A DNA stretch of 61,052 nt from an uncultured bacterium (GCA_949288455.1 CASEKF010000066.1:1-61052), one strand, 5' to 3'; positions 1-61,052 are shown, numbered from the stretch's first letter. Notes: generated by a model from the sequence alone, not told the origin. Numbers and translations: made by a program.

Positions 1-1
1 C

Positions 2-823
2 GCGAAAACAGCCGCCGTAAGCGCAAATAGAATTTCGGCCGTTTTCGTAGGGGATACAAATAAAATTGAATTGGGAATAACATCTGGCGGCATGTCTTTT
101 CAAAATATTGAAATAGTTGAAGCCGAAGGATTTGAAGCCGCTTCTAAAAAAGCTGTAGAGCTTGTTAAAAACGGCGACGCCCATCTTTTAATGAAAGGCA
201 CCGTTCACACCGATCAGATCTTGAGGGCCGTTTTAGATAAAACTGAGGGACTGCGCTCGGGATCTCTGTTAAGTCATGCTCTGGTGTTTGAGCATTCGCT
301 AGTTCCAAAATCTATGATATTGACCGACGCGGCTATGAATATTTCGCCTGATTTGAGTCAAAAAGTTCAAATTCTTAAAAACGCCGCTTATTTAATGCAG
401 ATTATTTTCGACCGTTCCGTTTCTAAAGCCGCTATTCTTGCCGCAGTGGAAAGCGTTAATCCAAAAATGCAGGCTACTCTTGACGCGGCTTATATTAGCA
501 AAATGTCTCAAAGAGGGCAAATTCCCAACGTAATTGCCGACGGCCCTCTAGCTTTAGACAACGCTATGATTAAGGAGGCTGCCGAATTAAAAGGAATTTC
601 TTCTCCCGTTGCCGGAGATCCCGATATTTTATTAGTTCCGGATATAGAATGCGGCAATATTTTTTATAAAGCTTTGACTATTTTATCCGGAATACAAGCC
701 GCAGGTATTATTTTAGGAGCTAAAGCTCCGGTGATTTTGACTTCGAGAGCCGACAAAATGCAAACTAAATTAAATTCTATAGCTCTGGGAGCTGTCGCCG
801 CTATTAAAGGATATGGAAAATAA
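2..823 (+). CDS. ptb: Phosphate butyryltransferase (5' end outside the window)
   Basis: This is an acyltransferase of the phosphate acetyl/butyryltransferase fold. It converts an acyl-CoA such as butyryl-CoA and phosphate into the acyl phosphate used for ATP formation in fermentation. The frame is open to the left edge, so the N-terminal part is missing; a TTG at 71 is not the real start because family-like sequence (AVFVGDTNKIELG) precedes it. Typical Ptb stretches are LLMKGTVHTDQILRAVLD, LTDAAMNISPDL, AAVESVNPKMQATLDAA and DGPLALDNAM, and the C-terminal VILTSRADK region is present. The length from the first visible residue (273 aa) fits nearly all of a family member of about 300 aa. No butyrate kinase gene follows; it may lie upstream. 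Butyryl specificity over other acyl groups is inferred from overall similarity. Confidence 0.9.
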   Translation, partial: AKTAAVSANRISAVFVGDTNKIELGITSGGMSFQNIEIVEAEGFEAASKKAVELVKNGDAHLLMKGTVHTDQILRAVLDKTEGLRSGSLLSHALVFEHSLVPKSMILTDAAMNISPDLSQKVQILKNAAYLMQIIFDRSVSKAAILAAVESVNPKMQATLDAAYISKMSQRGQIPNVIADGPLALDNAMIKEAAELKGISSPVAGDPDILLVPDIECGNIFYKALTILSGIQAAGIILGAKAPVILTSRADKMQTKLNSIALGAVAAIKGYGK

Positions 824-859
824 AGTTTTTATTTACGCTTAAAATTGAGGATTCAAGAT

Positions 860-1924
860 ATGAATTCGATAGTTTATATTAAGGGAATAGAAAAAGACGG
901 TTATGGAGCCGTGAGCGCAATCGTTTGCGATAATTGGGGAAGAGTTTTAAGGAAAAATTCTCTTTTTATCGGAGAGACCACGCCTCTTAAAGCCGATTTT
1001 ACCGCTTTGCTTTCCGGAGTAGAGGCAGCCGTTGAGGCCGGAGCTTCGTCAGTAAAGATTTTTACCGATAACGAAAGTCTTATCAGGTATATGGCCGGAA
1101 CTTTAAAGATTCTGGATAGGGACGCCGCCGAACTTGCGGAAGATATTCGTTCTGTCTCAGAAGGTCTTTCTTATGAATTTACTTACATTCATGCCTCTAG
1201 AAATAAGGACGCGGAGCGTTTGGCTTTGTCCGCTTTGGAAGAGGGAATGAAAACTGAGAAAAGAGAGACAAAGAAAACGCGGAAAGATGCCGCTTCTTCT
1301 GCCGTTAAGGAAACGCATATAGCTTCTGCGTCAAACAAAACGGAGCCTAAGAAACGCAATAAACGGGAGGCTTCAAGACAAGCTGCGGTCGCAGCTTTTA
1401 GGCGAGCTATGCTTTTTGACGATATAGCCGCTCCTAAGAAGCAGGACGTAGCTACTTTCCCATGTCGCGCTATTGGCGATTCTATTCCGGAAGAAAGAGA
1501 AGAACGTCAAATCTCGGCTGGAGGAATAGTTTATAAACGAGATGGAGGCAAAATTTTAGTTTGTATTATAAGTAAGAAAAAAGGTAAAATTTGGGCTTTG
1601 CCGAAGGGAAGGGTTCTTCCCGGAGAAGATTTGGAAGATACGGCTAGGAGAGAGATTGCCGAAGAGACCGGGCATCTTACTCACGTAGAAGACATATTGG
1701 ACGAGATTAGCTATTATTTTTACGTTAAAGAAGAAAGCGTATTATATCATAAGACGGTGTATTTTTTTCTTATGCCTTTGTTAGAAGAAGATTTTTGTCA
1801 GCCTGACGGAGAAGCCGATTCGATTATTTGGCTAACTCCCGGAGAAGCGTATCGAAGATTATCTTATTTAAGCGAAAAAGAAGTTATGAGAAAAGCTCAA
1901 AAGATATTTAATATATCGAAATAG
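860..1924 (+). CDS. NUDIX hydrolase fused to a degenerate RNase H-like domain
   Basis: This is a two-domain protein of 354 aa. Residues 1 to about 125 have the look of an RNase HI/reverse-transcriptase-associated fold, including FTDNESLIRYMAG and HASRNKDAERLALSAL. The acidic active-site residues are mostly replaced: the first Asp position reads YIKG, the AEY Glu is ADF, and the last Asp is Glu. A Lys/Arg-rich linker follows. From about residue 215 there is a complete NUDIX domain, with a box that fits Gx5Ex7REUxEExGU (GRVLPGED then REIAEETGH). It probably hydrolyses a nucleoside diphosphate-linked substrate, but the substrate cannot be read. I chose the ATG at 860 because GAGG at 847-850 sits nine bases before it; the in-frame TTG at 845 lacks a site. 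An AT-rich hairpin follows the stop. Confidence 0.8.
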   Translation: MNSIVYIKGIEKDGYGAVSAIVCDNWGRVLRKNSLFIGETTPLKADFTALLSGVEAAVEAGASSVKIFTDNESLIRYMAGTLKILDRDAAELAEDIRSVSEGLSYEFTYIHASRNKDAERLALSALEEGMKTEKRETKKTRKDAASSAVKETHIASASNKTEPKKRNKREASRQAAVAAFRRAMLFDDIAAPKKQDVATFPCRAIGDSIPEEREERQISAGGIVYKRDGGKILVCIISKKKGKIWALPKGRVLPGEDLEDTARREIAEETGHLTHVEDILDEISYYFYVKEESVLYHKTVYFFLMPLLEEDFCQPDGEADSIIWLTPGEAYRRLSYLSEKEVMRKAQKIFNISK

Positions 1925-1947
1925 ATATTCTATTATCGTATCTATTT
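1919..1947 (+). terminator. AT-rich hairpin after the NUDIX gene
   Basis: A perfect 9-bp inverted repeat (AAATAGATA / TATCTATTT) with an 11-base loop overlaps the NUDIX stop codon. The T-run is only the end of the stem, so termination would be weak. Confidence 0.35.
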
Positions 1948-1996
1948 TAAATAAAATAAACTTATAGGACTATATTTTTCGATAGGAGGCAATCAG

Positions 1997-2587
1997 GTGA
2001 AATACTTATTGATTATCGTATCTTTTTTTCTTATGGTTACTTGCGTTCAAGCCGAGATAGACTATAATTTGACTAACGCCGCTAATAGAGGAGACGCCGA
2101 AGCTCAAAACGCTTTAGGCGATTGTTATAGAAAAGGAGAAGGAACTTCTCAAGATTACAACGAGGCTTTTAAGTGGTATAAAAAAGCTGCGGATCAAGGG
2201 CATGCAATAGGACAAAATAACGCCGCCACTTGCTATATGTACGGTTATGGAACCGATCAGGATCCCGTTAGGGGGTTTAATTGGTATACTAAGTCTGCTT
2301 GGAACGGTTGCGGGCTTGCCTGGGCTAACATCGGGAATTGTTATTTTTACGGGATCGGAGTAAAAGCGGATCATAACGAAGCTATAAAAAATTATACTAA
2401 GGCCGCTAAAATGGACAATCCTAAAGGAGAATTCAATCTTGGAAATTGTTATTTGTACGGGGTTGGGACTATTACCGTAAATAAAGAAGAAGCTAACAAG
2501 TGGTACATGAAGGCGAAAGCTCATAAGTATGTTTTAAACGAGGGAAATTTTGGGCTTTTTGATTTTGCCGAAGAATATAATATTTAA
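1997..2587 (+). CDS. Secreted Sel1-repeat protein
   Basis: This 196-aa protein starts with a Sec signal peptide (MKYLLIIVSFFLMVTCVQA, probable cleavage after QA). It is then built almost entirely of Sel1-like repeats, a TPR-related fold. Four repeats are visible, each with the signature A..G...A...LG.CY..G.G: LGDCYRKGEGT, AATCYMYGYGT, IGNCYFYGIGV and LGNCYLYGVGT. Sel1 proteins act as scaffolds or adaptors in protein complexes; outside the cytoplasm the partner is unknown. The GTG start at 1997 is supported by AGGAGG at 1984-1989, seven bases upstream. The gene seems monocistronic, since a hairpin precedes it and a strong terminator follows at 2611-2643. Confidence 0.85.
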   Translation: MKYLLIIVSFFLMVTCVQAEIDYNLTNAANRGDAEAQNALGDCYRKGEGTSQDYNEAFKWYKKAADQGHAIGQNNAATCYMYGYGTDQDPVRGFNWYTKSAWNGCGLAWANIGNCYFYGIGVKADHNEAIKNYTKAAKMDNPKGEFNLGNCYLYGVGTITVNKEEANKWYMKAKAHKYVLNEGNFGLFDFAEEYNI

Positions 2588-2610
2588 GAGTTTAATCTTA
2601 TTTTTGGTGG

Positions 2611-2643
2611 AAAAAGAACGAAAAAACAACGTTCTTTTTTTTT
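2611..2643 (+). terminator. Rho-independent terminator of the Sel1 gene
   Basis: A perfect 9-bp stem (AAAAGAACG / CGTTCTTTT) with a 9-base A-rich loop is followed by a T-run, 24 bases after the Sel1 stop codon. Confidence 0.8.
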
Positions 2644-2855
2644 ATTACTTAAAAAAAAAATATATGGCGGCAGTAAAATGATACTGTTTGGTATTTTTTG
2701 ATACTTTTTGGTATCTTGTTTTTTTCCCCCTTCATGTTATTATTATATTAGAAAATATGTATCTTCTTTTTTTAGAAAGCTCTTTTCGTTTAGGGGTTCT
2801 CCTCTTGTTTTAGTTGCGGAAAGAGTTTTTTATTTTTTTATAGTTGGTTTTTTTT
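2644..2855. other. Gap with repeated GATACT-TTTGGTAT motifs
   Basis: About 210 bases without a supported gene. Near 2679-2715 the sequence repeats a short dyad twice: ATGATACTGTTTGGTAT and then TGATACTTTTTGGTATC. These could be operator half-sites of the small mobile-element genes that follow, or a leftover of element DNA. A long T-rich stretch follows. No promoter could be assigned with confidence. Confidence 0.35.
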
Positions 2856-3074
2856 ATGGATAACTTGCTTCCTTTCAAGGAGATTGCTGAAGACTTAATC
2901 ACAAAACCTGAAGGACGCCCTACTTTAGCAAAAACAGACGACAAACGCCCAGAATATTTTCCGAACGGCTCAGCCGAAAAAGATTTTCAAGGTATTGATC
3001 CGCAGGCGTTTGTTTTGACGGGAACAAAAAGCAACGGAAAAAGCACCTATTTAAAATCAGCTTTAATTTTTTGA
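2856..3074 (+). pseudogene. P-loop protein fragment, mobile-element remnant
   Basis: This is a 72-codon frame starting at an ATG at 2856. Near its end it has the Walker A-like sequence GTKSNGKST followed by YLKSALIF, and then a TGA stop. A P-loop at the very end of a protein is not a complete NTPase, so this looks like the front of a truncated gene. If the TGA is ignored, the frame continues 17 codons to a TGA at 3126-3128 that overlaps the next start codon as ATGA, as if the original gene had ended there. The host uses TGA as a normal stop, so I read this as decay, not recoding. I see no ribosome binding site. The family is not recognised. Confidence 0.45.
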
Positions 3075-3124
3075 GCAATTGAAGAGGGAGAAAAAGCGAC
3101 AAAGGAAGGAGGCGAGGAAAAAAA

Positions 3125-3298
3125 ATGATCAAGACTAAACGAAAAAACGCAGTTTTGGAAGTCGCTAAGAAAATGAATTGTTCTTTTCAGTGCGCCAGAA
3201 TCGCTATTCAGCAAAAAAAAATACCGAACGTATTTTTCACGGAGAACAAAATCGGAAAATCATATTGGCTATGGATAGAGAAAGGAGATTCGGAATGA
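3125..3298 (+). CDS. Small HTH DNA-binding protein, excisionase-like
   Basis: A 57-aa protein that is short and basic at its N-terminus. The stretch VLEVAKKMNCSFQCARIAIQ followed by KIPNVFF and SYWLWI resembles the winged-helix proteins of about 60 aa found in Gram-positive phages and conjugative elements, which are related to Xis/MerR-type binders. It is preceded by a purine-rich stretch with AAGGAGG about 14 bases before the ATG, so translation is plausible. It overlaps the read-through end of the upstream P-loop fragment by ATGA. The arrangement suggests the last surviving part of an integrated element. The role in excision or regulation is inferred from size and motif only. Confidence 0.55.
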   Translation: MIKTKRKNAVLEVAKKMNCSFQCARIAIQQKKIPNVFFTENKIGKSYWLWIEKGDSE

Positions 3299-3324
3299 AG
3301 CAGGTTTTGGACAAAAATAAAAAA

Positions 3325-3356
3325 AGTTTTTTCTTTGCGGCAACAAAGAAAAAACT
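3325..3356 (-). terminator. Minus-strand terminator downstream of uppP
   Basis: A perfect 13-bp inverted repeat (AGTTTTTTCTTTG / CAAAGAAAAAACT) has a 6-base loop. Read on the minus strand, the stem is followed by a T-rich run (TTTTTATTTTTG). It lies about 75 bases past the uppP stop and probably ends that transcript. It also falls inside a 31-codon plus-strand frame at 3295-3390, which I therefore do not call as a gene. Confidence 0.65.
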
Positions 3357-3429
3357 AAAAGGAAAAGCAAAAAATTTTAACTGTTTTTAGCTTTACTTAT
3401 CTTAACGGAATACTCATATTTATGTTATT

Positions 3430-4272
3430 TTACTTAAGATTTCCGGTAAAAAACATGCCTAATATTATAAGACCTAAGACGATTCTATAATACATAAAAA
3501 TTTTAAAACTATCCGTTTTGATGAAATTTAAAAGAAAACGTATTACAAAATATCCGCTTACGCTCGCAGCTATGATTCCGGTAAGAAATAAGGGCATAGA
3601 CGAGATAGCTTCAGGCGATTTTAGAAACATTTTTACGGCCGAATATAACGCCGCTCCTCCTATAATAGGCATTGATATAAGGAAGGAAAAATTAGCCGCT
3701 TGTTCTTTTTTCATACCTAAAAACATGGAAGCCGTCATTGTTATGCCGGATCTGGAGACTCCCGGAATAAGGGCTATAGCTTGAGCGGTTCCTATAATTA
3801 ACGCTTCTTTAACGCTTACTTTTGACGAACTGGGTCTGTCTTCCGTTTGTAGATTAGCCGAATGCGTTTCGGCCGAGCATAGCAGAATGCCGAAGATGAT
3901 AAGACAGCATGCGGCTATTGCCGGGCTTGACAATATTTTTTCTATTGCTTCTTCAAAAAAAACTCCGGCTAAGCCTCCCGGTATGACGGTTAACAGAATA
4001 AGCCATGGAAGCTTTAATTTTTCGTCAGTTTTGATTTTGCTCCAATTAAGCAGGCCGTCTTTTAGATTGGTTAAAAGTTGGACTACTTCTGTTCTGTAAT
4101 AGATTATCAGAGAAACGAAAGTTCCTAAGTGAAGCGCGACGTCGAAATATTTTCCGAAATAAGTCCATTTGGTAAGAGCCGGTATAAGCATTAAGTGCCC
4201 TGAAGAGCTTATAGGAAGAAATTCTGTAAGACCTTGGATTATTCCAAGGATCACAGCTTGAATATATTCCAT
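3430..4272 (-). CDS. uppP: Undecaprenyl-diphosphatase UppP/BacA
   Basis: This integral membrane phosphatase removes one phosphate from undecaprenyl diphosphate, recycling the lipid carrier for peptidoglycan and other cell-wall polymers; high activity gives bacitracin resistance. Both family signatures are present: GLTEFLPISSSGHLML near the N-terminus, with the catalytic Glu and the Ser-rich loop, and LIPGVSRSGIT around residues 170-180, the phosphate-binding PGxSRSG motif. At 280 aa with multiple hydrophobic helices it has the usual length. The start is the ATG whose complement ends at 4272. It lies downstream of and in the same direction as the amidase gene, with a 70-base gap, so co-transcription as a cell-wall pair is likely. 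The terminator at 3325-3356 ends the unit. Confidence 0.95.
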   Translation of the reverse strand: MEYIQAVILGIIQGLTEFLPISSSGHLMLIPALTKWTYFGKYFDVALHLGTFVSLIIYYRTEVVQLLTNLKDGLLNWSKIKTDEKLKLPWLILLTVIPGGLAGVFFEEAIEKILSSPAIAACCLIIFGILLCSAETHSANLQTEDRPSSSKVSVKEALIIGTAQAIALIPGVSRSGITMTASMFLGMKKEQAANFSFLISMPIIGGAALYSAVKMFLKSPEAISSMPLFLTGIIAASVSGYFVIRFLLNFIKTDSFKIFMYYRIVLGLIILGMFFTGNLK

Positions 4273-4342
4273 TTTTTTTAATCCCCATAAATTTTCAAAT
4301 TTGTAGAATTTTTTAATTTAAAGTTTTTAATTATTATTCCTT

Positions 4343-6178
4343 TTATTTTTTAAAATATTTTTCGATTCCGTCCGCTATGGCGGTCGCTATCTTAGTTTGC
4401 CCGTAAGACGAATTAAGGTATTTTAAATCTGAAGAGTTGGTTATAAAGCCTGATTCTATAAGTATAGCCGGCATCGAAGTTTTTCTCAGAATATAAAAAT
4501 TATTAGACGAAAGTTTTCTATTTGTCGTAGGAAGTTTTTTTACTAATTCTTGATGAACATATGTTCCAAGCAATTTATCGGATTTTTTATACCAATGCGT
4601 AGATACGCCTTTTATATGAGAGCTGGCCGAAGCGTTGCAGTGTATCGAGACGAATATGTCGGCTTTCATATTCTCGGCGAACGTCACCCTGGAATGCAGT
4701 TCTTCCGTATCGCTGGAGCCGTAATAACTTACGTCTCTGTCTGTAGTCCTTGTCATAACTACGTTCCATCCTCTTTTAGTCAAAATTTCAGACGTTTTTT
4801 TAGCGATTTGCAGCGTTAAATTTTTCTCTTTTAGGCCGTAAGTATTATTGATGGCTCCGGGATCGTATCCTCCATGTCCCGGATCTATGCATATAACTTT
4901 TTTGCCGGTAGGGTATGAAGTCGCTCCCGTCGTATCCATCTGAGAATTTTGCATTGAAACTGTTTTTGAAGTTACGGCCGCCGTTATTTTATTTTTTGAA
5001 GACGTTATTTTACATTCGTAATTTTTCTTTAACTCGATTACCACTCTAGTTATTGGAGAAGGTTTTAATTGATTTTGCGCGACTTTTATTTCGGATATAA
5101 GGCTTGTGTTGGGTTTTAACGTAAATTTTTTGCCTGCAAGCTGAGATTTATGAATGTCAATCACTACTCTATTGTCCGGATGCGAATATCTATGAGTTTC
5201 ATAAGTTACGCTTCCGCTTACGTCTATGTTTATTTCATATTTGGAGTTATTTCCTTTCCCTTTTACTCCGGTCACTTTTTGAGCGGTGAAGCTGAAGCCT
5301 ATAGGATCGGATAGTTTAGTGGTCATACCGATCAGATATTCTCTTTTTTTTGACGGTTTTAAAATTTGCGCGTCGGTATTGGCCGTTATAGGTATGACTA
5401 CTCTTACTGTGCCCGGATAGTTTTGATTTTGGCCATAAGTTATAGTTCCGACGTTATTATCTTTGATTTCTCGTTTTTTTAAAGCCGTTTGTTCTTTTGA
5501 AAGAGATATATGACGGAGATCGACGGCGTATCTGTCTGGATTTTTCAACATTAAGGGTTCCGCTTTAAACGGGCAGGAACATTCTATGGCAACTAAAAGT
5601 TGTTTTTTATTTTTAACGTTTCTGGTCGTCGTCACGGTTCTAAAAATACCGTCGAAAAATAATTTGGAATCTTTTCCTTTAGTTATCGCGCAATCGACTA
5701 TAAGCGGAAGATGTTTGATGTGTACGAAATATTTTCCTTTTGTGAAAAAGGGGGGAGGAGACAGAGTTTGTTCTCTCTTCCAGGCTTTCAATGTTTTTCC
5801 ATTTATTTCTCTAACCCCAAGACTCGTTTCTATTACGGCTTTCTTTTCTTTTTCATATAACGTTACTTCTGCGCCTAGAGATTTTAATACGGATAAGGTA
5901 TTTGGATCCGTAAGAGAAATATACTTATCGTTATATTTCGTCTGGGTGTAAACTGATATTTTTTTTTCGCCTTCCCATGTGACAGCAGAGACTGTCTCTT
6001 CTTTAATTTTAAAAAGCGAATATAATTTTTCTTTCGTTATTTCGTTTATCTTTGAAGATAAAGTTTTATCTTTAGCGTCGTTATTCGAATCGGCAAAACA
6101 AGGCGAAAAAGGAATTATTGACGACAATGCCAATATTATAAAATAAAAGGTTAAGTGTAAGAAGTTTCTTTTTTTCAT
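4343..6178 (-). CDS. N-acetylmuramoyl-L-alanine amidase, AmiC type, with AMIN domains
   Basis: A secreted zinc amidase that cuts the amide bond between MurNAc and L-Ala of peptidoglycan. Domain order in the 611 aa is: signal peptide (about 1-29, ending CFA), a copper-amine-oxidase-N-like region (about 50-150), two AMIN-like beta domains (about 165-285 and 320-395), a short linker, and an Amidase_3 domain (about 430-611). The zinc ligands and catalytic residues are visible: VICIDPGHGGYDPGA, the Glu in LKEKNLTL, VSIHCN, and AILIESGFITN. AMIN domains usually bind peptidoglycan or position the enzyme at the septum. It is followed on the same strand by uppP. The start is the ATG before KKRNFLHLTFYF. 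Confidence 0.93.
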   Translation of the reverse strand: MKKRNFLHLTFYFIILALSSIIPFSPCFADSNNDAKDKTLSSKINEITKEKLYSLFKIKEETVSAVTWEGEKKISVYTQTKYNDKYISLTDPNTLSVLKSLGAEVTLYEKEKKAVIETSLGVREINGKTLKAWKREQTLSPPPFFTKGKYFVHIKHLPLIVDCAITKGKDSKLFFDGIFRTVTTTRNVKNKKQLLVAIECSCPFKAEPLMLKNPDRYAVDLRHISLSKEQTALKKREIKDNNVGTITYGQNQNYPGTVRVVIPITANTDAQILKPSKKREYLIGMTTKLSDPIGFSFTAQKVTGVKGKGNNSKYEINIDVSGSVTYETHRYSHPDNRVVIDIHKSQLAGKKFTLKPNTSLISEIKVAQNQLKPSPITRVVIELKKNYECKITSSKNKITAAVTSKTVSMQNSQMDTTGATSYPTGKKVICIDPGHGGYDPGAINNTYGLKEKNLTLQIAKKTSEILTKRGWNVVMTRTTDRDVSYYGSSDTEELHSRVTFAENMKADIFVSIHCNASASSHIKGVSTHWYKKSDKLLGTYVHQELVKKLPTTNRKLSSNNFYILRKTSMPAILIESGFITNSSDLKYLNSSYGQTKIATAIADGIEKYFKK

Positions 6179-6352
6179 GCTTTAAACTTTTTATCGTATT
6201 TTATATATACTTGTTATTTTAGACGTGTTGATATTATTCCTTTTATGCTTTATTAGCCCTTCAATATAGCGGTCAAATTGCCGAGTATATCGGTTCGGAG
6301 TTTCGTTTATTATTTTCGGATGTTTGTATATGAGAGTAAGGAGCGTACTTTT

Positions 6353-7471
6353 TTGAATATTCTTCTTTTAAGCGACAATCCTCCGCCTTTAGGAGGAGCG
6401 GAATATCATATGGAGCTGTTAAAAATCTTATTTGAGAAAAAAGGTCATAAAGTTGACTTTTTTTTCTTCAACGATTACGCGAAGAACTCGAAAAAAAATG
6501 CGGCGAAGGAATTAGAAAAGGCTCTTGTTAAGAAAAAGTTCGATATAGCGCATATTCATGCTATAGAATATTATTTCTCAGACGCAATAAAGGTTCTGTC
6601 AGATAAAAATATTCCTATTTTTCAGACGCTTCATGATTATAGGTATATATGCCCTACGGGTTCTTGTTTTAGAAACGATAAAACATGTCTCGAATGTGTC
6701 TCGGGGCAATTTTACCATGCGGCTTTTAACGGTTGTTACAGCTTTTTGGGGGCTATGAAGCGTTTTTTGTGCGAAACGGCGTTAAAGCGCGACGTTTTGC
6801 ATATTTCTAAGATTACAAAGTTTATTTCTCCAAGCTTATTTTTAAAAAAACGCTTTGAATCTTCTTGTTTTAAAGGCGAGATAGAGCATATTTATAATTT
6901 TTTAAATTTAGAGGATTATAAAGTTAATTATCCAGTTGATAGAGAGAATCCTTATATTCTTTTTATCGGGCGTCTTATGCCTAATAAAGGCGTTCGTTCT
7001 CTTTACGAAGCCGTAAAGGGTACGGGAATTACTTTAAGGATTGCCGGGAAAGGGCCAATGGAAGATTTTTTGAAGGAGAGGATAAAAACTGATAAAGGAG
7101 CCGATAAAATCTTTCTTGAAGGTTTTAAAAAGCGCGACGATTTAATTCGTTTAACGGCGGGAGCCAAGCTGACGGTAGTTCCTTCGGAATGGATGGAAGT
7201 TCTTGGTTTTGTCGTTCTGGAATCGTTTGCTTTGGGGAGGCCGGTTATCGGAAGCAGAATTGGGGGGATTCCGGAGCTTTTGAGCGAGGACAGGGGAGTT
7301 TTGTTTGAACCGGGAAATATTGAGGAGCTGAGGGAAAAACTGATCGCTCTTTTTTATGACGACGATATGTTGGAACAAATGGGAATAAACGGTCGTAAAT
7401 TCGTTTTTGAAAATATGAATGAAGAAATATATTATGATAAAATTATGAAGCTTTATAATTCTAAGATTTAA
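6353..7471 (+). CDS. Glycosyltransferase family 4
   Basis: A GT-B fold glycosyltransferase of 372 aa that transfers a sugar from an activated donor to a cell-surface acceptor. The N-terminal Rossmann half has the GGAEYHMELLKILFEKKGHKV acceptor-side signature and a Cys-rich stretch (CPTGSCF, CLECVSGQFY) seen in some GT4 enzymes. The C-terminal donor half has FIGRLMPNKGVRSL, VPSEWMEVLGFVVLESFALG (the EX7E-type motif) and IGGIPELL. The start is TTG at 6353: AAGGAG at 6338-6343 sits nine bases before it, and the resulting N-terminus MNILLLSDN is typical. The in-frame upstream codons at 6278 and 6320 lack such a site. The acceptor is unknown, and no other polysaccharide genes are adjacent. Confidence 0.85.
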   Translation: MNILLLSDNPPPLGGAEYHMELLKILFEKKGHKVDFFFFNDYAKNSKKNAAKELEKALVKKKFDIAHIHAIEYYFSDAIKVLSDKNIPIFQTLHDYRYICPTGSCFRNDKTCLECVSGQFYHAAFNGCYSFLGAMKRFLCETALKRDVLHISKITKFISPSLFLKKRFESSCFKGEIEHIYNFLNLEDYKVNYPVDRENPYILFIGRLMPNKGVRSLYEAVKGTGITLRIAGKGPMEDFLKERIKTDKGADKIFLEGFKKRDDLIRLTAGAKLTVVPSEWMEVLGFVVLESFALGRPVIGSRIGGIPELLSEDRGVLFEPGNIEELREKLIALFYDDDMLEQMGINGRKFVFENMNEEIYYDKIMKLYNSKI

Positions 7472-7480
7472 CTTGTAAAA

Positions 7481-8416
7481 ATGATATCTACCGACTATTT
7501 AAAACGAAAAGCGTTGGAGCTTCAAATTCCTAATACTAGAGTAGCGAGCGCTTTCCCGCTTTCTTTTGAGCGGGCAATCCCCGATTTTTTTAAAAGGGTC
7601 GAGCCTAAATCCGTTATAGTTTCTTTGCAAAATTATCCTTCGGAGCCTTTGCTTCCGTCAGATCCTTTGTACGGCGCAATAGCTCCTTTTGCCAGGAGTA
7701 ATTATTACAGACTTCTTAGAAAAAAACAGGAAAAGCTTATAAAAAGTTTGAAGTTGGAATACGGAGGCTCTTATTACGTTTCTTGTAACGGATCTCTGAG
7801 AGAAAAACCTTTGGCCGTGCGGGCCGGGTTGGGTTCTTATGGTTTTAATCGTATTATTTCCGTTCCCGGTTTCGGCTCTTGGATAGTTTTAGGCGCGATT
7901 GTTTCAGATGTTGAATTCAAGCCTGACGGGCCTTCGGAACAAATTAATTCATTTTGTTTTTCATGCGGTTTATGCGTTGAAAAATGTCCTTCTAAAGCTT
8001 TGCGATCAGATAGTTTTTGCAGGGAAAAGTGTCTGCAGTATCTTTCTCAGATTCCTGAAATAGTCGATGAAGCTTTATCCGTATGGGGGAGTATCTTTTA
8101 CGGCTGTTCGGTATGTCAGAGCGTATGTCCGCTTAATATAGACGTTCAGCCTTTTGAAGAAAGTTCTGTCTTTGGCGGTATTGGAGCGTTTGTTTATCTT
8201 CCCGATATAATTTTTATGACGGACGACGAAATAAAAGAACGTTTTAGAGGCACTCAATTAGCTTTGAGCTGGATATCTCCGGAAGCGCTGATTAAGAACG
8301 CGTTGATAGTTTTATCTCAAAGCGCAGAAGGCAGAGAATTTCTTTATAAATTTATTAAAGCAGGCAGGCTCTCTTTAAGAAATATCGCCGCTCTTTTGTT
8401 AGAGCGCTTTGCATAA
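7481..8416 (+). CDS. QueG-like iron-sulfur protein (epoxyqueuosine reductase family)
   Basis: The protein (311 aa) resembles epoxyqueuosine reductase QueG, a cobalamin- and two-4Fe-4S-dependent enzyme in the last step of queuosine tRNA modification. Visible features are LAVRAGLGSYGFN, FGSWIVLGAIVSD, the first cluster CFSCGLCVEKCPSKAL, then CREKCLQYLSQ, and the second cluster YGCSVCQSVCPLN. It is shorter than full QueG and lacks the C-terminal HEAT repeats. The VDSAP-type segment that carries the catalytic Asp reads SCNGSL here, so activity on epoxyqueuosine is doubtful. It starts nine bases after the glycosyltransferase stop, probably in the same transcript. It could be a QueG paralogue with another substrate. 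Confidence 0.7.
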   Translation: MISTDYLKRKALELQIPNTRVASAFPLSFERAIPDFFKRVEPKSVIVSLQNYPSEPLLPSDPLYGAIAPFARSNYYRLLRKKQEKLIKSLKLEYGGSYYVSCNGSLREKPLAVRAGLGSYGFNRIISVPGFGSWIVLGAIVSDVEFKPDGPSEQINSFCFSCGLCVEKCPSKALRSDSFCREKCLQYLSQIPEIVDEALSVWGSIFYGCSVCQSVCPLNIDVQPFEESSVFGGIGAFVYLPDIIFMTDDEIKERFRGTQLALSWISPEALIKNALIVLSQSAEGREFLYKFIKAGRLSLRNIAALLLERFA

Positions 8417-8436
8417 TAAAATTATAGGGAGGATTT

Positions 8437-10515
8437 ATGAAAAAAATTATAGCCGGAACCATAGCGGCGGCAGTGGCGGGATTGTTTTTATGTTTTCCCG
8501 CGTCGGTTAACGCGGAGGCAAATTCTGCGTCTAAAGCTAAGGATATAGCTCAAAAAGACAGGATTTACGGTTTAAGAGATTTTTTTTCCGTAAAATGGCT
8601 GAAAGATCCTCAACTTTCTTCTAACGGCAAAAAAATTCTTTTTACTAAAGAAATGCGCAGCGTAGACAAAAACGCTATTTGCAGTTCTATATGCGTCCTT
8701 GATCTTGCGGACGGCTCCGTAAAATCTTTCTCTTCAGATAAGGAACGCGCTCATAGCGCAAGATGGTCTCCCGACGGCAGATATATCGCTTTTATTAAAA
8801 GCGTAGGCGGAGATTCCCAAGTATACGTTATGCCGTCTTCCGGAGGAAAACCAGTCAAAATTACCGATATGGCTTACGGAGCTTCAGGCCCTGTATGGTC
8901 TCCGGATTCCAAAAAGATAATTTTCGCTTCTTCCGTATACGCCGCTCTTAAAACTAACGATGACAACAAGGCAAAAAAGAGCGCGAAAGAGAAAAGCAAG
9001 GTCAAGGCTAGAATTATAAATGAAATACCTTATCAGGTTTTTGATCATTGGCGCGACGATCTTTTCAGTCATTTATTTATTGTAGATATAGACGGTAAAA
9101 ATTTGAGGGATCTAACTCCCGGAAAATTTGACGTTCCTCCTATCGATTTAGGTACAAATTGCGATTATTCTTTCTCCCCGGATGGAAAAGAGATTTGTTT
9201 CGTTTCAAATAAGGACAAGAATCTTGCTTGGAGTACGAATAACGATTTATTCCGTATAAATCTTGAGAATATGTCGATTTCAAAGATTACGGAGAATAAA
9301 GGAAACGACGCGGGATCCGTATATTCTCCAAACGGCAGATATATAGCTTACGTATCTATGGAAAGGCCCGGATTTGAGGCTGATAGGCGCGTTTTAACCG
9401 TTTACGACAGAAAAACTTCCGAGATCAAAAAAATAAGCGATTCGCTTGATAGAAGCATTTTAGGTTACTCTTGGTCTCCCGATGGAAATTCTTTAGTCGG
9501 CTGGGCCGATGACGACGGTTTTACGGCTCTTTATAAAATTTCTATGGACGGAACTTATAAGCGGCTGACTAATAAAATGACATGCGACGGAGCCTTTTTT
9601 TCTAAAGACGGGCAAAGGATTTTCTTTAGAAATCAAAATACCGTAACGCCTCCTTATCTTGTTTCTTGCGATTTAGAAGGCAATGACGTTAAAACCGTAC
9701 TGGATATTAATCCTGAGTTCTCTTCTTTTAAGATGAATAAGGCGGAGCATTTTCATTTTAAAGCGTCGGACGGGGAGACTATTCAAGGTTTTATCGTTCG
9801 TCCTCCCAATTTTAGAAAAGGAAATACATATCCTTTAGTTTATTTAATTCATGGGGGGCCTCAAAGTTCTTGGACAGACGATTTTCATCAAAGATGGAAT
9901 ACTCAGCTTTTCGCTTCTGACGGTTATGTTGTGGCTACGGTTAATTTTAGAGGCAGCACGGGATGGGGACAGAAATTTACCGACGCTATTTCTGGAAATT
10001 GGGGCGGAACGCCTTATCAAGACCTTATGGAAGGCCTTGATTATATTTTAGCTTCTTACGATTTTGTCGATAAAGATAGAATGGCGGCCGTAGGAGCGTC
10101 TTACGGAGGTTATATGGTGAATTGGATTATGGGTCATACCGACAGATTCGCCTGCGCTATTTCGCTATCCGGAGTTTTCAATACGATAAGCGAGTACGGA
10201 ACTACCGAAGAGCTTTGGTTTCCCGAATGGGAAATGGGCGGAACTCCTTATGAAAATAGGGAATTATATGAAAAATGGAATCCGGTGAACTTTGTTTCTA
10301 ATTTTAAAACTCCTTGTCTGGTAATACACGGAGAAGAAGATTATAGAGTTCCCGTGTCCGAGAGCAAACAGCTTTTCACGGCGTTAAGAAGGAACGACGT
10401 TCCTGCGCAGTTTTTATATTTTCCGGACGAGTGCCATTTTATAAGAAAACCGCAGAATATGCAGCTTTGGTATAAAACGATGGACGCATGGTTGAAAAGA
10501 TGGTTAAAAGGTTAG
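8437..10515 (+). CDS. Secreted S9 family peptidase (acylaminoacyl-peptidase type)
   Basis: A 692-aa serine peptidase of the prolyl oligopeptidase clan, exported by a Sec signal peptide (residues 1 to about 26, ending NAEA). Residues 35-400 form a beta-propeller with several PD40/TolB-like repeats (WSPDGRYIAF, WSPDSKKIIF, YSPNGRYIAY). The alpha/beta hydrolase domain follows: YLIHGGPQSSW, the nucleophile Ser555 in VGASYGGYM, the Asp in HGEEDYRVPV and the His in DECHFIRKP. Such enzymes trim short peptides or N-acylated peptides. GGAGG sits a few bases upstream of the ATG, and the gene follows the QueG-like gene by 20 bases. The very end of the window carries a second S9 enzyme (S9A) without a signal peptide. 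Confidence 0.9.
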   Translation: MKKIIAGTIAAAVAGLFLCFPASVNAEANSASKAKDIAQKDRIYGLRDFFSVKWLKDPQLSSNGKKILFTKEMRSVDKNAICSSICVLDLADGSVKSFSSDKERAHSARWSPDGRYIAFIKSVGGDSQVYVMPSSGGKPVKITDMAYGASGPVWSPDSKKIIFASSVYAALKTNDDNKAKKSAKEKSKVKARIINEIPYQVFDHWRDDLFSHLFIVDIDGKNLRDLTPGKFDVPPIDLGTNCDYSFSPDGKEICFVSNKDKNLAWSTNNDLFRINLENMSISKITENKGNDAGSVYSPNGRYIAYVSMERPGFEADRRVLTVYDRKTSEIKKISDSLDRSILGYSWSPDGNSLVGWADDDGFTALYKISMDGTYKRLTNKMTCDGAFFSKDGQRIFFRNQNTVTPPYLVSCDLEGNDVKTVLDINPEFSSFKMNKAEHFHFKASDGETIQGFIVRPPNFRKGNTYPLVYLIHGGPQSSWTDDFHQRWNTQLFASDGYVVATVNFRGSTGWGQKFTDAISGNWGGTPYQDLMEGLDYILASYDFVDKDRMAAVGASYGGYMVNWIMGHTDRFACAISLSGVFNTISEYGTTEELWFPEWEMGGTPYENRELYEKWNPVNFVSNFKTPCLVIHGEEDYRVPVSESKQLFTALRRNDVPAQFLYFPDECHFIRKPQNMQLWYKTMDAWLKRWLKG

Positions 10516-10578
10516 ATTTATATGACGTAAAAGCGTTATAATATTTTGCTGTCTTGGAAATTTTTAACATAATTTTAA

Positions 10579-10607
10579 TTGAAAAACGACTTGTTCTATG
10601 TTATATT
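10579..10607 (+). promoter_or_regulatory. Sigma-70-type promoter of the glycine-zipper gene
   Basis: TTGAAA at 10579-10584 and TATATT at 10602-10607 are separated by exactly 17 bases. They lie about 50 bases before the start codon at 10658. Confidence 0.6.
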
Positions 10608-10657
10608 AAAGATGCGACGTTTTATTGATTTTTTACTGATAGGAGTTAAAATATACT

Positions 10658-11014
10658 ATGTTTGTTGGAATGAATTTCGGTTGTTATCCAGGCGGTTTTG
10701 CTTCGCCAATAATGCCTCCTCCTTTGGGGTTGCCTATGTACGGCGGTATCCCTTCGATTGGCTTTCCTTATATGCACGGATGCGGTAATATTGCCGGCGG
10801 GCTTTTAGGAGCTAATCTTGGAGGCTATACCGGAAGTATGATAGGCGGAGGAATAGGAGCTTCTTTAGGCAATATGCTCGGTCACAGCGTAGGAGGTTGG
10901 GGCGGAGCCGCTTTAGGCACGGCTCTCGGAGCCTTTACGGGCGGTTTGATTGGCGGCGGAGTTGGCAGTCATATCGGCTGGGATCTCGGATATAATATGG
11001 GAAGAATTTTTTAA
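10658..11014 (+). CDS. Glycine-zipper small protein
   Basis: A 118-aa protein with no recognised family name. The first 45 residues are rich in Pro, Met, Gly and aromatics. From about residue 46 to the end it is a dense series of GxxxG and GG-small-residue motifs (GGLLGANLGGYTG, MIGGGIGASLGN, GALGTALGAFTGG, LIGGGVGSHIG), the pattern of glycine-zipper membrane or pore-forming segments and of many class II bacteriocin-like peptides. There is no classical signal peptide. It has its own promoter, AGGAG at 10641-10645, and a strong hairpin after the stop, so it is a free-standing transcription unit. It could be a membrane-embedded structural protein or a secreted peptide precursor; the sequence does not decide. 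Confidence 0.65.
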   Translation: MFVGMNFGCYPGGFASPIMPPPLGLPMYGGIPSIGFPYMHGCGNIAGGLLGANLGGYTGSMIGGGIGASLGNMLGHSVGGWGGAALGTALGAFTGGLIGGGVGSHIGWDLGYNMGRIF

Positions 11015-11025
11015 ACTGTTTTAGC

Positions 11026-11060
11026 AATTAGTCCCTCGACTTAAAGGCGAGGGACTAATT
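11026..11060 (+). terminator. Hairpin after the glycine-zipper gene
   Basis: A perfect 13-bp inverted repeat (AATTAGTCCCTCG / CGAGGGACTAATT) with a 9-base loop lies 12 bases after the stop. There is no pure T-run, so it may act as a terminator or mRNA stabiliser. Confidence 0.6.
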
Positions 11061-11163
11061 ATGTCTTGGGTTTGGCAAGCGCGGAAGTAAGCTCCGGCTT
11101 TTTTGTGGGGATAAAGCTTATTATAAGACCGAAATTTACTAGTTTGTTTATAATTTTAGCGTT

Positions 11164-11191
11164 GAGCGCATATTAAATATGCGCTCTTTTT
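11164..11191 (+). terminator. Terminator between convergent genes
   Basis: A 10-bp stem (GAGCGCATAT / ATATGCGCTC) with a 3-base loop is followed by TTTTT on the plus strand. It lies just before the end of the minus-strand gene at 11195 and separates the two convergent units. Confidence 0.75.
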
Positions 11192-11194
11192 AAT

Positions 11195-12475
11195 TTAATT
11201 ATAAGAGTTGATTAATAAATCTTTTAAGCGATCAGACGTTACGACATAAAATCTTACCGGGCCGTTACAGCCGCAAGGAAGAGTATATATATATCGTTTA
11301 GTTATAGACTGTCCTTGCTCAAGTTTTATATTATCGAAGATCCATGCGTCATGCATTCCCTGCGACGACAGAAGCGGTTTGTCCGCAAAGATAATGTCCG
11401 ACTCTTTTATTTTTTTCTCTTTAGATAGTTCTTTTAATATAACGAGAGATCTGCCTCCTGCCGCAGCCGCTATAAGAGAGGCGTTTTCTTCGGTTTTCAA
11501 GTCGTTAATTATTTTTAAATTTAATAGATAGCAGACTCCGAAATTACCGGAATTTTTTTGAAAATAGAGATCTTTTTCTTTTAAACTTTCATAATATTCG
11601 CCCGGATTCGAGAAAGAATATATTCCGCTGGAAGCGCTGCTTATTTCGCTGTATGATACTTCCGAAAGTCTGTATGTAAAATCGGCTTTTAAAGATATAT
11701 AGTCGAACAGACCTCTGATTCTGCTTGAGTTTTCGGTTTTTGACACAGGATCTTCAGCCATTTTTAAGTTTAATATATCTAAGCAGCGGCTGTCTTCAGG
11801 ATTTGCCACCGCACATACGGCAGTTCTTAAAGCCGCGTTTTCTCCGTTCTCATATTCGGCTTTCAAATCGGTCATACTGCTCAAAGTCGCGCCGTTTTTA
11901 AAAGAGTATGATAGAGTAAAAGTTTCCTTAGGTTTAAGTATTTTAGCATATTGTTTTTTATTTGAGCTGTTAAGCCATCTTATAAAAGCGTTTCTGCCTG
12001 CTATAGCCGGATCCGAAGAGATAGTCTCTTCAGAATACTTTATCTTGCCGTTTTCTTTTATTTCGCAGTTCGACGATTTTTTTATATGAAGATAGACGTT
12101 TTTTTCCGATTCGTTTATCATTATAAAATTTAAGAACGCGTCGTAACCTAAATTATTTTGATGATGCAGTAAAATTCTGAAATTGCCTTTTGCGATACAT
12201 CTGAATAAAAGCGCCGGAAGCTTTTCTTTCGTTAATGTTTCCGGAGAATTGCTGAACAGAAGAACTCCGTAAGGTTCTGTTTTTTCCAACGGTTTATCCG
12301 GCATTATTTGTCTGCCGTATTTAGGTTTGACTTTAACTGAAGAGCCTTTAGACGTCCAGAAGAAATACGACGGTTTTGAATTTCTGATATATATGGTCAT
12401 TACGCCGGAGAAAGCTAGAATTATAATAAGAATAAAAATGCCGGCGAGATATATGATTAAATTTCTATACTTCAT
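11195..12475 (-). CDS. Membrane-anchored extracytoplasmic protein of unknown function
   Basis: A 426-aa protein with one N-terminal membrane segment (about residues 7-29, LIIYLAGIFILIIILAFSGV) and a large, mostly beta-rich domain predicted outside the membrane. Two features stand out near the end: the Cys pair in LPCGCNGPVRFYV and the run FADKPLLSSQGMHDAWIF. I do not recognise the family and see no enzymatic motif. It lies downstream of and in the same direction as the C39-like peptidase, but a terminator at 12561-12606 separates them, so it is probably transcribed alone. Confidence 0.6.
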   Translation of the reverse strand: MKYRNLIIYLAGIFILIIILAFSGVMTIYIRNSKPSYFFWTSKGSSVKVKPKYGRQIMPDKPLEKTEPYGVLLFSNSPETLTKEKLPALLFRCIAKGNFRILLHHQNNLGYDAFLNFIMINESEKNVYLHIKKSSNCEIKENGKIKYSEETISSDPAIAGRNAFIRWLNSSNKKQYAKILKPKETFTLSYSFKNGATLSSMTDLKAEYENGENAALRTAVCAVANPEDSRCLDILNLKMAEDPVSKTENSSRIRGLFDYISLKADFTYRLSEVSYSEISSASSGIYSFSNPGEYYESLKEKDLYFQKNSGNFGVCYLLNLKIINDLKTEENASLIAAAAGGRSLVILKELSKEKKIKESDIIFADKPLLSSQGMHDAWIFDNIKLEQGQSITKRYIYTLPCGCNGPVRFYVVTSDRLKDLLINSYN

Positions 12476-12560
12476 GCAAGAGTCTCCGTGTAGATTTACC
12501 TTAAGACTTTTTATTTGCTTAGAATAAAGATCCGCCGTCTTTATCTTGAACTTTTACATA

Positions 12561-12606
12561 ATAAAACGCCCCGATCGTCAAGATTTAACTTAAATCGACT
12601 GGGGCG
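12561..12606 (-). terminator. Terminator of the C39-like peptidase gene (minus strand)
   Basis: Outer stem CGCCCC/GGGGCG (12567-12572 with 12601-12606) encloses an inner 7-bp dyad GATTTAA/TTAAATC. On the minus strand it is followed by TTTTAT. It lies about 65 bases past the stop at 12670. Confidence 0.75.
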
Positions 12607-12669
12607 CTAGTAATTTGCTACATCGAATCAATTTTATTCGTCGTACGTCACAAAAAATTTGCGGCGGTA

Positions 12670-13398
12670 TTAAAAGCCTTTCATTTGGCTGAGCATCATA
12701 TAAGGATTAAAATTATTAGGAGTCATAGTCGGAGGAAGCGGAGCTTGTTTTGTTCCATAAAATATAAAGTTTCCGTCCGGATGTGACGGAGCGTTATTCA
12801 TAGCGTTTTTCGTAGTAGTTTTCATGGTTCCGGTAGCGGGATCCGCATAATGAACCGTATCTCCTTCTATTTTAGTAATCGTGACGATGTGACCTCTTCC
12901 GGAAGGAGAAAACTCCGGACCGTTTAAGCCGACTATGGCGGGAATACCTTCGTTATTAACTTTTTGTTCAAGCAACGCCCAGCAGTTTTTATTTATTACT
13001 CCGCCGTCTCTCCATGTGACATTGGCGGAAGCGGATTCTTTATTTAAAGCTTCAAGCAGCCCAAATCCATATTTTTCGTTTATATCGGAGTCGGTTAGAG
13101 ATTTCCCGGTAAGAGAATTGATACACATAGCCACTGAAGTTTGACCGCATGATATCCCGTTATTTTGAGCCAGCGGCTTGACCATTGAAGCGGCGGAAGA
13201 AGCGGAAGGAAAAACGTTCTGCAGCGAATTGCCGGGGCCTGATTCAAGATTCGCTTTATATTTCATTAAGTCTTGGAAATTAAGCGGAGTAGAAGACATC
13301 TCCGGTTGAGGAACGCAATTCATTTGAGGAGGTCTATTGACCATTGATTCTATTTGTTTTATTCTGCTTTGAATAGCATTAATACCGTCGATACTCAT
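12670..13398 (-). CDS. C39-like cysteine peptidase with a short N-terminal helix
   Basis: A 242-aa protein. Residues 75-215 match the papain-like C39-type fold: a glutamine-containing lead-in and the catalytic Cys in NGISCGQTSVAMCI, a His in GRGHIVTITKI, and an Asp in HYADPATG. The first 20 residues (IDGINAIQSRIKQIESMV) resemble the short helical start seen on some bacterial lytic transglycosylases and secreted effectors that lack a cleavable signal. Residues 22-75 are Pro/Ser/Asn-rich linker. No signal peptide is seen, so export would need a non-Sec route, or the protein stays inside. Substrate is unknown. A GGAGG-like site precedes the start. Confidence 0.7.
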   Translation of the reverse strand: MSIDGINAIQSRIKQIESMVNRPPQMNCVPQPEMSSTPLNFQDLMKYKANLESGPGNSLQNVFPSASSAASMVKPLAQNNGISCGQTSVAMCINSLTGKSLTDSDINEKYGFGLLEALNKESASANVTWRDGGVINKNCWALLEQKVNNEGIPAIVGLNGPEFSPSGRGHIVTITKIEGDTVHYADPATGTMKTTTKNAMNNAPSHPDGNFIFYGTKQAPLPPTMTPNNFNPYMMLSQMKGF

Positions 13399-13550
13399 AA
13401 ATTTGCCTCCATTTTTTATCTTACTTATATTTTACTCTAAATAGAAGGCGATGTCTATAAGAGTTTAAAATTGTTACAATAAATTAACAAAACTTTTTTA
13501 ATCATTAAACGTAGATTTTTATATGAAAGAGCTGAATTTTGCTTTTTAGT

Positions 13551-14078
13551 TTATTTTGGAGTCACTACTTTTACTTTAATATGCCTAGTTCCCCATTGCA
13601 TGCATTGTCCATAAGTTGGCATCCATATGTCTATCGTTTTGCCTTGGATAGCTCCTCCGGTATCAAGAGCCGTTCCCCATCCGTAGCCGGGGATATATAT
13701 TTTTGAGCCGTAAGGTATAACTTTGGGATCTACGGCGATAACTCCTACTCTTGTATGGACTCCTCTGGAAGTCAGGCCTCTGAGACAATAAGCATGAGCT
13801 TTAACGGTGATTTCTTTTGCGTTAGATAAATTTGTCGGGGGAGTCTGGTATTTGTGCAAATCTCTTTTTTTCCTCATTTCAAGAAGATTTCTGTCTGCTT
13901 TTTGCGTCTGTTTCGTTTGAACGGCCGATTTTGGATTAGGTTTTACCGAGCTTTGTATCGAAACCGGTTTTGAATCATATTCTGAAAAAATTACGGTAGT
14001 TTGATCCGTAGCATGCAGAAATTGAGGAATTAGCAAAAAGAGCGTAAAAATTGCGAATATTTGTATAAAACGTGTCAT
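13551..14078 (-). CDS. Secreted 3D-domain protein
   Basis: A 175-aa exported protein. A signal peptide (MTRFIQIFAIFTLFLLIPQF, ending about LHA) leads into a Lys/Gln-rich linker. A C-terminal 3D domain then follows (about 85-175), named for three conserved Asp residues: VIAVDPKVIPYGSKIYIPGYG, ALDTGGAI and KTIDIWM. The fold is the double-psi beta-barrel found in MltA-type lytic transglycosylases and in secreted Firmicutes proteins such as YocH, so a role in cell-wall remodelling is likely. I place the start at 14078 because GGAGG is a few bases upstream; the longer frame beginning at 14105 uses a TTG with no site. It has its own upstream region shared with the divergent FHA gene. Confidence 0.85.
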   Translation of the reverse strand: MTRFIQIFAIFTLFLLIPQFLHATDQTTVIFSEYDSKPVSIQSSVKPNPKSAVQTKQTQKADRNLLEMRKKRDLHKYQTPPTNLSNAKEITVKAHAYCLRGLTSRGVHTRVGVIAVDPKVIPYGSKIYIPGYGWGTALDTGGAIQGKTIDIWMPTYGQCMQWGTRHIKVKVVTPK

Positions 14079-14392
14079 TAATCCTCCGTATATCATTATG
14101 AACAACTACTAAAAAATCATTCGGTAGAGTTAAGTTCAGATTTAGCGCGATATTCTCAATAGTAAATGAATTCTCAATAGAACGCTTTTTCCCTCTTTTT
14201 CGAGTTCATGCGTTCGTTTTGAGCTATTTAATATATCTTTTTAAGGTCTATTTTTACATGTTTTTAATACTTCGTTTTAAAGGATTTTCTGTTATTTCTG
14301 TTTAAAATTTATTGGCATAGAAGTCGTTTTAACTATACCGCGTTTATATTGAGACTGCAATTAGAATTTGATAGACGGAGAATCTAAAAGTT
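14079..14392. promoter_or_regulatory. Divergent intergenic region with direct repeats and a candidate promoter
   Basis: A gap of 314 bases between the 3D-protein gene (minus) and the FHA gene (plus). It contains an 11-base direct repeat ATTCTCAATAG at 14152-14162 and 14170-14180, which could be a regulator site. A candidate plus-strand promoter is TTGGCA at 14312-14317, 16 bases, and TATACC at 14334-14339, placed about 55 bases before the FHA start. No gene is seen. Confidence 0.4.
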
Positions 14393-14683
14393 ATGAAAGT
14401 TAACATAGAAGTATTGAGCGGTCCTACCGACGGAGAGTCGTTTTCTTTCAGAAATTCCTTCGATATAGGAAGAGACTCTTCTTCCGGATTGGTATTATCT
14501 TTAGATAAATTTATATCTCGTCATCATGCAAAAATTTTGATTTCCGGGAATGAGTGCGAGATTGAGGACTTAAACAGCACTAACGGAACCTTTATAGACA
14601 ATAAGCGTCTTTCCGGAAGGTCAGCTCTTTCAAACGGAGAAATTTTCAGGGTCGGACGAACTTGGCTGCAGATAGCATGGTAG
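14393..14683 (+). CDS. FHA-domain protein
   Basis: A 96-aa protein consisting of a single forkhead-associated domain, which binds phosphothreonine. The key residues are present: Gly26-Arg27 in FDIGRD, Ser42 and His45 in ISRHHAKI, and Asn-Gly in LNSTNGTFID. There is no membrane segment and no second domain, so it should be a free phosphopeptide adaptor in the cytoplasm. The next gene in the same direction, 58 bases on, encodes a Ser/Thr kinase. This is the classic pairing, in which the FHA protein reads the kinase's product. GGAG lies about 12 bases before the ATG. Confidence 0.92.
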   Translation: MKVNIEVLSGPTDGESFSFRNSFDIGRDSSSGLVLSLDKFISRHHAKILISGNECEIEDLNSTNGTFIDNKRLSGRSALSNGEIFRVGRTWLQIAW

Positions 14684-14741
14684 TATTTTGAACGTTTGCC
14701 TGCGTTAAATATTTATATCTTAATTTTGAGGAGGAACGCGT

Positions 14742-16724
14742 ATGATTAGCGCAACGATAGGGCGTTATCACATTGTTGAAGAGTTAGGCAGAGGCGGCAT
14801 GGGTATCGTCTATAAAGGACATGACCCTGTCTTAGAACGTCCTGTCGCCATAAAGATCTTATCACAGCAGCTAGTTCAAAATTCGGAAGCTAAAGATAGA
14901 TTTATAAGGGAAGCGCAGGCCGCCGCAAGACTCAATCATCCGAATATAGCCGGAATTTACGATATTAACGAGCATGAGGGAATATATTATATAGTTTTTG
15001 AGTTTATATCCGGGAAAAGTCTCGATAAAGTCCTTAAAGAGAGGGGATCTTACGCTTACGCCGACGCTTTGAAGCTGTTTGTCCCCGCTTGCAGGGCTTT
15101 AGGCTACGCGCATGAGCATGGGATAGTTCATAGGGACGTAAAGCCCGCAAATATAATGGTGACCGATGACAACCAGGTAAAAGTTTCCGATTTTGGAATA
15201 GCGTGGGTAGAAGCTTCCAATACGATTACTCAGCCCGGAGAGATAATAGGTTCTTTTTTCTATTTTTCTCCTGAACAGGCCAGAGGAGAAAAGGTAGATC
15301 GCAGAGCGGATATATATTCTTTAGGAATAGTCCTTTATGAAATGTTGACCGGCAGAATGCCTTTCGTCGCCGATAATCCCGCCGCTCTTATTCAGATGCA
15401 TTTAACGGCTGAGCCGGATCCTCCGACGATGTATAACAGGGCTCTTCCTAGGAAAATTGAAGAAGCCGTATTGAAGGCTATGCGCAAGGATCCTTCCGAT
15501 AGATTTCAAAACGTAAAAGAGTTTATAGAAGCTTTAGCTACTCAGGAAGAAGCTTCCGAGGACTTGTTCAAGACTTCCATTTCTCCTACTGAAGCTTCGC
15601 TTCATAACGTTCTCGGCAATAATTATTACAAGCAGGGAAAACTTGACTTGGCTATTTTGGAATGGGAGAAGGCGACGGTTTTAGATCCTTACAACGCTCT
15701 TACTCACAATAACCTTGGAACGGCTTACGATGGTCTTGGTAAATTAGATAACGCCGTAACGGAATACGGAAAAGCGGTAGATCTTAATCCTAATAACTTC
15801 GTAGCCCATTATAATTTAGGTTCCGCTCATTACAGAAATAACAATTTGCCGGATGCTATTGAAGAATACAAGAAAGTGACGGTTTTAAATCCTAAATTCG
15901 CTCCGGCGTATTATAATTTGGGCAACGCTTTGTATAAACAGGGTAAAATAGACGAAGCTATTGAAGAGTGGCAGAAAGCTTTGATTATTAATCCTCAATT
16001 CGCGGAGGTTCATTATAATCTTGGCAACGCTTACAATAAAAAAGGCAGAAAAGAAGAAGCTCAGTCCTATTGGGAAAAAGCGCTTGAAATTGATCCTCAG
16101 TTTGCCGTGGCTACTTACAACATGGCTAATAGAGAGATGGAAAACGGAAATACCGAGAAAGCCGTCGAGATGCTTCATAAAGTATTGGAATTAAATCCTG
16201 ATTTTGCGGAAGCTCACTATAATCTTGGCAATTATCATTATTCCATAGGACAGCTGGAACAGGCGATTGAATGTTGGGAAAAGTCAGTTAAGAAAAAATA
16301 TGGGTTCTGGAAAGCTCATTATAATCTTGGCAATTCATATTATCAGACTCAAAATTATGACGAGGCTATATCTCAATGGCAAAAAACTATTCAGTTCAAA
16401 GAAAGTTATTGGCAGGCGCATTGGAATATTGCGAATACGTATTATTACGACAAGTCTCTTGCCGAGCCTGCCATAGCGGAATGGCAGGAAGTAACCAGAT
16501 TAAAGCCTAATCATTGGCAGTCTTTTTATAATTTGGGAGAAGCTTATCTTAACGAAGGTAAAATAGAGCTAGCAATACTTGAATGGGATAAAGTCGTTTC
16601 TTTAAATCCTAAATTCTGGCATGTATTTCATAATTTAGGAACGTTGTTTTACAAGCAGGGAAAACTAGAGCAGGCTATGGCTTATTGGACTAAGGCGGTC
16701 GCGCTTATGTTATTTTCTTTTTAA
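14742..16724 (+). CDS. Soluble Ser/Thr protein kinase with a TPR array
   Basis: A 660-aa eukaryotic-like (Hanks-type) kinase. The kinase domain spans about 8-270: the glycine loop GRGGMGIVY, Lys38 in VAIKIL, HRDVKPAN with Asp132, DFG at 150-152, and SPEQARGE in the activation segment. All catalytic residues are present. From about 288 to 657 there are around eleven TPRs of the AHYNLGNAYYKQG / AIEEWQKALxLNP type, with an unusual recurring Trp in the second helix. There is no membrane segment or PASTA domain, so unlike PknB/PrkC it is cytosolic and probably senses through protein partners. GAGGAGG precedes the start. It lies between an FHA gene and an HATPase regulator gene 26 bases downstream, probably one operon. 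Confidence 0.95.
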   Translation: MISATIGRYHIVEELGRGGMGIVYKGHDPVLERPVAIKILSQQLVQNSEAKDRFIREAQAAARLNHPNIAGIYDINEHEGIYYIVFEFISGKSLDKVLKERGSYAYADALKLFVPACRALGYAHEHGIVHRDVKPANIMVTDDNQVKVSDFGIAWVEASNTITQPGEIIGSFFYFSPEQARGEKVDRRADIYSLGIVLYEMLTGRMPFVADNPAALIQMHLTAEPDPPTMYNRALPRKIEEAVLKAMRKDPSDRFQNVKEFIEALATQEEASEDLFKTSISPTEASLHNVLGNNYYKQGKLDLAILEWEKATVLDPYNALTHNNLGTAYDGLGKLDNAVTEYGKAVDLNPNNFVAHYNLGSAHYRNNNLPDAIEEYKKVTVLNPKFAPAYYNLGNALYKQGKIDEAIEEWQKALIINPQFAEVHYNLGNAYNKKGRKEEAQSYWEKALEIDPQFAVATYNMANREMENGNTEKAVEMLHKVLELNPDFAEAHYNLGNYHYSIGQLEQAIECWEKSVKKKYGFWKAHYNLGNSYYQTQNYDEAISQWQKTIQFKESYWQAHWNIANTYYYDKSLAEPAIAEWQEVTRLKPNHWQSFYNLGEAYLNEGKIELAILEWDKVVSLNPKFWHVFHNLGTLFYKQGKLEQAMAYWTKAVALMLFSF

Positions 16725-16750
16725 TTTTCGGGCGGTATTTAGAGGTTTTT

Positions 16751-17716
16751 ATGCCATGTAGAATAATAATTTTTGGAATGTCTAAAAAATTTAAAAATTC
16801 AATATATTCGGTTTTGAAACCCTTGAAAGCCGAAGTTATTGAACTTAATTACGGAGAAGATTACGAATTAAACGACGTTTCCGCCGATATGTATTTATTT
16901 TGTTTTGACGCTTCGACTTTGTCTTATTTGGATTTTGCCGTAAAATTTATATCTTCGGCTTGCGCTTTTATTCCTGTATGCGCTTTGGCGGACGCCGACG
17001 AAGGCGTCGTTTTAGACAGCGAATCTAAATTCGCTTTTGATTTGGCCTTGTCTGTTTCTAGAAAAACTTGCTCTAAGGGCGGTTTTAAGAGGCTTTCTTT
17101 ATGGGTTTCTTCGCTTTTAAGATTTAAACTAAGGATGGACGCCGCCAGAGATAGGCAAAATAAGAAGTTATACGACGAAAACAGATATAAAATAAGACTT
17201 GTTTATAGAGACGTGATTCTAGCCGTTACTAGGAATAAACTTTTTTTAGTTTTGTCAGAGGACGAACTGCCCGTTCCTAAAGGCGTTTTACCGGCGGTTT
17301 CTCAAAAGATCGACAATATTGACGATCTTGCGTATGCAAAGGATATTTCTGAAAAATATTTTGTTCAAGCCAATTTTTCTCCGTCGAAAATTTTCGACAT
17401 AGTAGTTTCCGTTTCCGAAGCTGTGTCTAACGTTCTAAAGCATGCGGAATCCGGAACGTTAAGTATATACGAGCATTCGGATAAATATTTCGTTTCCGTT
17501 GCCGATAAAGGATCCGGGATAAAGCTGGCCGATATTCCTAAATCCGTGCAGCGGGGGCATTCTTCTAAATCGTCTTTGGGGATGGGCTTCTCTATTATTC
17601 TGGAATTGATGGATTTAACTTATCTTTTTACAAATACGTCCGGCACCACGCTTATAATGCAGATTTCGAAAGATACTGAGACGTCTGCCGATAAAATAGG
17701 AGGAATTGTATTATGA
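16751..17716 (+). CDS. RsbW-like HATPase anti-sigma regulator with an N-terminal receiver-like domain
   Basis: A 321-aa protein. The C-terminal 120 residues are a GHKL ATPase of the RsbW/SpoIIAB class: the N-box SEAVSNVLKHA, the G1 box VADKGSGI, the G2 box LGMGFSII and the final GTTL. These proteins phosphorylate an anti-anti-sigma factor or hold a sigma factor. The first 100 residues (CRIIIFGMSKKF then YLFCFDAS) look like a reduced response-regulator fold with no complete phosphorylation pocket. The middle part (YRDVILAVTRNKLFLV) is not recognised. The position directly after a Ser/Thr kinase suggests a partner-switching pathway. The stop overlaps the ferritin start as ATGA, so the two are translationally coupled. 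Confidence 0.82.
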   Translation: MPCRIIIFGMSKKFKNSIYSVLKPLKAEVIELNYGEDYELNDVSADMYLFCFDASTLSYLDFAVKFISSACAFIPVCALADADEGVVLDSESKFAFDLALSVSRKTCSKGGFKRLSLWVSSLLRFKLRMDAARDRQNKKLYDENRYKIRLVYRDVILAVTRNKLFLVLSEDELPVPKGVLPAVSQKIDNIDDLAYAKDISEKYFVQANFSPSKIFDIVVSVSEAVSNVLKHAESGTLSIYEHSDKYFVSVADKGSGIKLADIPKSVQRGHSSKSSLGMGFSIILELMDLTYLFTNTSGTTLIMQISKDTETSADKIGGIVL

Positions 17717-18234
17717 TTTGCGATAAATTGAAAGACGCTATAAACGCTCAGATAAACGCGGAAATGTATTCGTCGTATCTATATTTGAGCATGAGTTCTT
17801 GGTTCGAGAAAAAATCTCTCAAGGGCTGTGCCTCTTGGATGAAGATTCAGGCTCAAGAAGAGCTTTGTCACGCTATGATTTTTTATAACTATCTTATCGA
17901 AAGGGGAGGAGTCGTCGAACTTGACGTTATCGACAAGCCAAAGTATGATTGGAACGACGTTTTAGACGTATTCGAGCATGTTTACAGGCATGAAACTCAT
18001 GTCACTTGTCTTATCAATGATTTAATGACTTGCGCAATTGAAGAAAAGGATCATGCGTCGGCGGCTTTTTTACAGTGGTTTGTTACCGAGCAAGTTGAAG
18101 AAGAGGCTGCCGCCGAAGAGATAATAGCCAAGTTGAAACTGATAGGATCCGATACTGCCGGATTATTCGCTATAAACGGCGAGCTTGCGGCTAGAACTTT
18201 CGTTATGCCGCTTCCTCTTTCGGGAAAGATATAG
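17713..18234 (+). CDS. ftnA: Bacterial non-haem ferritin
   Basis: A 24-mer-forming iron storage protein of 173 aa with a four-helix bundle. The ferroxidase centre is complete: Glu17, Glu50, His53, Glu94, Gln127 and Glu130 are all at the positions known from E. coli FtnA. It oxidises Fe(II) and stores Fe(III) in the cytoplasm, which fits a genome with many iron-sulfur proteins. The start codon overlaps the stop of the HATPase regulator gene, an unusual partner, suggesting that iron storage is controlled by, or co-expressed with, the stress signalling genes. No Fur-box-like site was found directly upstream. Confidence 0.95.
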   Translation: MICDKLKDAINAQINAEMYSSYLYLSMSSWFEKKSLKGCASWMKIQAQEELCHAMIFYNYLIERGGVVELDVIDKPKYDWNDVLDVFEHVYRHETHVTCLINDLMTCAIEEKDHASAAFLQWFVTEQVEEEAAAEEIIAKLKLIGSDTAGLFAINGELAARTFVMPLPLSGKI

Positions 18235-18384
18235 TTTTTACTCGCCATTTGCAAAGACGTTTAACATTATTTGGCGCGGTCTTAAATCGTAAGGACATAT
18301 TTTGGATCTTCCGCCGCTTTTATTGAAATCTGCGAATTAATAAAAGAGATGGGTAACGACTTGGCTTTAAAATATGGAGGTGTT

Positions 18385-19035
18385 ATGAAAAGAGCTATTT
18401 TAAATTTAAGCGTATATTTAATTTTTAGCGTCGTTTTTTTTGCGTGCGTCGTTACTTCGGCGCTTGCCAAGTATTGTCCTCAATGCGGAAAATATAATCA
18501 GGACGCGAATAAATTTTGTCAGGACTGCGGGTTTAATTTTTCGAAGCAAGTTAAAAAAATGAAAGTCGGCGTTCTTCTTGTTTCTTCCGTTCATCCTGGC
18601 GTAAACGGAAAATTTACGATTTATCATAAATCTGATTTGACTCCTTTCTATGTCTGGAACAAAGATGGAAACAACGAGATTGGCGAAGTGAGGCTGCCGG
18701 TTCTGGAAGATATCTCTTTCGTAGCGATGAATGAAAGATATCCTCCTTCTTTGAGCGATATAAAGGCTTTGGGCAAAAAATATGATATTGATAAACTTAT
18801 GGTTTTTAACTATAACGCTAAAGAAACTGAGCGCATGCCCATTTTTTCGTCTCAGTCATACGATATATTTTTAGACGTTACGACTTACGACGCTTTAAAA
18901 GGCTCCGTCCTTCAGGAAAAGCGATATAAAGAATCTTTGAAATCTTGGCCGGATATAACTGTTACTCAAGTGAAAAACGCTTGCGCTAAGTTGTGGAACG
19001 AAATGATCCCTAACATAAGAATTTTACTTAAATAA
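18385..19035 (+). CDS. Exported zinc-ribbon protein of unknown function
   Basis: A 216-aa protein. An N-terminal hydrophobic leader (LNLSVYLIFSVVFFACVV, ending SALA) is followed at once by a double-CxxC zinc ribbon: YCPQCGKYNQDANKFCQDCG. The rest (about 60-216) is a domain I do not recognise, with KVGVLLVSSVHPG and KYDIDKLMVFNY. Zinc ribbons are normally cytoplasmic, so having one straight after a Sec-type leader is odd; the leader may instead be a membrane anchor. I set the start at 18385, where GGAGG lies four bases upstream. The longer frame from 18349 has no site. The ATP-grasp gene follows after 15 bases and is probably co-transcribed. Confidence 0.65.
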   Translation: MKRAILNLSVYLIFSVVFFACVVTSALAKYCPQCGKYNQDANKFCQDCGFNFSKQVKKMKVGVLLVSSVHPGVNGKFTIYHKSDLTPFYVWNKDGNNEIGEVRLPVLEDISFVAMNERYPPSLSDIKALGKKYDIDKLMVFNYNAKETERMPIFSSQSYDIFLDVTTYDALKGSVLQEKRYKESLKSWPDITVTQVKNACAKLWNEMIPNIRILLK

Positions 19036-19050
19036 TTTAAGGAGATTGAT

Positions 19051-20412
19051 ATGGCTGAAAAAAGAATTATAGGCGTAATGGATCCAAATTACTATGGTTT
19101 TCTTGTGTCCTTGGAAAAACTTATAGCTTACGCTTGTCCTGAGACTCAATATAAAGGCAAGACTTACGAGATAGCTACAAAGCGAATGAAGTGTCATCCT
19201 TACGACGTTCTGGACGCTTGGACGGAAACTTGCGTAATTATGAATAGAGGAGCTCATTGGAACCGTCACAGAGGAAGTTTTTTTGAAATTCTTTGTCCTC
19301 AAACGCATTTAATTTATAATATGTTTAGTTTTAAGGCGATAGATAAAAATGCCGGTTACGGTATGATGCATAATATCGGCTTAAAAGTTCCTCCGACTTG
19401 GGCTATTCCTCAGAAGGATTATTCGAAGATGTTTGAAGGGTCTAAATCTAATATTCAGCGGGATCTTATTTTTGAAGATCATGAGTTATTTGATCTGGAA
19501 AAAATCGGAGAAGCAGTAGGATATCCCGCGTTTTTGAAGCCTCAAGACGGAGGCGGCTGGGTAGGAGTTACTAAGGTTAATAATTACGAGGAACTTCAGA
19601 AAGCTTACGACGAGTCTGAGGACAAGCCGATGAATCTCCAAAAAGCCGTAGAGTATAAAGAGTTCTGCAGAAGCGTAGGAATTGGACCTCAGGTTATGCC
19701 TATGCATTATAACGCTTCGGCAAAATATTCGCATGACAGATATCTGAGAAGCGAGACTGTGGCCGTCGATTTTAACTTTCTTACGGAAAGCGAGGCTGCG
19801 GAAATCAAAAAGATTACAAAGATTATCAACGCTTTCTACGGTTGGGATCATAATTCTTGCGAATCGTTGATTACGGAATCCGGCGACGCATATATTATTG
19901 ATTATATAAACGCGTATCCTGACAGTTCGTTGACTTCTCTTCACTTTTATTTTCCCGACTTAGTGAAAGCTATGGCGAAGTGGCTTATCTTCTGCGCCGT
20001 AGTAGGTCGTAAAAACGGTTATAACTTTATGGATAATTGGCCTAAGTTCTACAAAGTCAGGGACGAATCTATTAAAAAAGGCTGGTCTTATGAAAAGTTG
20101 CTCGACGAATATGAAAAAATTGCCGACGATTATTGGAACGCCAAGGAATTTGAGAATTTCTGTTCCGATAGTTTGGCTTCTTTTGACGAAAAAGCTTTGG
20201 AATTTTTTGCCTCTGAAGAATTTGACGCCGTCATAAAAGAGGATATTTCTAGATTTTTCAGGATTGAGTCCGAGAGACCTGAAAAATACGCTCATTACAG
20301 AGGACTTATAGATTTTTGGATTCATTGCGAAAAAGACAGGCTTGAACATATTGCGAAGCAATCGTCCGATTCGTCTGAAGATAATAAGGCGAAGAAGAAA
20401 ATTAAAAAATAA
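19051..20412 (+). CDS. ATP-grasp family ligase, substrate unknown
   Basis: A 453-aa cytoplasmic protein. Residues 110-320 have ATP-grasp features: GYPAFLKPQDGGGWVGVTKV (nucleotide-binding Lys and glycine-rich loop), a central beta segment, and a metal-binding end AYIIDYINAYPD where Asp and Asn would hold magnesium. The N-terminal 100 residues and the long C-terminal helical region (about 340-430, ending in a Lys-rich tail) are not recognised. ATP-grasp enzymes join a carboxylate to an amine or thiol through an acyl phosphate, for example in peptide or amino-acid ligation. AAGGAG sits upstream of the ATG. The nearest neighbour is the exported zinc-ribbon gene, and pepD follows 98 bases later. 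Confidence 0.75.
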   Translation: MAEKRIIGVMDPNYYGFLVSLEKLIAYACPETQYKGKTYEIATKRMKCHPYDVLDAWTETCVIMNRGAHWNRHRGSFFEILCPQTHLIYNMFSFKAIDKNAGYGMMHNIGLKVPPTWAIPQKDYSKMFEGSKSNIQRDLIFEDHELFDLEKIGEAVGYPAFLKPQDGGGWVGVTKVNNYEELQKAYDESEDKPMNLQKAVEYKEFCRSVGIGPQVMPMHYNASAKYSHDRYLRSETVAVDFNFLTESEAAEIKKITKIINAFYGWDHNSCESLITESGDAYIIDYINAYPDSSLTSLHFYFPDLVKAMAKWLIFCAVVGRKNGYNFMDNWPKFYKVRDESIKKGWSYEKLLDEYEKIADDYWNAKEFENFCSDSLASFDEKALEFFASEEFDAVIKEDISRFFRIESERPEKYAHYRGLIDFWIHCEKDRLEHIAKQSSDSSEDNKAKKKIKK

Positions 20413-20510
20413 AATTTCGTTTAAAAACCAAAGGGTTTGCCTGGCGTCAATTATAAGCTTTTAATTGATTTTTTATTCTGAATTGAATTAAGCGAGAAAG
20501 GAATATTGAT

Positions 20511-21992
20511 ATGTCTTGTAATTTTCATAACAGTCCTGTAGGAAACCTTAAGCCTGAATTATTTTGGAAGCATTTTTACGCTTTGACTCGGATCCCAAGG
20601 CCGTCAAAACATGAAGAAAAAGTTGGAGAATACCTGATAGAATTCGCCAAGAGTCATTCTTTAGCTTATAAAGTGGACGAAGTCGGTAACGTAATCGTTA
20701 AGAAAAACGCTTCTCCAGGTTATGAAAACGCTCCGGGAGTAGTTCTTCAGGGACATATGGATATGGTATGCGAGAAGAATCGTAATAAGGATTTTGACTT
20801 TATGACTCAACCGATTGAGCTTAAGAGAGATGGAAATTTGATTTCTGCCGACGGCACGAGTCTTGGAGCGGACAATGGAGCCGGAATGGCGGCGGCTTTA
20901 GCGGTTCTTGAAGACGATTCTGCGCTTCATCCTCCTTTGGAGTGTCTTTTTACAGTCGACGAAGAGACCGGTATGACCGGCGCGAAATTTATGAAGCCCG
21001 GTTTTATAGACGGCAAATATCTTTTAAATCTTGATTCCGAAAACGAGCGCGATATATATATAGGCTGCGCCGGCGGAATTGATAATCGTATGGAATTTAC
21101 GCCGGAATGGAAAGATTCTTGCGCTAAGGGTTGTCCTAAAGTATCCGGGTATCTAGTTATGATAAAAGGTTTAAGAGGCGGCCATTCCGGTATGGAGATA
21201 AACGAGGGAAGGGCTAACGCTATTAAACTTTTAGGCCGTTTTTTATGGAATCTTAAGAAGGAGGGGGTAAAGTTTTCAATAGCTTCCTTTACCGGCGGCA
21301 ATAAGAGGAACGCTATCGCCAGAGAAGCTCAGGCTCTTATTTGTTGTAAGGATGCCGACGCTTTAAAAGCTGCCGCTAAAAAGTGGGAAACTATTTTTTG
21401 GAACGAGTTTAAGGATGTCGAGAATAAAGTCGAGATTTCCGTGGAACCGTCCGAATCTTCGGTAGATAGAGTTTTGACTCAGGAGTCTTCGTCAGTGCTT
21501 TTGAACGCGGTCTTTATGATTCCTCATGGCGTAATAAGAATGAGTCATGCAATAAAAGATCTTGTGGAAACTTCTACTAATTTTGCTATCGTTTCCCAGG
21601 AAGACGAGAAAATTATATTTGAGATGTCTCACAGAAGTTCTTCTGAAACCGTAAAGAAAGCCGTTTGTCAGAGAACTGAGGCTATCGCAGGCATTTTAGG
21701 TTTTGATTATTTTTCAGGCGAAGGTTATCCAGGTTGGCAGCCTAATATGGATTCAAAGCTTCTTGCCGCGGCTAAATCCGTTTATAAAAAACTTACGGGT
21801 AGCGATATAAACGTAAAGGCTATACATGCAGGTCTGGAATGCGGCTTGATTTTAGAAAAATTTCCAGAGATGGAAGCCGTTTCATTTGGCCCTACGCTTA
21901 ATGGAGTTCATTCCCCCGACGAGACGATAAGTATTTCTTCGGTAGAGTCTTTTATGTCGTTCTTAAAAGCTTTATTGCAAGAACTCAAATAA
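20511..21992 (+). CDS. pepD: Aminoacyl-histidine dipeptidase (M20C, PepD)
   Basis: A 493-aa zinc dipeptidase that hydrolyses Xaa-His and other dipeptides in the cytoplasm. The M20 metal-binding and catalytic residues are visible: VLQGHMDMVCEK (His, then catalytic Asp), SLGADNGAGMA (bridging Asp), FTVDEETGMTGA (catalytic and metal Glu) and a late IHAGLECG His/Glu region. A dimerisation (lid) domain lies between, with GLRGGHSGMEI carrying the lid His. The length is that of the family (about 485 aa). A strong terminator lies 37 bases after the stop. Confidence 0.95.
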   Translation: MSCNFHNSPVGNLKPELFWKHFYALTRIPRPSKHEEKVGEYLIEFAKSHSLAYKVDEVGNVIVKKNASPGYENAPGVVLQGHMDMVCEKNRNKDFDFMTQPIELKRDGNLISADGTSLGADNGAGMAAALAVLEDDSALHPPLECLFTVDEETGMTGAKFMKPGFIDGKYLLNLDSENERDIYIGCAGGIDNRMEFTPEWKDSCAKGCPKVSGYLVMIKGLRGGHSGMEINEGRANAIKLLGRFLWNLKKEGVKFSIASFTGGNKRNAIAREAQALICCKDADALKAAAKKWETIFWNEFKDVENKVEISVEPSESSVDRVLTQESSSVLLNAVFMIPHGVIRMSHAIKDLVETSTNFAIVSQEDEKIIFEMSHRSSSETVKKAVCQRTEAIAGILGFDYFSGEGYPGWQPNMDSKLLAAAKSVYKKLTGSDINVKAIHAGLECGLILEKFPEMEAVSFGPTLNGVHSPDETISISSVESFMSFLKALLQELK

Positions 21993-22025
21993 TATCTTAC
22001 CTTTACCTTAAAAATAACGTTTATT

Positions 22026-22074
22026 AAAAAACACGGAAAACCGTTAATAAAAACTTTGTTTTCCGTGTTTTTTA
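22026..22074 (+). terminator. Rho-independent terminator of pepD
   Basis: A perfect 12-bp stem AAACACGGAAAA / TTTTCCGTGTTT (22029-22040 with 22059-22070) with an 18-base loop, followed by TTT. Confidence 0.85.
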
Positions 22075-22076
22075 AT

Positions 22077-22541
22077 TCCGAAAGAGTTTTAGAGAAAGAA
22101 TAACGCGCTATATTTTTTCTATTTTGAGTTAACTCAATTAATTGATCGCTATAATATCCGTATCGTTTTTATGGTTTCGATTTCTGGGGGAAGACCATAT
22201 CGAAAATTTAGAAACGTTATACGAACTCCGCACGATCTCGCGCTAACGGAAATAATGAACGGTAATTTGTCCAAGTTTATTTTAGAATGATGCCTTTTAT
22301 ATATAAATGTTTTTCAGGCAGTAATAAGGAAACTTTGCCAGAAATCGCTTTCGCGCCATATGCGTCTTATTCCGTCCGATAAGGGCAAACTTTCCGTATC
22401 AATTTGTTTAGTCGGCTTATGGTTTTCCCCATTTTATTCAATAATTTGTTTTTGCTTAAATATTTATTTACGCGCGATATTGTTTTACTTAAGATGACTT
22501 GGCTTTATTTTGAAAATCTTAAAAAAAAGTATAATAGGGTA
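22077..22541. other. Long intergenic region with overlapping palindromes
   Basis: About 460 bases between the pepD terminator and the tRNA promoter without a supported gene. Two perfect palindromes overlap: TTGAGTTAACTCAA at 22124-22137 and TCAATTAATTGA at 22134-22145, followed by TATAAT at about 22150, the kind of layout expected for a repressor site on a promoter. A 39-codon frame (22171-22290) begins 20 bases later but has no ribosome binding site. No known structured RNA was recognised. Confidence 0.35.
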
Positions 22542-22570
22542 TTGCAAAGTATTTTGCAGTATGCTATAAT
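22542..22570 (+). promoter_or_regulatory. Promoter of the tRNA operon
   Basis: TTGCAA at 22542-22547 and a perfect TATAAT at 22565-22570 are separated by 17 bases. The tRNA-Gly gene begins 10 bases after the -10 box. Confidence 0.85.
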
Positions 22571-22579
22571 ATCGGCGTT

Positions 22580-22654
22580 GCGGAAATAGCTCAGCGGTAG
22601 AGCATCGGCTTCCCAAGCCGAGGGTCGCGGGTTCAAATCCCGTTTTCCGCTCCA
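22580..22654 (+). tRNA. tRNA-Gly (anticodon CCC)
   Basis: The cloverleaf is complete: acceptor GCGGAAA pairs with TTTCCGC, the anticodon loop TTCCCAA sits on a TCGGC/GCCGA stem, and the T-loop is GGTTCAAATCC. The 3' CCA is encoded. Confidence 0.97.
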
Positions 22655-22667
22655 GAAAATTATGTAC

Positions 22668-22739
22668 GGCGATGTGGCCGAGTGGCTTAGGCAGCGGTCT
22701 GCAAAACCGTTCACAGCGGTTCGACTCCGCTCGTCGCCT
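22668..22739 (+). tRNA. tRNA-Cys (anticodon GCA)
   Basis: Acceptor GGCGATG pairs with CGTCGCC with one G-T wobble. The anticodon loop is CTGCAAA and the T-arm contains GGTTCGACTCC. No CCA is encoded. Confidence 0.95.
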
Positions 22740-22748
22740 CGTTTACAA

Positions 22749-22822
<74 letters not shown>

Positions 22823-22827
22823 TTTTG

Positions 22828-22861
22828 AAAGAGTCTGTTTTATACGCAGATTCTTTTTTTA
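22828..22861 (+). terminator. Terminator of the tRNA operon
   Basis: Stem AAAGAGTCTG / CAGATTCTTT with a 9-base loop and one G-T wobble, followed by a T-run. It lies six bases past tRNA-Val. Confidence 0.8.
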
Positions 22862-22883
22862 TTATTCCTTCAGGAGAACAGGC

Positions 22884-23387
22884 ATGGATGATACTTCTAT
22901 GACAAAAATTTGGGCTCCATGGCGATCCCATGATTTACTTGAAGTTGGATATAAAAAATGGGATTGTCTTTTTTGCGGTTTAAGAGATTCTGAGGACGAT
23001 GAAAAAAATTTGATTTTAGAGAGAAGTTCTCATTCTTTGTGCGTTATGAATTTGTATCCCTATAATAACGGGCATATTATGATTGCTCCTTATAGGCATA
23101 CGGCTCTTTTTGAGGATTTATCTTTGGAAGAGTTGTCAGATATGAATCTTATGACGCAAAGGTGGATAAAACTTTTAAAAAAGCTTTACTCTCCGGACGG
23201 CTTCAACATCGGCATGAATTTAGGAACGGCGGCGGGAGCCGGAGTCGCCGGACATTTGCATTGTCATATAGTTCCGAGGTGGGCGGGAGACGCCAATTTT
23301 ATGGACGTAATAGGCAGGACGGAAGTCGTTTCGGTCAGTCTCGCTTCTTCATATAAAAAGCTTAAAGAAATCTGCGAGGCAAATTGA
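22884..23387 (+). CDS. HIT family nucleotide hydrolase/phosphorylase
   Basis: A 167-aa histidine triad protein. The active-site motif HLHCHIVPRW is at about residues 124-133, with the typical AP4A-phosphorylase/HIT context GVAGHLHCHIVPRWAGDANFM. The N-terminal WAPWR and the CLFCGL (Cys pair) stretch are common in bacterial and archaeal HIT proteins of this subgroup. It acts on dinucleoside polyphosphates or nucleoside monophosphate-linked substrates in the cytoplasm; the exact substrate is not known. GGAG precedes the ATG. It begins just after the tRNA terminator and is followed 47 bases later by the permease gene. Confidence 0.92.
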   Translation: MDDTSMTKIWAPWRSHDLLEVGYKKWDCLFCGLRDSEDDEKNLILERSSHSLCVMNLYPYNNGHIMIAPYRHTALFEDLSLEELSDMNLMTQRWIKLLKKLYSPDGFNIGMNLGTAAGAGVAGHLHCHIVPRWAGDANFMDVIGRTEVVSVSLASSYKKLKEICEAN

Positions 23388-23434
23388 TTTTTTTGCCCGT
23401 CGTGTTTTTTTTAAATGGAGATAAACGCTGTTAA

Positions 23435-24406
23435 ATGCTGGTATATTTTTTAAAAAGACTCGCCGGAGCTATACCTCTTATTTTAATTATAACCGCGCTG
23501 ACTTTCGTGATAGTCAGACTCGCTCCGGGGGATCCTACAAAAATGTTTATAAGTCCTAATACGCCTCCTGAAGATAGGGAAATTATCAGAAGGAACCTGG
23601 GGCTTGATAAGCCGCTTCATATTCAATATTTTATATGGCTTAAGAATTTTATTTTAAAGGGGGATCTGGGATATTCCCTTGTTAACGGGAGACCCGTTTT
23701 GGATTCGATATTAGAACGAATTCCGGCTACGTTGATTCTTATGGGAGCTTCATATCTTTTAAGCGTTATTATCGCTTTCCCGTTGGGAATATTTTCCGCT
23801 CTTAAACCATATTCGTTTTTTGATTATTTCCTGACGTTTTTTTCTTTTGTAGGGTTATCTATGCCCCCTTTTTGGTTGGCGCTTATGGTTATATGGCTGT
23901 TTTCTTTAAAATTTCCAATTTTTCCGCCTATGGGAATGGGAATCCTGGTAGACGCTCCGTTTTGGGATTCCGTAGTTGATTTAACGTGGCATTTGGCGCT
24001 TCCCGCGTTTGTTCTTACGATTAGAAATCTTGCCGCTTGGACCAGGTATATAAGATCGTCTCTCATCGAAGTTTCCGGTCAGAACTATATAAGAACGGCT
24101 TGGTCAAAAGGACTTGGAGAATACTCGGTGTTGACGGTTCATGCTTTAAGAAACGCTTTGATCCCATTTATTACGGTACTTGCCCTTTCTATCCCGGAAA
24201 TCCTTGCCGGGGCCTTCATTGTCGAACAGATTTTCGCATGGCCAGGAATGGGACGCCTCGGTATGGAAGCTGTATTTCACAGAGATTACACGATTTTGAT
24301 GGGCGATATACTTATAAGCAGTTTGCTTGTGGTATTTTCAAATATCGCCGCCGATATCCTTTGCGCTTATATAGATCCGAGGATTCGACTGCAGGGAAAA
24401 TCTTAA
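23435..24406 (+). CDS. DppB-like ABC transporter permease, orphan
   Basis: A 323-aa inner-membrane permease of the peptide/nickel uptake family. It has the DppB/OppB N-terminus (YFLKRLAGAIPLILIITALTF and VRLAPGDPT), about six membrane segments, and the cytoplasmic EAA-loop region in YIRTAWSKGLGEYSV and HALRNALIPF. The C-terminus ends AYIDPRIR, also typical. Normally dppC, ATPase and binding-protein genes accompany it. None is present here, because the following genes run on the opposite strand, so the partners must be encoded elsewhere or the gene has been separated from its operon. Confidence 0.92.
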   Translation: MLVYFLKRLAGAIPLILIITALTFVIVRLAPGDPTKMFISPNTPPEDREIIRRNLGLDKPLHIQYFIWLKNFILKGDLGYSLVNGRPVLDSILERIPATLILMGASYLLSVIIAFPLGIFSALKPYSFFDYFLTFFSFVGLSMPPFWLALMVIWLFSLKFPIFPPMGMGILVDAPFWDSVVDLTWHLALPAFVLTIRNLAAWTRYIRSSLIEVSGQNYIRTAWSKGLGEYSVLTVHALRNALIPFITVLALSIPEILAGAFIVEQIFAWPGMGRLGMEAVFHRDYTILMGDILISSLLVVFSNIAADILCAYIDPRIRLQGKS

Positions 24407-24408
24407 TT

Positions 24409-24909
24409 TTATTTGTAAGAGCTTAAAACTTTATATATATTACTTGGAATGTATGTGTCGAAACCAAAATAATTTATCATAATCAGCTTATCGTTCGATT
24501 CAAAAAATGCGGAAATCATTCTTTGCTTTTTTGTAAATGTATTTTTATTTGGTTGTTTAGAGTCTATAACATAGAACGAATTTCCGTTCATTGTCATTTG
24601 TCTTTTGTTGATTATTTCAAGTCCGGGGTATTTTTTGGCAAACTCATCAAAGAATGTGTCGGCGAAAGCTTTTGTGGGCATGTACTTTATCTTGTTAATT
24701 TCCATGATCATTATTCCCTGATCTTCGTTTGGAGTAGCGTATAAAACGGCATTCGGAGCAATTTCGGAAACTTGGCTGAATTCGTCGGGAATTGTCAGCG
24801 TGTGTCCGTCGCTTAGCGACGCGGTATCGGCAAGAGTCGCTTGAGCAAATAAAGGGAGCATAACTACGGTCAGAGCTAAGGCGATTAGAATATTTACGAT
24901 TCTTTTCAT
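24409..24909 (-). CDS. Small secreted protein, DcrB/PsbP-like shape
   Basis: A 166-aa protein with a clear signal peptide (MKRIVNILIALALTVVMLPL, ending LADTA). The mature part of about 138 aa begins with IPDEF and alternates short beta strands with a helix. This resembles small lipoprotein-like proteins of the DcrB/PsbP shape (ligand unknown) more than any enzyme. The gene 15 bases upstream on the same strand encodes a protein of similar size and layout (leader, LPDSF-type start, NGRK turn), so the two may be old paralogues. The stop lies two bases from the stop of the convergent permease gene. Confidence 0.6.
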   Translation of the reverse strand: MKRIVNILIALALTVVMLPLFAQATLADTASLSDGHTLTIPDEFSQVSEIAPNAVLYATPNEDQGIMIMEINKIKYMPTKAFADTFFDEFAKKYPGLEIINKRQMTMNGNSFYVIDSKQPNKNTFTKKQRMISAFFESNDKLIMINYFGFDTYIPSNIYKVLSSYK

Positions 24910-24923
24910 GCGTTTAAATCCTT

Positions 24924-25472
24924 TTATTGAAATGAGTTTTGAATGTCCATAAACATTCTTAAATATTGATTAAAATTATGGCTTGTAGTCATGTACATAG
25001 TCATAAAATATGAGTCGTCTTCTTGAAATAAATATATTAGCGTTTCTGTCGCTATTTCTCCTTTGAGATTATTGCTCATACGGACGAACATAGTCTTTCT
25101 CCCGTTTAAAGTTATTATTCTTGGAGTAGGCATTGTATAATCTGAGAAGGCCCGCTTAAAATAAGTTTCTATGCCTGATTCTTTGGAGATTACGTCGGCT
25201 TCTTTTTCTTCTTCGCTCATGCGTTTTGATATAAATACAATTGCTATTCCAAGGCGTGTATTTATATAGTATTTTGCAATCTCCGAGCTTGCGTATTTAC
25301 GTCGTTCAAGAAAAGCTCTTGTCGCTTCCATATTGAATTCAAACGAATCCGGAAGAAGGAAATATTTTCCGTCGTTAAGATAAACTTTTGTGAAGCCGTA
25401 TTCGTCTTGACTGAAGACCGGAGATATCGCTAAGATCAGAAAAAAGTAAAGCGCGATTGTTTTTTTTTGCAT
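24924..25472 (-). CDS. Small secreted protein, possible paralogue of its neighbour
   Basis: A 182-aa protein with signal peptide MQKKTIALYFFLILAISPVF, then S-Q-D as the probable mature start. The mature domain carries FLLPDSFEF, a Lys/Glu-rich helix and NGRKTMFVRMSN before a last beta-rich stretch. Family unknown; the arrangement resembles the next gene downstream. I chose the start at 25472 because AGGAGG is four bases upstream; the frame could begin at 25493 but lacks a site there. The two genes form a small secreted-protein pair on the minus strand. Confidence 0.6.
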   Translation of the reverse strand: MQKKTIALYFFLILAISPVFSQDEYGFTKVYLNDGKYFLLPDSFEFNMEATRAFLERRKYASSEIAKYYINTRLGIAIVFISKRMSEEEKEADVISKESGIETYFKRAFSDYTMPTPRIITLNGRKTMFVRMSNNLKGEIATETLIYLFQEDDSYFMTMYMTTSHNFNQYLRMFMDIQNSFQ

Positions 25473-25775
25473 GACGCCTCCTTTTATCGTCAAGTTACCC
25501 GCATGTTAAAGTTTTAGCTAAATAAGTTATTTTACTTCATTAAATTAAATGTTAAGATTATTTAAATAGATTTCTTTACGCTTTTAAGCGTTTCCTTTGT
25601 CAAGCGCGTATGTTTTTTATTAATATAAATCGCAGTTTTTGAGCCATCCCGTAAAAATTTTGTCCATATATAAATAAAGGATTTAAATTACGCGTTGTAA
25701 AATTTTCTATAGTTAGATTAGAAGTTACGCGTTCTTATTTTTATCTAAATCAAACGAGGAAAACTAAAATTAATT
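25473..25775. promoter_or_regulatory. Divergent intergenic region with repeated TTACGCGTT
   Basis: About 300 bases between divergent secreted-protein genes. The 9-base sequence TTACGCGTT occurs twice, at 25688-25696 and 25725-25733, 37 bases apart, upstream of the transglutaminase-fold gene. It may be an operator pair. No gene and no clear promoter could be assigned. Confidence 0.35.
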
Positions 25776-28274
25776 ATGAGACTTGCTTTATCTTTATTTT
25801 TGACGACTTTGTTAATACTTGCGATTACTCCTCAGACAGCTTATTCTCAAAATTTATTTAAATCGAACGTCGAATGTCATTACGCTTTAAAATATGGCGG
25901 TAAGATGATTGGGTATTCCGTTTACAGGACAGGCTCAAATATGAGCCTGGCAGGCGAAGACTTTATTAAATATAGATCTTTGTCAATAGTGAGGGCAGGT
26001 ATCGGCAACATAACCGAATCGGTTTTTCAGGCTGATTTTTCCGTAGACGTGACTACGGGGTTGCCTTCGTATTTTTTAATGCAGCAGAATATCGGAGGCT
26101 TTCAGGCCGTTTCGGAAACCGTTTATTCTGACGGAGTTATAGCGCAGAAAAACGGGACTGAGAAAAATGTCGCGACTTTTATTCATGAAACGGATAATTC
26201 TTGTTATTTGTTTACCGCTAATTTGTGGGGAAGAGTCGATTCTTTTATCGAACATTATTATGTTTTGATTCAAGCTGCTAAAGGAGCCAAAGAGACTGAA
26301 TTTTACGTTTACGATCCTATTTTGAGAACGGAAGGAACGCTTACTTTGATAAGAGAGCCCGAAGTTACTTTAGATTTTAAAGGCAAACAGGTTAAAACAG
26401 ACGTTTATACTTTGAGGAATTATTACGGAATACCTTCGATGAAAATTTGGTATTCTCAACGGGAAAGTAAAATTTATAAGATAGCCGAAATAGGCGGAGA
26501 TTTATCCATCGAATTAAGCAATAATAAAGCCGCCGAAGAGTTGAAGAAAGCTCCGGGAGTCGATTTAGGCCTATCTAGAGCGGCTTTGTCGCCCGTATAC
26601 TTTACCGATTTCGATTCCGTTAGAATGATAAGCGTGTCGGGAAATATCTTTGGTCGAGGTATTAAAACTAAAGATTACGAAGTTCTTGGATTCTCTCAAA
26701 AGTTTAACGGAGACGTTTCTGAAGACGGAGTCTCCGGTACTTTTACCGTAAAAAAGACTGATATCAAGATAGATAAGCCTAATAGATTTCCGCCTTTTAA
26801 ACTTGGAGAAAAATTTGACGTTTATTTGAAAGCTCAGCCCGGAATAGAATCTTCAGACGATTATATAGTAAATAAAGCTCAGGAAATTACATGGAAGTCC
26901 AGAGACTGCAGAACTGCCGCGGGCAAAATTGCGTCTTGGATAAATGAAAACATAAAAGACGGAGTTTCTTTGCCAAGCGCGTTGATAACTTTTAATACCG
27001 GACAGGGAAATCAGGAAAGCAAATCCTTATTAATGACGGCTATGTGTCGGGCCGCAGGGATCCCGGCTAGGATGGCCGGAGGCATAATTTTCGAAAAAGG
27101 GGAATTAATTCCGGGGTATTGGTGCGAAGTATATATTGAAAACAGCGGATGGCTGCCTTTCGACGTTTCAAAAGGGAAAGAAGGCGTTAACTGCGATAGA
27201 GTGTATTTGTATGAGATTGGCGATTTGTCAAAAATATCGCTTGAAGGCGTAGATTTTCTTCCAAAGCCTCCCAAACGCACTCCTTTTCATCAGAAAGATA
27301 TATTTTGGCCTCTTGGGGAATCCAGAACTTATGAAATAAAGATAAACGATAAGGTTATAGGTAAGGAACGCGCCAGAGTTGCCGATATGATTTTTGGAGA
27401 AGAAGGCGAAAATTATTTGTTTGAATCCGAAGTGTTGATGAAAGTTGCCGGAGTAGATTTCAGAGCATATTTAGACGCTTCCTTTGATATAAAAGCTTTG
27501 CCGGTCAGCTGTGATTTTAAAAGTGAAATAGGCGATTCTCTTTCTTCCGGCAAATTTAAATTTACGGATAAATATATACAAAAAATATTGAGAGTTGATG
27601 AAGAAGGAAATGAAGTAACAAGCAATATTCCTTATTCTAAAGGAACATATTTACTGGATAATCGTTTCCTTTCTCTGTGGTGTTTGGCGATAGGGCAGAT
27701 TCCCAGAATTGAAATTGGAGGTAAGTATAGATTTACCGCTTTTATGCCTGAAAATATGAAGATAGTAAAACTGGAGCTTGAAGCTAAAAATTTTGAGAGA
27801 GTAGAGGCTGAAGGCGGCGATGCAAACGCTTTCAGATGCGAGACAAATACCGGAATGATATTCCACATAGATCAATCCGGAAAAGTGTTGAAGATTTCTA
27901 TTCCGGCTCAGAAGCTTGAATTTACTTTGCTTAAAAGCGAAGTCGTATTAGGCGACGATTTGCAAGAACCTTTAGTTTTAGACTCTCCATCTTCCGACGG
28001 GTCTTCGGTTCCTTCTGATGGTTCCGCTCCATCTTCCGACGGATCTTCGGTTCCTTCTGATGGTTCCGCTCCATCTTCCGACGGATCTTCGGTTCCTTCT
28101 GATGGTTCCGCTCCATCTTCCGACGGGTCTTCGGTTCCTTCTGATGGTTCCGCTCCATCTTCCGACGGGTCTTCGGTTCCTTCTGATGGTTCCGCTCCAT
28201 CTTCCGACGGATCTTCGGTTCCTTCTGATGGTTCCGCTCCATCTTCCGACGGGTCTGGCCATTCAGGCAAATGA
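25776..28274 (+). CDS. Secreted transglutaminase-fold protein lacking catalytic residues, with Ser/Asp/Pro repeat tail
   Basis: An 832-aa exported protein (signal peptide 1-24, ending AYS). Residues about 365-470 match a transglutaminase-like core with MCRAAGIPARMAGG and SGWLPFD. The catalytic Cys position of the G-x-C-x-E motif is Asn412 (GQGNQES), and the HAW His position is Gly447 (PGYWCEVY). Only Asp463 of the triad remains, so it is probably a binding or structural domain. Beta-rich regions flank it. The last 95 residues are six 14-residue repeats of the type PSSDGSSVPSDGSA plus part of a seventh, an acidic low-complexity tail perhaps for surface display. The ribosome binding site is weak. 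A gene of unknown function follows 27 bases later. Confidence 0.75.
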   Translation: MRLALSLFLTTLLILAITPQTAYSQNLFKSNVECHYALKYGGKMIGYSVYRTGSNMSLAGEDFIKYRSLSIVRAGIGNITESVFQADFSVDVTTGLPSYFLMQQNIGGFQAVSETVYSDGVIAQKNGTEKNVATFIHETDNSCYLFTANLWGRVDSFIEHYYVLIQAAKGAKETEFYVYDPILRTEGTLTLIREPEVTLDFKGKQVKTDVYTLRNYYGIPSMKIWYSQRESKIYKIAEIGGDLSIELSNNKAAEELKKAPGVDLGLSRAALSPVYFTDFDSVRMISVSGNIFGRGIKTKDYEVLGFSQKFNGDVSEDGVSGTFTVKKTDIKIDKPNRFPPFKLGEKFDVYLKAQPGIESSDDYIVNKAQEITWKSRDCRTAAGKIASWINENIKDGVSLPSALITFNTGQGNQESKSLLMTAMCRAAGIPARMAGGIIFEKGELIPGYWCEVYIENSGWLPFDVSKGKEGVNCDRVYLYEIGDLSKISLEGVDFLPKPPKRTPFHQKDIFWPLGESRTYEIKINDKVIGKERARVADMIFGEEGENYLFESEVLMKVAGVDFRAYLDASFDIKALPVSCDFKSEIGDSLSSGKFKFTDKYIQKILRVDEEGNEVTSNIPYSKGTYLLDNRFLSLWCLAIGQIPRIEIGGKYRFTAFMPENMKIVKLELEAKNFERVEAEGGDANAFRCETNTGMIFHIDQSGKVLKISIPAQKLEFTLLKSEVVLGDDLQEPLVLDSPSSDGSSVPSDGSAPSSDGSSVPSDGSAPSSDGSSVPSDGSAPSSDGSSVPSDGSAPSSDGSSVPSDGSAPSSDGSSVPSDGSAPSSDGSGHSGK
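27987..28256 (+). repeat. 42-bp tandem repeat inside the transglutaminase-fold gene
   Basis: Six complete 42-bp units and 18 bases of a seventh. The units differ at one synonymous site (GGG or GGA Gly codon), so the array expanded recently and is kept in frame. It encodes a 14-residue repeat PSSDGSSVPSDGSA. Confidence 0.95.
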
Positions 28275-28301
28275 GAAGGTAAAAAAAGAAAGGACGCTAA
28301 T

Positions 28302-29654
28302 ATGGAACAGGAAAATGTTTTTACGGCCGTTCTAAACAGAGCTAAGGCTATGGGGGCTCTTATTCCGGTAGAACAGTCGGCGATGGATTTAGGAATTCAA
28401 ATAGTCGTTAAATCTATTTTGTTTGACAGCGTTAAAACAATAGTAGGCTTTGAGGTAATAGAAGAAATTCCGCAGGGTTATATGCCTGCTAGAGCTTCTT
28501 TATTTGATTACGAAAATAACGTTAATTACGCTTTGATAGGTATTAAGACTATTGAATCAAGGGATCCTTTTCCGGCCTTTATGGAATTTGAGCCGGTACG
28601 AGATATATCTAAAATACTTACTTTAGTCGTGCAAGAGATTCAGGTGGTCAATCCGGGGCAGACGCCTTTAGTTAAGATTAACACTTTAAATGATCCTTGG
28701 GATGCCGAAGAAGGAGCGGAACCGGACGCTATCGCTAAACTTCAGGAATGGAGGGCTGAAATTCAGCAGGAAAAAGAAGAAATTCCGCCGGTTTGGCAGT
28801 GTGAAGGAAGTTGGCAGTTTATTATTCACTCTGATTTTTCACATAGAAATTATTATTCTAAAGATTTTCCATGTTATATAGATTTGCCGCTTCTAAATCA
28901 GGGAGTTAAAATTTCAAAAATACGTTCCGGACTTGCCGGATGCCAGATCTTTTGCGATTCCTTTAACAAAAGAATGACTCCGGAAGAGTTAGCTCAGTGG
29001 CGTTATAATTTTAACGAAGCCGTTTTACTTTCCGAAGACCCTTCCGAGTTTGCCCGGCGTATGCAGCTGGACGACGCGACGCTTTTTAGACCGATGTTTT
29101 TTAAGATAACCCTAAAAAGCAAGGAAAACGGTTATGTGTATCCGACTACAGGTTCCGGTCCTTGGGGAATGTTCAACACCCGCCTTTACTATTTTTCCGA
29201 TAGCGTAGAGGAGCCTAAAAATCTTGAAATTAACATCGAGGAAATTTTCAATATTACTCTTCCTGAACCTTGGAGATTTCCTTTGGAAATCAGAGATATA
29301 GATTATTGTCAGGAACAGCCTTTTGAGCTTTCTTCTCCGTTTCTGTCAATCAGCGGATCCCTGTCTGTCGACGAAATTTATTATAATCCCGAATATATTA
29401 TTTTGAATCATCAGATGCATATAAAAACAGGGAATATCAGCTATATAAGAATAAGAGACGTAAGGCTTATTGATAAAGAAGGGTATTCTTATTCTCCTAT
29501 AGATAGAAGTTCTCACTGGAGCGAAAAATTCGGTAAAATGTTAAGAGGCTTTACTTTTCCTCCCGTTCACTATCGAGGAAGCGAAGCGACGCTGGAAGTC
29601 AAATCTATAGACGTTGCTCCGATTATTCCGTTTAAGTTTAACGCCGTGTTATAA
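28302..29654 (+). CDS. Protein of unknown function, beta-rich
   Basis: A 450-aa protein without a signal peptide or membrane helix. It looks beta-rich; the segment GIQIVVKSILFDSVKTIVGF and a second LSVDEIYYNPEYIILNHQMH resemble the repeated beta units of DUF4179-like domains of Gram-positive membrane proteins, but the match is too weak to name. A helical Glu/Lys-rich segment lies near residue 150. AAAGGA precedes the ATG. It follows the transglutaminase-fold gene by 27 bases, so the two are probably co-expressed, yet one is exported and the other seems not to be. Confidence 0.55.
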   Translation: MEQENVFTAVLNRAKAMGALIPVEQSAMDLGIQIVVKSILFDSVKTIVGFEVIEEIPQGYMPARASLFDYENNVNYALIGIKTIESRDPFPAFMEFEPVRDISKILTLVVQEIQVVNPGQTPLVKINTLNDPWDAEEGAEPDAIAKLQEWRAEIQQEKEEIPPVWQCEGSWQFIIHSDFSHRNYYSKDFPCYIDLPLLNQGVKISKIRSGLAGCQIFCDSFNKRMTPEELAQWRYNFNEAVLLSEDPSEFARRMQLDDATLFRPMFFKITLKSKENGYVYPTTGSGPWGMFNTRLYYFSDSVEEPKNLEINIEEIFNITLPEPWRFPLEIRDIDYCQEQPFELSSPFLSISGSLSVDEIYYNPEYIILNHQMHIKTGNISYIRIRDVRLIDKEGYSYSPIDRSSHWSEKFGKMLRGFTFPPVHYRGSEATLEVKSIDVAPIIPFKFNAVL

Positions 29655-29733
29655 ATAATTACAAAACTATTTTTTCCGGTAAATATACGTTTCATATTTT
29701 ATTCTAAGACGAAGAAAGGATTATTAATAAAGA

Positions 29734-30978
29734 ATGAAAAGAAGAGATTTTATCGTAAATTCTCTTTTAGCGATAGGCGGGGCCGCTTTTATGGGAGGAT
29801 GCGCTAAGACGCAGACTGTATCCGACGCTTTGCCAGTAAACGTCAGCAAGAATTCCGAAGGTTCGGTAGTCGTTAGAAAGTTTAAAGATTTAAGTCTTCC
29901 TCTTCTTGGATTCGGTTGTATGAGATTCCCTAAAAAAGGAGACGCCGTAGACGTAGCCGAGGTCGAAAAAATGGTAGAATGCGCCTTCAAACGTGGCGTA
30001 AATTATTTCGATACCGCTTATATGTATATGGATGGAAAATCAGAAAACGTAATAGGTTCAATTTTAAGGAATTATAAGCGCGAGAATTTTTTTCTTGCCG
30101 ATAAAAATCCTATAGGAAGGCTTACTTCTAAAGAAGACGTTCATCAGATATTTGCTGAACAGCTAAAAAAATGCGGGGTCGAGTATTTTGATTTTTATAT
30201 GTGTCACAATATAAACCAAGGCACATATAATCAGTATAAAGACAACGACGTTTATAACGAATTAGTTCGTTATAAGAAAGACGGCAAGATAAGGAATTTA
30301 GGTTTTTCCTTTCATGGAACCACGCCTATGCTCGAGGAAGTGATTTCGGAACATCCTTGGGATTTCTGTCAGCTTCAGATAAATTATCTTGATTGGGAAG
30401 TTATGAACGCAAAGCGTCATTATGAAATAGCCGAAAAGGCTAAAGTTCCCGTTATCGTTATGGAACCGATAAGAGGCGGCGGTTTATGCAATTTATCGGC
30501 AGCAGCTTTGAACGCTTTGAAAGCCGAAATCCCCGGAGAGACTCCGGCTTCGTTCGCGTTAAGATGGGCTGCCGGAAAAAATAACGTTATGACAGTTTTG
30601 AGCGGAATGAGCAATTTGAAGCAAATGGAAGAGAATACCGCTACTTTTGTAAATTACAGGCCTATTACGGAAAAGGAAGAAAGATTAGCTTCGCAGATAG
30701 CGAAAATAATTCAGTCTCAAGGCGAGATAAATTGCACGGCTTGTAAATATTGCGTTGAAGATTGTCCAAAAGGGATAAATATTCCTCAGATTTTTTCTCT
30801 TTACAACGATTATAAGAAAACAGGCGATAGATGGTCGCTTGAATTTTATTATAATTCTATAGCCGAGGAAGAAAGAGCGGATAAGTGTATTAAATGTAAT
30901 CTTTGTAAGAAAAATTGTCCTCAGTCTCTCGATATTCCCGCTCTTCTTGAAATGGTTGCGGCAGAAGTAAAAAAATAG
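29734..30978 (+). CDS. Aldo/keto reductase-ferredoxin fusion with a Tat/lipoprotein leader
   Basis: A 414-aa protein. The N-terminus MKRRDFIVNSLLAIGGAAF followed by MGGC has a twin-arginine motif (KRRDFI), a hydrophobic core and a lipobox-like Cys, so export by Tat as a lipoprotein is predicted. An aldo/keto reductase barrel (about 48-320) follows with the full tetrad: Asp93, Tyr98, Lys124 and His158. The C-terminal 80 residues hold two 4Fe-4S motifs, CTACKYCVEDCPKG and CIKCNLCKKNCPQS. Related reductase-ferredoxin fusions are usually cytosolic. Outside the membrane NADPH is scarce, so electrons may arrive through the clusters. The membrane polyferredoxin gene starts 15 bases downstream and tatA-tatC follow, which makes the assignment coherent. 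Confidence 0.85.
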   Translation: MKRRDFIVNSLLAIGGAAFMGGCAKTQTVSDALPVNVSKNSEGSVVVRKFKDLSLPLLGFGCMRFPKKGDAVDVAEVEKMVECAFKRGVNYFDTAYMYMDGKSENVIGSILRNYKRENFFLADKNPIGRLTSKEDVHQIFAEQLKKCGVEYFDFYMCHNINQGTYNQYKDNDVYNELVRYKKDGKIRNLGFSFHGTTPMLEEVISEHPWDFCQLQINYLDWEVMNAKRHYEIAEKAKVPVIVMEPIRGGGLCNLSAAALNALKAEIPGETPASFALRWAAGKNNVMTVLSGMSNLKQMEENTATFVNYRPITEKEERLASQIAKIIQSQGEINCTACKYCVEDCPKGINIPQIFSLYNDYKKTGDRWSLEFYYNSIAEEERADKCIKCNLCKKNCPQSLDIPALLEMVAAEVKK

Positions 30979-30993
30979 GCGTGTTTTTTTAGC

Positions 30994-32295
30994 ATGTCGA
31001 ATAAAAATTTATATAAAAAAATATTTTATATAAGAGTAATTTTTTCATCGATTATTCTATTAGCGGCTATTTTGGGCATTACCGGTCTTTTTTATCCGAT
31101 AAAGGTATTTGATATTCAGTTGTTTTCTTTAATTCAAAGGAATATTCTGGATTTTACTTTCGTATCTTTAGTCGCTCTTATTTTAGCGCTTGCATTTACT
31201 TTTATTTTCGGAAGACTTTATTGTTCTTGCATATGTCCTTTAGGCATTTTACAAGAGGCTTTTGGGATTATATGTAGAAAATTATTTAAAAGAAACGGCT
31301 CTAAGCGAAGCGGTTTAGCGTTGAAGTATTTTATAGCCGTAGCTTCTTTCGCCGTTTTTTTCGGAGGAACGTCGATAATTTTTAGATTTTTGGATCCGTA
31401 TGCGGCGTTTGGATCAGGATTTACGCTAGCTTCTTGGGGACTTATAGTCGCGGCTGCGATCGCCGCCGCCGTTTTTTTTAAAGATAGAATATTTTGCGTC
31501 GATATTTGTCCTGTGGGAACCGTTCTTGGCCTTATATCCAAAATATCGCTAAATAAAATTTATATCGACGCTTCAGAGTGCGTATCTTGTAAAAAATGCG
31601 AAAAATTATGTCCTTCGGAATGTATTGACGCTAACGGAAAAACGGTAGACAACGAAGCCTGCGTAAAGTGTTTAAAATGTTTGTCCTCATGTCCTAAGGG
31701 AGCCTTGCATTTTGGGATAAAACGAGAAGGATCTATCTCTTTCAGCCCTGATAGAAGAAAAATTATAACAGCTGTCGCCGCCGGATTTATCGGTCTTTTG
31801 TCAGGCGGAGGAGTCCTCCTTTTAAAAAACGCGATTAAGAGAAAATCTTCAGAAGTTATTCTTCCTCCCGGAGCGGGAAACGAAGAAGATTTTTTCAACA
31901 GGTGTCTTAACTGTAATTTGTGCGTTCAGCATTGTCCTGAGAAGATAATAAAAAAAGCGGACGGGCAATATGGAGCCGTAAGCTTGGATTATTCTAAAAA
32001 TTTTTGTCGTTATGATTGCAGGGATTGTTCTCAGGTATGTCCTTCCGGAGCCTTAAAAAGATTGTCTTTAGACGAAAAACGGAGATTAAGGATTGGCGTA
32101 GCCGTTATTTTGTCTGATAAATGCGTTAATTGCGGGGCTTGCGTTTCTGCGTGTCCCTGCGGCGCAATTACGATCGCAGACGGTAAAACTGTCGTTATAG
32201 ACGCTTCTAAATGTATCGGATGCGGAGCTTGCGGTTTAGCATGTCCCGTTAAGTCGATAACGATTTATCCGGTAAAAGAACAAAAGTTCATTTAG
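30994..32295 (+). CDS. NapH-like membrane polyferredoxin
   Basis: A 433-aa membrane iron-sulfur protein. The N-terminal part has about four helices and the NapH/YccM-type CxxCP cytoplasmic motifs: CSCICPLGILQEAFG and FCVDICPVG. Then come two 4Fe-4S motifs (CVSCKKCEKLCP and CVKCLKCLSSCPKG), a further hydrophobic segment preceded by DRRK (about 253-280), and four more cluster motifs at the C-terminus (CLNCNLCVQHCP, CRYDCRDCSQVCP, CVNCGACVSACP and CIGCGACGLACP). Such proteins move electrons across or along the membrane. Its place right after the exported reductase-ferredoxin suggests it feeds that enzyme; the electron source inside the cell is unknown. The DRRK segment looks like a second Tat-like insertion signal. 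Confidence 0.85.
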   Translation: MSNKNLYKKIFYIRVIFSSIILLAAILGITGLFYPIKVFDIQLFSLIQRNILDFTFVSLVALILALAFTFIFGRLYCSCICPLGILQEAFGIICRKLFKRNGSKRSGLALKYFIAVASFAVFFGGTSIIFRFLDPYAAFGSGFTLASWGLIVAAAIAAAVFFKDRIFCVDICPVGTVLGLISKISLNKIYIDASECVSCKKCEKLCPSECIDANGKTVDNEACVKCLKCLSSCPKGALHFGIKREGSISFSPDRRKIITAVAAGFIGLLSGGGVLLLKNAIKRKSSEVILPPGAGNEEDFFNRCLNCNLCVQHCPEKIIKKADGQYGAVSLDYSKNFCRYDCRDCSQVCPSGALKRLSLDEKRRLRIGVAVILSDKCVNCGACVSACPCGAITIADGKTVVIDASKCIGCGACGLACPVKSITIYPVKEQKFI

Positions 32296-32477
32296 CTGTA
32301 TTTTGTATTAAAAAGGCGTTTAGGGGATGCGTAAATTTTTGATGATTGGATAAGCGATTGCCCCGCTTTCAAAAAGCGGATCAACTATAAAATATTAATT
32401 TTTAGTTAGTATTTTTAATTCTGGAGCGTATGATTTTTATACGACATATAAAAAAATGATTTTAAGGAGAACCTTCT

Positions 32478-32726
32478 ATGTCCTTAGGAATAATGGAAAT
32501 TGTATGTATATGTATAGTAGTTCTTATAATTTGGGGACCTAAAAAGCTGCCGGAACTCGCTAGAGCTTTAGGCAAAGCTAAATCTGAATATAAAAAGGCC
32601 GCTAGCGCCGTAGAGCAGGAAACTAAAGACCTTTTAGAAGAGGAAAGCGTCGGACAAACCGAAGTCGATGCAAAAAAGTCTGAAACATCTGTGCCCGGCC
32701 CGGATTTGGCTAAAAGGGATAATTAA
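32478..32726 (+). CDS. tatA: Twin-arginine translocase subunit TatA/E
   Basis: An 82-aa protein with the TatA build: a short N-terminal membrane helix (IMEIVCICIVVLIIWGPKKLP) with the hinge Gly-Pro, an amphipathic helix with LARALGKAKSEYKKA, and a charged unstructured tail. It forms the size-variable channel that lets folded proteins cross the membrane. AAGGAG precedes the ATG. TatC follows after three bases. No TatB is seen, as in Gram-positive-type systems where one TatA serves both roles. The placement behind the reductase-polyferredoxin pair points to a dedicated export machine. Confidence 0.93.
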   Translation: MSLGIMEIVCICIVVLIIWGPKKLPELARALGKAKSEYKKAASAVEQETKDLLEEESVGQTEVDAKKSETSVPGPDLAKRDN

Positions 32727-32729
32727 AAT

Positions 32730-33506
32730 ATGAATAACATTGATCAGCCGTTTTTATCGCACCTGGAAGAGCTAAGAGCCGCAATAATAAAATCTATTGC
32801 GGCTCTTCTGATAGCGTTTCCTTTTATGTTTTTTCTCGCTCCAAAAACTTTAAATTGGCTTATTAGCGTAATTCTTTCCGATATAGATGTTTCTCTTAAT
32901 TATTTTTCTCCTCTAGAAGTATTTGTTATACATATAAAAATAGCCTGTCTTCTTGACTTTTTAGTTTGTTTCCCTTATATAGCCAGGCAGTTATGGCTTT
33001 TTCTTTTGCCCGCGTTGTATGAACATGAAAAAAAAGTAATTATTCCGATAGTCTTTTTATCCAGCGCGCTGTTTTTACTGGGAGTCTTTTTTTGCGTTTA
33101 TTGTATTCTGCCTCTTATTATAAAATTTGGCCTTAGTTTTTCTTCTCCGACTATGCAGGCGATGTTTGGAGTAGAGCGTATCGTTAATATGGCTTTATGG
33201 CTTTCACTCTCTTTTGGAGTGATGTTTCAATTCCCTTTGATCACTTTTTATTTAATAAAGACCGGCGTAGTCGATTACGATACGGCGGTGAAGACAAGAC
33301 CTTACGTTCTCGTAGGCATACTTATAATAGCGGGAATACTTACGCCTCCTGACGTCGTTAGTCAGCTTTTGCTTTTTACGCCGACTTATTTGCTTTTTGA
33401 AATGGGCTTATTATTTGCTAAAGGTAAACGGAGAGGCAAGCCTAAGGATTCTTCGGAATTTGAAGACTCTGAAGGATGCGAAGATTCTAAAAAATCTTTC
33501 CAATAA
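32730..33506 (+). CDS. tatC: Twin-arginine translocase subunit TatC
   Basis: A 258-aa six-helix membrane protein that recognises twin-arginine signal peptides. The family N-terminus FLSHLEELRAAI, the FSPLEVFVIHIKIA stretch, FALYEHEKK-type loop (PALYEHEKKVI) and LTPPDVVSQ are all present. The C-terminal 35 residues are a charged tail of Lys, Glu, Asp and Ser. It starts three bases after tatA. The gene is in the same direction as the Tat-leader reductase and closes this four-gene set; a gap of 140 bases with no strong terminator follows. Confidence 0.96.
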   Translation: MNNIDQPFLSHLEELRAAIIKSIAALLIAFPFMFFLAPKTLNWLISVILSDIDVSLNYFSPLEVFVIHIKIACLLDFLVCFPYIARQLWLFLLPALYEHEKKVIIPIVFLSSALFLLGVFFCVYCILPLIIKFGLSFSSPTMQAMFGVERIVNMALWLSLSFGVMFQFPLITFYLIKTGVVDYDTAVKTRPYVLVGILIIAGILTPPDVVSQLLLFTPTYLLFEMGLLFAKGKRRGKPKDSSEFEDSEGCEDSKKSFQ

Positions 33507-33646
33507 AAAAGGCTAGGTTAAAGGCGTTAAAGAATTAACTTTAATACAAGATCGACCGCTATTGCCGAAGGGATGGCGCCTTGTTTGGCGATTATTATGC
33601 GTCGACTAATTAATTAAAAAATAAATTAAAGCGAGGAGTTTGTATT

Positions 33647-34318
33647 ATGAAGATTTATTACGGCGGACATTCTTCTTTTATGATTGAGAACGGAGAGTTT
33701 ACGGTTTTGATAGATCCTTTTATGCTTTCCGAAGATATGAAAAAAGCGTCTCCTTCGATTATTGCTCTTACTCATGGCCATGGAGATCATATTGGCAATG
33801 CCGCAGAGATATCGATAAAAAAGAAGGCTCCAATTTTGGCAGTTTTTGAGCTGGCTAATTATTTCGCGGAAAAAGGATGCGAAACTATTGACGGACATAT
33901 AGGAGGAAAAATTAAATTTGATTTCGGATACGTCAAGTTTGTAAACAGCCTTCATGGAAATTCTTCGCCTGAAGGCAGGTATACGGGCAATCCCTGCGGA
34001 TTCATAGTAGATATGAACGGTATTCGCGTATATCATGCCGGAGACACAGGTCTTTTTGGAGATATGGCTCTTATCGCGGAACAGACTCCGGTAGACGTAT
34101 TCCTTTGCCCCATAGGAGATAAATATACTATGGGCCCTGAGGACGCCTTAAAAGCCGTTTCTCTCGTTCGTCCCAAAGTTGTGGTTCCAATGCATTTTAA
34201 TACTTTTGACCTTATCGCTCAGGATGCCGAAGATTTTAAAGAGAAAGTCGAAGGCCTTGGCATAGGCGTTACGGCGGTAGTTATGTCTAAAGGAGACGTT
34301 CTAAATTATCCTATGTGA
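33647..34318 (+). CDS. UPF0173 metallo-beta-lactamase-fold hydrolase
   Basis: A 223-aa cytoplasmic hydrolase of the beta-lactamase-like fold. It matches the UPF0173 (YtkL) group: MKIYYGGHSSF start, THGHGDHIGN (metal-binding HxHxDH), HAGDTGLFGDM and PMHFNTFD. Each supplies a ligand for the two-metal site. Substrate is not established for this family. GCGAGGAG precedes the ATG. It is followed by the molybdenum hydroxylase genes after 55 bases and may share their transcript, though no functional link is known. Confidence 0.93.
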   Translation: MKIYYGGHSSFMIENGEFTVLIDPFMLSEDMKKASPSIIALTHGHGDHIGNAAEISIKKKAPILAVFELANYFAEKGCETIDGHIGGKIKFDFGYVKFVNSLHGNSSPEGRYTGNPCGFIVDMNGIRVYHAGDTGLFGDMALIAEQTPVDVFLCPIGDKYTMGPEDALKAVSLVRPKVVVPMHFNTFDLIAQDAEDFKEKVEGLGIGVTAVVMSKGDVLNYPM

Positions 34319-34373
34319 CGGAACATATACTTTTTTTAACTCTATAGGAACTTAAAGAGAAAGGTCTTAAAAT

Positions 34374-35204
34374 ATGCTTCACGGTTTTATGTATGTCGCT
34401 CCTTCTTCTAAAAAGGAATTACTTGAGTTGATCTCGGGAAAATCCGCCTCTTATAAAATATTGGCCGGAGGAACGGATTTGCTTGTAGATATTAGAGCCG
34501 GTAAAATTAGTCCGTCCTGCGTTATCGATATTAAAAAAATAGAAGCATTTAAAGAAATTAATTTTAGTTTAGAGGAAGGACTTATTATTGGCGCCTCCGT
34601 TACGCTTACCGAAATAACGGAAAACGGTTTCGTTAATTCGGATTTTGAAGTTTTGGCGAACGCAGCCGCTTCCATAGCTTCCAGACAGATAAGGAATAAA
34701 GCTACCGTAGCGGGAAATATCTGCACGGCCAGTCCTGCGGGAGATATGGCTCCCGCTTTATTAGCTCTTGACGCTCGCGTAAATGTGATATCCGTAAGAG
34801 GCAGGAGAACGGAACCTTTGTCTTCTTTTTATAAAGGCGTTAGAAAAACGGATTTGGCCGACGATGAAATTGTCGAGTCGATATCTGTGCCGAATAAATA
34901 TTCTGATTGGAAAGGCAAAGTTTTAAAGCTTAAACGTATTAAGGGACATGATCTTGCGCTTGTCAGCGCCGCTATGATTTCCGATTCCGACGTTATCAGG
35001 CTTGCCGCAGGTTCATGCGCTCCCGTTCCCGTTTTTTTGGGAGAATACAAAATTTCTTCCGACGTCGAACATATAGTTGATTCGGCTCTAAAATTGACGT
35101 CTCCTATAGACGATTTGAGAGCCGGGGCGGAATATCGGAAATTTATGCTTGGACAGTATATAAAAAGACTTGTTGAATATGCTAGAACTTCTGACGAGGA
35201 ATAA
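34374..35204 (+). CDS. Xanthine dehydrogenase-type FAD-binding subunit
   Basis: The middle, FAD-containing subunit of a three-subunit molybdenum hydroxylase (CoxM/XdhB type), 276 aa. The FAD-binding hallmarks are present: LAGGTDLLVDIRAGK, and IASRQIRNKATVAGNICTAS followed by PAGDMAPALLALDA. It transfers electrons from the iron-sulfur subunit to NAD or another acceptor. The stop codon TAA at 35202-35204 touches the ATG of the next gene, and GAGGA at the gene end serves as its ribosome binding site. The subunits are encoded in the order FAD, 2Fe-2S, molybdenum. I leave the gene symbols empty because the substrate (xanthine, nicotinate or other) is not known. Confidence 0.9.
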   Translation: MLHGFMYVAPSSKKELLELISGKSASYKILAGGTDLLVDIRAGKISPSCVIDIKKIEAFKEINFSLEEGLIIGASVTLTEITENGFVNSDFEVLANAAASIASRQIRNKATVAGNICTASPAGDMAPALLALDARVNVISVRGRRTEPLSSFYKGVRKTDLADDEIVESISVPNKYSDWKGKVLKLKRIKGHDLALVSAAMISDSDVIRLAAGSCAPVPVFLGEYKISSDVEHIVDSALKLTSPIDDLRAGAEYRKFMLGQYIKRLVEYARTSDEE

Positions 35205-35693
35205 ATGGTTATGAAAATTAAGGTAACTGTGAACAATATATTATACGAACGCGAGATAGAGCCTAATATGACTTTACTGCGTTTTTTGCGAAACGAATTG
35301 GGATTTACGGGAGTTAAAGAAGGTTGCGGAGCTGGAGAATGCGGAGCTTGTACCGTTATTATGAACGGCAGGACAGTAAATTCTTGCATCACTTTGGCGG
35401 CTGAGGCCGACGGTTCTGAGATTGAGACAATTGAAGGCGAAGTTAAGGACGGAAAGCTTTCGGGATTGCAAGAATGTCTGAATAAACATCATGCCGTGCA
35501 GTGCGGTTTTTGTACTCCAGGAATGGTTATGATTTTAAAGGAATTCCTTCTTGAAAATCCTTCGCCTACGGAAGAGGAGGTATATGCCGCCATCGAAGGC
35601 AATTTTTGCAGATGTACTGGATATAAGCAGATAGTCGAAGCCGTAATGGATTATACGGCCGGCAAAATCGGAGACGAATTGAAATATGAATGA
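35205..35693 (+). CDS. Xanthine dehydrogenase-type 2Fe-2S subunit
   Basis: The small electron-transfer subunit, 162 aa. It has both clusters of the family: the plant-type 2Fe-2S site GCGAGECGACTV with a later SC, and the all-helical site CGFCTPGM plus GNFCRCTGY. It passes electrons from the molybdenum centre to the FAD subunit. The start could be ATG 35205 or ATG 35211 (MKIKV); both are in frame. The stop TGA at 35691-35693 overlaps the start of the large subunit by eight bases, so the three genes are translated together. Confidence 0.96.
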   Translation: MVMKIKVTVNNILYEREIEPNMTLLRFLRNELGFTGVKEGCGAGECGACTVIMNGRTVNSCITLAAEADGSEIETIEGEVKDGKLSGLQECLNKHHAVQCGFCTPGMVMILKEFLLENPSPTEEEVYAAIEGNFCRCTGYKQIVEAVMDYTAGKIGDELKYE

Positions 35694-38046
35694 AAACGCA
35701 GAGAAAAATTCTTTAAAATATGTGGGTAAAAACGCCGTTAGAGTCGATGCTTTCGAAAAATTGACCGGCTCGGCCGTTTATACGGGAGATTTGATTTTTC
35801 CGGGTATGTTGTATGCTAAAGTTAAGAAGAGTCCTTATGCCAGGGCAAAAATTTTATCTATAGATACGTCTAAGGCTGAAGCGGCTCCCGGGGTGCATGC
35901 CGTGCTCATAGGAGAAGAACTCAATTACAGGTTGGGTTTGTATTTGGTAGACAAGTATATTTTAGCTCGCGGCTGCGTCAGACATTTCGGAGAAGCCGTA
36001 GCCGCCGTGGCAGCTGACAGCGAAGCCGCCGCTCAGGCTGCCGTAGATCTTATCGAAGTTAACTACGAGCCTTTAGAGCCTGTTTTAGATCCGGTAAAAG
36101 CTTTAGAGCAGGATTCTCCTCTTGTTCATCCCGATCTTGCCGATTATAGTTTTGTCGAGGCTTGTTTTACTCCTGTCCCCGGAACTAATATAGCCAATCA
36201 TACGAAGCTTAGAAAGGGCGACGTTGAAAAGGGTTTTGCGAGATCTGATTATATAGTCGAACGGCGTTATACAAATCCAAGCGTTCAGCATGTGCCTATG
36301 GAAACTCATGCGGCCGTCGGAGTATGGGGCGCCGGAGATCGTTTGAAAGTTTGGACGTCGGCTCAATCTCCTTTTACCGTAAGAAATCTTTTGGCTTATG
36401 CTTTTAAGATTCCCCACGCGTCTATTCAGGTTCATATACCGTACGTAGGCGGGGGATTCGGAGGCAAAGCCGGGATCGGGATTGAGCCTTTAGCGCTTGC
36501 GCTCTCTAAAAAAGCCGGAGGCAGACCGGTTAGATTCGTCGCCACCAGAGAGGAAGAATTTTCTATGCTTCCTTGTAGGAGCGGATTAACGTACGATATT
36601 AAAACGGGCTTGTCCAAGTCCGGGAAAATTATCGCTCAGAAAATGACTATGTATTGGGATTCGGGAGCTTACGCAGACTATGCCGTAAACGTCACTCGTT
36701 CTTCCGGATATTCCGCTTCAGGACCCTATGAGATCCCGAACGCCTGGATCGACGCTTATACGATTTATACAAATAAACCTTTTGCCACCGCATACCGGGG
36801 CTTTGGTCATGTGGAATTTTCTTGGGGCATAGAAAGGCATATGGATTTAGCCGCAGAAACCGTGGGGATGGATCCTTTGGAATTTAGAAAATTAAACGCC
36901 TTAAAACCGGGATCTGTAACGCTTACGGGAGAAATTGTTACTGCAAATACCGGAAACGTCGTTAAATGCCTTGAAACTGCGGCTAAAGCGATTGGATACG
37001 GAGGGTTAACTGAGGAAGAAAAGAAAAGAGAAGAGTCGACTAAAAGAAAAATAGCTAAGTCCGTAGCCGCTCTGCATAAAGCTCCCGCGATGCCGTCTTA
37101 TACTTCTACGGCCGTAACGCTAAGGATGAATGAGGACGGCAGCGTAACGGCTAATTTTACGCTTACCGAAATCGGAGCGGGGACTTATACTTCAATAGCT
37201 CAAATATTAGCGGAAGAATTGAGATTCCCTATTGAAAAGATAAAAGTCGTAATTGAGAGCGATACGGATCATGATCCTTACGATTGGCAGACAGTAGCTT
37301 CCAAAGGACTTATTTTAACCGGAAACGCCGCTATTCTTGCCGCAAGAGATCTTTTGAAACAGGCTTACGATACGGCTTCCAGAGTTCTTAGAGCAAGTTT
37401 GGAAGATCTAGATCACGACTCGGAGAAAATTTTTATAAAACGCAGCCGCGAAAAAAGCGTCTCTTTTAGTTCTTTAGCCGTAGGATACGCTTATCCCGAC
37501 GGACAGGGAATAGGAGGGCCTCTCATTGGAGTAGGCAGATATACGGCTCAGGGACTTACTAACCTTGACAAAGAAACGGGACAGGGCAAACCTGCTCTGG
37601 CATGGACTTATGGAGCTCATGGAATAGTAGTAGAGGTAGATCCTGAAACGGGAGAATACGATATATTAAAAGTAGCTTCTGCGTTTGACGTTGGCAGGGT
37701 TATTAATCCTCAGGCCGTTAGAGGGCAGGCTATAGGAGGAATTCTTCAGGGGCTTGGCACGGCTATGTGCGAAGGATATATATATAATTCCGAAGGAGTA
37801 ATGTTAAACGCCGGATTTACGGACAATAAAATTCCCACTTCACAAGACCTTCCGAAAAATATTGAGGTTTACGCCATAGAAACCCCTCAGATCGACGGGC
37901 CTTTTGGAGCCAGAGGAGTCGGAGAACATTCTATGATCGGCATATGCGGCGCTTTGGGAAACGCCATAAAAAACGCATGCGGCGCAGAGCTTACTCATAT
38001 GCCTATTCGCTTCGAAGACGTATGGAAAGCTTTACGGAGGCGTTAA
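35686..38046 (+). CDS. Xanthine dehydrogenase-type molybdenum-binding subunit
   Basis: The 786-aa catalytic subunit that carries the molybdenum cofactor and hydroxylates a purine or other aromatic ring with water as the oxygen source. Characteristic stretches are LTGSAVYTGDL, YVGGGFGGKAG (cofactor loop), YRGFGHVE and RGVGEHSMIG with the catalytic Glu. The missing neighbours are the cofactor-insertion (XdhC/MocA) genes. Bases from about 37028 to the stop were copied into a downstream tandem duplication, and that copy is now a relic at 40461-40905. This intact copy is the ancestral one because its upstream genes are continuous. No terminator was seen behind it. Confidence 0.94.
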   Translation: MNENAEKNSLKYVGKNAVRVDAFEKLTGSAVYTGDLIFPGMLYAKVKKSPYARAKILSIDTSKAEAAPGVHAVLIGEELNYRLGLYLVDKYILARGCVRHFGEAVAAVAADSEAAAQAAVDLIEVNYEPLEPVLDPVKALEQDSPLVHPDLADYSFVEACFTPVPGTNIANHTKLRKGDVEKGFARSDYIVERRYTNPSVQHVPMETHAAVGVWGAGDRLKVWTSAQSPFTVRNLLAYAFKIPHASIQVHIPYVGGGFGGKAGIGIEPLALALSKKAGGRPVRFVATREEEFSMLPCRSGLTYDIKTGLSKSGKIIAQKMTMYWDSGAYADYAVNVTRSSGYSASGPYEIPNAWIDAYTIYTNKPFATAYRGFGHVEFSWGIERHMDLAAETVGMDPLEFRKLNALKPGSVTLTGEIVTANTGNVVKCLETAAKAIGYGGLTEEEKKREESTKRKIAKSVAALHKAPAMPSYTSTAVTLRMNEDGSVTANFTLTEIGAGTYTSIAQILAEELRFPIEKIKVVIESDTDHDPYDWQTVASKGLILTGNAAILAARDLLKQAYDTASRVLRASLEDLDHDSEKIFIKRSREKSVSFSSLAVGYAYPDGQGIGGPLIGVGRYTAQGLTNLDKETGQGKPALAWTYGAHGIVVEVDPETGEYDILKVASAFDVGRVINPQAVRGQAIGGILQGLGTAMCEGYIYNSEGVMLNAGFTDNKIPTSQDLPKNIEVYAIETPQIDGPFGARGVGEHSMIGICGALGNAIKNACGAELTHMPIRFEDVWKALRRR

Positions 38047-38244
38047 ACATCGCTTTTTATCGGATATCTTTTGAGTTTATCGAATAAAATAACAAATTTT
38101 TCTAAAACGTAAGATTTTTATAGAAAGATACTACCGCATTGTAAGAGATATTTAAAATAATGTTAATAATCGTATAGTAATATAAAAGCGTAATAGAAAT
38201 TAACCTGAAACGGTTTACAGCAATAAAAATTTAGGAGGCCGCTT

Positions 38245-39102
38245 ATGAAAAAACTTTTGACTTTGACTCTCGCAGGAATATGCGCATTAGCGTTTGCGGC
38301 GACAGTCGACGCAGCTACGACTTCCAGAGTTACCACTCCGTCTAAAACCATAAATCGTATAGTAAATCCGACGGTTGTGACGATTGAAGACGTAAGGCTG
38401 GCTGATCGCAGTTTTACGTCCGGTAACGTTAGCCATTCTTGGACAGAGTCTTGGATTGTAACCGGAGTTACGACTTATTTTGCTGAAGTTTCTTCGACTC
38501 CAGTAACTTACAGTATGGTCGACGGAGTTCTTACCGCTTCTTCGGAAACTACCGTTACTCAGAACAGCGCAAGAACTGACACTAGATATACTCAAACGGT
38601 TCATGATTTAGATCCTCTGGTTTTAGACATTCATCAGACCGGAAAAATAACGACCGCTAAGAACGAATGGCTTCCGCATGCTCCTGAATTTTACGGAGAA
38701 TATGCTTCTACGTTCGATTTTACCGGAGACGGAATCCCGGATCAGACTGAATGGCTTTCAGAAAATCCCGGCGCTTTCCTTTGCATGCCTCAGAACGGAC
38801 AAATAACCGGTGTTGCCGAACTTTTCGGGAATCTCGGAGGATATGCCAACGGTTTTGATAAATTGGCAACTCTTTGCGATTTAGACGGCAACGGCGTAGT
38901 GGAAGGCGAAGAGCTCAGCGGAATAATGCTTTGGATAGATTCCAACAGAAACGGAGTTTCAGATCCGGGAGAGCTTCATACTCTCGAATCTTACGGTATA
39001 ACCAAACTTTATACGGATCAGGAAAATTTTGTCGGCAAATATGAAACTTCGGACGGTTCCGTTCATACTATGTGGGCTTGGTGGCCTACCGTTAAGCAAT
39101 AA
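38245..39102 (+). CDS. Secreted EF-hand-like calcium-binding protein, copy 1
   Basis: A 285-aa exported protein. The signal peptide is MKKLLTLTLAGICALAFAAT, with cleavage near VDA. A variable region (about 35-110) rich in Thr and Ser is followed by a strongly conserved C-terminal domain with three acidic loops of the EF-hand/thrombospondin-repeat type: DFTGDGIPDQTEW, DLDGNGVVEGEEL and DSNRNGVSDPGEL. These predict calcium binding and Ca-dependent folding outside the cell. AGGAGG is upstream of the ATG. A hairpin separates it from the propeller-like gene downstream, with which it forms a pair; both are repeated at 41075-43245. Function unknown. Confidence 0.8.
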   Translation: MKKLLTLTLAGICALAFAATVDAATTSRVTTPSKTINRIVNPTVVTIEDVRLADRSFTSGNVSHSWTESWIVTGVTTYFAEVSSTPVTYSMVDGVLTASSETTVTQNSARTDTRYTQTVHDLDPLVLDIHQTGKITTAKNEWLPHAPEFYGEYASTFDFTGDGIPDQTEWLSENPGAFLCMPQNGQITGVAELFGNLGGYANGFDKLATLCDLDGNGVVEGEELSGIMLWIDSNRNGVSDPGELHTLESYGITKLYTDQENFVGKYETSDGSVHTMWAWWPTVKQ

Positions 39103-39127
39103 GTCGAATTTTTAGCTTAAAATAGAG

Positions 39128-39175
39128 AATTAGGGAGGAAATTTGCTTCTAATTATAAAAATTTCCTCCCTAATT
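39128..39175 (+). terminator. Conserved intergenic hairpin, copy 1
   Basis: A perfect 17-bp stem, AATTAGGGAGGAAATTT (39128-39144) with AAATTTCCTCCCTAATT (39159-39175), and a 14-base loop. The same stem with a different loop occurs at 42003-42057 in the second copy. It probably attenuates transcription into the next gene. The stem buries a Shine-Dalgarno-like AGGGAGGA. Confidence 0.65.
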
Positions 39176-39205
39176 ATTTTATATTACATTAAAGGAGAAT
39201 TTTAC

Positions 39206-40366
39206 GTGAAGATTAGATTGAGAACTTTAATTTTTTTGGTTTTCTTATCCTTATGTTTTTCGGGTTTTTCCGACGCTAAAGTAGTTTCTAAAGGCAAAGT
39301 TTCAAAGGGACAGCTTTCCAAAACGTTTGGAGACGCTCTTTTAAATATGAATTTTTTGCGTATATCTAGTGAATCCGGCGACGTATTTATGCTTACTAGA
39401 GATTCTAAAAGCAGAACCAGAGATTTAGGCTGGGTTCTTTATAATCCCGTAAATAATAAAGTTATTAAGAAAGGTTTATGTCCTTTTAAATTTGAGAATA
39501 AACAAGTAGCCGTTAGCCCTAACGCTAAATATGCCGCAGCGTTTAGCCGTCATCCCGCCTCTCTTTATATCTTAAACATTGAGACCGGCGAATGGAAAAA
39601 CGTATATGATAACCCTCCTTCCGATAAGAGCGGCCTTTCAATTTTCGAACTTTTAGGCGGCTCTTCAACTCAGGATTCTCCTCTTGTTTTTGTAGATGAC
39701 GACACTGTCGCCTCAATATTTCATGACATGAAATATGCCGAGGGCGAAAAAACTACAGTAGATTTAGTTTCGGTTTTTTATAAAATATCTGAAGGTAAAC
39801 TTTATAAAAGCTTAAGTTATAAAGCTTTTATAGAAGGCGGAGAAAAAGCCGTTATAGCTTCCGGAGTTCATTTAGAAGGCGGTTCGTCTTTAAGCGGCGT
39901 AGATTTTCTCGGTTTTAAATCTTTTATTTATGTTCTTAAATCCGGAGAGAAATCTTTTTTGATAAAAGCCGAAGAAGGCAGGGAGTTTAAGCTTATTGAC
40001 AGCATTGCCGGAGATATCGAATATTTGGGAAACAGAACCGAAGACGGAGCGATAGTATATAATTGCATACCGACTTCTCAGAATAAGGATAATAACTATT
40101 ACAGGGAACTTAAAGCTTACGTCAACGGCAAAATTTTGACAATATCTTCAGGACGAATTTTTGGAGCTTTAGTTTCATGCTATAATCGTTATATTTTAGT
40201 AAATCTGAGCGACAGCGGACGACGTTACGTAATAGATTTATTGAAAGACGGCAAAACTGAGAATTTAACGTCAATATCGAAGTTTATGATATTTCATTTG
40301 GGAGATAAGAAAAATATTTTGTATTTAACTGATGATCGCGAAGTTCAGTGGTTTGTATTCGAATAA
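39206..40366 (+). CDS. Secreted propeller-like protein, copy 1
   Basis: A 386-aa exported protein beginning at GTG 39206, where AAAGGAG lies upstream. The upstream part of the open frame (39143-39205) runs through the intergenic hairpin and is not coding. The signal peptide is VKIRLRTLIFLVFLSLCF, ending FSDA. The mature protein repeats short beta units such as MLTRDSKSRTRDLGW, VSPNAKYAAAF and LVNLSDSGRRYVIDL, as in WD40/TolB-like propellers, though no family could be named. A strong terminator follows. Its copy at 42088-43245 is highly similar throughout. Confidence 0.7.
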   Translation: MKIRLRTLIFLVFLSLCFSGFSDAKVVSKGKVSKGQLSKTFGDALLNMNFLRISSESGDVFMLTRDSKSRTRDLGWVLYNPVNNKVIKKGLCPFKFENKQVAVSPNAKYAAAFSRHPASLYILNIETGEWKNVYDNPPSDKSGLSIFELLGGSSTQDSPLVFVDDDTVASIFHDMKYAEGEKTTVDLVSVFYKISEGKLYKSLSYKAFIEGGEKAVIASGVHLEGGSSLSGVDFLGFKSFIYVLKSGEKSFLIKAEEGREFKLIDSIAGDIEYLGNRTEDGAIVYNCIPTSQNKDNNYYRELKAYVNGKILTISSGRIFGALVSCYNRYILVNLSDSGRRYVIDLLKDGKTENLTSISKFMIFHLGDKKNILYLTDDREVQWFVFE

Positions 40367-40381
40367 TTTTTACTTCGTCTG

Positions 40382-40417
40382 AGCGGCGTAACTATATATA
40401 GTTACGCCGCTTTTTTG
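40382..40417 (+). terminator. Terminator of the propeller-like gene, copy 1
   Basis: A 30-base perfect palindrome (AGCGGCGTAACTATA / TATAGTTACGCCGCT) followed by TTTTTT. Confidence 0.9.
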
Positions 40418-40460
40418 TTTTGTTCTATTTTAAATGTTAAGCTATAGCTTATGATTATTT

Positions 40461-40905
40461 GAGAAGAAAAAAAAATGAGAATAGCTAACCAAGTCTAGCT
40501 CTTCGCAATAAAGCTTGCGCAATGCCGTTTTATACTGTTAATTACTAAGGACGAATGAGTACGACAGCGCAACGGCTAATTTTACGCTTACTGAAGATAG
40601 TGATCTTGATTCTTGAAAACTCTTCATAAAGCGACAGTCGCGAATAAAGCGTTTATTTTAGTTTTTTAGGCGCGTATAATGCTTATATCTATCCGTACAG
40701 GGAATATAGGCGCACGTTTATATATGGAAGGTTTAGAGACTTACTGACTTTGACAGAGAAACTCTACAGAGTAAGCCTGCTTTTGCGTGAACTTATAGGG
40801 TTAATGGCATAATAGATTGTTAGAGACAGATATTGAAACAGCGTAATAGGATATATTAGAAATAGCTTCGGAGTTATATTTCTGTTTTTGTTTAATACCC
40901 TTGTA
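40461..40905 (+). pseudogene. Relic of the molybdenum-subunit gene 3' part
   Basis: No open frame is left, but the DNA aligns to the intact subunit gene in several blocks. 40545-40595 matches 37120-37170 with few mismatches (ACGGCTAATTTTACGCTTAC is shared). 40631-40690 matches 37441-37500, 40735-40800 matches 37550-37615, and 40850-40870 matches 37660-37680. About 230 bases are lost between the first two blocks and about 360 after the last. It arose by tandem duplication and has lost selection, unlike the two genes copied with it. Confidence 0.85.
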
Positions 40906-41074
40906 AGTTATTACATGAAGATAAAATATCTTTTTAATAAGTAATATTTTATAGAAAGATACTGCCGCATTGTAAAAGATAGTTAAAGTAATGTTAATAA
41001 GTTTATAGTAATATAAAAACGTGGTAGAAATTAAACTGGAACGGTTTATAACAATAAAATTTAGGAGGTCGCTT

Positions 41075-41983
41075 ATGAAAAAACTTTTGACTTTGACTAT
41101 CGCCGGTATTTGCGCTTTCGCGTTTGCGGCGACAGTCGACGCAGCTACTACTTCCAGAATTACCGCTCCGTCTAAAAACATAAAATATGTCGAAAATCCA
41201 ACGGTTGTGACGGTTGAAGTGAGTGGTTCTAACAGCAATTTGATGTTTTTCTCTACAGGTTTAGAGGATGACTTTAATTTCTATAATAATTCGTCTTTAC
41301 TCCTTCTTGAAAGGGGAGAGACGAATTATTCTGCTGAAATTTCTTCGACTTCTGTAGAATACACTTTGGTGGACGGAGTTCTTACCGCTTCTTCGGAAAT
41401 TACCGTTATTCAGAACAGCGATAGAACTGATATGGCAATGCCAAATCCGCCGCCTGACCCCGGCGGTAACGGTGGCGGCGGCGGTGAGCCGCTGGTTCTA
41501 GACATCCATCAAACCGGCAAGATAACGACCGCTAAAAACGAATGGCTTCCGCATTTTCCTGAATTTTACGGAGAATATGCTTCTACGTTCGATTTTACCG
41601 GAGACGGTATCCCGGATCAGACTGAATGGCTTTCCGAAAATCCAGGAGCTTTACTTTGCATGCCTCAGAACGGGAAAATAACCGGAGTTACCGAACTTTT
41701 CGGCAATCTAGGAGGATATGCCAATGGTTTTGATAAGTTGTCTACTCTTTACGATGTAGACGGCAACGGTATAGTGGAAGGCGAAGAGCTCAGCGGAATA
41801 ATGCTTTGGATTGATTCAAACAGGAACGGAGTTTTAGATCCCGGAGAACTTCATACGCTGGAATCTTACGATATAACCAAAATTTATACGGATCATGAAA
41901 ATTTTGTCGGCAAATATGAAACTTCGGACGGCTCCGTTCATACTATGTGGGCTTGGTGGCCCAGCATAAAACAGAAGTTTTAA
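41075..41983 (+). CDS. Secreted EF-hand-like calcium-binding protein, copy 2
   Basis: A 302-aa paralogue of the gene at 38245. The signal peptide is almost identical (MKKLLTLTIAGICAFAFAAT). The three loops are DFTGDGIPDQTEW, DVDGNGIVEGEEL and DSNRNGVLDPGEL, and the C-terminal 170 residues are nearly the same. The middle part differs strongly and has gained a Pro/Gly linker (PNPPPDPGGNGGGGG) in a locally GC-rich stretch. I set the start at ATG 41075 after AGGAGG at 41063-41068; the frame is open upstream to 41021. The upstream 140 bases also match copy 1, so both copies keep the same promoter region. Confidence 0.8.
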   Translation: MKKLLTLTIAGICAFAFAATVDAATTSRITAPSKNIKYVENPTVVTVEVSGSNSNLMFFSTGLEDDFNFYNNSSLLLLERGETNYSAEISSTSVEYTLVDGVLTASSEITVIQNSDRTDMAMPNPPPDPGGNGGGGGEPLVLDIHQTGKITTAKNEWLPHFPEFYGEYASTFDFTGDGIPDQTEWLSENPGALLCMPQNGKITGVTELFGNLGGYANGFDKLSTLYDVDGNGIVEGEELSGIMLWIDSNRNGVLDPGELHTLESYDITKIYTDHENFVGKYETSDGSVHTMWAWWPSIKQKF

Positions 41984-42002
41984 ATTTAAGGTTTAGTTTT
42001 AA

Positions 42003-42057
42003 AAATAATTAGGGAGGAAATTTTCAGAGTAAAAATATAAATTTCCTCCCTAATTAT
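42003..42057 (+). terminator. Conserved intergenic hairpin, copy 2
   Basis: The stem AATTAGGGAGGAAATTT with AAATTTCCTCCCTAATT is identical to copy 1 and extends a few more pairs on the outside. The loop sequence differs from copy 1, so the stem has been kept while the loop drifted. Confidence 0.65.
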
Positions 42058-42087
42058 TGTATATTACGATTTAAAGGAGAATTTTAC

Positions 42088-43245
42088 GTGAAGATTAGAT
42101 TGCGGTTTTTAATTGTTTTAATTTTCATATCGTTGTGTTTTTCAGGTTTTTCCTACGCAAAAGTAGTTTCTAAAGGCAAAGTTTCACAGAAACAGCTGTC
42201 TAAAACGTTTGGCGACGTTATTTTAAATGTGAATTTTATGCGTATATCTGGAGAATCCGGAGACGTATTTATGCTTATGAGATCTAAAGCCAGAACTCGC
42301 GATTTAGGTTGGATTCTTTATAATCCCGCAAATAATAAAGTTCTGAAGAAAGGTTTATGCCCTTTTAAATTTGAGAATAAAAAAATAGCCGTTAGCCCTA
42401 ACGCTAAATATGCCTCAGCGTTTAGCAGTTTTCCCACGTCTCTTTATATACTGAACATTGAGACCGGAGAATGGAAAAACATATATGATAATCCTCCTTC
42501 CGATAAGAGCGGCCTTGCAATTTTTGAGCGTTTAGGAGGAGCTTCTACGCAGGATTCTCCTCTATATTTTGTGGATGACGATACCCTGGCTTCAATATTT
42601 CATGATATGAAATATGCCGAGGGAGAAAAAACTACCGTAGATTTAGTTTCGGTTTTTTATAAAATATCTGAAGGTAAACTTTATAAAAGCTTAAGTTATA
42701 AAGCTTTTATAGAAGGCGGAGAAAAAGCGGTTAAAGCTTCCGGAGTTCATGTAGACGGAGCTTTGTCCTTAAGCGGCATAAAATTTCTCGGTTTTAAATC
42801 TTTTATATATGTTCTTAAATCCGGAGAGAAATCTTTTTTGATAAAAGCCGAAGAAGGCAAGGAGTTTGAGCTTATTGACAGCATTGTCGGAGATATCAAA
42901 TATTTGGGAAATAGAACCGAAGACGGAGCTATCTTATATAATTGCATGCCGGCTTCTCAGAATAAGGATAATAACTATTACAGGGAACTTAAAGTTTACG
43001 TAAACGGCAAAATTGCGACAATATCTTCAGGACGGATTCTGGGAGCTTTATGTTCCGGTTCCGATAGTTATATTTTAGTGAATCTTAGCGAAAGCGGACG
43101 ACGTTACGTAATAGATTTATTGAAAGACGGCAAAACTGAGAATTTAACGTCAATATCTAAGTTTATGGTATTTCATTTGGGAGATAAGAAAAATATTTTG
43201 TATTTAACTGATGATCGCGAAGTTCAGTGGTTTGTATTCAAATAA
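42088..43245 (+). CDS. Secreted propeller-like protein, copy 2
   Basis: A 385-aa paralogue of the gene at 39206, with the same GTG start and AAAGGAG site. The signal peptide is VKIRLRFLIVLIFISLCF, ending FSYA. Most of the protein is identical to copy 1 (for example SLYILNIETGEWKN and DDREVQWFVF). Differences are scattered and many are conservative, so the gene seems to be under selection for function. It is followed by its own terminator, then by the end of the convergent GGDEF gene. Confidence 0.7.
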   Translation: MKIRLRFLIVLIFISLCFSGFSYAKVVSKGKVSQKQLSKTFGDVILNVNFMRISGESGDVFMLMRSKARTRDLGWILYNPANNKVLKKGLCPFKFENKKIAVSPNAKYASAFSSFPTSLYILNIETGEWKNIYDNPPSDKSGLAIFERLGGASTQDSPLYFVDDDTLASIFHDMKYAEGEKTTVDLVSVFYKISEGKLYKSLSYKAFIEGGEKAVKASGVHVDGALSLSGIKFLGFKSFIYVLKSGEKSFLIKAEEGKEFELIDSIVGDIKYLGNRTEDGAILYNCMPASQNKDNNYYRELKVYVNGKIATISSGRILGALCSGSDSYILVNLSESGRRYVIDLLKDGKTENLTSISKFMVFHLGDKKNILYLTDDREVQWFVFK

Positions 43246-43260
43246 TTTTTACTTCGTATA

Positions 43261-43297
43261 AGCGGCGTAACTATAAAAAGTTATGCCGCTTTTTTTT
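43261..43297 (+). terminator. Terminator of the propeller-like gene, copy 2
   Basis: Stem AGCGGCGTAACT / AGTTATGCCGCT with one G-T wobble and a 6-base loop, followed by a T-run. It is diverged from copy 1 at the loop. Confidence 0.9.
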
Positions 43298-43328
43298 GTT
43301 TTATAGTTCTCTATTTTGACATGTAAAG

Positions 43329-44909
43329 CTATAGCTTATGATTATTTGGATTGTTGAGTATTACGGTTTTTTGCAGTTCTTCTAAGGCGTATCCATGCTT
43401 AAGTCTATATAATCTTAAAAATATGCCTACAATGCGGGCCAGTTCCGTTATGACTTCAATTTGTTTTAAGTTCCAACATTTTATATCTCTGCATTCGTCG
43501 AATCCTACGAATCCTATATTTTCTCCTTCGTCTGTCAATTCGTAATGTAACATCGATTTGATTCCCTGAGGCTTAAGTATTTCTTGCAGTTCGGGAGTAA
43601 GATCTAAAACGTCGCTGCAATAGAAAAGCCCTTGAGTTTTTTTCATAGAGCTATAATAATTTTTAAGCGTCGTTCTTTTCAGATGCTGAAGAGTATGTAT
43701 CATCGGAGAAATGCCGTTAGCGCACCATTCGAACGTATTGACCGTATATTTGCCATCTTGTGAATTTTCAAATATGTAAACCCGGCTGACGTCGAATGTT
43801 TCGCCTATTATCGCTAAGATAGAGTTGAGCGTTTTAAAAATATCCTTTGCTTCATATAGATGATTGAATGCATGTCGCTGCAAGAAAAATTCCGTAAGTA
43901 GTTCTTTATTTTTTCGCCTGGCGTTTAAGTTATAATGTATTTGACCGAAATCAGACTCGTCTGTTATATCGTCGTAAATAATCGCTATGCCTTTGCCTTG
44001 TGATTTTGCCATATAAAGAGCCGTATCGGCGTTATTGTAAAGCGTTTGGAAATCTGTGCCTGAATAGGGAAAAATGGCGCATCCTAAGCTGCAAGTCACT
44101 CTTTGCGTTTTTCCCGATTTAGGAGCGTTGTCTATTATAGTTTGAATAATTTTTTTTAATTTGGTCTCAATAATTTTTTTTGACTTTACGTTTTTCATGA
44201 AGACGATCATTTCGTCTCCGCCAATTCTTCCTATTATGTCCGAAGAACGAAAAGTTTTCTTTAAAGTATAAGCTATGTTGATAATTATCCTGTCTCCGAA
44301 AGGATGACCGCAGGTATCGTTAATTTTTTTAAAGTTGTCTATATCGATAATAACAAGAGCTCCGGAGTCATGGGGTTCAGCGTGAGATAAATATTCTTCG
44401 ATGAGCATTTGAGCTGTTTTACGATTATAAAGGTTTGTCAGGGGATCAAGTTCCGCTCTTTGTTTTAAATTAATTTGATGTAATTTTTTTTCGGATATAT
44501 CGATAAGAATTCCGGTAACCCGGCTTATATTTTTCTCTTTATTATATTTGCCTTTAAGAAAAACCCATCGTATGGAATTCTGAGAATTTAGTATTTGAAG
44601 CTCCATTTCTACTTTTTGAGATTTGTCAAGTTGAGATATCAGATCTTGCCTGTTTCTTTCATAATGTTCCGGCTTTAATATATCTTTTAAAGACTTAATG
44701 TTTTTTCGAATTTTAGTTTTGTGAGAATAACCTAGCAAAAGTAAAAATTCTTGATTTTTATCGATTATAGTCATATCTTCATCGGTGAGAAAGGTTATTC
44801 CGGCGCAAGGAAAATCTTTGAGAACAGTCGCGTTAGGCGGAGAATTTTTGTTTTCTTTGTTTCTGTTGTGTTTTTTTGAGTTCATTTTTCCGGTTAGCGT
44901 TATCGCCAT
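43329..44909 (-). CDS. PAS-GGDEF-GAF diguanylate cyclase
   Basis: A 526-aa cytoplasmic signalling protein. A PAS domain (about 35-145, with VTGILIDISEKK) is followed by a GGDEF domain (about 150-320). Its signature reads RIGGDEM, so the last residue of GGDEF is Met, while the metal-binding Asp (IDIDNFKKIND) is kept. It is therefore probably an active cyclic-di-GMP synthase, although the fifth residue is unusual. A GAF-like domain (about 350-510) completes it. No membrane segment is present. The last codons (NNHKL) lie inside the duplicated segment, and their copy survives at 40441-40461. The start has no strong ribosome binding site; the second Met at residue 9 is also possible. Confidence 0.85.
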   Translation of the reverse strand: MAITLTGKMNSKKHNRNKENKNSPPNATVLKDFPCAGITFLTDEDMTIIDKNQEFLLLLGYSHKTKIRKNIKSLKDILKPEHYERNRQDLISQLDKSQKVEMELQILNSQNSIRWVFLKGKYNKEKNISRVTGILIDISEKKLHQINLKQRAELDPLTNLYNRKTAQMLIEEYLSHAEPHDSGALVIIDIDNFKKINDTCGHPFGDRIIINIAYTLKKTFRSSDIIGRIGGDEMIVFMKNVKSKKIIETKLKKIIQTIIDNAPKSGKTQRVTCSLGCAIFPYSGTDFQTLYNNADTALYMAKSQGKGIAIIYDDITDESDFGQIHYNLNARRKNKELLTEFFLQRHAFNHLYEAKDIFKTLNSILAIIGETFDVSRVYIFENSQDGKYTVNTFEWCANGISPMIHTLQHLKRTTLKNYYSSMKKTQGLFYCSDVLDLTPELQEILKPQGIKSMLHYELTDEGENIGFVGFDECRDIKCWNLKQIEVITELARIVGIFLRLYRLKHGYALEELQKTVILNNPNNHKL

Positions 44910-45018
44910 TTTTTCGAGTTCATAGTTTTTCTTTATTAATTATAGCATATTTAAATCAAAATATCCGAAAAATTTATAAATGGGGTTTCCCTCTTCTCGG
45001 TCCATACGACCGTTTTTT

Positions 45019-45400
45019 CTAATCGAGTAGGACCCTGCGGTTTTCCTGATAATTTGCTAACGCTTCTTTAATCGTTAGCTTATTCGTGTGTTTCGCCTCA
45101 GTTTTCTTCGGCGAAAGCCCCTGGGAGGCATAAAGGCGCATATAAACTTCCACGCGTTCTTTTTTTGTTTTAAGAAGACCTCTCCAAGCCGCTTGTCCTT
45201 GAAGATTTTTATATTTTTATTTTAAGCTTGCGAAAAAGTCAAGCAATTTAACTTCATTCTGAGTTCCGTCTTTATTTTCGTTTGATAAATCAGCGAATCA
45301 TTTTCCGCAGATATAGAAGCGTTTGATTTCAATCCGAGTAATACGGCTAATGATTTTTGAGTGATTTTTTTTTCTATATTTTTTAATAAAATCCATATAA
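45019..45400 (-). pseudogene. Broken gene with an HTH-like N-terminus
   Basis: Read on the minus strand, a frame encodes NIEKKITQKSLAVLLGLKSN followed by ASISAENDS, an XRE-type helix-turn-helix lookalike. A frameshift then moves to a second frame with DLSNENKDGTQNEVKLLDFF, an in-frame TAA, and QAAWRGLLKTKKERVEVYMR followed by LYASQGLSPKKTEAKH and LTIKEALANYQENRR, ending at TAG 45019-45021. The pieces are contiguous and protein-like, so this was a gene of about 120 codons with at least one frameshift and one stop. It could be a phage or toxin-antitoxin relic. The family is not recognised. Confidence 0.6.
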
Positions 45401-45417
45401 ATCGCCTACTTTTTTTC

Positions 45418-45467
45418 TTAATAAATAAAAGCTGACGAAATAACTTTCGTCAGCTTTTATTTATTAA
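45418..45467 (-). terminator. Terminator of the Gln/Asn-rich gene
   Basis: A perfect 23-bp stem (TTAATAAATAAAAGCTGACG and AAA, with its complement at 45445-45467) and a 4-base TAAC loop. It lies 20 bases past the stop on the minus strand; the 3' arm is T-rich on either strand. Confidence 0.8.
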
Positions 45468-45487
45468 ATATCGTTAATTAGCGCAAA

Positions 45488-47755
45488 CTAAATTCTCACT
45501 CCTCCGCTTGGAGCCGGAGCCGCCGCCGGTTGAGGAGACGCCTGTATATTAGGCTGGGTTGCTTGAGTCTGAGCAGGTTGAGCGCTTGCTTGCTGAGTTT
45601 GTTGATTTTGTTGAGTTTGTTGTTTTGGCTGTTGCTGTTGAGTTTGCCGATTTTGTTGAGTCTGCTGCTGAGGTCTGGTTTGAGTTCTCTGAGCGTTTGC
45701 GCGTTGACCCATTCCCGCTTGCATGGATCGGTTTACTCCGGAATTTTGCCTGCTAAATTGATCGTTCATTCCATTTTTATATTGCTCTTTTATTTTATCT
45801 TGACCCTCTCCGCCGTTTAAAGCTTGAAGTACCGTTTGTTCTACATGTTGGTCTACGATTACTTTTTCTTGATTGACTTGCTCCCAAAGCTGAGAAAGTT
45901 CATTTTCTTTTCCGTTCGTTTGATTTGTTCCCGAAGCCTGTCCGTTTTGTCTTGAAGCGTTTACTTCCGACGCTAAAGAAAGCAGCTGCTGTTCGTATTG
46001 CTGTTTTTTGCCGCTGCCGGTTACGGCGTTGTCGCCGTTTATACCCGCAGCGTTTCCGGTTTGGTTCCCTCTGGAAGCTAATCCGGCTTGCTGAGCGTTG
46101 GCGTTTTGATTTGCACGCTGATTCTGCTGCGCGTTCTGATTTTGTTGAGTTTGTTTCGTATTCTTATTATTTGTATTTGCGTTTTTATCCGCTTTGTTCG
46201 AAGCGTTTGAATTTTTGTTAGACGTTACTCCGGATAATCCTTGCATTCCAAGAAGACCGGCTTGAGAAGCGTTAAGGTTAATACTCATATTCATGGATAT
46301 CTGTCCGGCAGGCTGTCCGACGCTTATGCCCATAGGCTGCATCGTTGGCATTGCCGCCATAGGAGACGCCGTCATTGATATTCCCATTTGAGAACCTGCG
46401 CTAAATCCTCCGCCTTGACGTCCTCCGCCGCTAAATCCTCCTCCGAATCCTCCGCCGAAGCTGAATCCTCCTCCGAAACCGCCTGCGGAACCCATTCCGC
46501 TCATAGTCGGAACTGATAATCCTCCGCCAAGCATACCGCTTTGTCTGGCATTGTTCGCCATAGAATATTGATTCATCATATTCATGGTATTCATGGTGTT
46601 CATCATAGTCATTCCGGCTAGTCCGGCCATCATCATTCCAAGCATAGCGGAATTCGCCCCGCCGTAGCCTCCCATTCCATAGCCTCCGCCGTATTGCTGA
46701 CCGGCGTCTCCTCCGCCAAGATCATGCCCGAGAGACATCAACTGCTGAATGATTTGCTGTTGCTGCTGCTGAGTATTGTTAAGATATTGGTAAATTTGCT
46801 GAAGTTGCTGCTGCGTTTGCTGGAGCTGCTGTTGAACTTGCTGCAGTTTTTGGAGTTCTTGAGCTTTCTGCATCGCCATTTGAGCTTTTTTCATATTAAA
46901 CTGCTGAGCCTGTTGTCCGCTTTGTTGAGCTTGTTGACTCATTTTTTGAGCGAAGTTTTTCAGCTGCTGGGCAACTTGTTTTAATCCTTTCGCTACAGTT
47001 TTTAAAGTTGTAGCCACTACTTTCAACGCCGCGGACAAAGCCGCTCCTACGAATGGAATTCCCGCTACTGCCGTCGCTGCGGCCTGTACTGCCTGAGCTG
47101 CCGATTGTATGCCGGTTGCGGCGGTAGTAAGCGCGGTTGACGCTCCGTTTAGAGCCGTCGCAGCCGCTTGAAGCGTCATTTGTTTCGCTTGAGCCGCTAG
47201 AGCCTGCATGTTAAATTGAGATTCCTGCTGTCCGAAAAAGTTAACGCTTTGCTGCAATAAATTGCTGGTATTCATTTGCTGAGACATTAAGGAATTCGTC
47301 GAGGAAAGGGCCGAGAATAAAGACGTTTGATTATTTTGAGTTTGACTGAGCAGAGCGTATAAAGTGTCGACGTTATCGGTGTTTATATTCATATTCATAT
47401 TCAGCCCGCTTATATTAAACGAACCTGAACTGCCTACGGATACTAGATTCATCGCGGTATTCATATCTTTAAAGCTTAACGCTTTTCCCGCCGAACTCTG
47501 CGCAAAACTAATCTGAGGGCGAGCTTGCTCGTAAGAATCTTCGCCGTTCTTAGCCGCTTCTATTCCCTGTTGAGAACTGTTTACCGAATCTTGTCTTCCT
47601 TGTTTTATCGAATCCACATGGTGTTGTTTAATTTTTTTTCTGGCTCTTCTTTTTTTCCTGGCTTTATTTAATTGAGTTTCAGCGTTTGCAAATTGCGAAT
47701 CAACCGTTGTCGGCATGTTATAGTCAATGTTGAAGTTTACGTTCGAAATATCCAT
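45488..47755 (-). CDS. Large Gln/Asn/Gly-rich protein with coiled coil
   Basis: A 755-aa low-complexity protein with no recognised family. Residues 1-100 are charged (ARKKRRARKKIKQHH). An Ala-rich hydrophobic stretch, VAGIPFVGAALSAALKVVA (about 225-245), could insert into or lie on a membrane. A long Gln-rich coiled coil (about 255-330) is followed by Gly- and Met-rich segments (GGYGMGGYGG, GFGGGFSFGGGFGGG). The last 250 residues are Gln/Asn-rich, prion-like. There is no signal peptide. The build (helical hydrophobic core between unstructured ends) recalls secreted translocators or surface filament proteins, but that is only a shape resemblance. GGAGG lies upstream at a long distance. It is the last gene on the minus strand before a terminator. 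Confidence 0.6.
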   Translation of the reverse strand: MDISNVNFNIDYNMPTTVDSQFANAETQLNKARKKRRARKKIKQHHVDSIKQGRQDSVNSSQQGIEAAKNGEDSYEQARPQISFAQSSAGKALSFKDMNTAMNLVSVGSSGSFNISGLNMNMNINTDNVDTLYALLSQTQNNQTSLFSALSSTNSLMSQQMNTSNLLQQSVNFFGQQESQFNMQALAAQAKQMTLQAAATALNGASTALTTAATGIQSAAQAVQAAATAVAGIPFVGAALSAALKVVATTLKTVAKGLKQVAQQLKNFAQKMSQQAQQSGQQAQQFNMKKAQMAMQKAQELQKLQQVQQQLQQTQQQLQQIYQYLNNTQQQQQQIIQQLMSLGHDLGGGDAGQQYGGGYGMGGYGGANSAMLGMMMAGLAGMTMMNTMNTMNMMNQYSMANNARQSGMLGGGLSVPTMSGMGSAGGFGGGFSFGGGFGGGFSGGGRQGGGFSAGSQMGISMTASPMAAMPTMQPMGISVGQPAGQISMNMSINLNASQAGLLGMQGLSGVTSNKNSNASNKADKNANTNNKNTKQTQQNQNAQQNQRANQNANAQQAGLASRGNQTGNAAGINGDNAVTGSGKKQQYEQQLLSLASEVNASRQNGQASGTNQTNGKENELSQLWEQVNQEKVIVDQHVEQTVLQALNGGEGQDKIKEQYKNGMNDQFSRQNSGVNRSMQAGMGQRANAQRTQTRPQQQTQQNRQTQQQQPKQQTQQNQQTQQASAQPAQTQATQPNIQASPQPAAAPAPSGGVRI

Positions 47756-47863
47756 ATCCGCTATTTCCCTCCTGTTAGTTTGTTTCGCTTAGAGCTATTA
47801 TTTTAGTTATCACTATTTTAAAGAAGACTGTCAAGTTTTTAAGAGTTGAAATATGAAAAAAAA

Positions 47864-48697
47864 CTAATTTTTCTCCTTGTTTTTTCTTTCTTCTTTTTTA
47901 TTAAATCCAACTCTTCTGGTTATTGGCAGAGCCGTTCTCCAATTTTCGCCGATCCAGACGTTTTTATACGGATTTTCGGCAAGATAGAGAACTTTGCCCT
48001 TATCTTCTTCCTTTGGGCGCACGCTCGATTCGTATCTGCATGGAAAATTAAAATTTCCATAATAAGTTTTTCCGTTTTCTATTTGGAATTTATATCTTAT
48101 ATCGTAAAAAGCCGCTCTCTTATCATTATAATAAGAAGTTTTTATTATTTCTCCGTCTCCTGCGATTCCAGAAAGAAAAATATCTTGTATAGAATCTTTA
48201 TCTTTTTTTAGGAAAAACAGGAACCATAAGCCTTGAATTAAGAATAGCAAAGTTATAATAAAAGGGAAAAAAATATCTTCGACGGAGTATGAAAATGGAT
48301 GTATAAGCAGACTGTATTTCCATATCCTGCTTTCTTGCGGACGGTCTTTTAAATATCTTATTTCTATCTCGTCTCCGGGACGCAGTTTTTCCCATTTTGA
48401 TTTTCCTATGGAATCTGAAGTCCTGACTATGGCTCCGGAGGGAGTTTTATACGAGTAAAAAATTTTATATACGCTTTTTTTCCATTCTCTTTTTGCTTTA
48501 TCTTGTCGTTTATCGTATATCGAGGCTTTCGCCGGAACGCTGGAAGCTGAGAATTCAAGTTCCTTCATATATTCTATAATGAGTATTCCGGGAAGGATTA
48601 GAGATATCAAAATTATAAAGCAAATATTTAGGTTTTTTAGTACGTATTGAGATATAAAGGCAAAAAAAGATATTTTTTTCTCGTTGTGTTCGTTCAT
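47864..48697 (-). CDS. DUF3592-like membrane protein
   Basis: A 277-aa protein with two membrane helices (about residues 20-40 and 140-160). Between them is a beta-rich domain of the DUF3592 type (SYKTPSGAIVRTSDSIG and LRPGDEIEIRYL), which recurs after the second helix (YDIRYKFQIENGKTYYGN and VLYLAENPYKNVWI), so it carries the domain twice. Function unknown. Its start overlaps the stop of folE2 by ATGA (48694-48697), so it is translated with folE2 and belongs to that minus-strand operon. Confidence 0.7.
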   Translation of the reverse strand: MNEHNEKKISFFAFISQYVLKNLNICFIILISLILPGILIIEYMKELEFSASSVPAKASIYDKRQDKAKREWKKSVYKIFYSYKTPSGAIVRTSDSIGKSKWEKLRPGDEIEIRYLKDRPQESRIWKYSLLIHPFSYSVEDIFFPFIITLLFLIQGLWFLFFLKKDKDSIQDIFLSGIAGDGEIIKTSYYNDKRAAFYDIRYKFQIENGKTYYGNFNFPCRYESSVRPKEEDKGKVLYLAENPYKNVWIGENWRTALPITRRVGFNKKEERKNKEKN

Positions 48698-49476
48698 CGC
48701 TTAACTCCGGGATTTACGTATGCAAAGGCGTTGTGGTTGTGTATAGATTCTATGGATTCGCATTCTACGTCGAATGACGCGGTTTCGTCTAACGTATTAA
48801 GATATAAAACGGCGTCTCTAACTATATCTTCCACAAATTTTGGATTTTCGTAAGCTTTTTCGGTGACGGCTTTTTCGTCGCTTCTTTTCAAAACGGAATA
48901 AAGTTCTCCGCTTGCCAGTTCTTCTATCTTATGCGTCAAATCTTCGAACCATAGAACGTTGTCTTTGCCATATTCCATATTTATGCGTATTACGGCTCTT
49001 TGATTATGGGCTCCGTATTCGGAAATTTCTTTGCTGCAGGGACAAAGCGTTATTACGGGTATTTCAATGAAAAAAAACGTTTTAAAAGATTGATCGAGAT
49101 ACGCTTTAAATTCGCATACGTAATCTATTAGCCCTGGCTTTCCGCTGATAGGGGCTTTTTTTTCTATAAAATATCTGAATTTAATCTTTATTTCCGACGA
49201 ATTGCTTTTTAATGAATTTCTGGTTTCCTCTAATAGCGATTTTAATGTCTTTTTTGTTATCGGCGTTTTTGCGTATTTGTTTAGTATCTCCATAAAGCGG
49301 CTCATATGAGAGCCTCTTGCATCCGAGGCTAAATCGGCGCAAAGAGCGATTTCAGCCGTGACGGTTTGCAGTCCTCCGGATTTTTCCGGGATCAGCATTG
49401 GAAGTCGGACTTTTTTTACTCCTACTTTTTGAATAGGTATATTTCTAATGTCTTTAAACGATTGTACGTCTATCAT
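48694..49476 (-). CDS. folE2: GTP cyclohydrolase FolE2
   Basis: A 260-aa GTP cyclohydrolase of the FolE2 (type IB) family, which makes dihydroneopterin triphosphate from GTP, the first step of folate and queuosine precursor synthesis. It uses different metals from FolE and is often kept for zinc-poor conditions. The family features are present: RGSHMSRFMEI (His), VITLCPCSKEISEYGAHNQR with the active-site Cys, and HNHNAFAYV near the end. The gene upstream in the operon encodes an AcsE-like methyltransferase that uses a folate cofactor, so the pterin context fits. The downstream gene overlaps by ATGA. Confidence 0.95.
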   Translation of the reverse strand: MIDVQSFKDIRNIPIQKVGVKKVRLPMLIPEKSGGLQTVTAEIALCADLASDARGSHMSRFMEILNKYAKTPITKKTLKSLLEETRNSLKSNSSEIKIKFRYFIEKKAPISGKPGLIDYVCEFKAYLDQSFKTFFFIEIPVITLCPCSKEISEYGAHNQRAVIRINMEYGKDNVLWFEDLTHKIEELASGELYSVLKRSDEKAVTEKAYENPKFVEDIVRDAVLYLNTLDETASFDVECESIESIHNHNAFAYVNPGVKR

Positions 49477-49505
49477 AAAATAATTGACCTTGTATGTGAT
49501 ATTTT

Positions 49506-50297
49506 TTATTTGTTGAGTTTATTTATTCCATGCAGGAAAGAATCGCAGTAAATATCTTGATTTAGAGCTATCTTAGTCGCCGCGGTTAATTGCGTTAACT
49601 CAACGTCTAAAACGTCCGCTATTGCGGCGTCTAGCCCTACGTATATCGCAATAGCTAGAAAAGCTCTATTTATAAGACTTCTGCTTTTACATCTTTGTGA
49701 AATGTTTGAAAGTCCTACTACCGTCTTAGGAGCCGGAATATCCAATTCTTTTATAAATGGAATAGCTTGCAAAACTTCTAGAGGATTGCCTTGCGCGGCT
49801 CTTATAGGAAGAAGAACGGGATCTATATACACGTCTTCCGTTTTAATGCCATAATCGTTAGCCGCCGCTATTATCGCCGCGGCCAGAGCGACTCGTTCTT
49901 CCGCTCCCGAGGGAATTCCTGAATCTCCAATCGTCAACGCTATTAACTGCGCTCCGTATTTGGCCGCTAGCGGCAGCATATTAGTCGATTTTTCAGTTTC
50001 CGCCGACGTAGAATTCAAGATTGGCCTGTTCTTGCACAGTTTTAGCCCCGTCTCCATAACGGAAGGATTAGGAGTGTCGATCGCAAGTTGGACTTCCGGT
50101 AATTGATGAAGTTCGGTTACAATCCATTTCATATCTTCTTCTTGAGTATCTGATGCCCCCACGTTAACGTCCAGATATTTGGCTCCCGCCTCAAGCTGAC
50201 TTTCGGCTAATTTAAGGATAAATTTAGAATCGCGTTCGTCTATGGCCTTTCTAACCGAAGAAAACATTCCATTTATTTTTTCTCCTATAAAAATCAT
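49506..50297 (-). CDS. AcsE-like methyltetrahydrofolate methyltransferase
   Basis: A 263-aa pterin-binding TIM barrel related to dihydropteroate synthase, of the group that transfers the methyl of methyltetrahydrofolate to a corrinoid protein. It begins MIFIGEKINGMF and has AGAKYLDVNVGASD, LAIDTPNPSVMETGL and NSTSAE, all characteristic of this group. The corrinoid protein and the rest of an acetyl-CoA pathway are not in the window. It might serve methionine synthesis or methyl-group catabolism. Its ATG directly abuts the stop of the upstream C39-like gene (TAGATG), and folE2 follows after 29 bases. Confidence 0.85.
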   Translation of the reverse strand: MIFIGEKINGMFSSVRKAIDERDSKFILKLAESQLEAGAKYLDVNVGASDTQEEDMKWIVTELHQLPEVQLAIDTPNPSVMETGLKLCKNRPILNSTSAETEKSTNMLPLAAKYGAQLIALTIGDSGIPSGAEERVALAAAIIAAANDYGIKTEDVYIDPVLLPIRAAQGNPLEVLQAIPFIKELDIPAPKTVVGLSNISQRCKSRSLINRAFLAIAIYVGLDAAIADVLDVELTQLTAATKIALNQDIYCDSFLHGINKLNK

Positions 50298-51245
50298 CTA
50301 TTTGATTATCCTTTCGTTACTTTGTCTTGTCCGTTCTATTACGTATCCTACTCCGCCGGCGTTAGAAAGCCAAGCTTTTGCGTATTCTGCCCGAGGATAG
50401 ACCGTCAGTCCTTTCGTTTCGTCTCGTTCGGCGCTGTCTAGGCATAGAGCGTTTCCTTTTTCGTCGAATCCGCAGATTACCGTTACATGTCCGGCGGAAC
50501 TTTCAGTTTTAGAGCCGGTAAGTTCGTTTTTGGCATAGGCTACGCAAGCTGCTACGGGTATCCCTTCGTTAATAAGTTCTTCCGCTTCGTATAGAGAAGA
50601 AAAATAACGAACATAGCTTGGAAAACCGTATAAGTAAGCCGTTTGAGCCGCGCGCCACCACAGCCCGTACATTCCGTAGTATTTATCGTACGTTAGTTTG
50701 GCGAAATCTTTCGTTTCAACTTTTTTCCCATAGCTTTCCATTATCATGCATATGGAAGCGCTTTGACATACATGTTCCGCTATTTCCCGTTCTTCTTTAG
50801 TTTGGGTTCGAAACGGTACGTTTAAATAGTTTTTTTTGGGAATATATTCCGAGTCGTATTTTTTCTCTTCGTCGTACTTCAGTTCGCTGAAAGCGAAAGA
50901 TACTGAACCTGAATAAAAGTTGGGATCGTCCGATATTACTCTTAGAACGCAAGATTTTAAAGGTTCGTCAGAAGATATATAGTCGATATCTACCTTAACT
51001 ACGCCGTCAGTTTTCTTTCCCTCTTCGATAGTTTTTCCCCAGCTTCCAAAAAAAAGCCAGTCTGACCATTTGCCGGATTTATTTTTTACTTTAATTTCGG
51101 CTTTGTAAGACAAATTGGAATTTGACGAAAAGTTAAAAGAAGGTATTACTTCTTTAAAAAGGAATCCCGGAGATATTTCGGGAAAAATTTTCACGCCGTA
51201 TGAATTATAGCGCAGGGAAACTAGAGATTTTCTGCCGTTGTTCAT
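50298..51245 (-). CDS. C39-like peptidase without signal peptide
   Basis: A 315-aa protein. An N-terminal beta-sandwich (about 1-120) is followed by a papain-like C39-type peptidase (about 140-300) with the nucleophile in EHVCQSASICMIMESYGKK, a His in SAGHVTVICGFDEKG and an Asp in CLDSAERDE. C39 enzymes usually process or degrade peptides, often at the membrane, but no signal peptide or helix is seen here. The neighbouring genes encode folate-related enzymes and a DUF3084 protein, so its role in the operon is unclear. The C39-like protein at 12670 shares the fold only. Confidence 0.75.
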   Translation of the reverse strand: MNNGRKSLVSLRYNSYGVKIFPEISPGFLFKEVIPSFNFSSNSNLSYKAEIKVKNKSGKWSDWLFFGSWGKTIEEGKKTDGVVKVDIDYISSDEPLKSCVLRVISDDPNFYSGSVSFAFSELKYDEEKKYDSEYIPKKNYLNVPFRTQTKEEREIAEHVCQSASICMIMESYGKKVETKDFAKLTYDKYYGMYGLWWRAAQTAYLYGFPSYVRYFSSLYEAEELINEGIPVAACVAYAKNELTGSKTESSAGHVTVICGFDEKGNALCLDSAERDETKGLTVYPRAEYAKAWLSNAGGVGYVIERTRQSNERIIK

Positions 51246-51258
51246 AAAACTTTCCTTT

Positions 51259-52194
51259 CTATATAGCTTTTTTTATATCCATATAGATTTCCAAGGGGCC
51301 TCTGTTGTCAGTTTCCTTTAACGCTCTTACCGTGACGTCGCATATTTGTTTTGAGTTCGCTATTTCTTGTATGGTATCAGTAAATTCGCTGCGTTTTATT
51401 TCTATTAATTGCAAAGTAATAGGATTTTCGATCATTCCCTGATTTATAGCTTTTATTTTAGCTTTAAGAATAAGTTTTGAAAGATCTGATGCTATATTTT
51501 CCGCCGTTTCCGAGCCGTTTATTTTGCCGGATATTATTTCGTCTCCTTGATTGAAAACTTTTGGGATATATTCCTTTACTATAAATCGAACGGTAAATTT
51601 TTCTCCTAATAACACATAGTTGTCCGCGGTAGGCTCCAATATTACTTTGCCTTTTATTTTGTCTAAAGCTGACACTAAGTTATCCATATCTCTATTGTAA
51701 TAACCTGCTATTTTACCGTCGTCTGGATGAGTAAATTGAGTTTGCATAATTTCCGCTACGCTTTCGTTTTTTTGAAGAGCTTCTCGGTTTACGTATGTCA
51801 TAGTTTGCTCTATTTGTTCCCTTATTTGCTCGGGAGTTTTAGTTCCGTCTATTATTGCGGTCAATATCGGCTCTCCCGGTCTGTAGATAACTCCGCCCAT
51901 TTGAGTTTGCTCTATCGTTTTGGCCGTTATTTCCGAAACTTTATTCCCGTATTGAGTTAGTCCGGTAGTGAAAAAGGTGCGTATTTCCCAGGAAGATAAA
52001 AGAGCGAACGTAAGCGTAGTAGTAGCGATGAGAGAACCCGTTAAAGACGTGATAAGAACGGACGTATGTCTGGGTCTTAAATTGAAAACTGACATTTTTT
52101 TCCTGCCTATGTATCGTCCAAGTTGATTTCCAAGATATGAAACTATAGCTCCTAGAAGGAAAAGACCTAAGTAAGTAAAAATTAATCTTGCCAT
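51259..52194 (-). CDS. DUF3084-type membrane protein
   Basis: A 311-aa protein with two N-terminal membrane helices (about 5-22 and 50-70) joined by the typical loop LGRYIGRKKMSVFNLRPRHT, the best conserved part of DUF3084 proteins. The remaining 230 residues form a soluble beta/alpha domain with a coiled-coil-like part around 115-150. DUF3084 proteins are found in cyanobacteria and some Firmicutes; function unknown. It begins the long minus-strand operon. The start lies 129 bases from the divergent YjbQ start. Confidence 0.82.
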   Translation of the reverse strand: MARLIFTYLGLFLLGAIVSYLGNQLGRYIGRKKMSVFNLRPRHTSVLITSLTGSLIATTTLTFALLSSWEIRTFFTTGLTQYGNKVSEITAKTIEQTQMGGVIYRPGEPILTAIIDGTKTPEQIREQIEQTMTYVNREALQKNESVAEIMQTQFTHPDDGKIAGYYNRDMDNLVSALDKIKGKVILEPTADNYVLLGEKFTVRFIVKEYIPKVFNQGDEIISGKINGSETAENIASDLSKLILKAKIKAINQGMIENPITLQLIEIKRSEFTDTIQEIANSKQICDVTVRALKETDNRGPLEIYMDIKKAI

Positions 52195-52323
52195 GTGTAG
52201 CGCAAATCCTGATTTAGTAAAAATTTCTTTAATTTTGTTCTATGTTATTTTTTTATACCCTTTTAGTTTGGATAAAATAGACATGCGACTTTTTTGAATA
52301 TATTTATGGAAGGAGTTTATTTT

Positions 52324-52743
52324 ATGAAATCATTTGTCGAGCGTATCGTAGTCAATATTCCGCAACGCAGGGATTACGTCAACATTACCGAAAAAGTAGA
52401 AGAACTGCTAAAAAAAAGCGGTATAAAGGAAGGCCTTTGCTTGGTTAACGCGATGCATATAACGGCTTCCGTATATATTAACGACGACGAAAGAGGTTTA
52501 TTGCAAGATTACGATGATTTTCTCGAAAGACTAGCTCCCCATGAGCCTATTTCTCAATATAGGCATAACAGAACCGGAGAAGATAACGGAGACGCCCATA
52601 TTAAACGTCAGATAACGGGCAGAGAAGTAGTCGTCGCCGTGACGGACGGGAAATTAGACTTCGGGCCTTGGGAGCAAATTTTTTACGCTGAGTTCGACGG
52701 AAGGAGAAACAAAAGAATTTTGGTTAAAATAATAGGAGAGTAG
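52324..52743 (+). CDS. YjbQ family (UPF0047) protein
   Basis: A 139-aa protein of the YjbQ/UPF0047 family, which forms a small beta barrel with a His cluster and has been linked to thiamine phosphate synthase activity. Typical residues are [34 protein letters not shown] and [19 protein letters not shown] set the start at 52324, with AAGGAG about 8 bases upstream; the longer frame from 52294 has no site. The TPR gene starts three bases after the stop, with AGGAG from this gene's end as its ribosome binding site. Confidence 0.9.
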
Positions 52744-52745
52744 GA

Positions 52746-53741
52746 GTGTCTGCGAAAAATATAAATAACAGGCCAGATATTAGGCCTAAGGAAATTTTTG
52801 ACAAGGTTAGGCAATTAAATTCCGAAGGTAAGTGTCAACATTCTAAAAATTTATTGGATAAACATTGGGATAATTTAAAAGATTTGCCTGTGGCAAATTT
52901 ATATTCCGGAATTTGCTGCATGTATTTAAATCGCGTAGAAGAAGCTAAAGAATATTTTAGCGAAGCTCATAGACTTTCTCCTAATAATTATCTTGCGGAA
53001 GATTATTTGACATTGTGTTCTTTTATGTTGGGAGACGACGCTGTCTTAGAAAAAATAAAGATTGAAAAACTTCATGCTTCTAAGGAGTTCACAGCTTTTT
53101 TATACAGAGCTCTTACGGCTCGTATCGTCAGCGCGGGGCTTGAAAATGGAGAGGTAAAACCGTATGACGGCGAAGAAATCTCGGCATCTGAGTATGCGGT
53201 CGGAGCTTGTTCTGATTCGGAGCCCCCTGAGTCGTCCTCTGGTGGAAAAACTTCGGCTTTTTCGCTGATTTCTTTAGCGGAAGAAATGATGTCTTACATT
53301 TATTTTACTATAGGTAAAATAACGGCGGATAGAGAGTTATATCCGCAGGCGGAAGTTTTTTTTAGAAAAGCCTTGGCCTATTCTGATAATATTCGTCGTA
53401 TTCGCTACTGTTTTGGCGAGACTTTGTTCTTTTTAAAAAAATATGACGAAGCTTTGCTTGAGTTCAGAAAAGCCGAAGAAACCGAAGGCGAAGCTCCGGA
53501 AACCATGTATTATTTAGGGATTACTTTAAAGGAACTCGGCAAGTACGACGAAGCCGAACGTTATCTATTTAAGGCTATAGACGCTTTTTCAAAATTTCCG
53601 GAAGCCTATTTTACTCTTGGAGAGATTGCCGTTATTAAAGGAACATTGGATAAATCTTTAGAGTATTTTATGAAAACCGCGTCTGGCGACGCTGTTATTC
53701 TTGACGAATTATTGAAAAAAGCTCGGGAAAAATTGTTATAG
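52746..53741 (+). CDS. TPR-repeat protein
   Basis: A 331-aa cytoplasmic protein with two TPR regions: about 45-105 (LYSGICCMYLNRVEEAKEYF) and about 205-315, where AEVFFRKALAYSDNI, YCFGETLFFLKKYDEALLEF, MYYLGITLKELGKYDEAERY and YFTLGEIAVIKGTLDKS follow the TPR consensus. The middle part (about 145-175) is a low-complexity Ser/Glu linker. TPRs bind other proteins; the partner is unknown. It begins with GTG at 52746, three bases after the YjbQ stop, so the two are translationally coupled. Confidence 0.8.
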   Translation: MSAKNINNRPDIRPKEIFDKVRQLNSEGKCQHSKNLLDKHWDNLKDLPVANLYSGICCMYLNRVEEAKEYFSEAHRLSPNNYLAEDYLTLCSFMLGDDAVLEKIKIEKLHASKEFTAFLYRALTARIVSAGLENGEVKPYDGEEISASEYAVGACSDSEPPESSSGGKTSAFSLISLAEEMMSYIYFTIGKITADRELYPQAEVFFRKALAYSDNIRRIRYCFGETLFFLKKYDEALLEFRKAEETEGEAPETMYYLGITLKELGKYDEAERYLFKAIDAFSKFPEAYFTLGEIAVIKGTLDKSLEYFMKTASGDAVILDELLKKAREKLL

Positions 53742-53818
53742 AGCCAGCGAAAAAAAGATATTAGTTCTTATTTGTTGAAAACGTTCGCGATAGCTTAAAT
53801 TTTTTTTTATAAAAACAC

Positions 53819-53847
53819 TTTACAAATACGTTTAAATTGCTTATGAT
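53819..53847 (+). promoter_or_regulatory. Promoter of speD-speE
   Basis: TTTACA at 53819-53824 and TATGAT at 53842-53847 are separated by 17 bases, about 90 bases before speD. No polyamine riboswitch was recognised in the leader. Confidence 0.65.
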
Positions 53848-53938
53848 ATATCCATTGATTTTTTACCCAAAAAAATATAAATCGGGGGTGGGATCTCCAT
53901 ACTTTTACTTATAGTTAAATAGAAAGGGGTGGCTTGCC

Positions 53939-54361
53939 ATGAAAGCTATTGGTTGTCATATTATTGCGGAATTGTCTCATTGCAATCCGAAGACTCTTAC
54001 TGATCTCGCGTTGATAAAGGACATCATGGTAGGGGCTGCCTTGGAAGCCAAGGCTGAAATAAAAGAAACTGCGTTTCATAGATTTACTCCTCAGGGCGTT
54101 AGCGGAGTAGTAGTTATCGCAGAGTCTCATTTGTCGATTCATACATGGCCGGAGCTTGGATACGCGGCTATAGACGTGTATACCTGCGGCGAAAGCACGG
54201 ATCCATGGAGCGCATGTAATTATGTTGCTCGGCGGCTTGAGGCTGAAGACGTATCGGTATCCGAAGTAAAAAGAGGCATACCTAACAGCAGAAATTATTT
54301 CAGTCATGTATTCTCTAAGACACATTTATCCGGAGGTAGGCAAATTGTCCAAAGCGCGTAA
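53939..54361 (+). CDS. speD: S-adenosylmethionine decarboxylase proenzyme
   Basis: A 140-aa class 1b enzyme that makes decarboxylated S-adenosylmethionine, the aminopropyl donor for spermidine. It processes itself to a pyruvoyl enzyme at Ser63 in AESHLSIHTWPE; the helper His68 and Cys83 (TCGES) are at the positions known from Thermotoga SpeD. The upstream AAAGGGG sits about 15 bases before the ATG. Its last codons overlap the start of speE (TTG at 54345), so the two are translated together, as expected for enzymes that act in sequence. Confidence 0.97.
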   Translation: MKAIGCHIIAELSHCNPKTLTDLALIKDIMVGAALEAKAEIKETAFHRFTPQGVSGVVVIAESHLSIHTWPELGYAAIDVYTCGESTDPWSACNYVARRLEAEDVSVSEVKRGIPNSRNYFSHVFSKTHLSGGRQIVQSA

Positions 54362-55274
54362 TTGGTGGTGGTTTATAGACAGAATAGGGGATTACGAATC
54401 CCATATGCATGCCATCACTCATACTATTTGCCATGAAAGAACGGAATATCAGGAAGTTGGCATCGTAAACAGCGTAGTATACGGTAAGATTCTAGTTTTA
54501 GACGGAGATATGCAGTCTTCCCAATATGATGAATTTATTTATCATGAGTCTCTCGTTCATCCGGCTATGATAGCCCATCCTAATCCTGAAAAAGTACTGG
54601 TTTTGGGCGGAGGAGAAGGAGCTACGCTTCGCGAAGTTCTTCGACATAAAACCGTTAAAAAAGCGGTGATGGTAGACATAGATAAAAGGCTTGTAGAATT
54701 GTGCAGGGAATTTTTGCCCGAATATTCCGCTGGAGCTTTCGAAGATCCTAGAACGGAAGTAGTTTTTGCCGACGTTCTTGAATGGATGAAGACTTGCGAC
54801 GAAAAATTTGACGTCATAGTAGGAGATTTAACTGATCCTCTGCCGCAAACTCCCGCTTACGGTTTATATTCGATGCCGTTTTTTGAACTTTTGAAGCGGC
54901 GTTTGTCAGAGGGAGGAATTTTTGTAACTCAGTCGTCTAGAATTTCATTTGTTGATATGTATCTTCATAACGTATTATATAAGACGATGACCGAAGCTTT
55001 TCCGATCCTTAGAACCGCTTGCGCTCATATACCTGGATTTGACGTGCCTTGGTCGTTTACTTCGGCTTCATATGAGATCGATCCGATTAAGCTTAATAGG
55101 GAAGAGATTGATTCTCGCATATCGAGTCGCCTTATTTCGGAATTAAAATATTATGACGGCGAAACTCATACCGGACTTTTTGCCTTGCCTTTGCATGTGA
55201 GAAAAGCGAGACGAGAATTTCTTGAGGATCCGAAATTTCCAGAAGGAAAATCTTCCCCTGTATTTATAATATAG
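54345..55274 (+). CDS. speE: Polyamine aminopropyltransferase (spermidine synthase)
   Basis: A 309-aa enzyme that transfers the aminopropyl group to putrescine or a related amine. Family motifs are present: GDMQSSQYDEFIYHESLVHP (putrescine-binding Asp and Glu), VLVLGGGEGATLREVL (nucleotide-binding glycine loop) and VIVGDLTDP. The start is TTG at 54345, where GGAGG (54332-54336) sits eight bases upstream; the ATG at 54306 is too early and lacks a site. It overlaps the end of speD by 17 bases. Whether the product is spermidine or another amine cannot be read from sequence. A TTATCGCGATAA palindrome lies just past the stop. Confidence 0.95.
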   Translation: MSKARNWWWFIDRIGDYESHMHAITHTICHERTEYQEVGIVNSVVYGKILVLDGDMQSSQYDEFIYHESLVHPAMIAHPNPEKVLVLGGGEGATLREVLRHKTVKKAVMVDIDKRLVELCREFLPEYSAGAFEDPRTEVVFADVLEWMKTCDEKFDVIVGDLTDPLPQTPAYGLYSMPFFELLKRRLSEGGIFVTQSSRISFVDMYLHNVLYKTMTEAFPILRTACAHIPGFDVPWSFTSASYEIDPIKLNREEIDSRISSRLISELKYYDGETHTGLFALPLHVRKARREFLEDPKFPEGKSSPVFII

Positions 55275-55277
55275 ATG

Positions 55278-55289
55278 TTATCGCGATAA
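55278..55289. promoter_or_regulatory. Palindrome before cdaA
   Basis: A perfect 12-base palindrome, TTATCGCGATAA, lies in the short gap between speE and cdaA. It may be a regulator site. Confidence 0.3.
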
Positions 55290-55389
55290 TACGTTTGATT
55301 TATTAAAGGGGGTGTCTTTTCGGTAGTATAACTTGTTACACTACGGTGAAGGCTCCTTTTTTGTTTTTTATGCCGGAGAAAAATCAAGT

Positions 55390-56262
55390 ATGCTTTATAT
55401 GAATTTTTTGCATACGATAACTTTAAGAGATATCGTAGATATTTTGGTGGTTTCAGTTCTCGTTTATTACGTTCTTCTGCTGATACGCGGCACGCGAGGT
55501 ATGCAGATAGCTAAGGGAGTTTTGATTTTGATAGTCGTAATGTTTGTTTGTCGATTTTTTGGCCTGCAGACTGTCAATTGGCTTCTTCAAGCTTTGTTGT
55601 ATGGAATAGTCGTAGCTTTGCCGATCGTTTTTCAGCCGGAGCTGAGAAGAATGTTGGTTAGCCTTGGAACGGGAAGAGGCATAACCGACTCTTTTAAAAA
55701 AGTCGTAGACGTCACGATTCATGTTCAAACCGTAGATAATATTTTATGGTCTCTTGAGCAGTTGTCGGATACTAAAACGGGAGCTCTTATAGCTATTGAG
55801 CGGCAAACGGGTCTTGAAGAATATTGCGAAACCGGCACTATGCTTAACGCGGATATTTCCGCTAAATTGATTTTCAGCATATTTAATACTAAAAGTCCGC
55901 TTCATGACGGAGCCGTTATTATAAAAGATTTTCGTATAGCCGCTGCTAGCTGCTATCTGCCTCTTTCTGAAAACGTTGAGAATAAAAATAAGACCGGAAA
56001 AAAAGGATATGGCACTCGTCATAGAGCGGCTATTGGACTTTCCGAACAGACTGACGCCGTAGTTTTGATAGTATCCGAAGAGACGGGAAACGTATCGGTA
56101 GCTCATAACGGAAGAATAGTCACTGTTAAGGATCTTGAAATTATAAAAATTTTTCTCTTGAACCTTTATCAAAATGCGCGTAATCCCGTTTCTTTAGATT
56201 TCGTTTTATCAGAGGAGCTGTCTGAAAATGCCAAAATTTCTGAAACAAAATCTCAGTCTTAA
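55390..56262 (+). CDS. cdaA: Diadenylate cyclase CdaA
   Basis: A 290-aa membrane enzyme that makes cyclic di-AMP from ATP, a messenger that controls potassium and osmotic balance. About three N-terminal helices (LRDIVDILVVSVLVYYVLLL to RFF) are followed by a DAC domain (about 95-270) with the signature SPLHDGAVII and GTRHRAAIGLSE. It starts at ATG 55390, preceded by GGAG at about 11 bases; the ATG at 55399 is also possible, and the longer frame from 55333 begins with a non-coding stretch. cdaR overlaps its end by 35 bases. The order cdaA-cdaR-glmM is the classic Gram-positive arrangement. Confidence 0.95.
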   Translation: MLYMNFLHTITLRDIVDILVVSVLVYYVLLLIRGTRGMQIAKGVLILIVVMFVCRFFGLQTVNWLLQALLYGIVVALPIVFQPELRRMLVSLGTGRGITDSFKKVVDVTIHVQTVDNILWSLEQLSDTKTGALIAIERQTGLEEYCETGTMLNADISAKLIFSIFNTKSPLHDGAVIIKDFRIAAASCYLPLSENVENKNKTGKKGYGTRHRAAIGLSEQTDAVVLIVSEETGNVSVAHNGRIVTVKDLEIIKIFLLNLYQNARNPVSLDFVLSEELSENAKISETKSQS

Positions 56263-57172
56263 AGTATTATGCCTGCTTATAAGCGTTATATTATGGGGCG
56301 CGTTAAAATATACGGCTCCGGTTGACTTTAGGAATATTTATCATACCAGTCTGTATATTCCGGTTTCTTTTGTTAACGAACCGGAAGGTTTGGTAGTTTC
56401 TACTCGAGACGAAACCGTTTTAGCCGAAATAAAGGGGAGTCCGGATTTACTGTCTGCGCTTTCTCCGGGACAATTTAGCGCTGAAGCGGATCTTAACGGA
56501 TTAAAAAAAGGAATCAGCACGGTTGATCTCGACGTTAAATTTCCTCCGGGAGTAACTTTGACAAAACTTCAGCCTTCAAGGATCAACGTGACCCTTGAAC
56601 CTTACAAATCTATCCCCATGAAAATTTCTCTTGAGTCGTTCGGACAACCGGCTTTCGGATATTCCGTAACCGGTTATCAGATTTCGCCCGAACGCATAGG
56701 AGTTTCAGGAGCCGAATCGGCGGTTAATATGGTCGATAAATTGTTAGTTGAAGCGAACGTTCAAGGTATAAATGCTTACACTACTTTCCGGCTTCCTATA
56801 GCGGCCTATGATAAATCGGGCAACGAATTGTCAAACGTAATTATTTCTCCCGCTTTTGTCAGCGCCAGTTTTCAGGTAAGCAGAGGCTATAGAGTTCAAT
56901 CCGTCTCGGTAGTTCCGATTTTTTCAGGTAATCTTCCTAATGATTACGAGCTTTCTAAAGTGACTTTAGTCCCTCCGGTCGTCTCTCTAAGAATTCCTGA
57001 TGGAGTTAAGTTTGAGGCGGATACTATAGATACGCTGCCGATAGATTTATCCGGACTTACTAAAAATGACGTTAGGAAAATTGATTTGGATCTTCCGGAT
57101 AAAGTGTCGGTTATAAAGGACGCATCTATAAAGATATATTTTGTCGTTACAAAGAAAGGAAAAAAGAAGTGA
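56228..57172 (+). CDS. cdaR: YbbR-domain regulator CdaR
   Basis: A 314-aa protein that anchors at the membrane by one N-terminal helix (LKVLCLLISVILWGALKY) and carries about three or four YbbR domains outside it, visible as repeated PVSFVNEPEGLVV-like and IPMKISLESFGQPAFGYSV-like beta units. In Firmicutes CdaR binds CdaA and controls its activity. GAGGAG lies upstream of the ATG. Its stop overlaps the GTG start of glmM by GTGA. Confidence 0.93.
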   Translation: MPKFLKQNLSLKVLCLLISVILWGALKYTAPVDFRNIYHTSLYIPVSFVNEPEGLVVSTRDETVLAEIKGSPDLLSALSPGQFSAEADLNGLKKGISTVDLDVKFPPGVTLTKLQPSRINVTLEPYKSIPMKISLESFGQPAFGYSVTGYQISPERIGVSGAESAVNMVDKLLVEANVQGINAYTTFRLPIAAYDKSGNELSNVIISPAFVSASFQVSRGYRVQSVSVVPIFSGNLPNDYELSKVTLVPPVVSLRIPDGVKFEADTIDTLPIDLSGLTKNDVRKIDLDLPDKVSVIKDASIKIYFVVTKKGKKK

Positions 57173-58497
57173 CAGAGCGTTTTTTTGGAACAGACGGAAT
57201 CAGAGGGGTAGCAAATAGAAAATTAACTTGCGAATTAGCCTTAGCCGCAGGCAGGGCCTGCGCCGAGGTATTTGAAAATGAGAAAAGTCTTTTGATAGCG
57301 AGAGATACTCGTATATCAGGACAGATGCTCGAATGCGCTTTTGTCGCGGGAGCGGCTTCTATGGGTATGAATTCTATAATTGCCGGAGTGATTCCGACTC
57401 CTGCGGCCGCTCTTTTAACTCGTTTAAAAAAATGCGGTCTTGGCGTTATGATATCAGCTTCGCATAATGGTATAAACGATAATGGAATTAAAATTTTTTC
57501 CGGAGAAGGGTTTAAGCTTTCCGACGAGACTGAGCTCCTTATAGAGAAAGCGATGAGCGGCAAGTTTGAAAATTTGCCGATTGGAGAAGGCATAGGAACT
57601 TTCGAATATTATAATGAGGCGGGGCAGATTTATATAGATTATATTAAAAATTCTGTGAACGCGGATCTGACCGGTATGAAAATAGCTCTTGATTGCGCAT
57701 TCGGAGCAGCTTATAGATGTGCCGGAGAACTGTTTAGAAGCATGGGAGCGGAAGTCCTTGAGATAAATAACGAATGCGACGGCTCCAGAATAAACGTCGC
57801 CTGCGGATCTACCGATATGTCTTCTCTGTCGGAACTTGTCAGACGAGAGAAATGCGATATGGGCGCGGCTTATGACGGAGACGCTGATAGAGTTTTGTTT
57901 GTCGACGAAAATGGAGACAGGATAGACGGAGATCAAATTATGGGATTGATAGCTCTAAATTTAAAAAGAAAGGGCAGGCTTTCCGGAAACGTCGTAGTTT
58001 CTACGGTTATGAGCAATATGGGTTTTGAGCGAACGATGAAATCGCATGGAATAGATTTTGTTAGAACGGCCGTAGGAGATCGTTTTGTTATCGAGCAGAT
58101 CAGACGGAGAGGGGCGTCTATAGGAGGCGAACAATCCGGCCATATTATTTTGAGCGACTTTAATACGACCGGAGACGGCATGCTTGTTTCGGCCGTTACC
58201 GCGGCTATTCTCAAAGCGTCCGGAGAAAAATTCAGCCGTATATCCTCCGTGTTTAAACCGTATCCCCAAGTTTTGCTTAACGTCAAAGTTTCCTCCGCTA
58301 AAGGCTGGGATTCTGATCCAGATATCGCGGCTGAGATTCAAACTCAAGAAAAAAAATTATCAGATAGAGGCAGAATACTTGTAAGACCTTCCGGAACGGA
58401 ACCTTTGATAAGAGTGATGGTCGAGAGCGAAATGGAAAAAGAGACTTTGGCTTCCGCTAAAGCAATAGCGGAGATAATAGAAAGGAAGCTAGCTTAG
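57169..58497 (+). CDS. glmM: Phosphoglucosamine mutase GlmM
   Basis: A 442-aa mutase that converts glucosamine-6-phosphate to glucosamine-1-phosphate for UDP-GlcNAc and thus peptidoglycan. The family start RFFGTDGIRGVAN, the catalytic Ser98 in MISASHNG, the metal-binding loop YDGDADRVLFVD, GGEQSGHIILSDF and the phosphate-binding RPSGTEPLIRVM are all present. The GTG start overlaps the cdaR stop as GTGA, so it is translated with cdaR. In Firmicutes GlmM can bind and inhibit CdaA, linking cell-wall precursor supply to c-di-AMP. Confidence 0.97.
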   Translation: MTERFFGTDGIRGVANRKLTCELALAAGRACAEVFENEKSLLIARDTRISGQMLECAFVAGAASMGMNSIIAGVIPTPAAALLTRLKKCGLGVMISASHNGINDNGIKIFSGEGFKLSDETELLIEKAMSGKFENLPIGEGIGTFEYYNEAGQIYIDYIKNSVNADLTGMKIALDCAFGAAYRCAGELFRSMGAEVLEINNECDGSRINVACGSTDMSSLSELVRREKCDMGAAYDGDADRVLFVDENGDRIDGDQIMGLIALNLKRKGRLSGNVVVSTVMSNMGFERTMKSHGIDFVRTAVGDRFVIEQIRRRGASIGGEQSGHIILSDFNTTGDGMLVSAVTAAILKASGEKFSRISSVFKPYPQVLLNVKVSSAKGWDSDPDIAAEIQTQEKKLSDRGRILVRPSGTEPLIRVMVESEMEKETLASAKAIAEIIERKLA

Positions 58498-58610
58498 TTC
58501 CCGCTCCCTTTTCATTAATTTTTACAAGCTTGCGCTCTTATAGACGCAGACTTTGATTTTATGCATAACGGCTGTCAAAGAGCCTGTTTAAGGAGTTGTT
58601 TATAAAAGAT

Positions 58611-60662
58611 ATGAACCGGGAGAATATAGAAAAACGCACGTTAATCGTTCCTCGAGCTGAGGAGCGGGATTATTCTTATGAACTTTTCGGAGTGGAGACG
58701 CGAGACGAATATAAATGGCTGCAGGATAAAGACGATCCTAAAGTTATGGAGTATATAGACGCCGAGAATTCTTATGCCGACGACGTTATGTCCGAGGCCA
58801 AAGAATTAAGAAATTTGCTGTTTCAAGAAATCAGAGATCGCATAGATGAAAATGAAATTTCATCGCGCGTTAAAGACGGCGATTTCCTTTATTATTCGAA
58901 GTATAAGAAGGATTTGGCTTATCCGATATACTGCAGACGTTTAATCGGTTCTCCTGACGAGGAAATTCTTTTGGATCAGAATAAGCTTGCCGAAGGTCAT
59001 GATTTTTGTTCTTTAGCTCCTATTAAAATTTCTCATGACGGCTCTAAAATGCTTTATGGGGTAGATTACGACGGAGCTGAGTCGTTTGAGCTGCATGTCG
59101 CGGATATATCTTCCGGCGAAGAAATTGGAACTCCGATTTTAGGCGCTTTCGGAGATTTTGAATGGGCGGCAGACGGAGAATCTTTCTTTTATACCGTTTC
59201 GGACGAAGCTAATCGACCTTATTCTTTATTTTTGCATACTTTGGGTCGGGACCGGGAAAGAGACGTCCGGCTGTATGAAGTGGAAGATCGGGAATATTCT
59301 CTTTATATAGAATCTTCAAAAAGTAAAAAATATTTGTTTATCGTAGCTTCGGCTATAAATTCTTCATACGTCGATTTTATTCCCTTGGCCGAGCCCTTGA
59401 AAGATCCTTCCTCTTTATCGCCTAGGATTCAAGGCGTCGAATATTATCCGTATCATGCGGAAGGCAGATTTTATCTTAGAACGAACGATAAATCCTTAGA
59501 TTTTAAGATTATATCGGCTGAAGATCTTGAGCCTTTGGAATGGTTTGATTCTATTTTGGCAGAAGACGGGAGGTATATTGAGGATTTTGAGGCTTTCGAT
59601 GAATTTATCGCTATTAAGGAAAGGAAAAACGGTAATTTCTATATCAGGATTGTTTCTAAAAATTTTGACGGATACGTCGATCTTCCGGATAATCCGATTT
59701 CCGTTTCCTTTATTGAGAATGTTTCCTCCAATTCTCCTTGTCTAAGGTTTTCTATCGAATCCTTTACTACGCCTCTCGCGGTTTTCGACTATTATTTTAT
59801 GGACTGCAGGCTTGTGGAGGTTTGGCGCAGAAACGTCATAGGATACGACTCTTCGTTGTACGATTCCATAAGATTATTCGCTAGATCCAGAGACGGAGTT
59901 TCTATTCCTATAACGGCGGCTTACAGAAAGGATAGGTTTGTCAAGGGTTCTTCTCCTTGTTTTTTGATGGGTTACGGCGCTTACGGCTATTCGTATGATC
60001 CGTCTTTTTCAAGCGACTTAGTTTCGCTTATGGATCGCGGATTTATGTGCGCGACGGCGCATGTTAGAGGAGGAGAAGAACTAGGACGAAAATGGTATCT
60101 CGACGGGAAGCTTTTAAAGAAAAAGAATAGTTTTTACGATTACGTATCATGTTGCGAGTTTTTGAAATCCGAAGGCTTCGTCGGCAAGATAGCGGCTTAC
60201 GGCAGAAGCGCGGGCGGCCTTTTGATCGGAGCCTCGTTGACGATGCGTCCTGACGTTATGGACATGGCTGTTTTAGAAGTTCCTTTCGTAGACGCCCTAA
60301 ACACGATGCTGGACGAGTCCTTGCCTCTTACTGCCGGCGAATATAACGAATGGGGAAATCCTCATAACAAGGAATATTTCGACTATATCAGGTCTTATTC
60401 TCCTTATGATAATATAGCCGAAGTTAAATATCCGCCGTTGTTTATATATGCCGCTTGGAATGATACCAGAGTTATGTATTGGGAACCTTTAAAGTTTATG
60501 GCAAAGATTAGAAAAGCCAGAAAAGACGATAATGTTTCTATTTTGAAATTTGATAAATCCTGCGGTCACTTTGGCGCTTCCGGAAGATACGACAGACTAA
60601 AAGAAAAAGCTTATCTGTATTCTTTTATAATATTTTTCTTAAAAGAGATTTTAGACGTTTGA
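58611..60662 (+). CDS. ptrB: Oligopeptidase B-type S9A peptidase
   Basis: A 683-aa cytoplasmic serine peptidase of the prolyl oligopeptidase family (S9A). The N-terminal propeller (DEYKWLQDKDDPKVMEYI and onward) limits access to short peptides. The catalytic domain has Ser533 in YGRSAGGLLIGASL, an Asp in AAWNDTRVMYWEP and a His in DKSCGHFGASGR. Related enzymes cut after Arg/Lys (oligopeptidase B) or Pro; the exact choice is not certain, so the symbol is provisional. The ATG at 58611 is chosen although AAGGAG is rather far (about 15 bases); the TTG at 58596 is too close to the site. A gap of 78 bases separates it from the final partial gene. Confidence 0.88.
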   Translation: MNRENIEKRTLIVPRAEERDYSYELFGVETRDEYKWLQDKDDPKVMEYIDAENSYADDVMSEAKELRNLLFQEIRDRIDENEISSRVKDGDFLYYSKYKKDLAYPIYCRRLIGSPDEEILLDQNKLAEGHDFCSLAPIKISHDGSKMLYGVDYDGAESFELHVADISSGEEIGTPILGAFGDFEWAADGESFFYTVSDEANRPYSLFLHTLGRDRERDVRLYEVEDREYSLYIESSKSKKYLFIVASAINSSYVDFIPLAEPLKDPSSLSPRIQGVEYYPYHAEGRFYLRTNDKSLDFKIISAEDLEPLEWFDSILAEDGRYIEDFEAFDEFIAIKERKNGNFYIRIVSKNFDGYVDLPDNPISVSFIENVSSNSPCLRFSIESFTTPLAVFDYYFMDCRLVEVWRRNVIGYDSSLYDSIRLFARSRDGVSIPITAAYRKDRFVKGSSPCFLMGYGAYGYSYDPSFSSDLVSLMDRGFMCATAHVRGGEELGRKWYLDGKLLKKKNSFYDYVSCCEFLKSEGFVGKIAAYGRSAGGLLIGASLTMRPDVMDMAVLEVPFVDALNTMLDESLPLTAGEYNEWGNPHNKEYFDYIRSYSPYDNIAEVKYPPLFIYAAWNDTRVMYWEPLKFMAKIRKARKDDNVSILKFDKSCGHFGASGRYDRLKEKAYLYSFIIFFLKEILDV

Positions 60663-60667
60663 AATAT

Positions 60668-60696
60668 TTGCAATTAACCAGAAAAAATGAGATAAT
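60668..60696 (+). promoter_or_regulatory. Promoter of the zinc-finger gene
   Basis: TTGCAA at 60668-60673, 17 bases, and GATAAT at 60691-60696, about 45 bases before the start at 60740. Confidence 0.6.
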
Positions 60697-60739
60697 GTAA
60701 TAAGCGATAGCAGTACATTTTAGTAGGAGTTCTTGTAGA

Positions 60740-61052
60740 ATGGCTAAAGAAAGATTTACCCCTTGTTATAATCATCATGAACGAGAGGGCGTTACCAGGT
60801 GTATCAGGTGTTTAAAATCGCTTTGCCGAGAGTGTTCTAACACTTATGACGGGGAAGTTTATTGCAGTGTGGAATGCGCTAAGGCTGCTCAAAAATTTGC
60901 TATCGAAGCAGAAGAATTAAAAGAACTGGACGACATTTATAAAAGCAGAGAAAAGGTTACTGATTTTAAAAGTTTTTTAGTCGCTTGTATAGTGACTTTA
61001 GTTATACTTTTCGTTTCGTTTTTAGTATTCGTATTTTTTGTATATGGCTTTT
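60740..61052 (+). CDS. B-box-like zinc-finger membrane protein (3' end outside the window)
   Basis: The first 104 codons are visible and the frame is open at the window edge. Residues 8-46 have a B-box-type zinc-finger pattern of spaced Cys and His: CYNHHER, CIRCLKSLCRECSN and YCSVECAK, eight potential ligands. A charged helix follows (about 48-75), then a membrane segment (FLVACIVTLVILFVSFLVFV). Such proteins, often with a rhomboid or unknown C-terminal domain, occur widely in bacteria; the missing part will decide. AGGAG at 60725-60729 lies 10 bases before the ATG, and a good promoter precedes it. Confidence 0.75.
   Translation, partial: MAKERFTPCYNHHEREGVTRCIRCLKSLCRECSNTYDGEVYCSVECAKAAQKFAIEAEELKELDDIYKSREKVTDFKSFLVACIVTLVILFVSFLVFVFFVYGF

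Follow-up and report, generated by a model that had tools for sequence, protein, structure and literature searches.

A tandem duplication with two preserved copies of a gene pair for a stand-alone relative of the FrpC self-processing module and a predicted propeller partner

In a stretch of 61,052 nucleotides from an uncultured bacterium (GCA_949288455.1, CASEKF010000066.1:1-61052; hereafter the window), a complete unit of two genes for secreted proteins is present twice, head-to-tail, together with a piece of a neighbouring molybdenum hydroxylase gene. The explanation that we favour, and that we hold to be likely, is one duplication of the complete two-gene unit, after which the hydroxylase passenger decayed neutrally, both pairs were kept, and the second pair has been specialising. 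The duplication is real, fairly old and lineage-specific, and it is ordinary in kind. What is new, and more interesting than the duplication, is the identity of the genes: judged by sequence comparison, the first encodes a free-standing protein related to the self-processing module (SPM) of FrpC, which we call SPM-like, and the second encodes a predicted propeller partner. Moreover, since a single event copied two live genes along with a dead fragment, the locus is a natural experiment, in which the fragment gives the local neutral rate with which to read the constraint on the promoter region, the hairpin, the domains, and the terminator.

An earlier note on this DNA had proposed a tandem segmental duplication of about 3433 bases spanning 37028-43348, its far end within the closing codons of a GGDEF gene, and with a visible breakpoint at 40461 where molybdenum-gene sequence is joined. 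Self-alignment of the window bears this out for a unit of ~3.45 kb (Table 1), with one correction: the start lies near 37016, not 37028. Positions 38086-40461 match 40918-43348 at 85% identity over 2447 columns (2716 bits), and two hydroxylase-derived matches are collinear with them, 37076-37170 with 40508-40595 (78%), and 37426-37685 with 40617-40875 (70%). We thus have two collinear head-to-tail copies and one junction joining unrelated genes, which is what a tandem segmental duplication consists of. Within the unit, a 5′-truncated hydroxylase piece is followed by two complete genes for secreted proteins and by a terminator, after which the unit runs into the end of the GGDEF gene, positions 40461 and 43348 being equivalent and falling within its final six codons.

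The junction at 40461 reads ...GATTATTTG followed directly by AGAAGAAAA..., and the two parents have at most ~2 bp (TG) in common at the joint, which makes illegitimate recombination the apparent mechanism. Both copies carry a 12-base palindrome, AAGCTATAGCTT, at a distance of 11 bases from the joint (40439 and 43326); speculatively, it may have aided the event. The genome is a draft of 70 contigs, and one could ask whether metagenome binning or assembly created the repeat. We give that a negligible probability. The junction sequence is unique, and the copies differ by ~15% in a structured way, neutral in the relic and constrained in the genes, that a collapsed or chimeric assembly would not yield.

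Table 1. Features of the duplicated unit and its flanks, in window coordinates.
Feature	Position	Strand	Basis or remark
Intact large-subunit gene of a molybdenum hydroxylase (xanthine dehydrogenase family), from which the relic derives	35686..38046	+	Pfam MoCoBD_1 1e-76, MoCoBD_2 2e-71, Ald_Xan_dh_C 3e-24
Duplicated unit, copy 1	37016..40461	+	Self-alignment; start good to a few bases
Upstream region, copy 1 (probable promoter and leader)	38106..38244	+	87% identity to 40938-41074, 2 gap columns; follows the region of the large deletions
SPM-like calcium-binding secreted protein, copy 1, 285 aa	38245..39102	+	FrpC SPM homology; signal peptide by eye
Long perfect hairpin between the genes, copy 1	39126..39176	+	Fold z = -4.3
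Secreted beta-propeller-like protein, copy 1, 386 aa	39206..40366	+	GTG start; AlphaFold2, Foldseek
Intrinsic terminator, copy 1	40381..40412	+	14-pair stem, then T run
Duplicated unit, copy 2	40461..43348	+	Self-alignment; shortened by decay of the hydroxylase piece
Relic of the hydroxylase gene 3′ part (pseudogene fragment)	40461..40905	+	Score 112; stops in all frames; even codon-position divergence
Upstream region, copy 2	40938..41074	+	87% identity to 38106-38244
SPM-like secreted protein, copy 2, 302 aa	41075..41983	+	FrpC SPM match; alignment; the GTG of the ORF list (41021) sits upstream of the conserved ATG
Same hairpin, copy 2	42002..42058	+	Fold z = -5.9
Secreted beta-propeller-like protein, copy 2, 385 aa	42088..43245	+	GTG start; 86% identity to copy 1
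Intrinsic terminator, copy 2	43260..43291	+	13-pair stem, then T run; one G-C to G-U, loop altered
PAS-GGDEF-GAF gene, last codons = distal breakpoint	43329..44909	-	Pfam GGDEF 2.5e-41

Elsewhere in the window, the hydroxylase operon (34374-38046) is closely preceded by tatA and tatC (32478-33506), a gene for a transglutaminase-like protein ends in an in-frame tandem repeat of 42 bp, PSDGSAPSSDGSSV, with five or more almost identical units (27985-28256), and a 755-aa low-complexity protein rich in Gln, Asn, Gly, and Met is encoded at 45488-47755, with an amphipathic Ala/Gln-rich central part.

The relic derives from the intact hydroxylase gene beside it, whose large subunit reaches none of the NCBIfam equivalog cut-offs. 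Their alignment scores 112, well above the maximum of 30 in 300 shuffles. That neighbour is the relic's only other DNA match in the genome; a recent transfer from another hydroxylase paralogue was considered and rejected on that account. As the earlier note had it, the relic has lost about 230 and 360 bases: we measure net losses of ~234 bp (255 vs. 21) and 358 bp (400 vs. 42). In addition, there are 16 small indels in ~400 bp, 13 of them breaking the frame, and stops in every frame (7 stop codons are read in a protein search). The differences fall equally on the three codon positions (23/121, 24/122, and 21/121), as expected in the absence of coding constraint. The relic was copied without the first ~56% of the hydroxylase (about 443 of 786 codons), and without start codon or promoter. 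Because it was dead on arrival, its decay is expected. It is a neutral yardstick, and decay alone is no evidence for selection on the neighbours.

Consequently, the earlier argument that different decay of genes copied together suggests selection holds only in part, and selection is shown instead by direct measurement of the preserved genes. Between copies, dN/dS is 0.36 for the SPM-like gene (bootstrap 0.25-0.50) and 0.30 for the propeller gene (0.19-0.46), both purifying, and the 1.16 kb of the propeller gene show one 3-bp indel vs. the 16 of the far shorter relic. Both genes are open in both copies, as had been claimed, with 0 stops or frameshifts in the 687 codons of copy 2. Purifying selection has kept both copies of both genes, most strongly the calcium-binding domain at the C-terminus of the SPM-like protein (dN 0.04, dS 0.37, dN/dS 0.11; 89% identity). 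The N-terminal part of the same protein is exempt from that constraint, either free to change or being changed (dN 0.40, dS 0.50, dN/dS 0.81, and several indels).

The duplicated unit holds a whole transcription unit: ~140 bp of upstream sequence, the first gene, the hairpin, the second gene, and an intrinsic terminator. The stem of the hairpin is identical in both copies while its loop has changed. A promoter search in the two upstream regions gave no confident call, and an Rfam search returned sub-threshold chance matches only.

How much has the second copy moved away from the first? Using as outgroup the closest relative (G001, a metagenome-assembled genome from horse faeces; the relatives are horse-faeces and rumen MAGs), a Tajima test counts 8 amino acids unique to copy 1 vs. 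22 unique to copy 2 in the SPM-like protein, and 7 vs. 18 in the propeller protein, or 15 vs. 40 for both pooled (p = 0.001). When G002 or contig C8 (of the host genome), both more distant, serves as outgroup, the rate difference is not significant, and the propeller leans the opposite way. In trees, the two copies are sisters to the exclusion of G001 (support 0.93 and 0.99), and the copy 2 branches are 2 and 4 times longer. The faster protein change seen with G001 as outgroup is moderate evidence, and suggests that copy 2 is specialising.

Copy 2 could instead be under relaxed constraint and merely on its way to loss, to which its faster protein change and the near-neutral N-terminal part would conform. 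We find this improbable, given that its codons have stayed free of stops and frameshifts for the same time in which the relic took all its indels, that dN/dS falls clearly short of 1 in the propeller as well as in the SPM domain, and that the promoter region, the hairpin stem, and the terminator are retained. A second pair kept purely for dose, that is, for more of the same two proteins, would account for two complete transcription units, for conserved promoter region and terminator, and for an SPM domain under strong purifying selection in both copies. It accounts less well for the faster protein evolution of copy 2, for the N-terminal part, and for the residue change between the copies where the SPM cleavage site aligns. 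The earlier note had offered double dose or divergence; the evidence favours divergence, because copy 2 has more unique protein changes and the N-terminal part differs strongly, and we keep pure dose as the less likely alternative, ahead of relaxed constraint.

Silent divergence within the propeller gene is uneven, 0.38 at residues 141-180 and 0.06-0.07 nearby (chi-square p = 1e-4 for segments picked after inspection, and permutation p = 0.044 otherwise). Thus, some gene conversion may blur the dating. Gene conversion as the cause of preservation was set aside, its support being weak.

Searches of Pfam and NCBIfam assign neither secreted protein to a family. The label of EF-hand gene given earlier to the first is correct and incomplete. 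A profile of 18 relatives aligns its C-terminal domain to the FrpC SPM with E = 9.3e-21, starting from Pro415, and single-sequence phmmer searches agree (8.7e-10 to 6sjx for copy 1, and 4.1e-7 to 6sjw for copy 2). On this sequence evidence, the domain and the calcium-dependent self-processing module are homologous. Two tryptophans of copy 1, W170 and W230, are conserved and aligned with W451 and W519 of FrpC. AlphaFold2 run on five sequences produced no usable fold for the SPM-like protein (pLDDT 34).

Calcium makes the FrpC module fold, whereupon the bond between Asp414 and Pro415 is broken and the freed Asp is joined to a lysine; the mutation D579A abolishes cleavage, while D478N reduces it only moderately (PMC7078468). 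The cleavage-site proline is invariant across the SPM-like proteins aligned. The residue before it is Asp in copy 1 (Asp123-Pro124) and in G001, Glu in copy 2, G002, and G003, and Ser or Thr in nearly all other relatives; in copy 2 the Glu-Pro follows a new Pro/Gly-rich stretch. The apparent counterpart of D579, matched by position beyond the aligned region, is Ala278 in both copies, Ser in G001, and Asp in most Ser-Pro relatives. All five members with Asp or Glu before the proline have Ala or Ser there, where the others have Asp. As no sampled member has both acids, self-cleavage is not predicted for either copy: both seem to be without another residue that FrpC needs, and cleavage cannot be called with confidence. 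One may imagine a split of roles, in which copy 1 (Asp-Pro) would cleave itself and attach its N-terminal domain either to the propeller or to some target on a surface, and copy 2 (Glu-Pro) would be a non-cleaving calcium binder; we regard this as very doubtful. The acid before the proline may rather serve in holding calcium.

A side observation is that the residue before the invariant proline (Ser/Thr vs. Asp/Glu) covaries with the variable residue of a C-terminal W-(D or A/S)-W-W-P motif.

The second secreted protein is predicted to be a beta-propeller, a closed ring of four-stranded sheets. The AlphaFold2 model of copy 1, from a 5-sequence alignment, has pLDDT 79 and pTM 0.77, and its best Foldseek matches are WD40/DPP-IV propellers (E 5e-9 to 1e-7, TM 0.4-0.5).

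The SPM-like and propeller pair is a conserved module. The two genes are adjacent in eight relatives (G001, G002, G003, G004, G015, G030, G034, and G036) and at a third place in the host genome, on contig C8; a propeller lies within ~1.5 kb at 13 of the 36 SPM-like loci, and in the tree, the paired SPM-like members that were sampled fall into a single clade (support 0.998). Scanning the genome's contigs with the propeller alone gave no match, and we found no literature on these proteins in the host's phylum, which may be Riflebacteria. Since the neighbouring genes vary between genomes, the module moves. Members of the family other than the host have a single copy of the orthologue of the window pair, and in G001-G003, in a comparison restricted to genera other than the host's, that pair sits at a different locus. 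G004 has a hydroxylase operon (large subunit 74%) with no pair beside it, its pair lying elsewhere. A search of G001-G003 for a close orthologue of the hydroxylase large subunit found none. We had considered a neighbour gene in G001 as a remnant of the same operon, and dropped the idea for a weak FAD_binding_5 match (E 0.057) and the lack of a close large subunit.

In G002 (contig C5) and G003 (contig C104), at loci L057 (7378-9649) and L058 (2085-4357), one SPM-like gene is followed by two tandem propeller genes, from which we see that tandem copying recurs in this gene family. The propeller copies of G003 group together in the tree, a hint of gene conversion or of a separate duplication.

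In most pairs a strong hairpin (z between -1.7 and -5.9) stands between the two genes, at loci L056, L063, L064, L065, and L055 as well as in the window. The stems are unrelated in sequence between pairs, and some are followed by T runs. The hairpin is likely a partial terminator that holds the propeller below the calcium protein.

Returning to the favoured explanation, the history would run as follows. After the host lineage had parted from the other genera of the family with sequenced genomes, a single illegitimate-recombination event, with near-zero shared sequence at the joint, would have duplicated 3.45 kb head-to-tail. Because the unit held a complete transcription unit, both copies would have been functional from birth, while the hydroxylase piece, promoterless and start-less, would have been dead from birth and left to neutral decay. 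Purifying selection would then have retained both pairs, with copy 2 changing faster, chiefly in the SPM-like N-terminal domain, toward specialisation. As for function, extracellular calcium would fold the SPM-like domain so as to display the variable, beta-rich N-terminal domain, the protein and its propeller partner would act jointly, either on the cell surface or extracellularly, and the hairpin between the genes would set the ratio of the two.

With respect to known systems, the locus does not differ in kind from an ordinary bacterial tandem duplication with a truncated pseudogene at the joint: the copies are head-to-tail, the breakpoints intragenic, the truncated piece decays, and complete genes may persist. 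Its age (dS 0.25-0.4) suffices for its use as a footprinting experiment. The second protein resembles WD40/DPP-IV-type propeller proteins in its predicted fold, and differs from them in having no sequence-family match, TM-scores no better than those given above, and no enzyme domain. The first shares with the SPM of FrpC and FrpA of Neisseria meningitidis and of ApxIVA (6sjw, 6sjx; PMC7078468) a domain that is homologous by sequence, the two tryptophans, and EF-hand-like calcium loops, and in copy 1 and G001 also the Asp-Pro at the cleavage position. In contrast to the FrpC SPM, which sits in a large RTX exoprotein, it is secreted as an independent protein of ~290 aa, has a signal peptide, and is encoded beside a propeller gene; and it departs from FrpC in the Glu-Pro of copy 2 and the Ser/Thr-Pro of most relatives, in the Asn at the D478 position, and in the Ala or Ser at the apparent match of D579. 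The SPM fold of FrpC is in this way extended from large RTX exoproteins to small secreted proteins with a propeller partner, in gut bacteria of another group. These sequences suggest that most natural members of the fold are without the Asp-Pro cleavage site, and hence that calcium-dependent folding, rather than cleavage, may be their common function.
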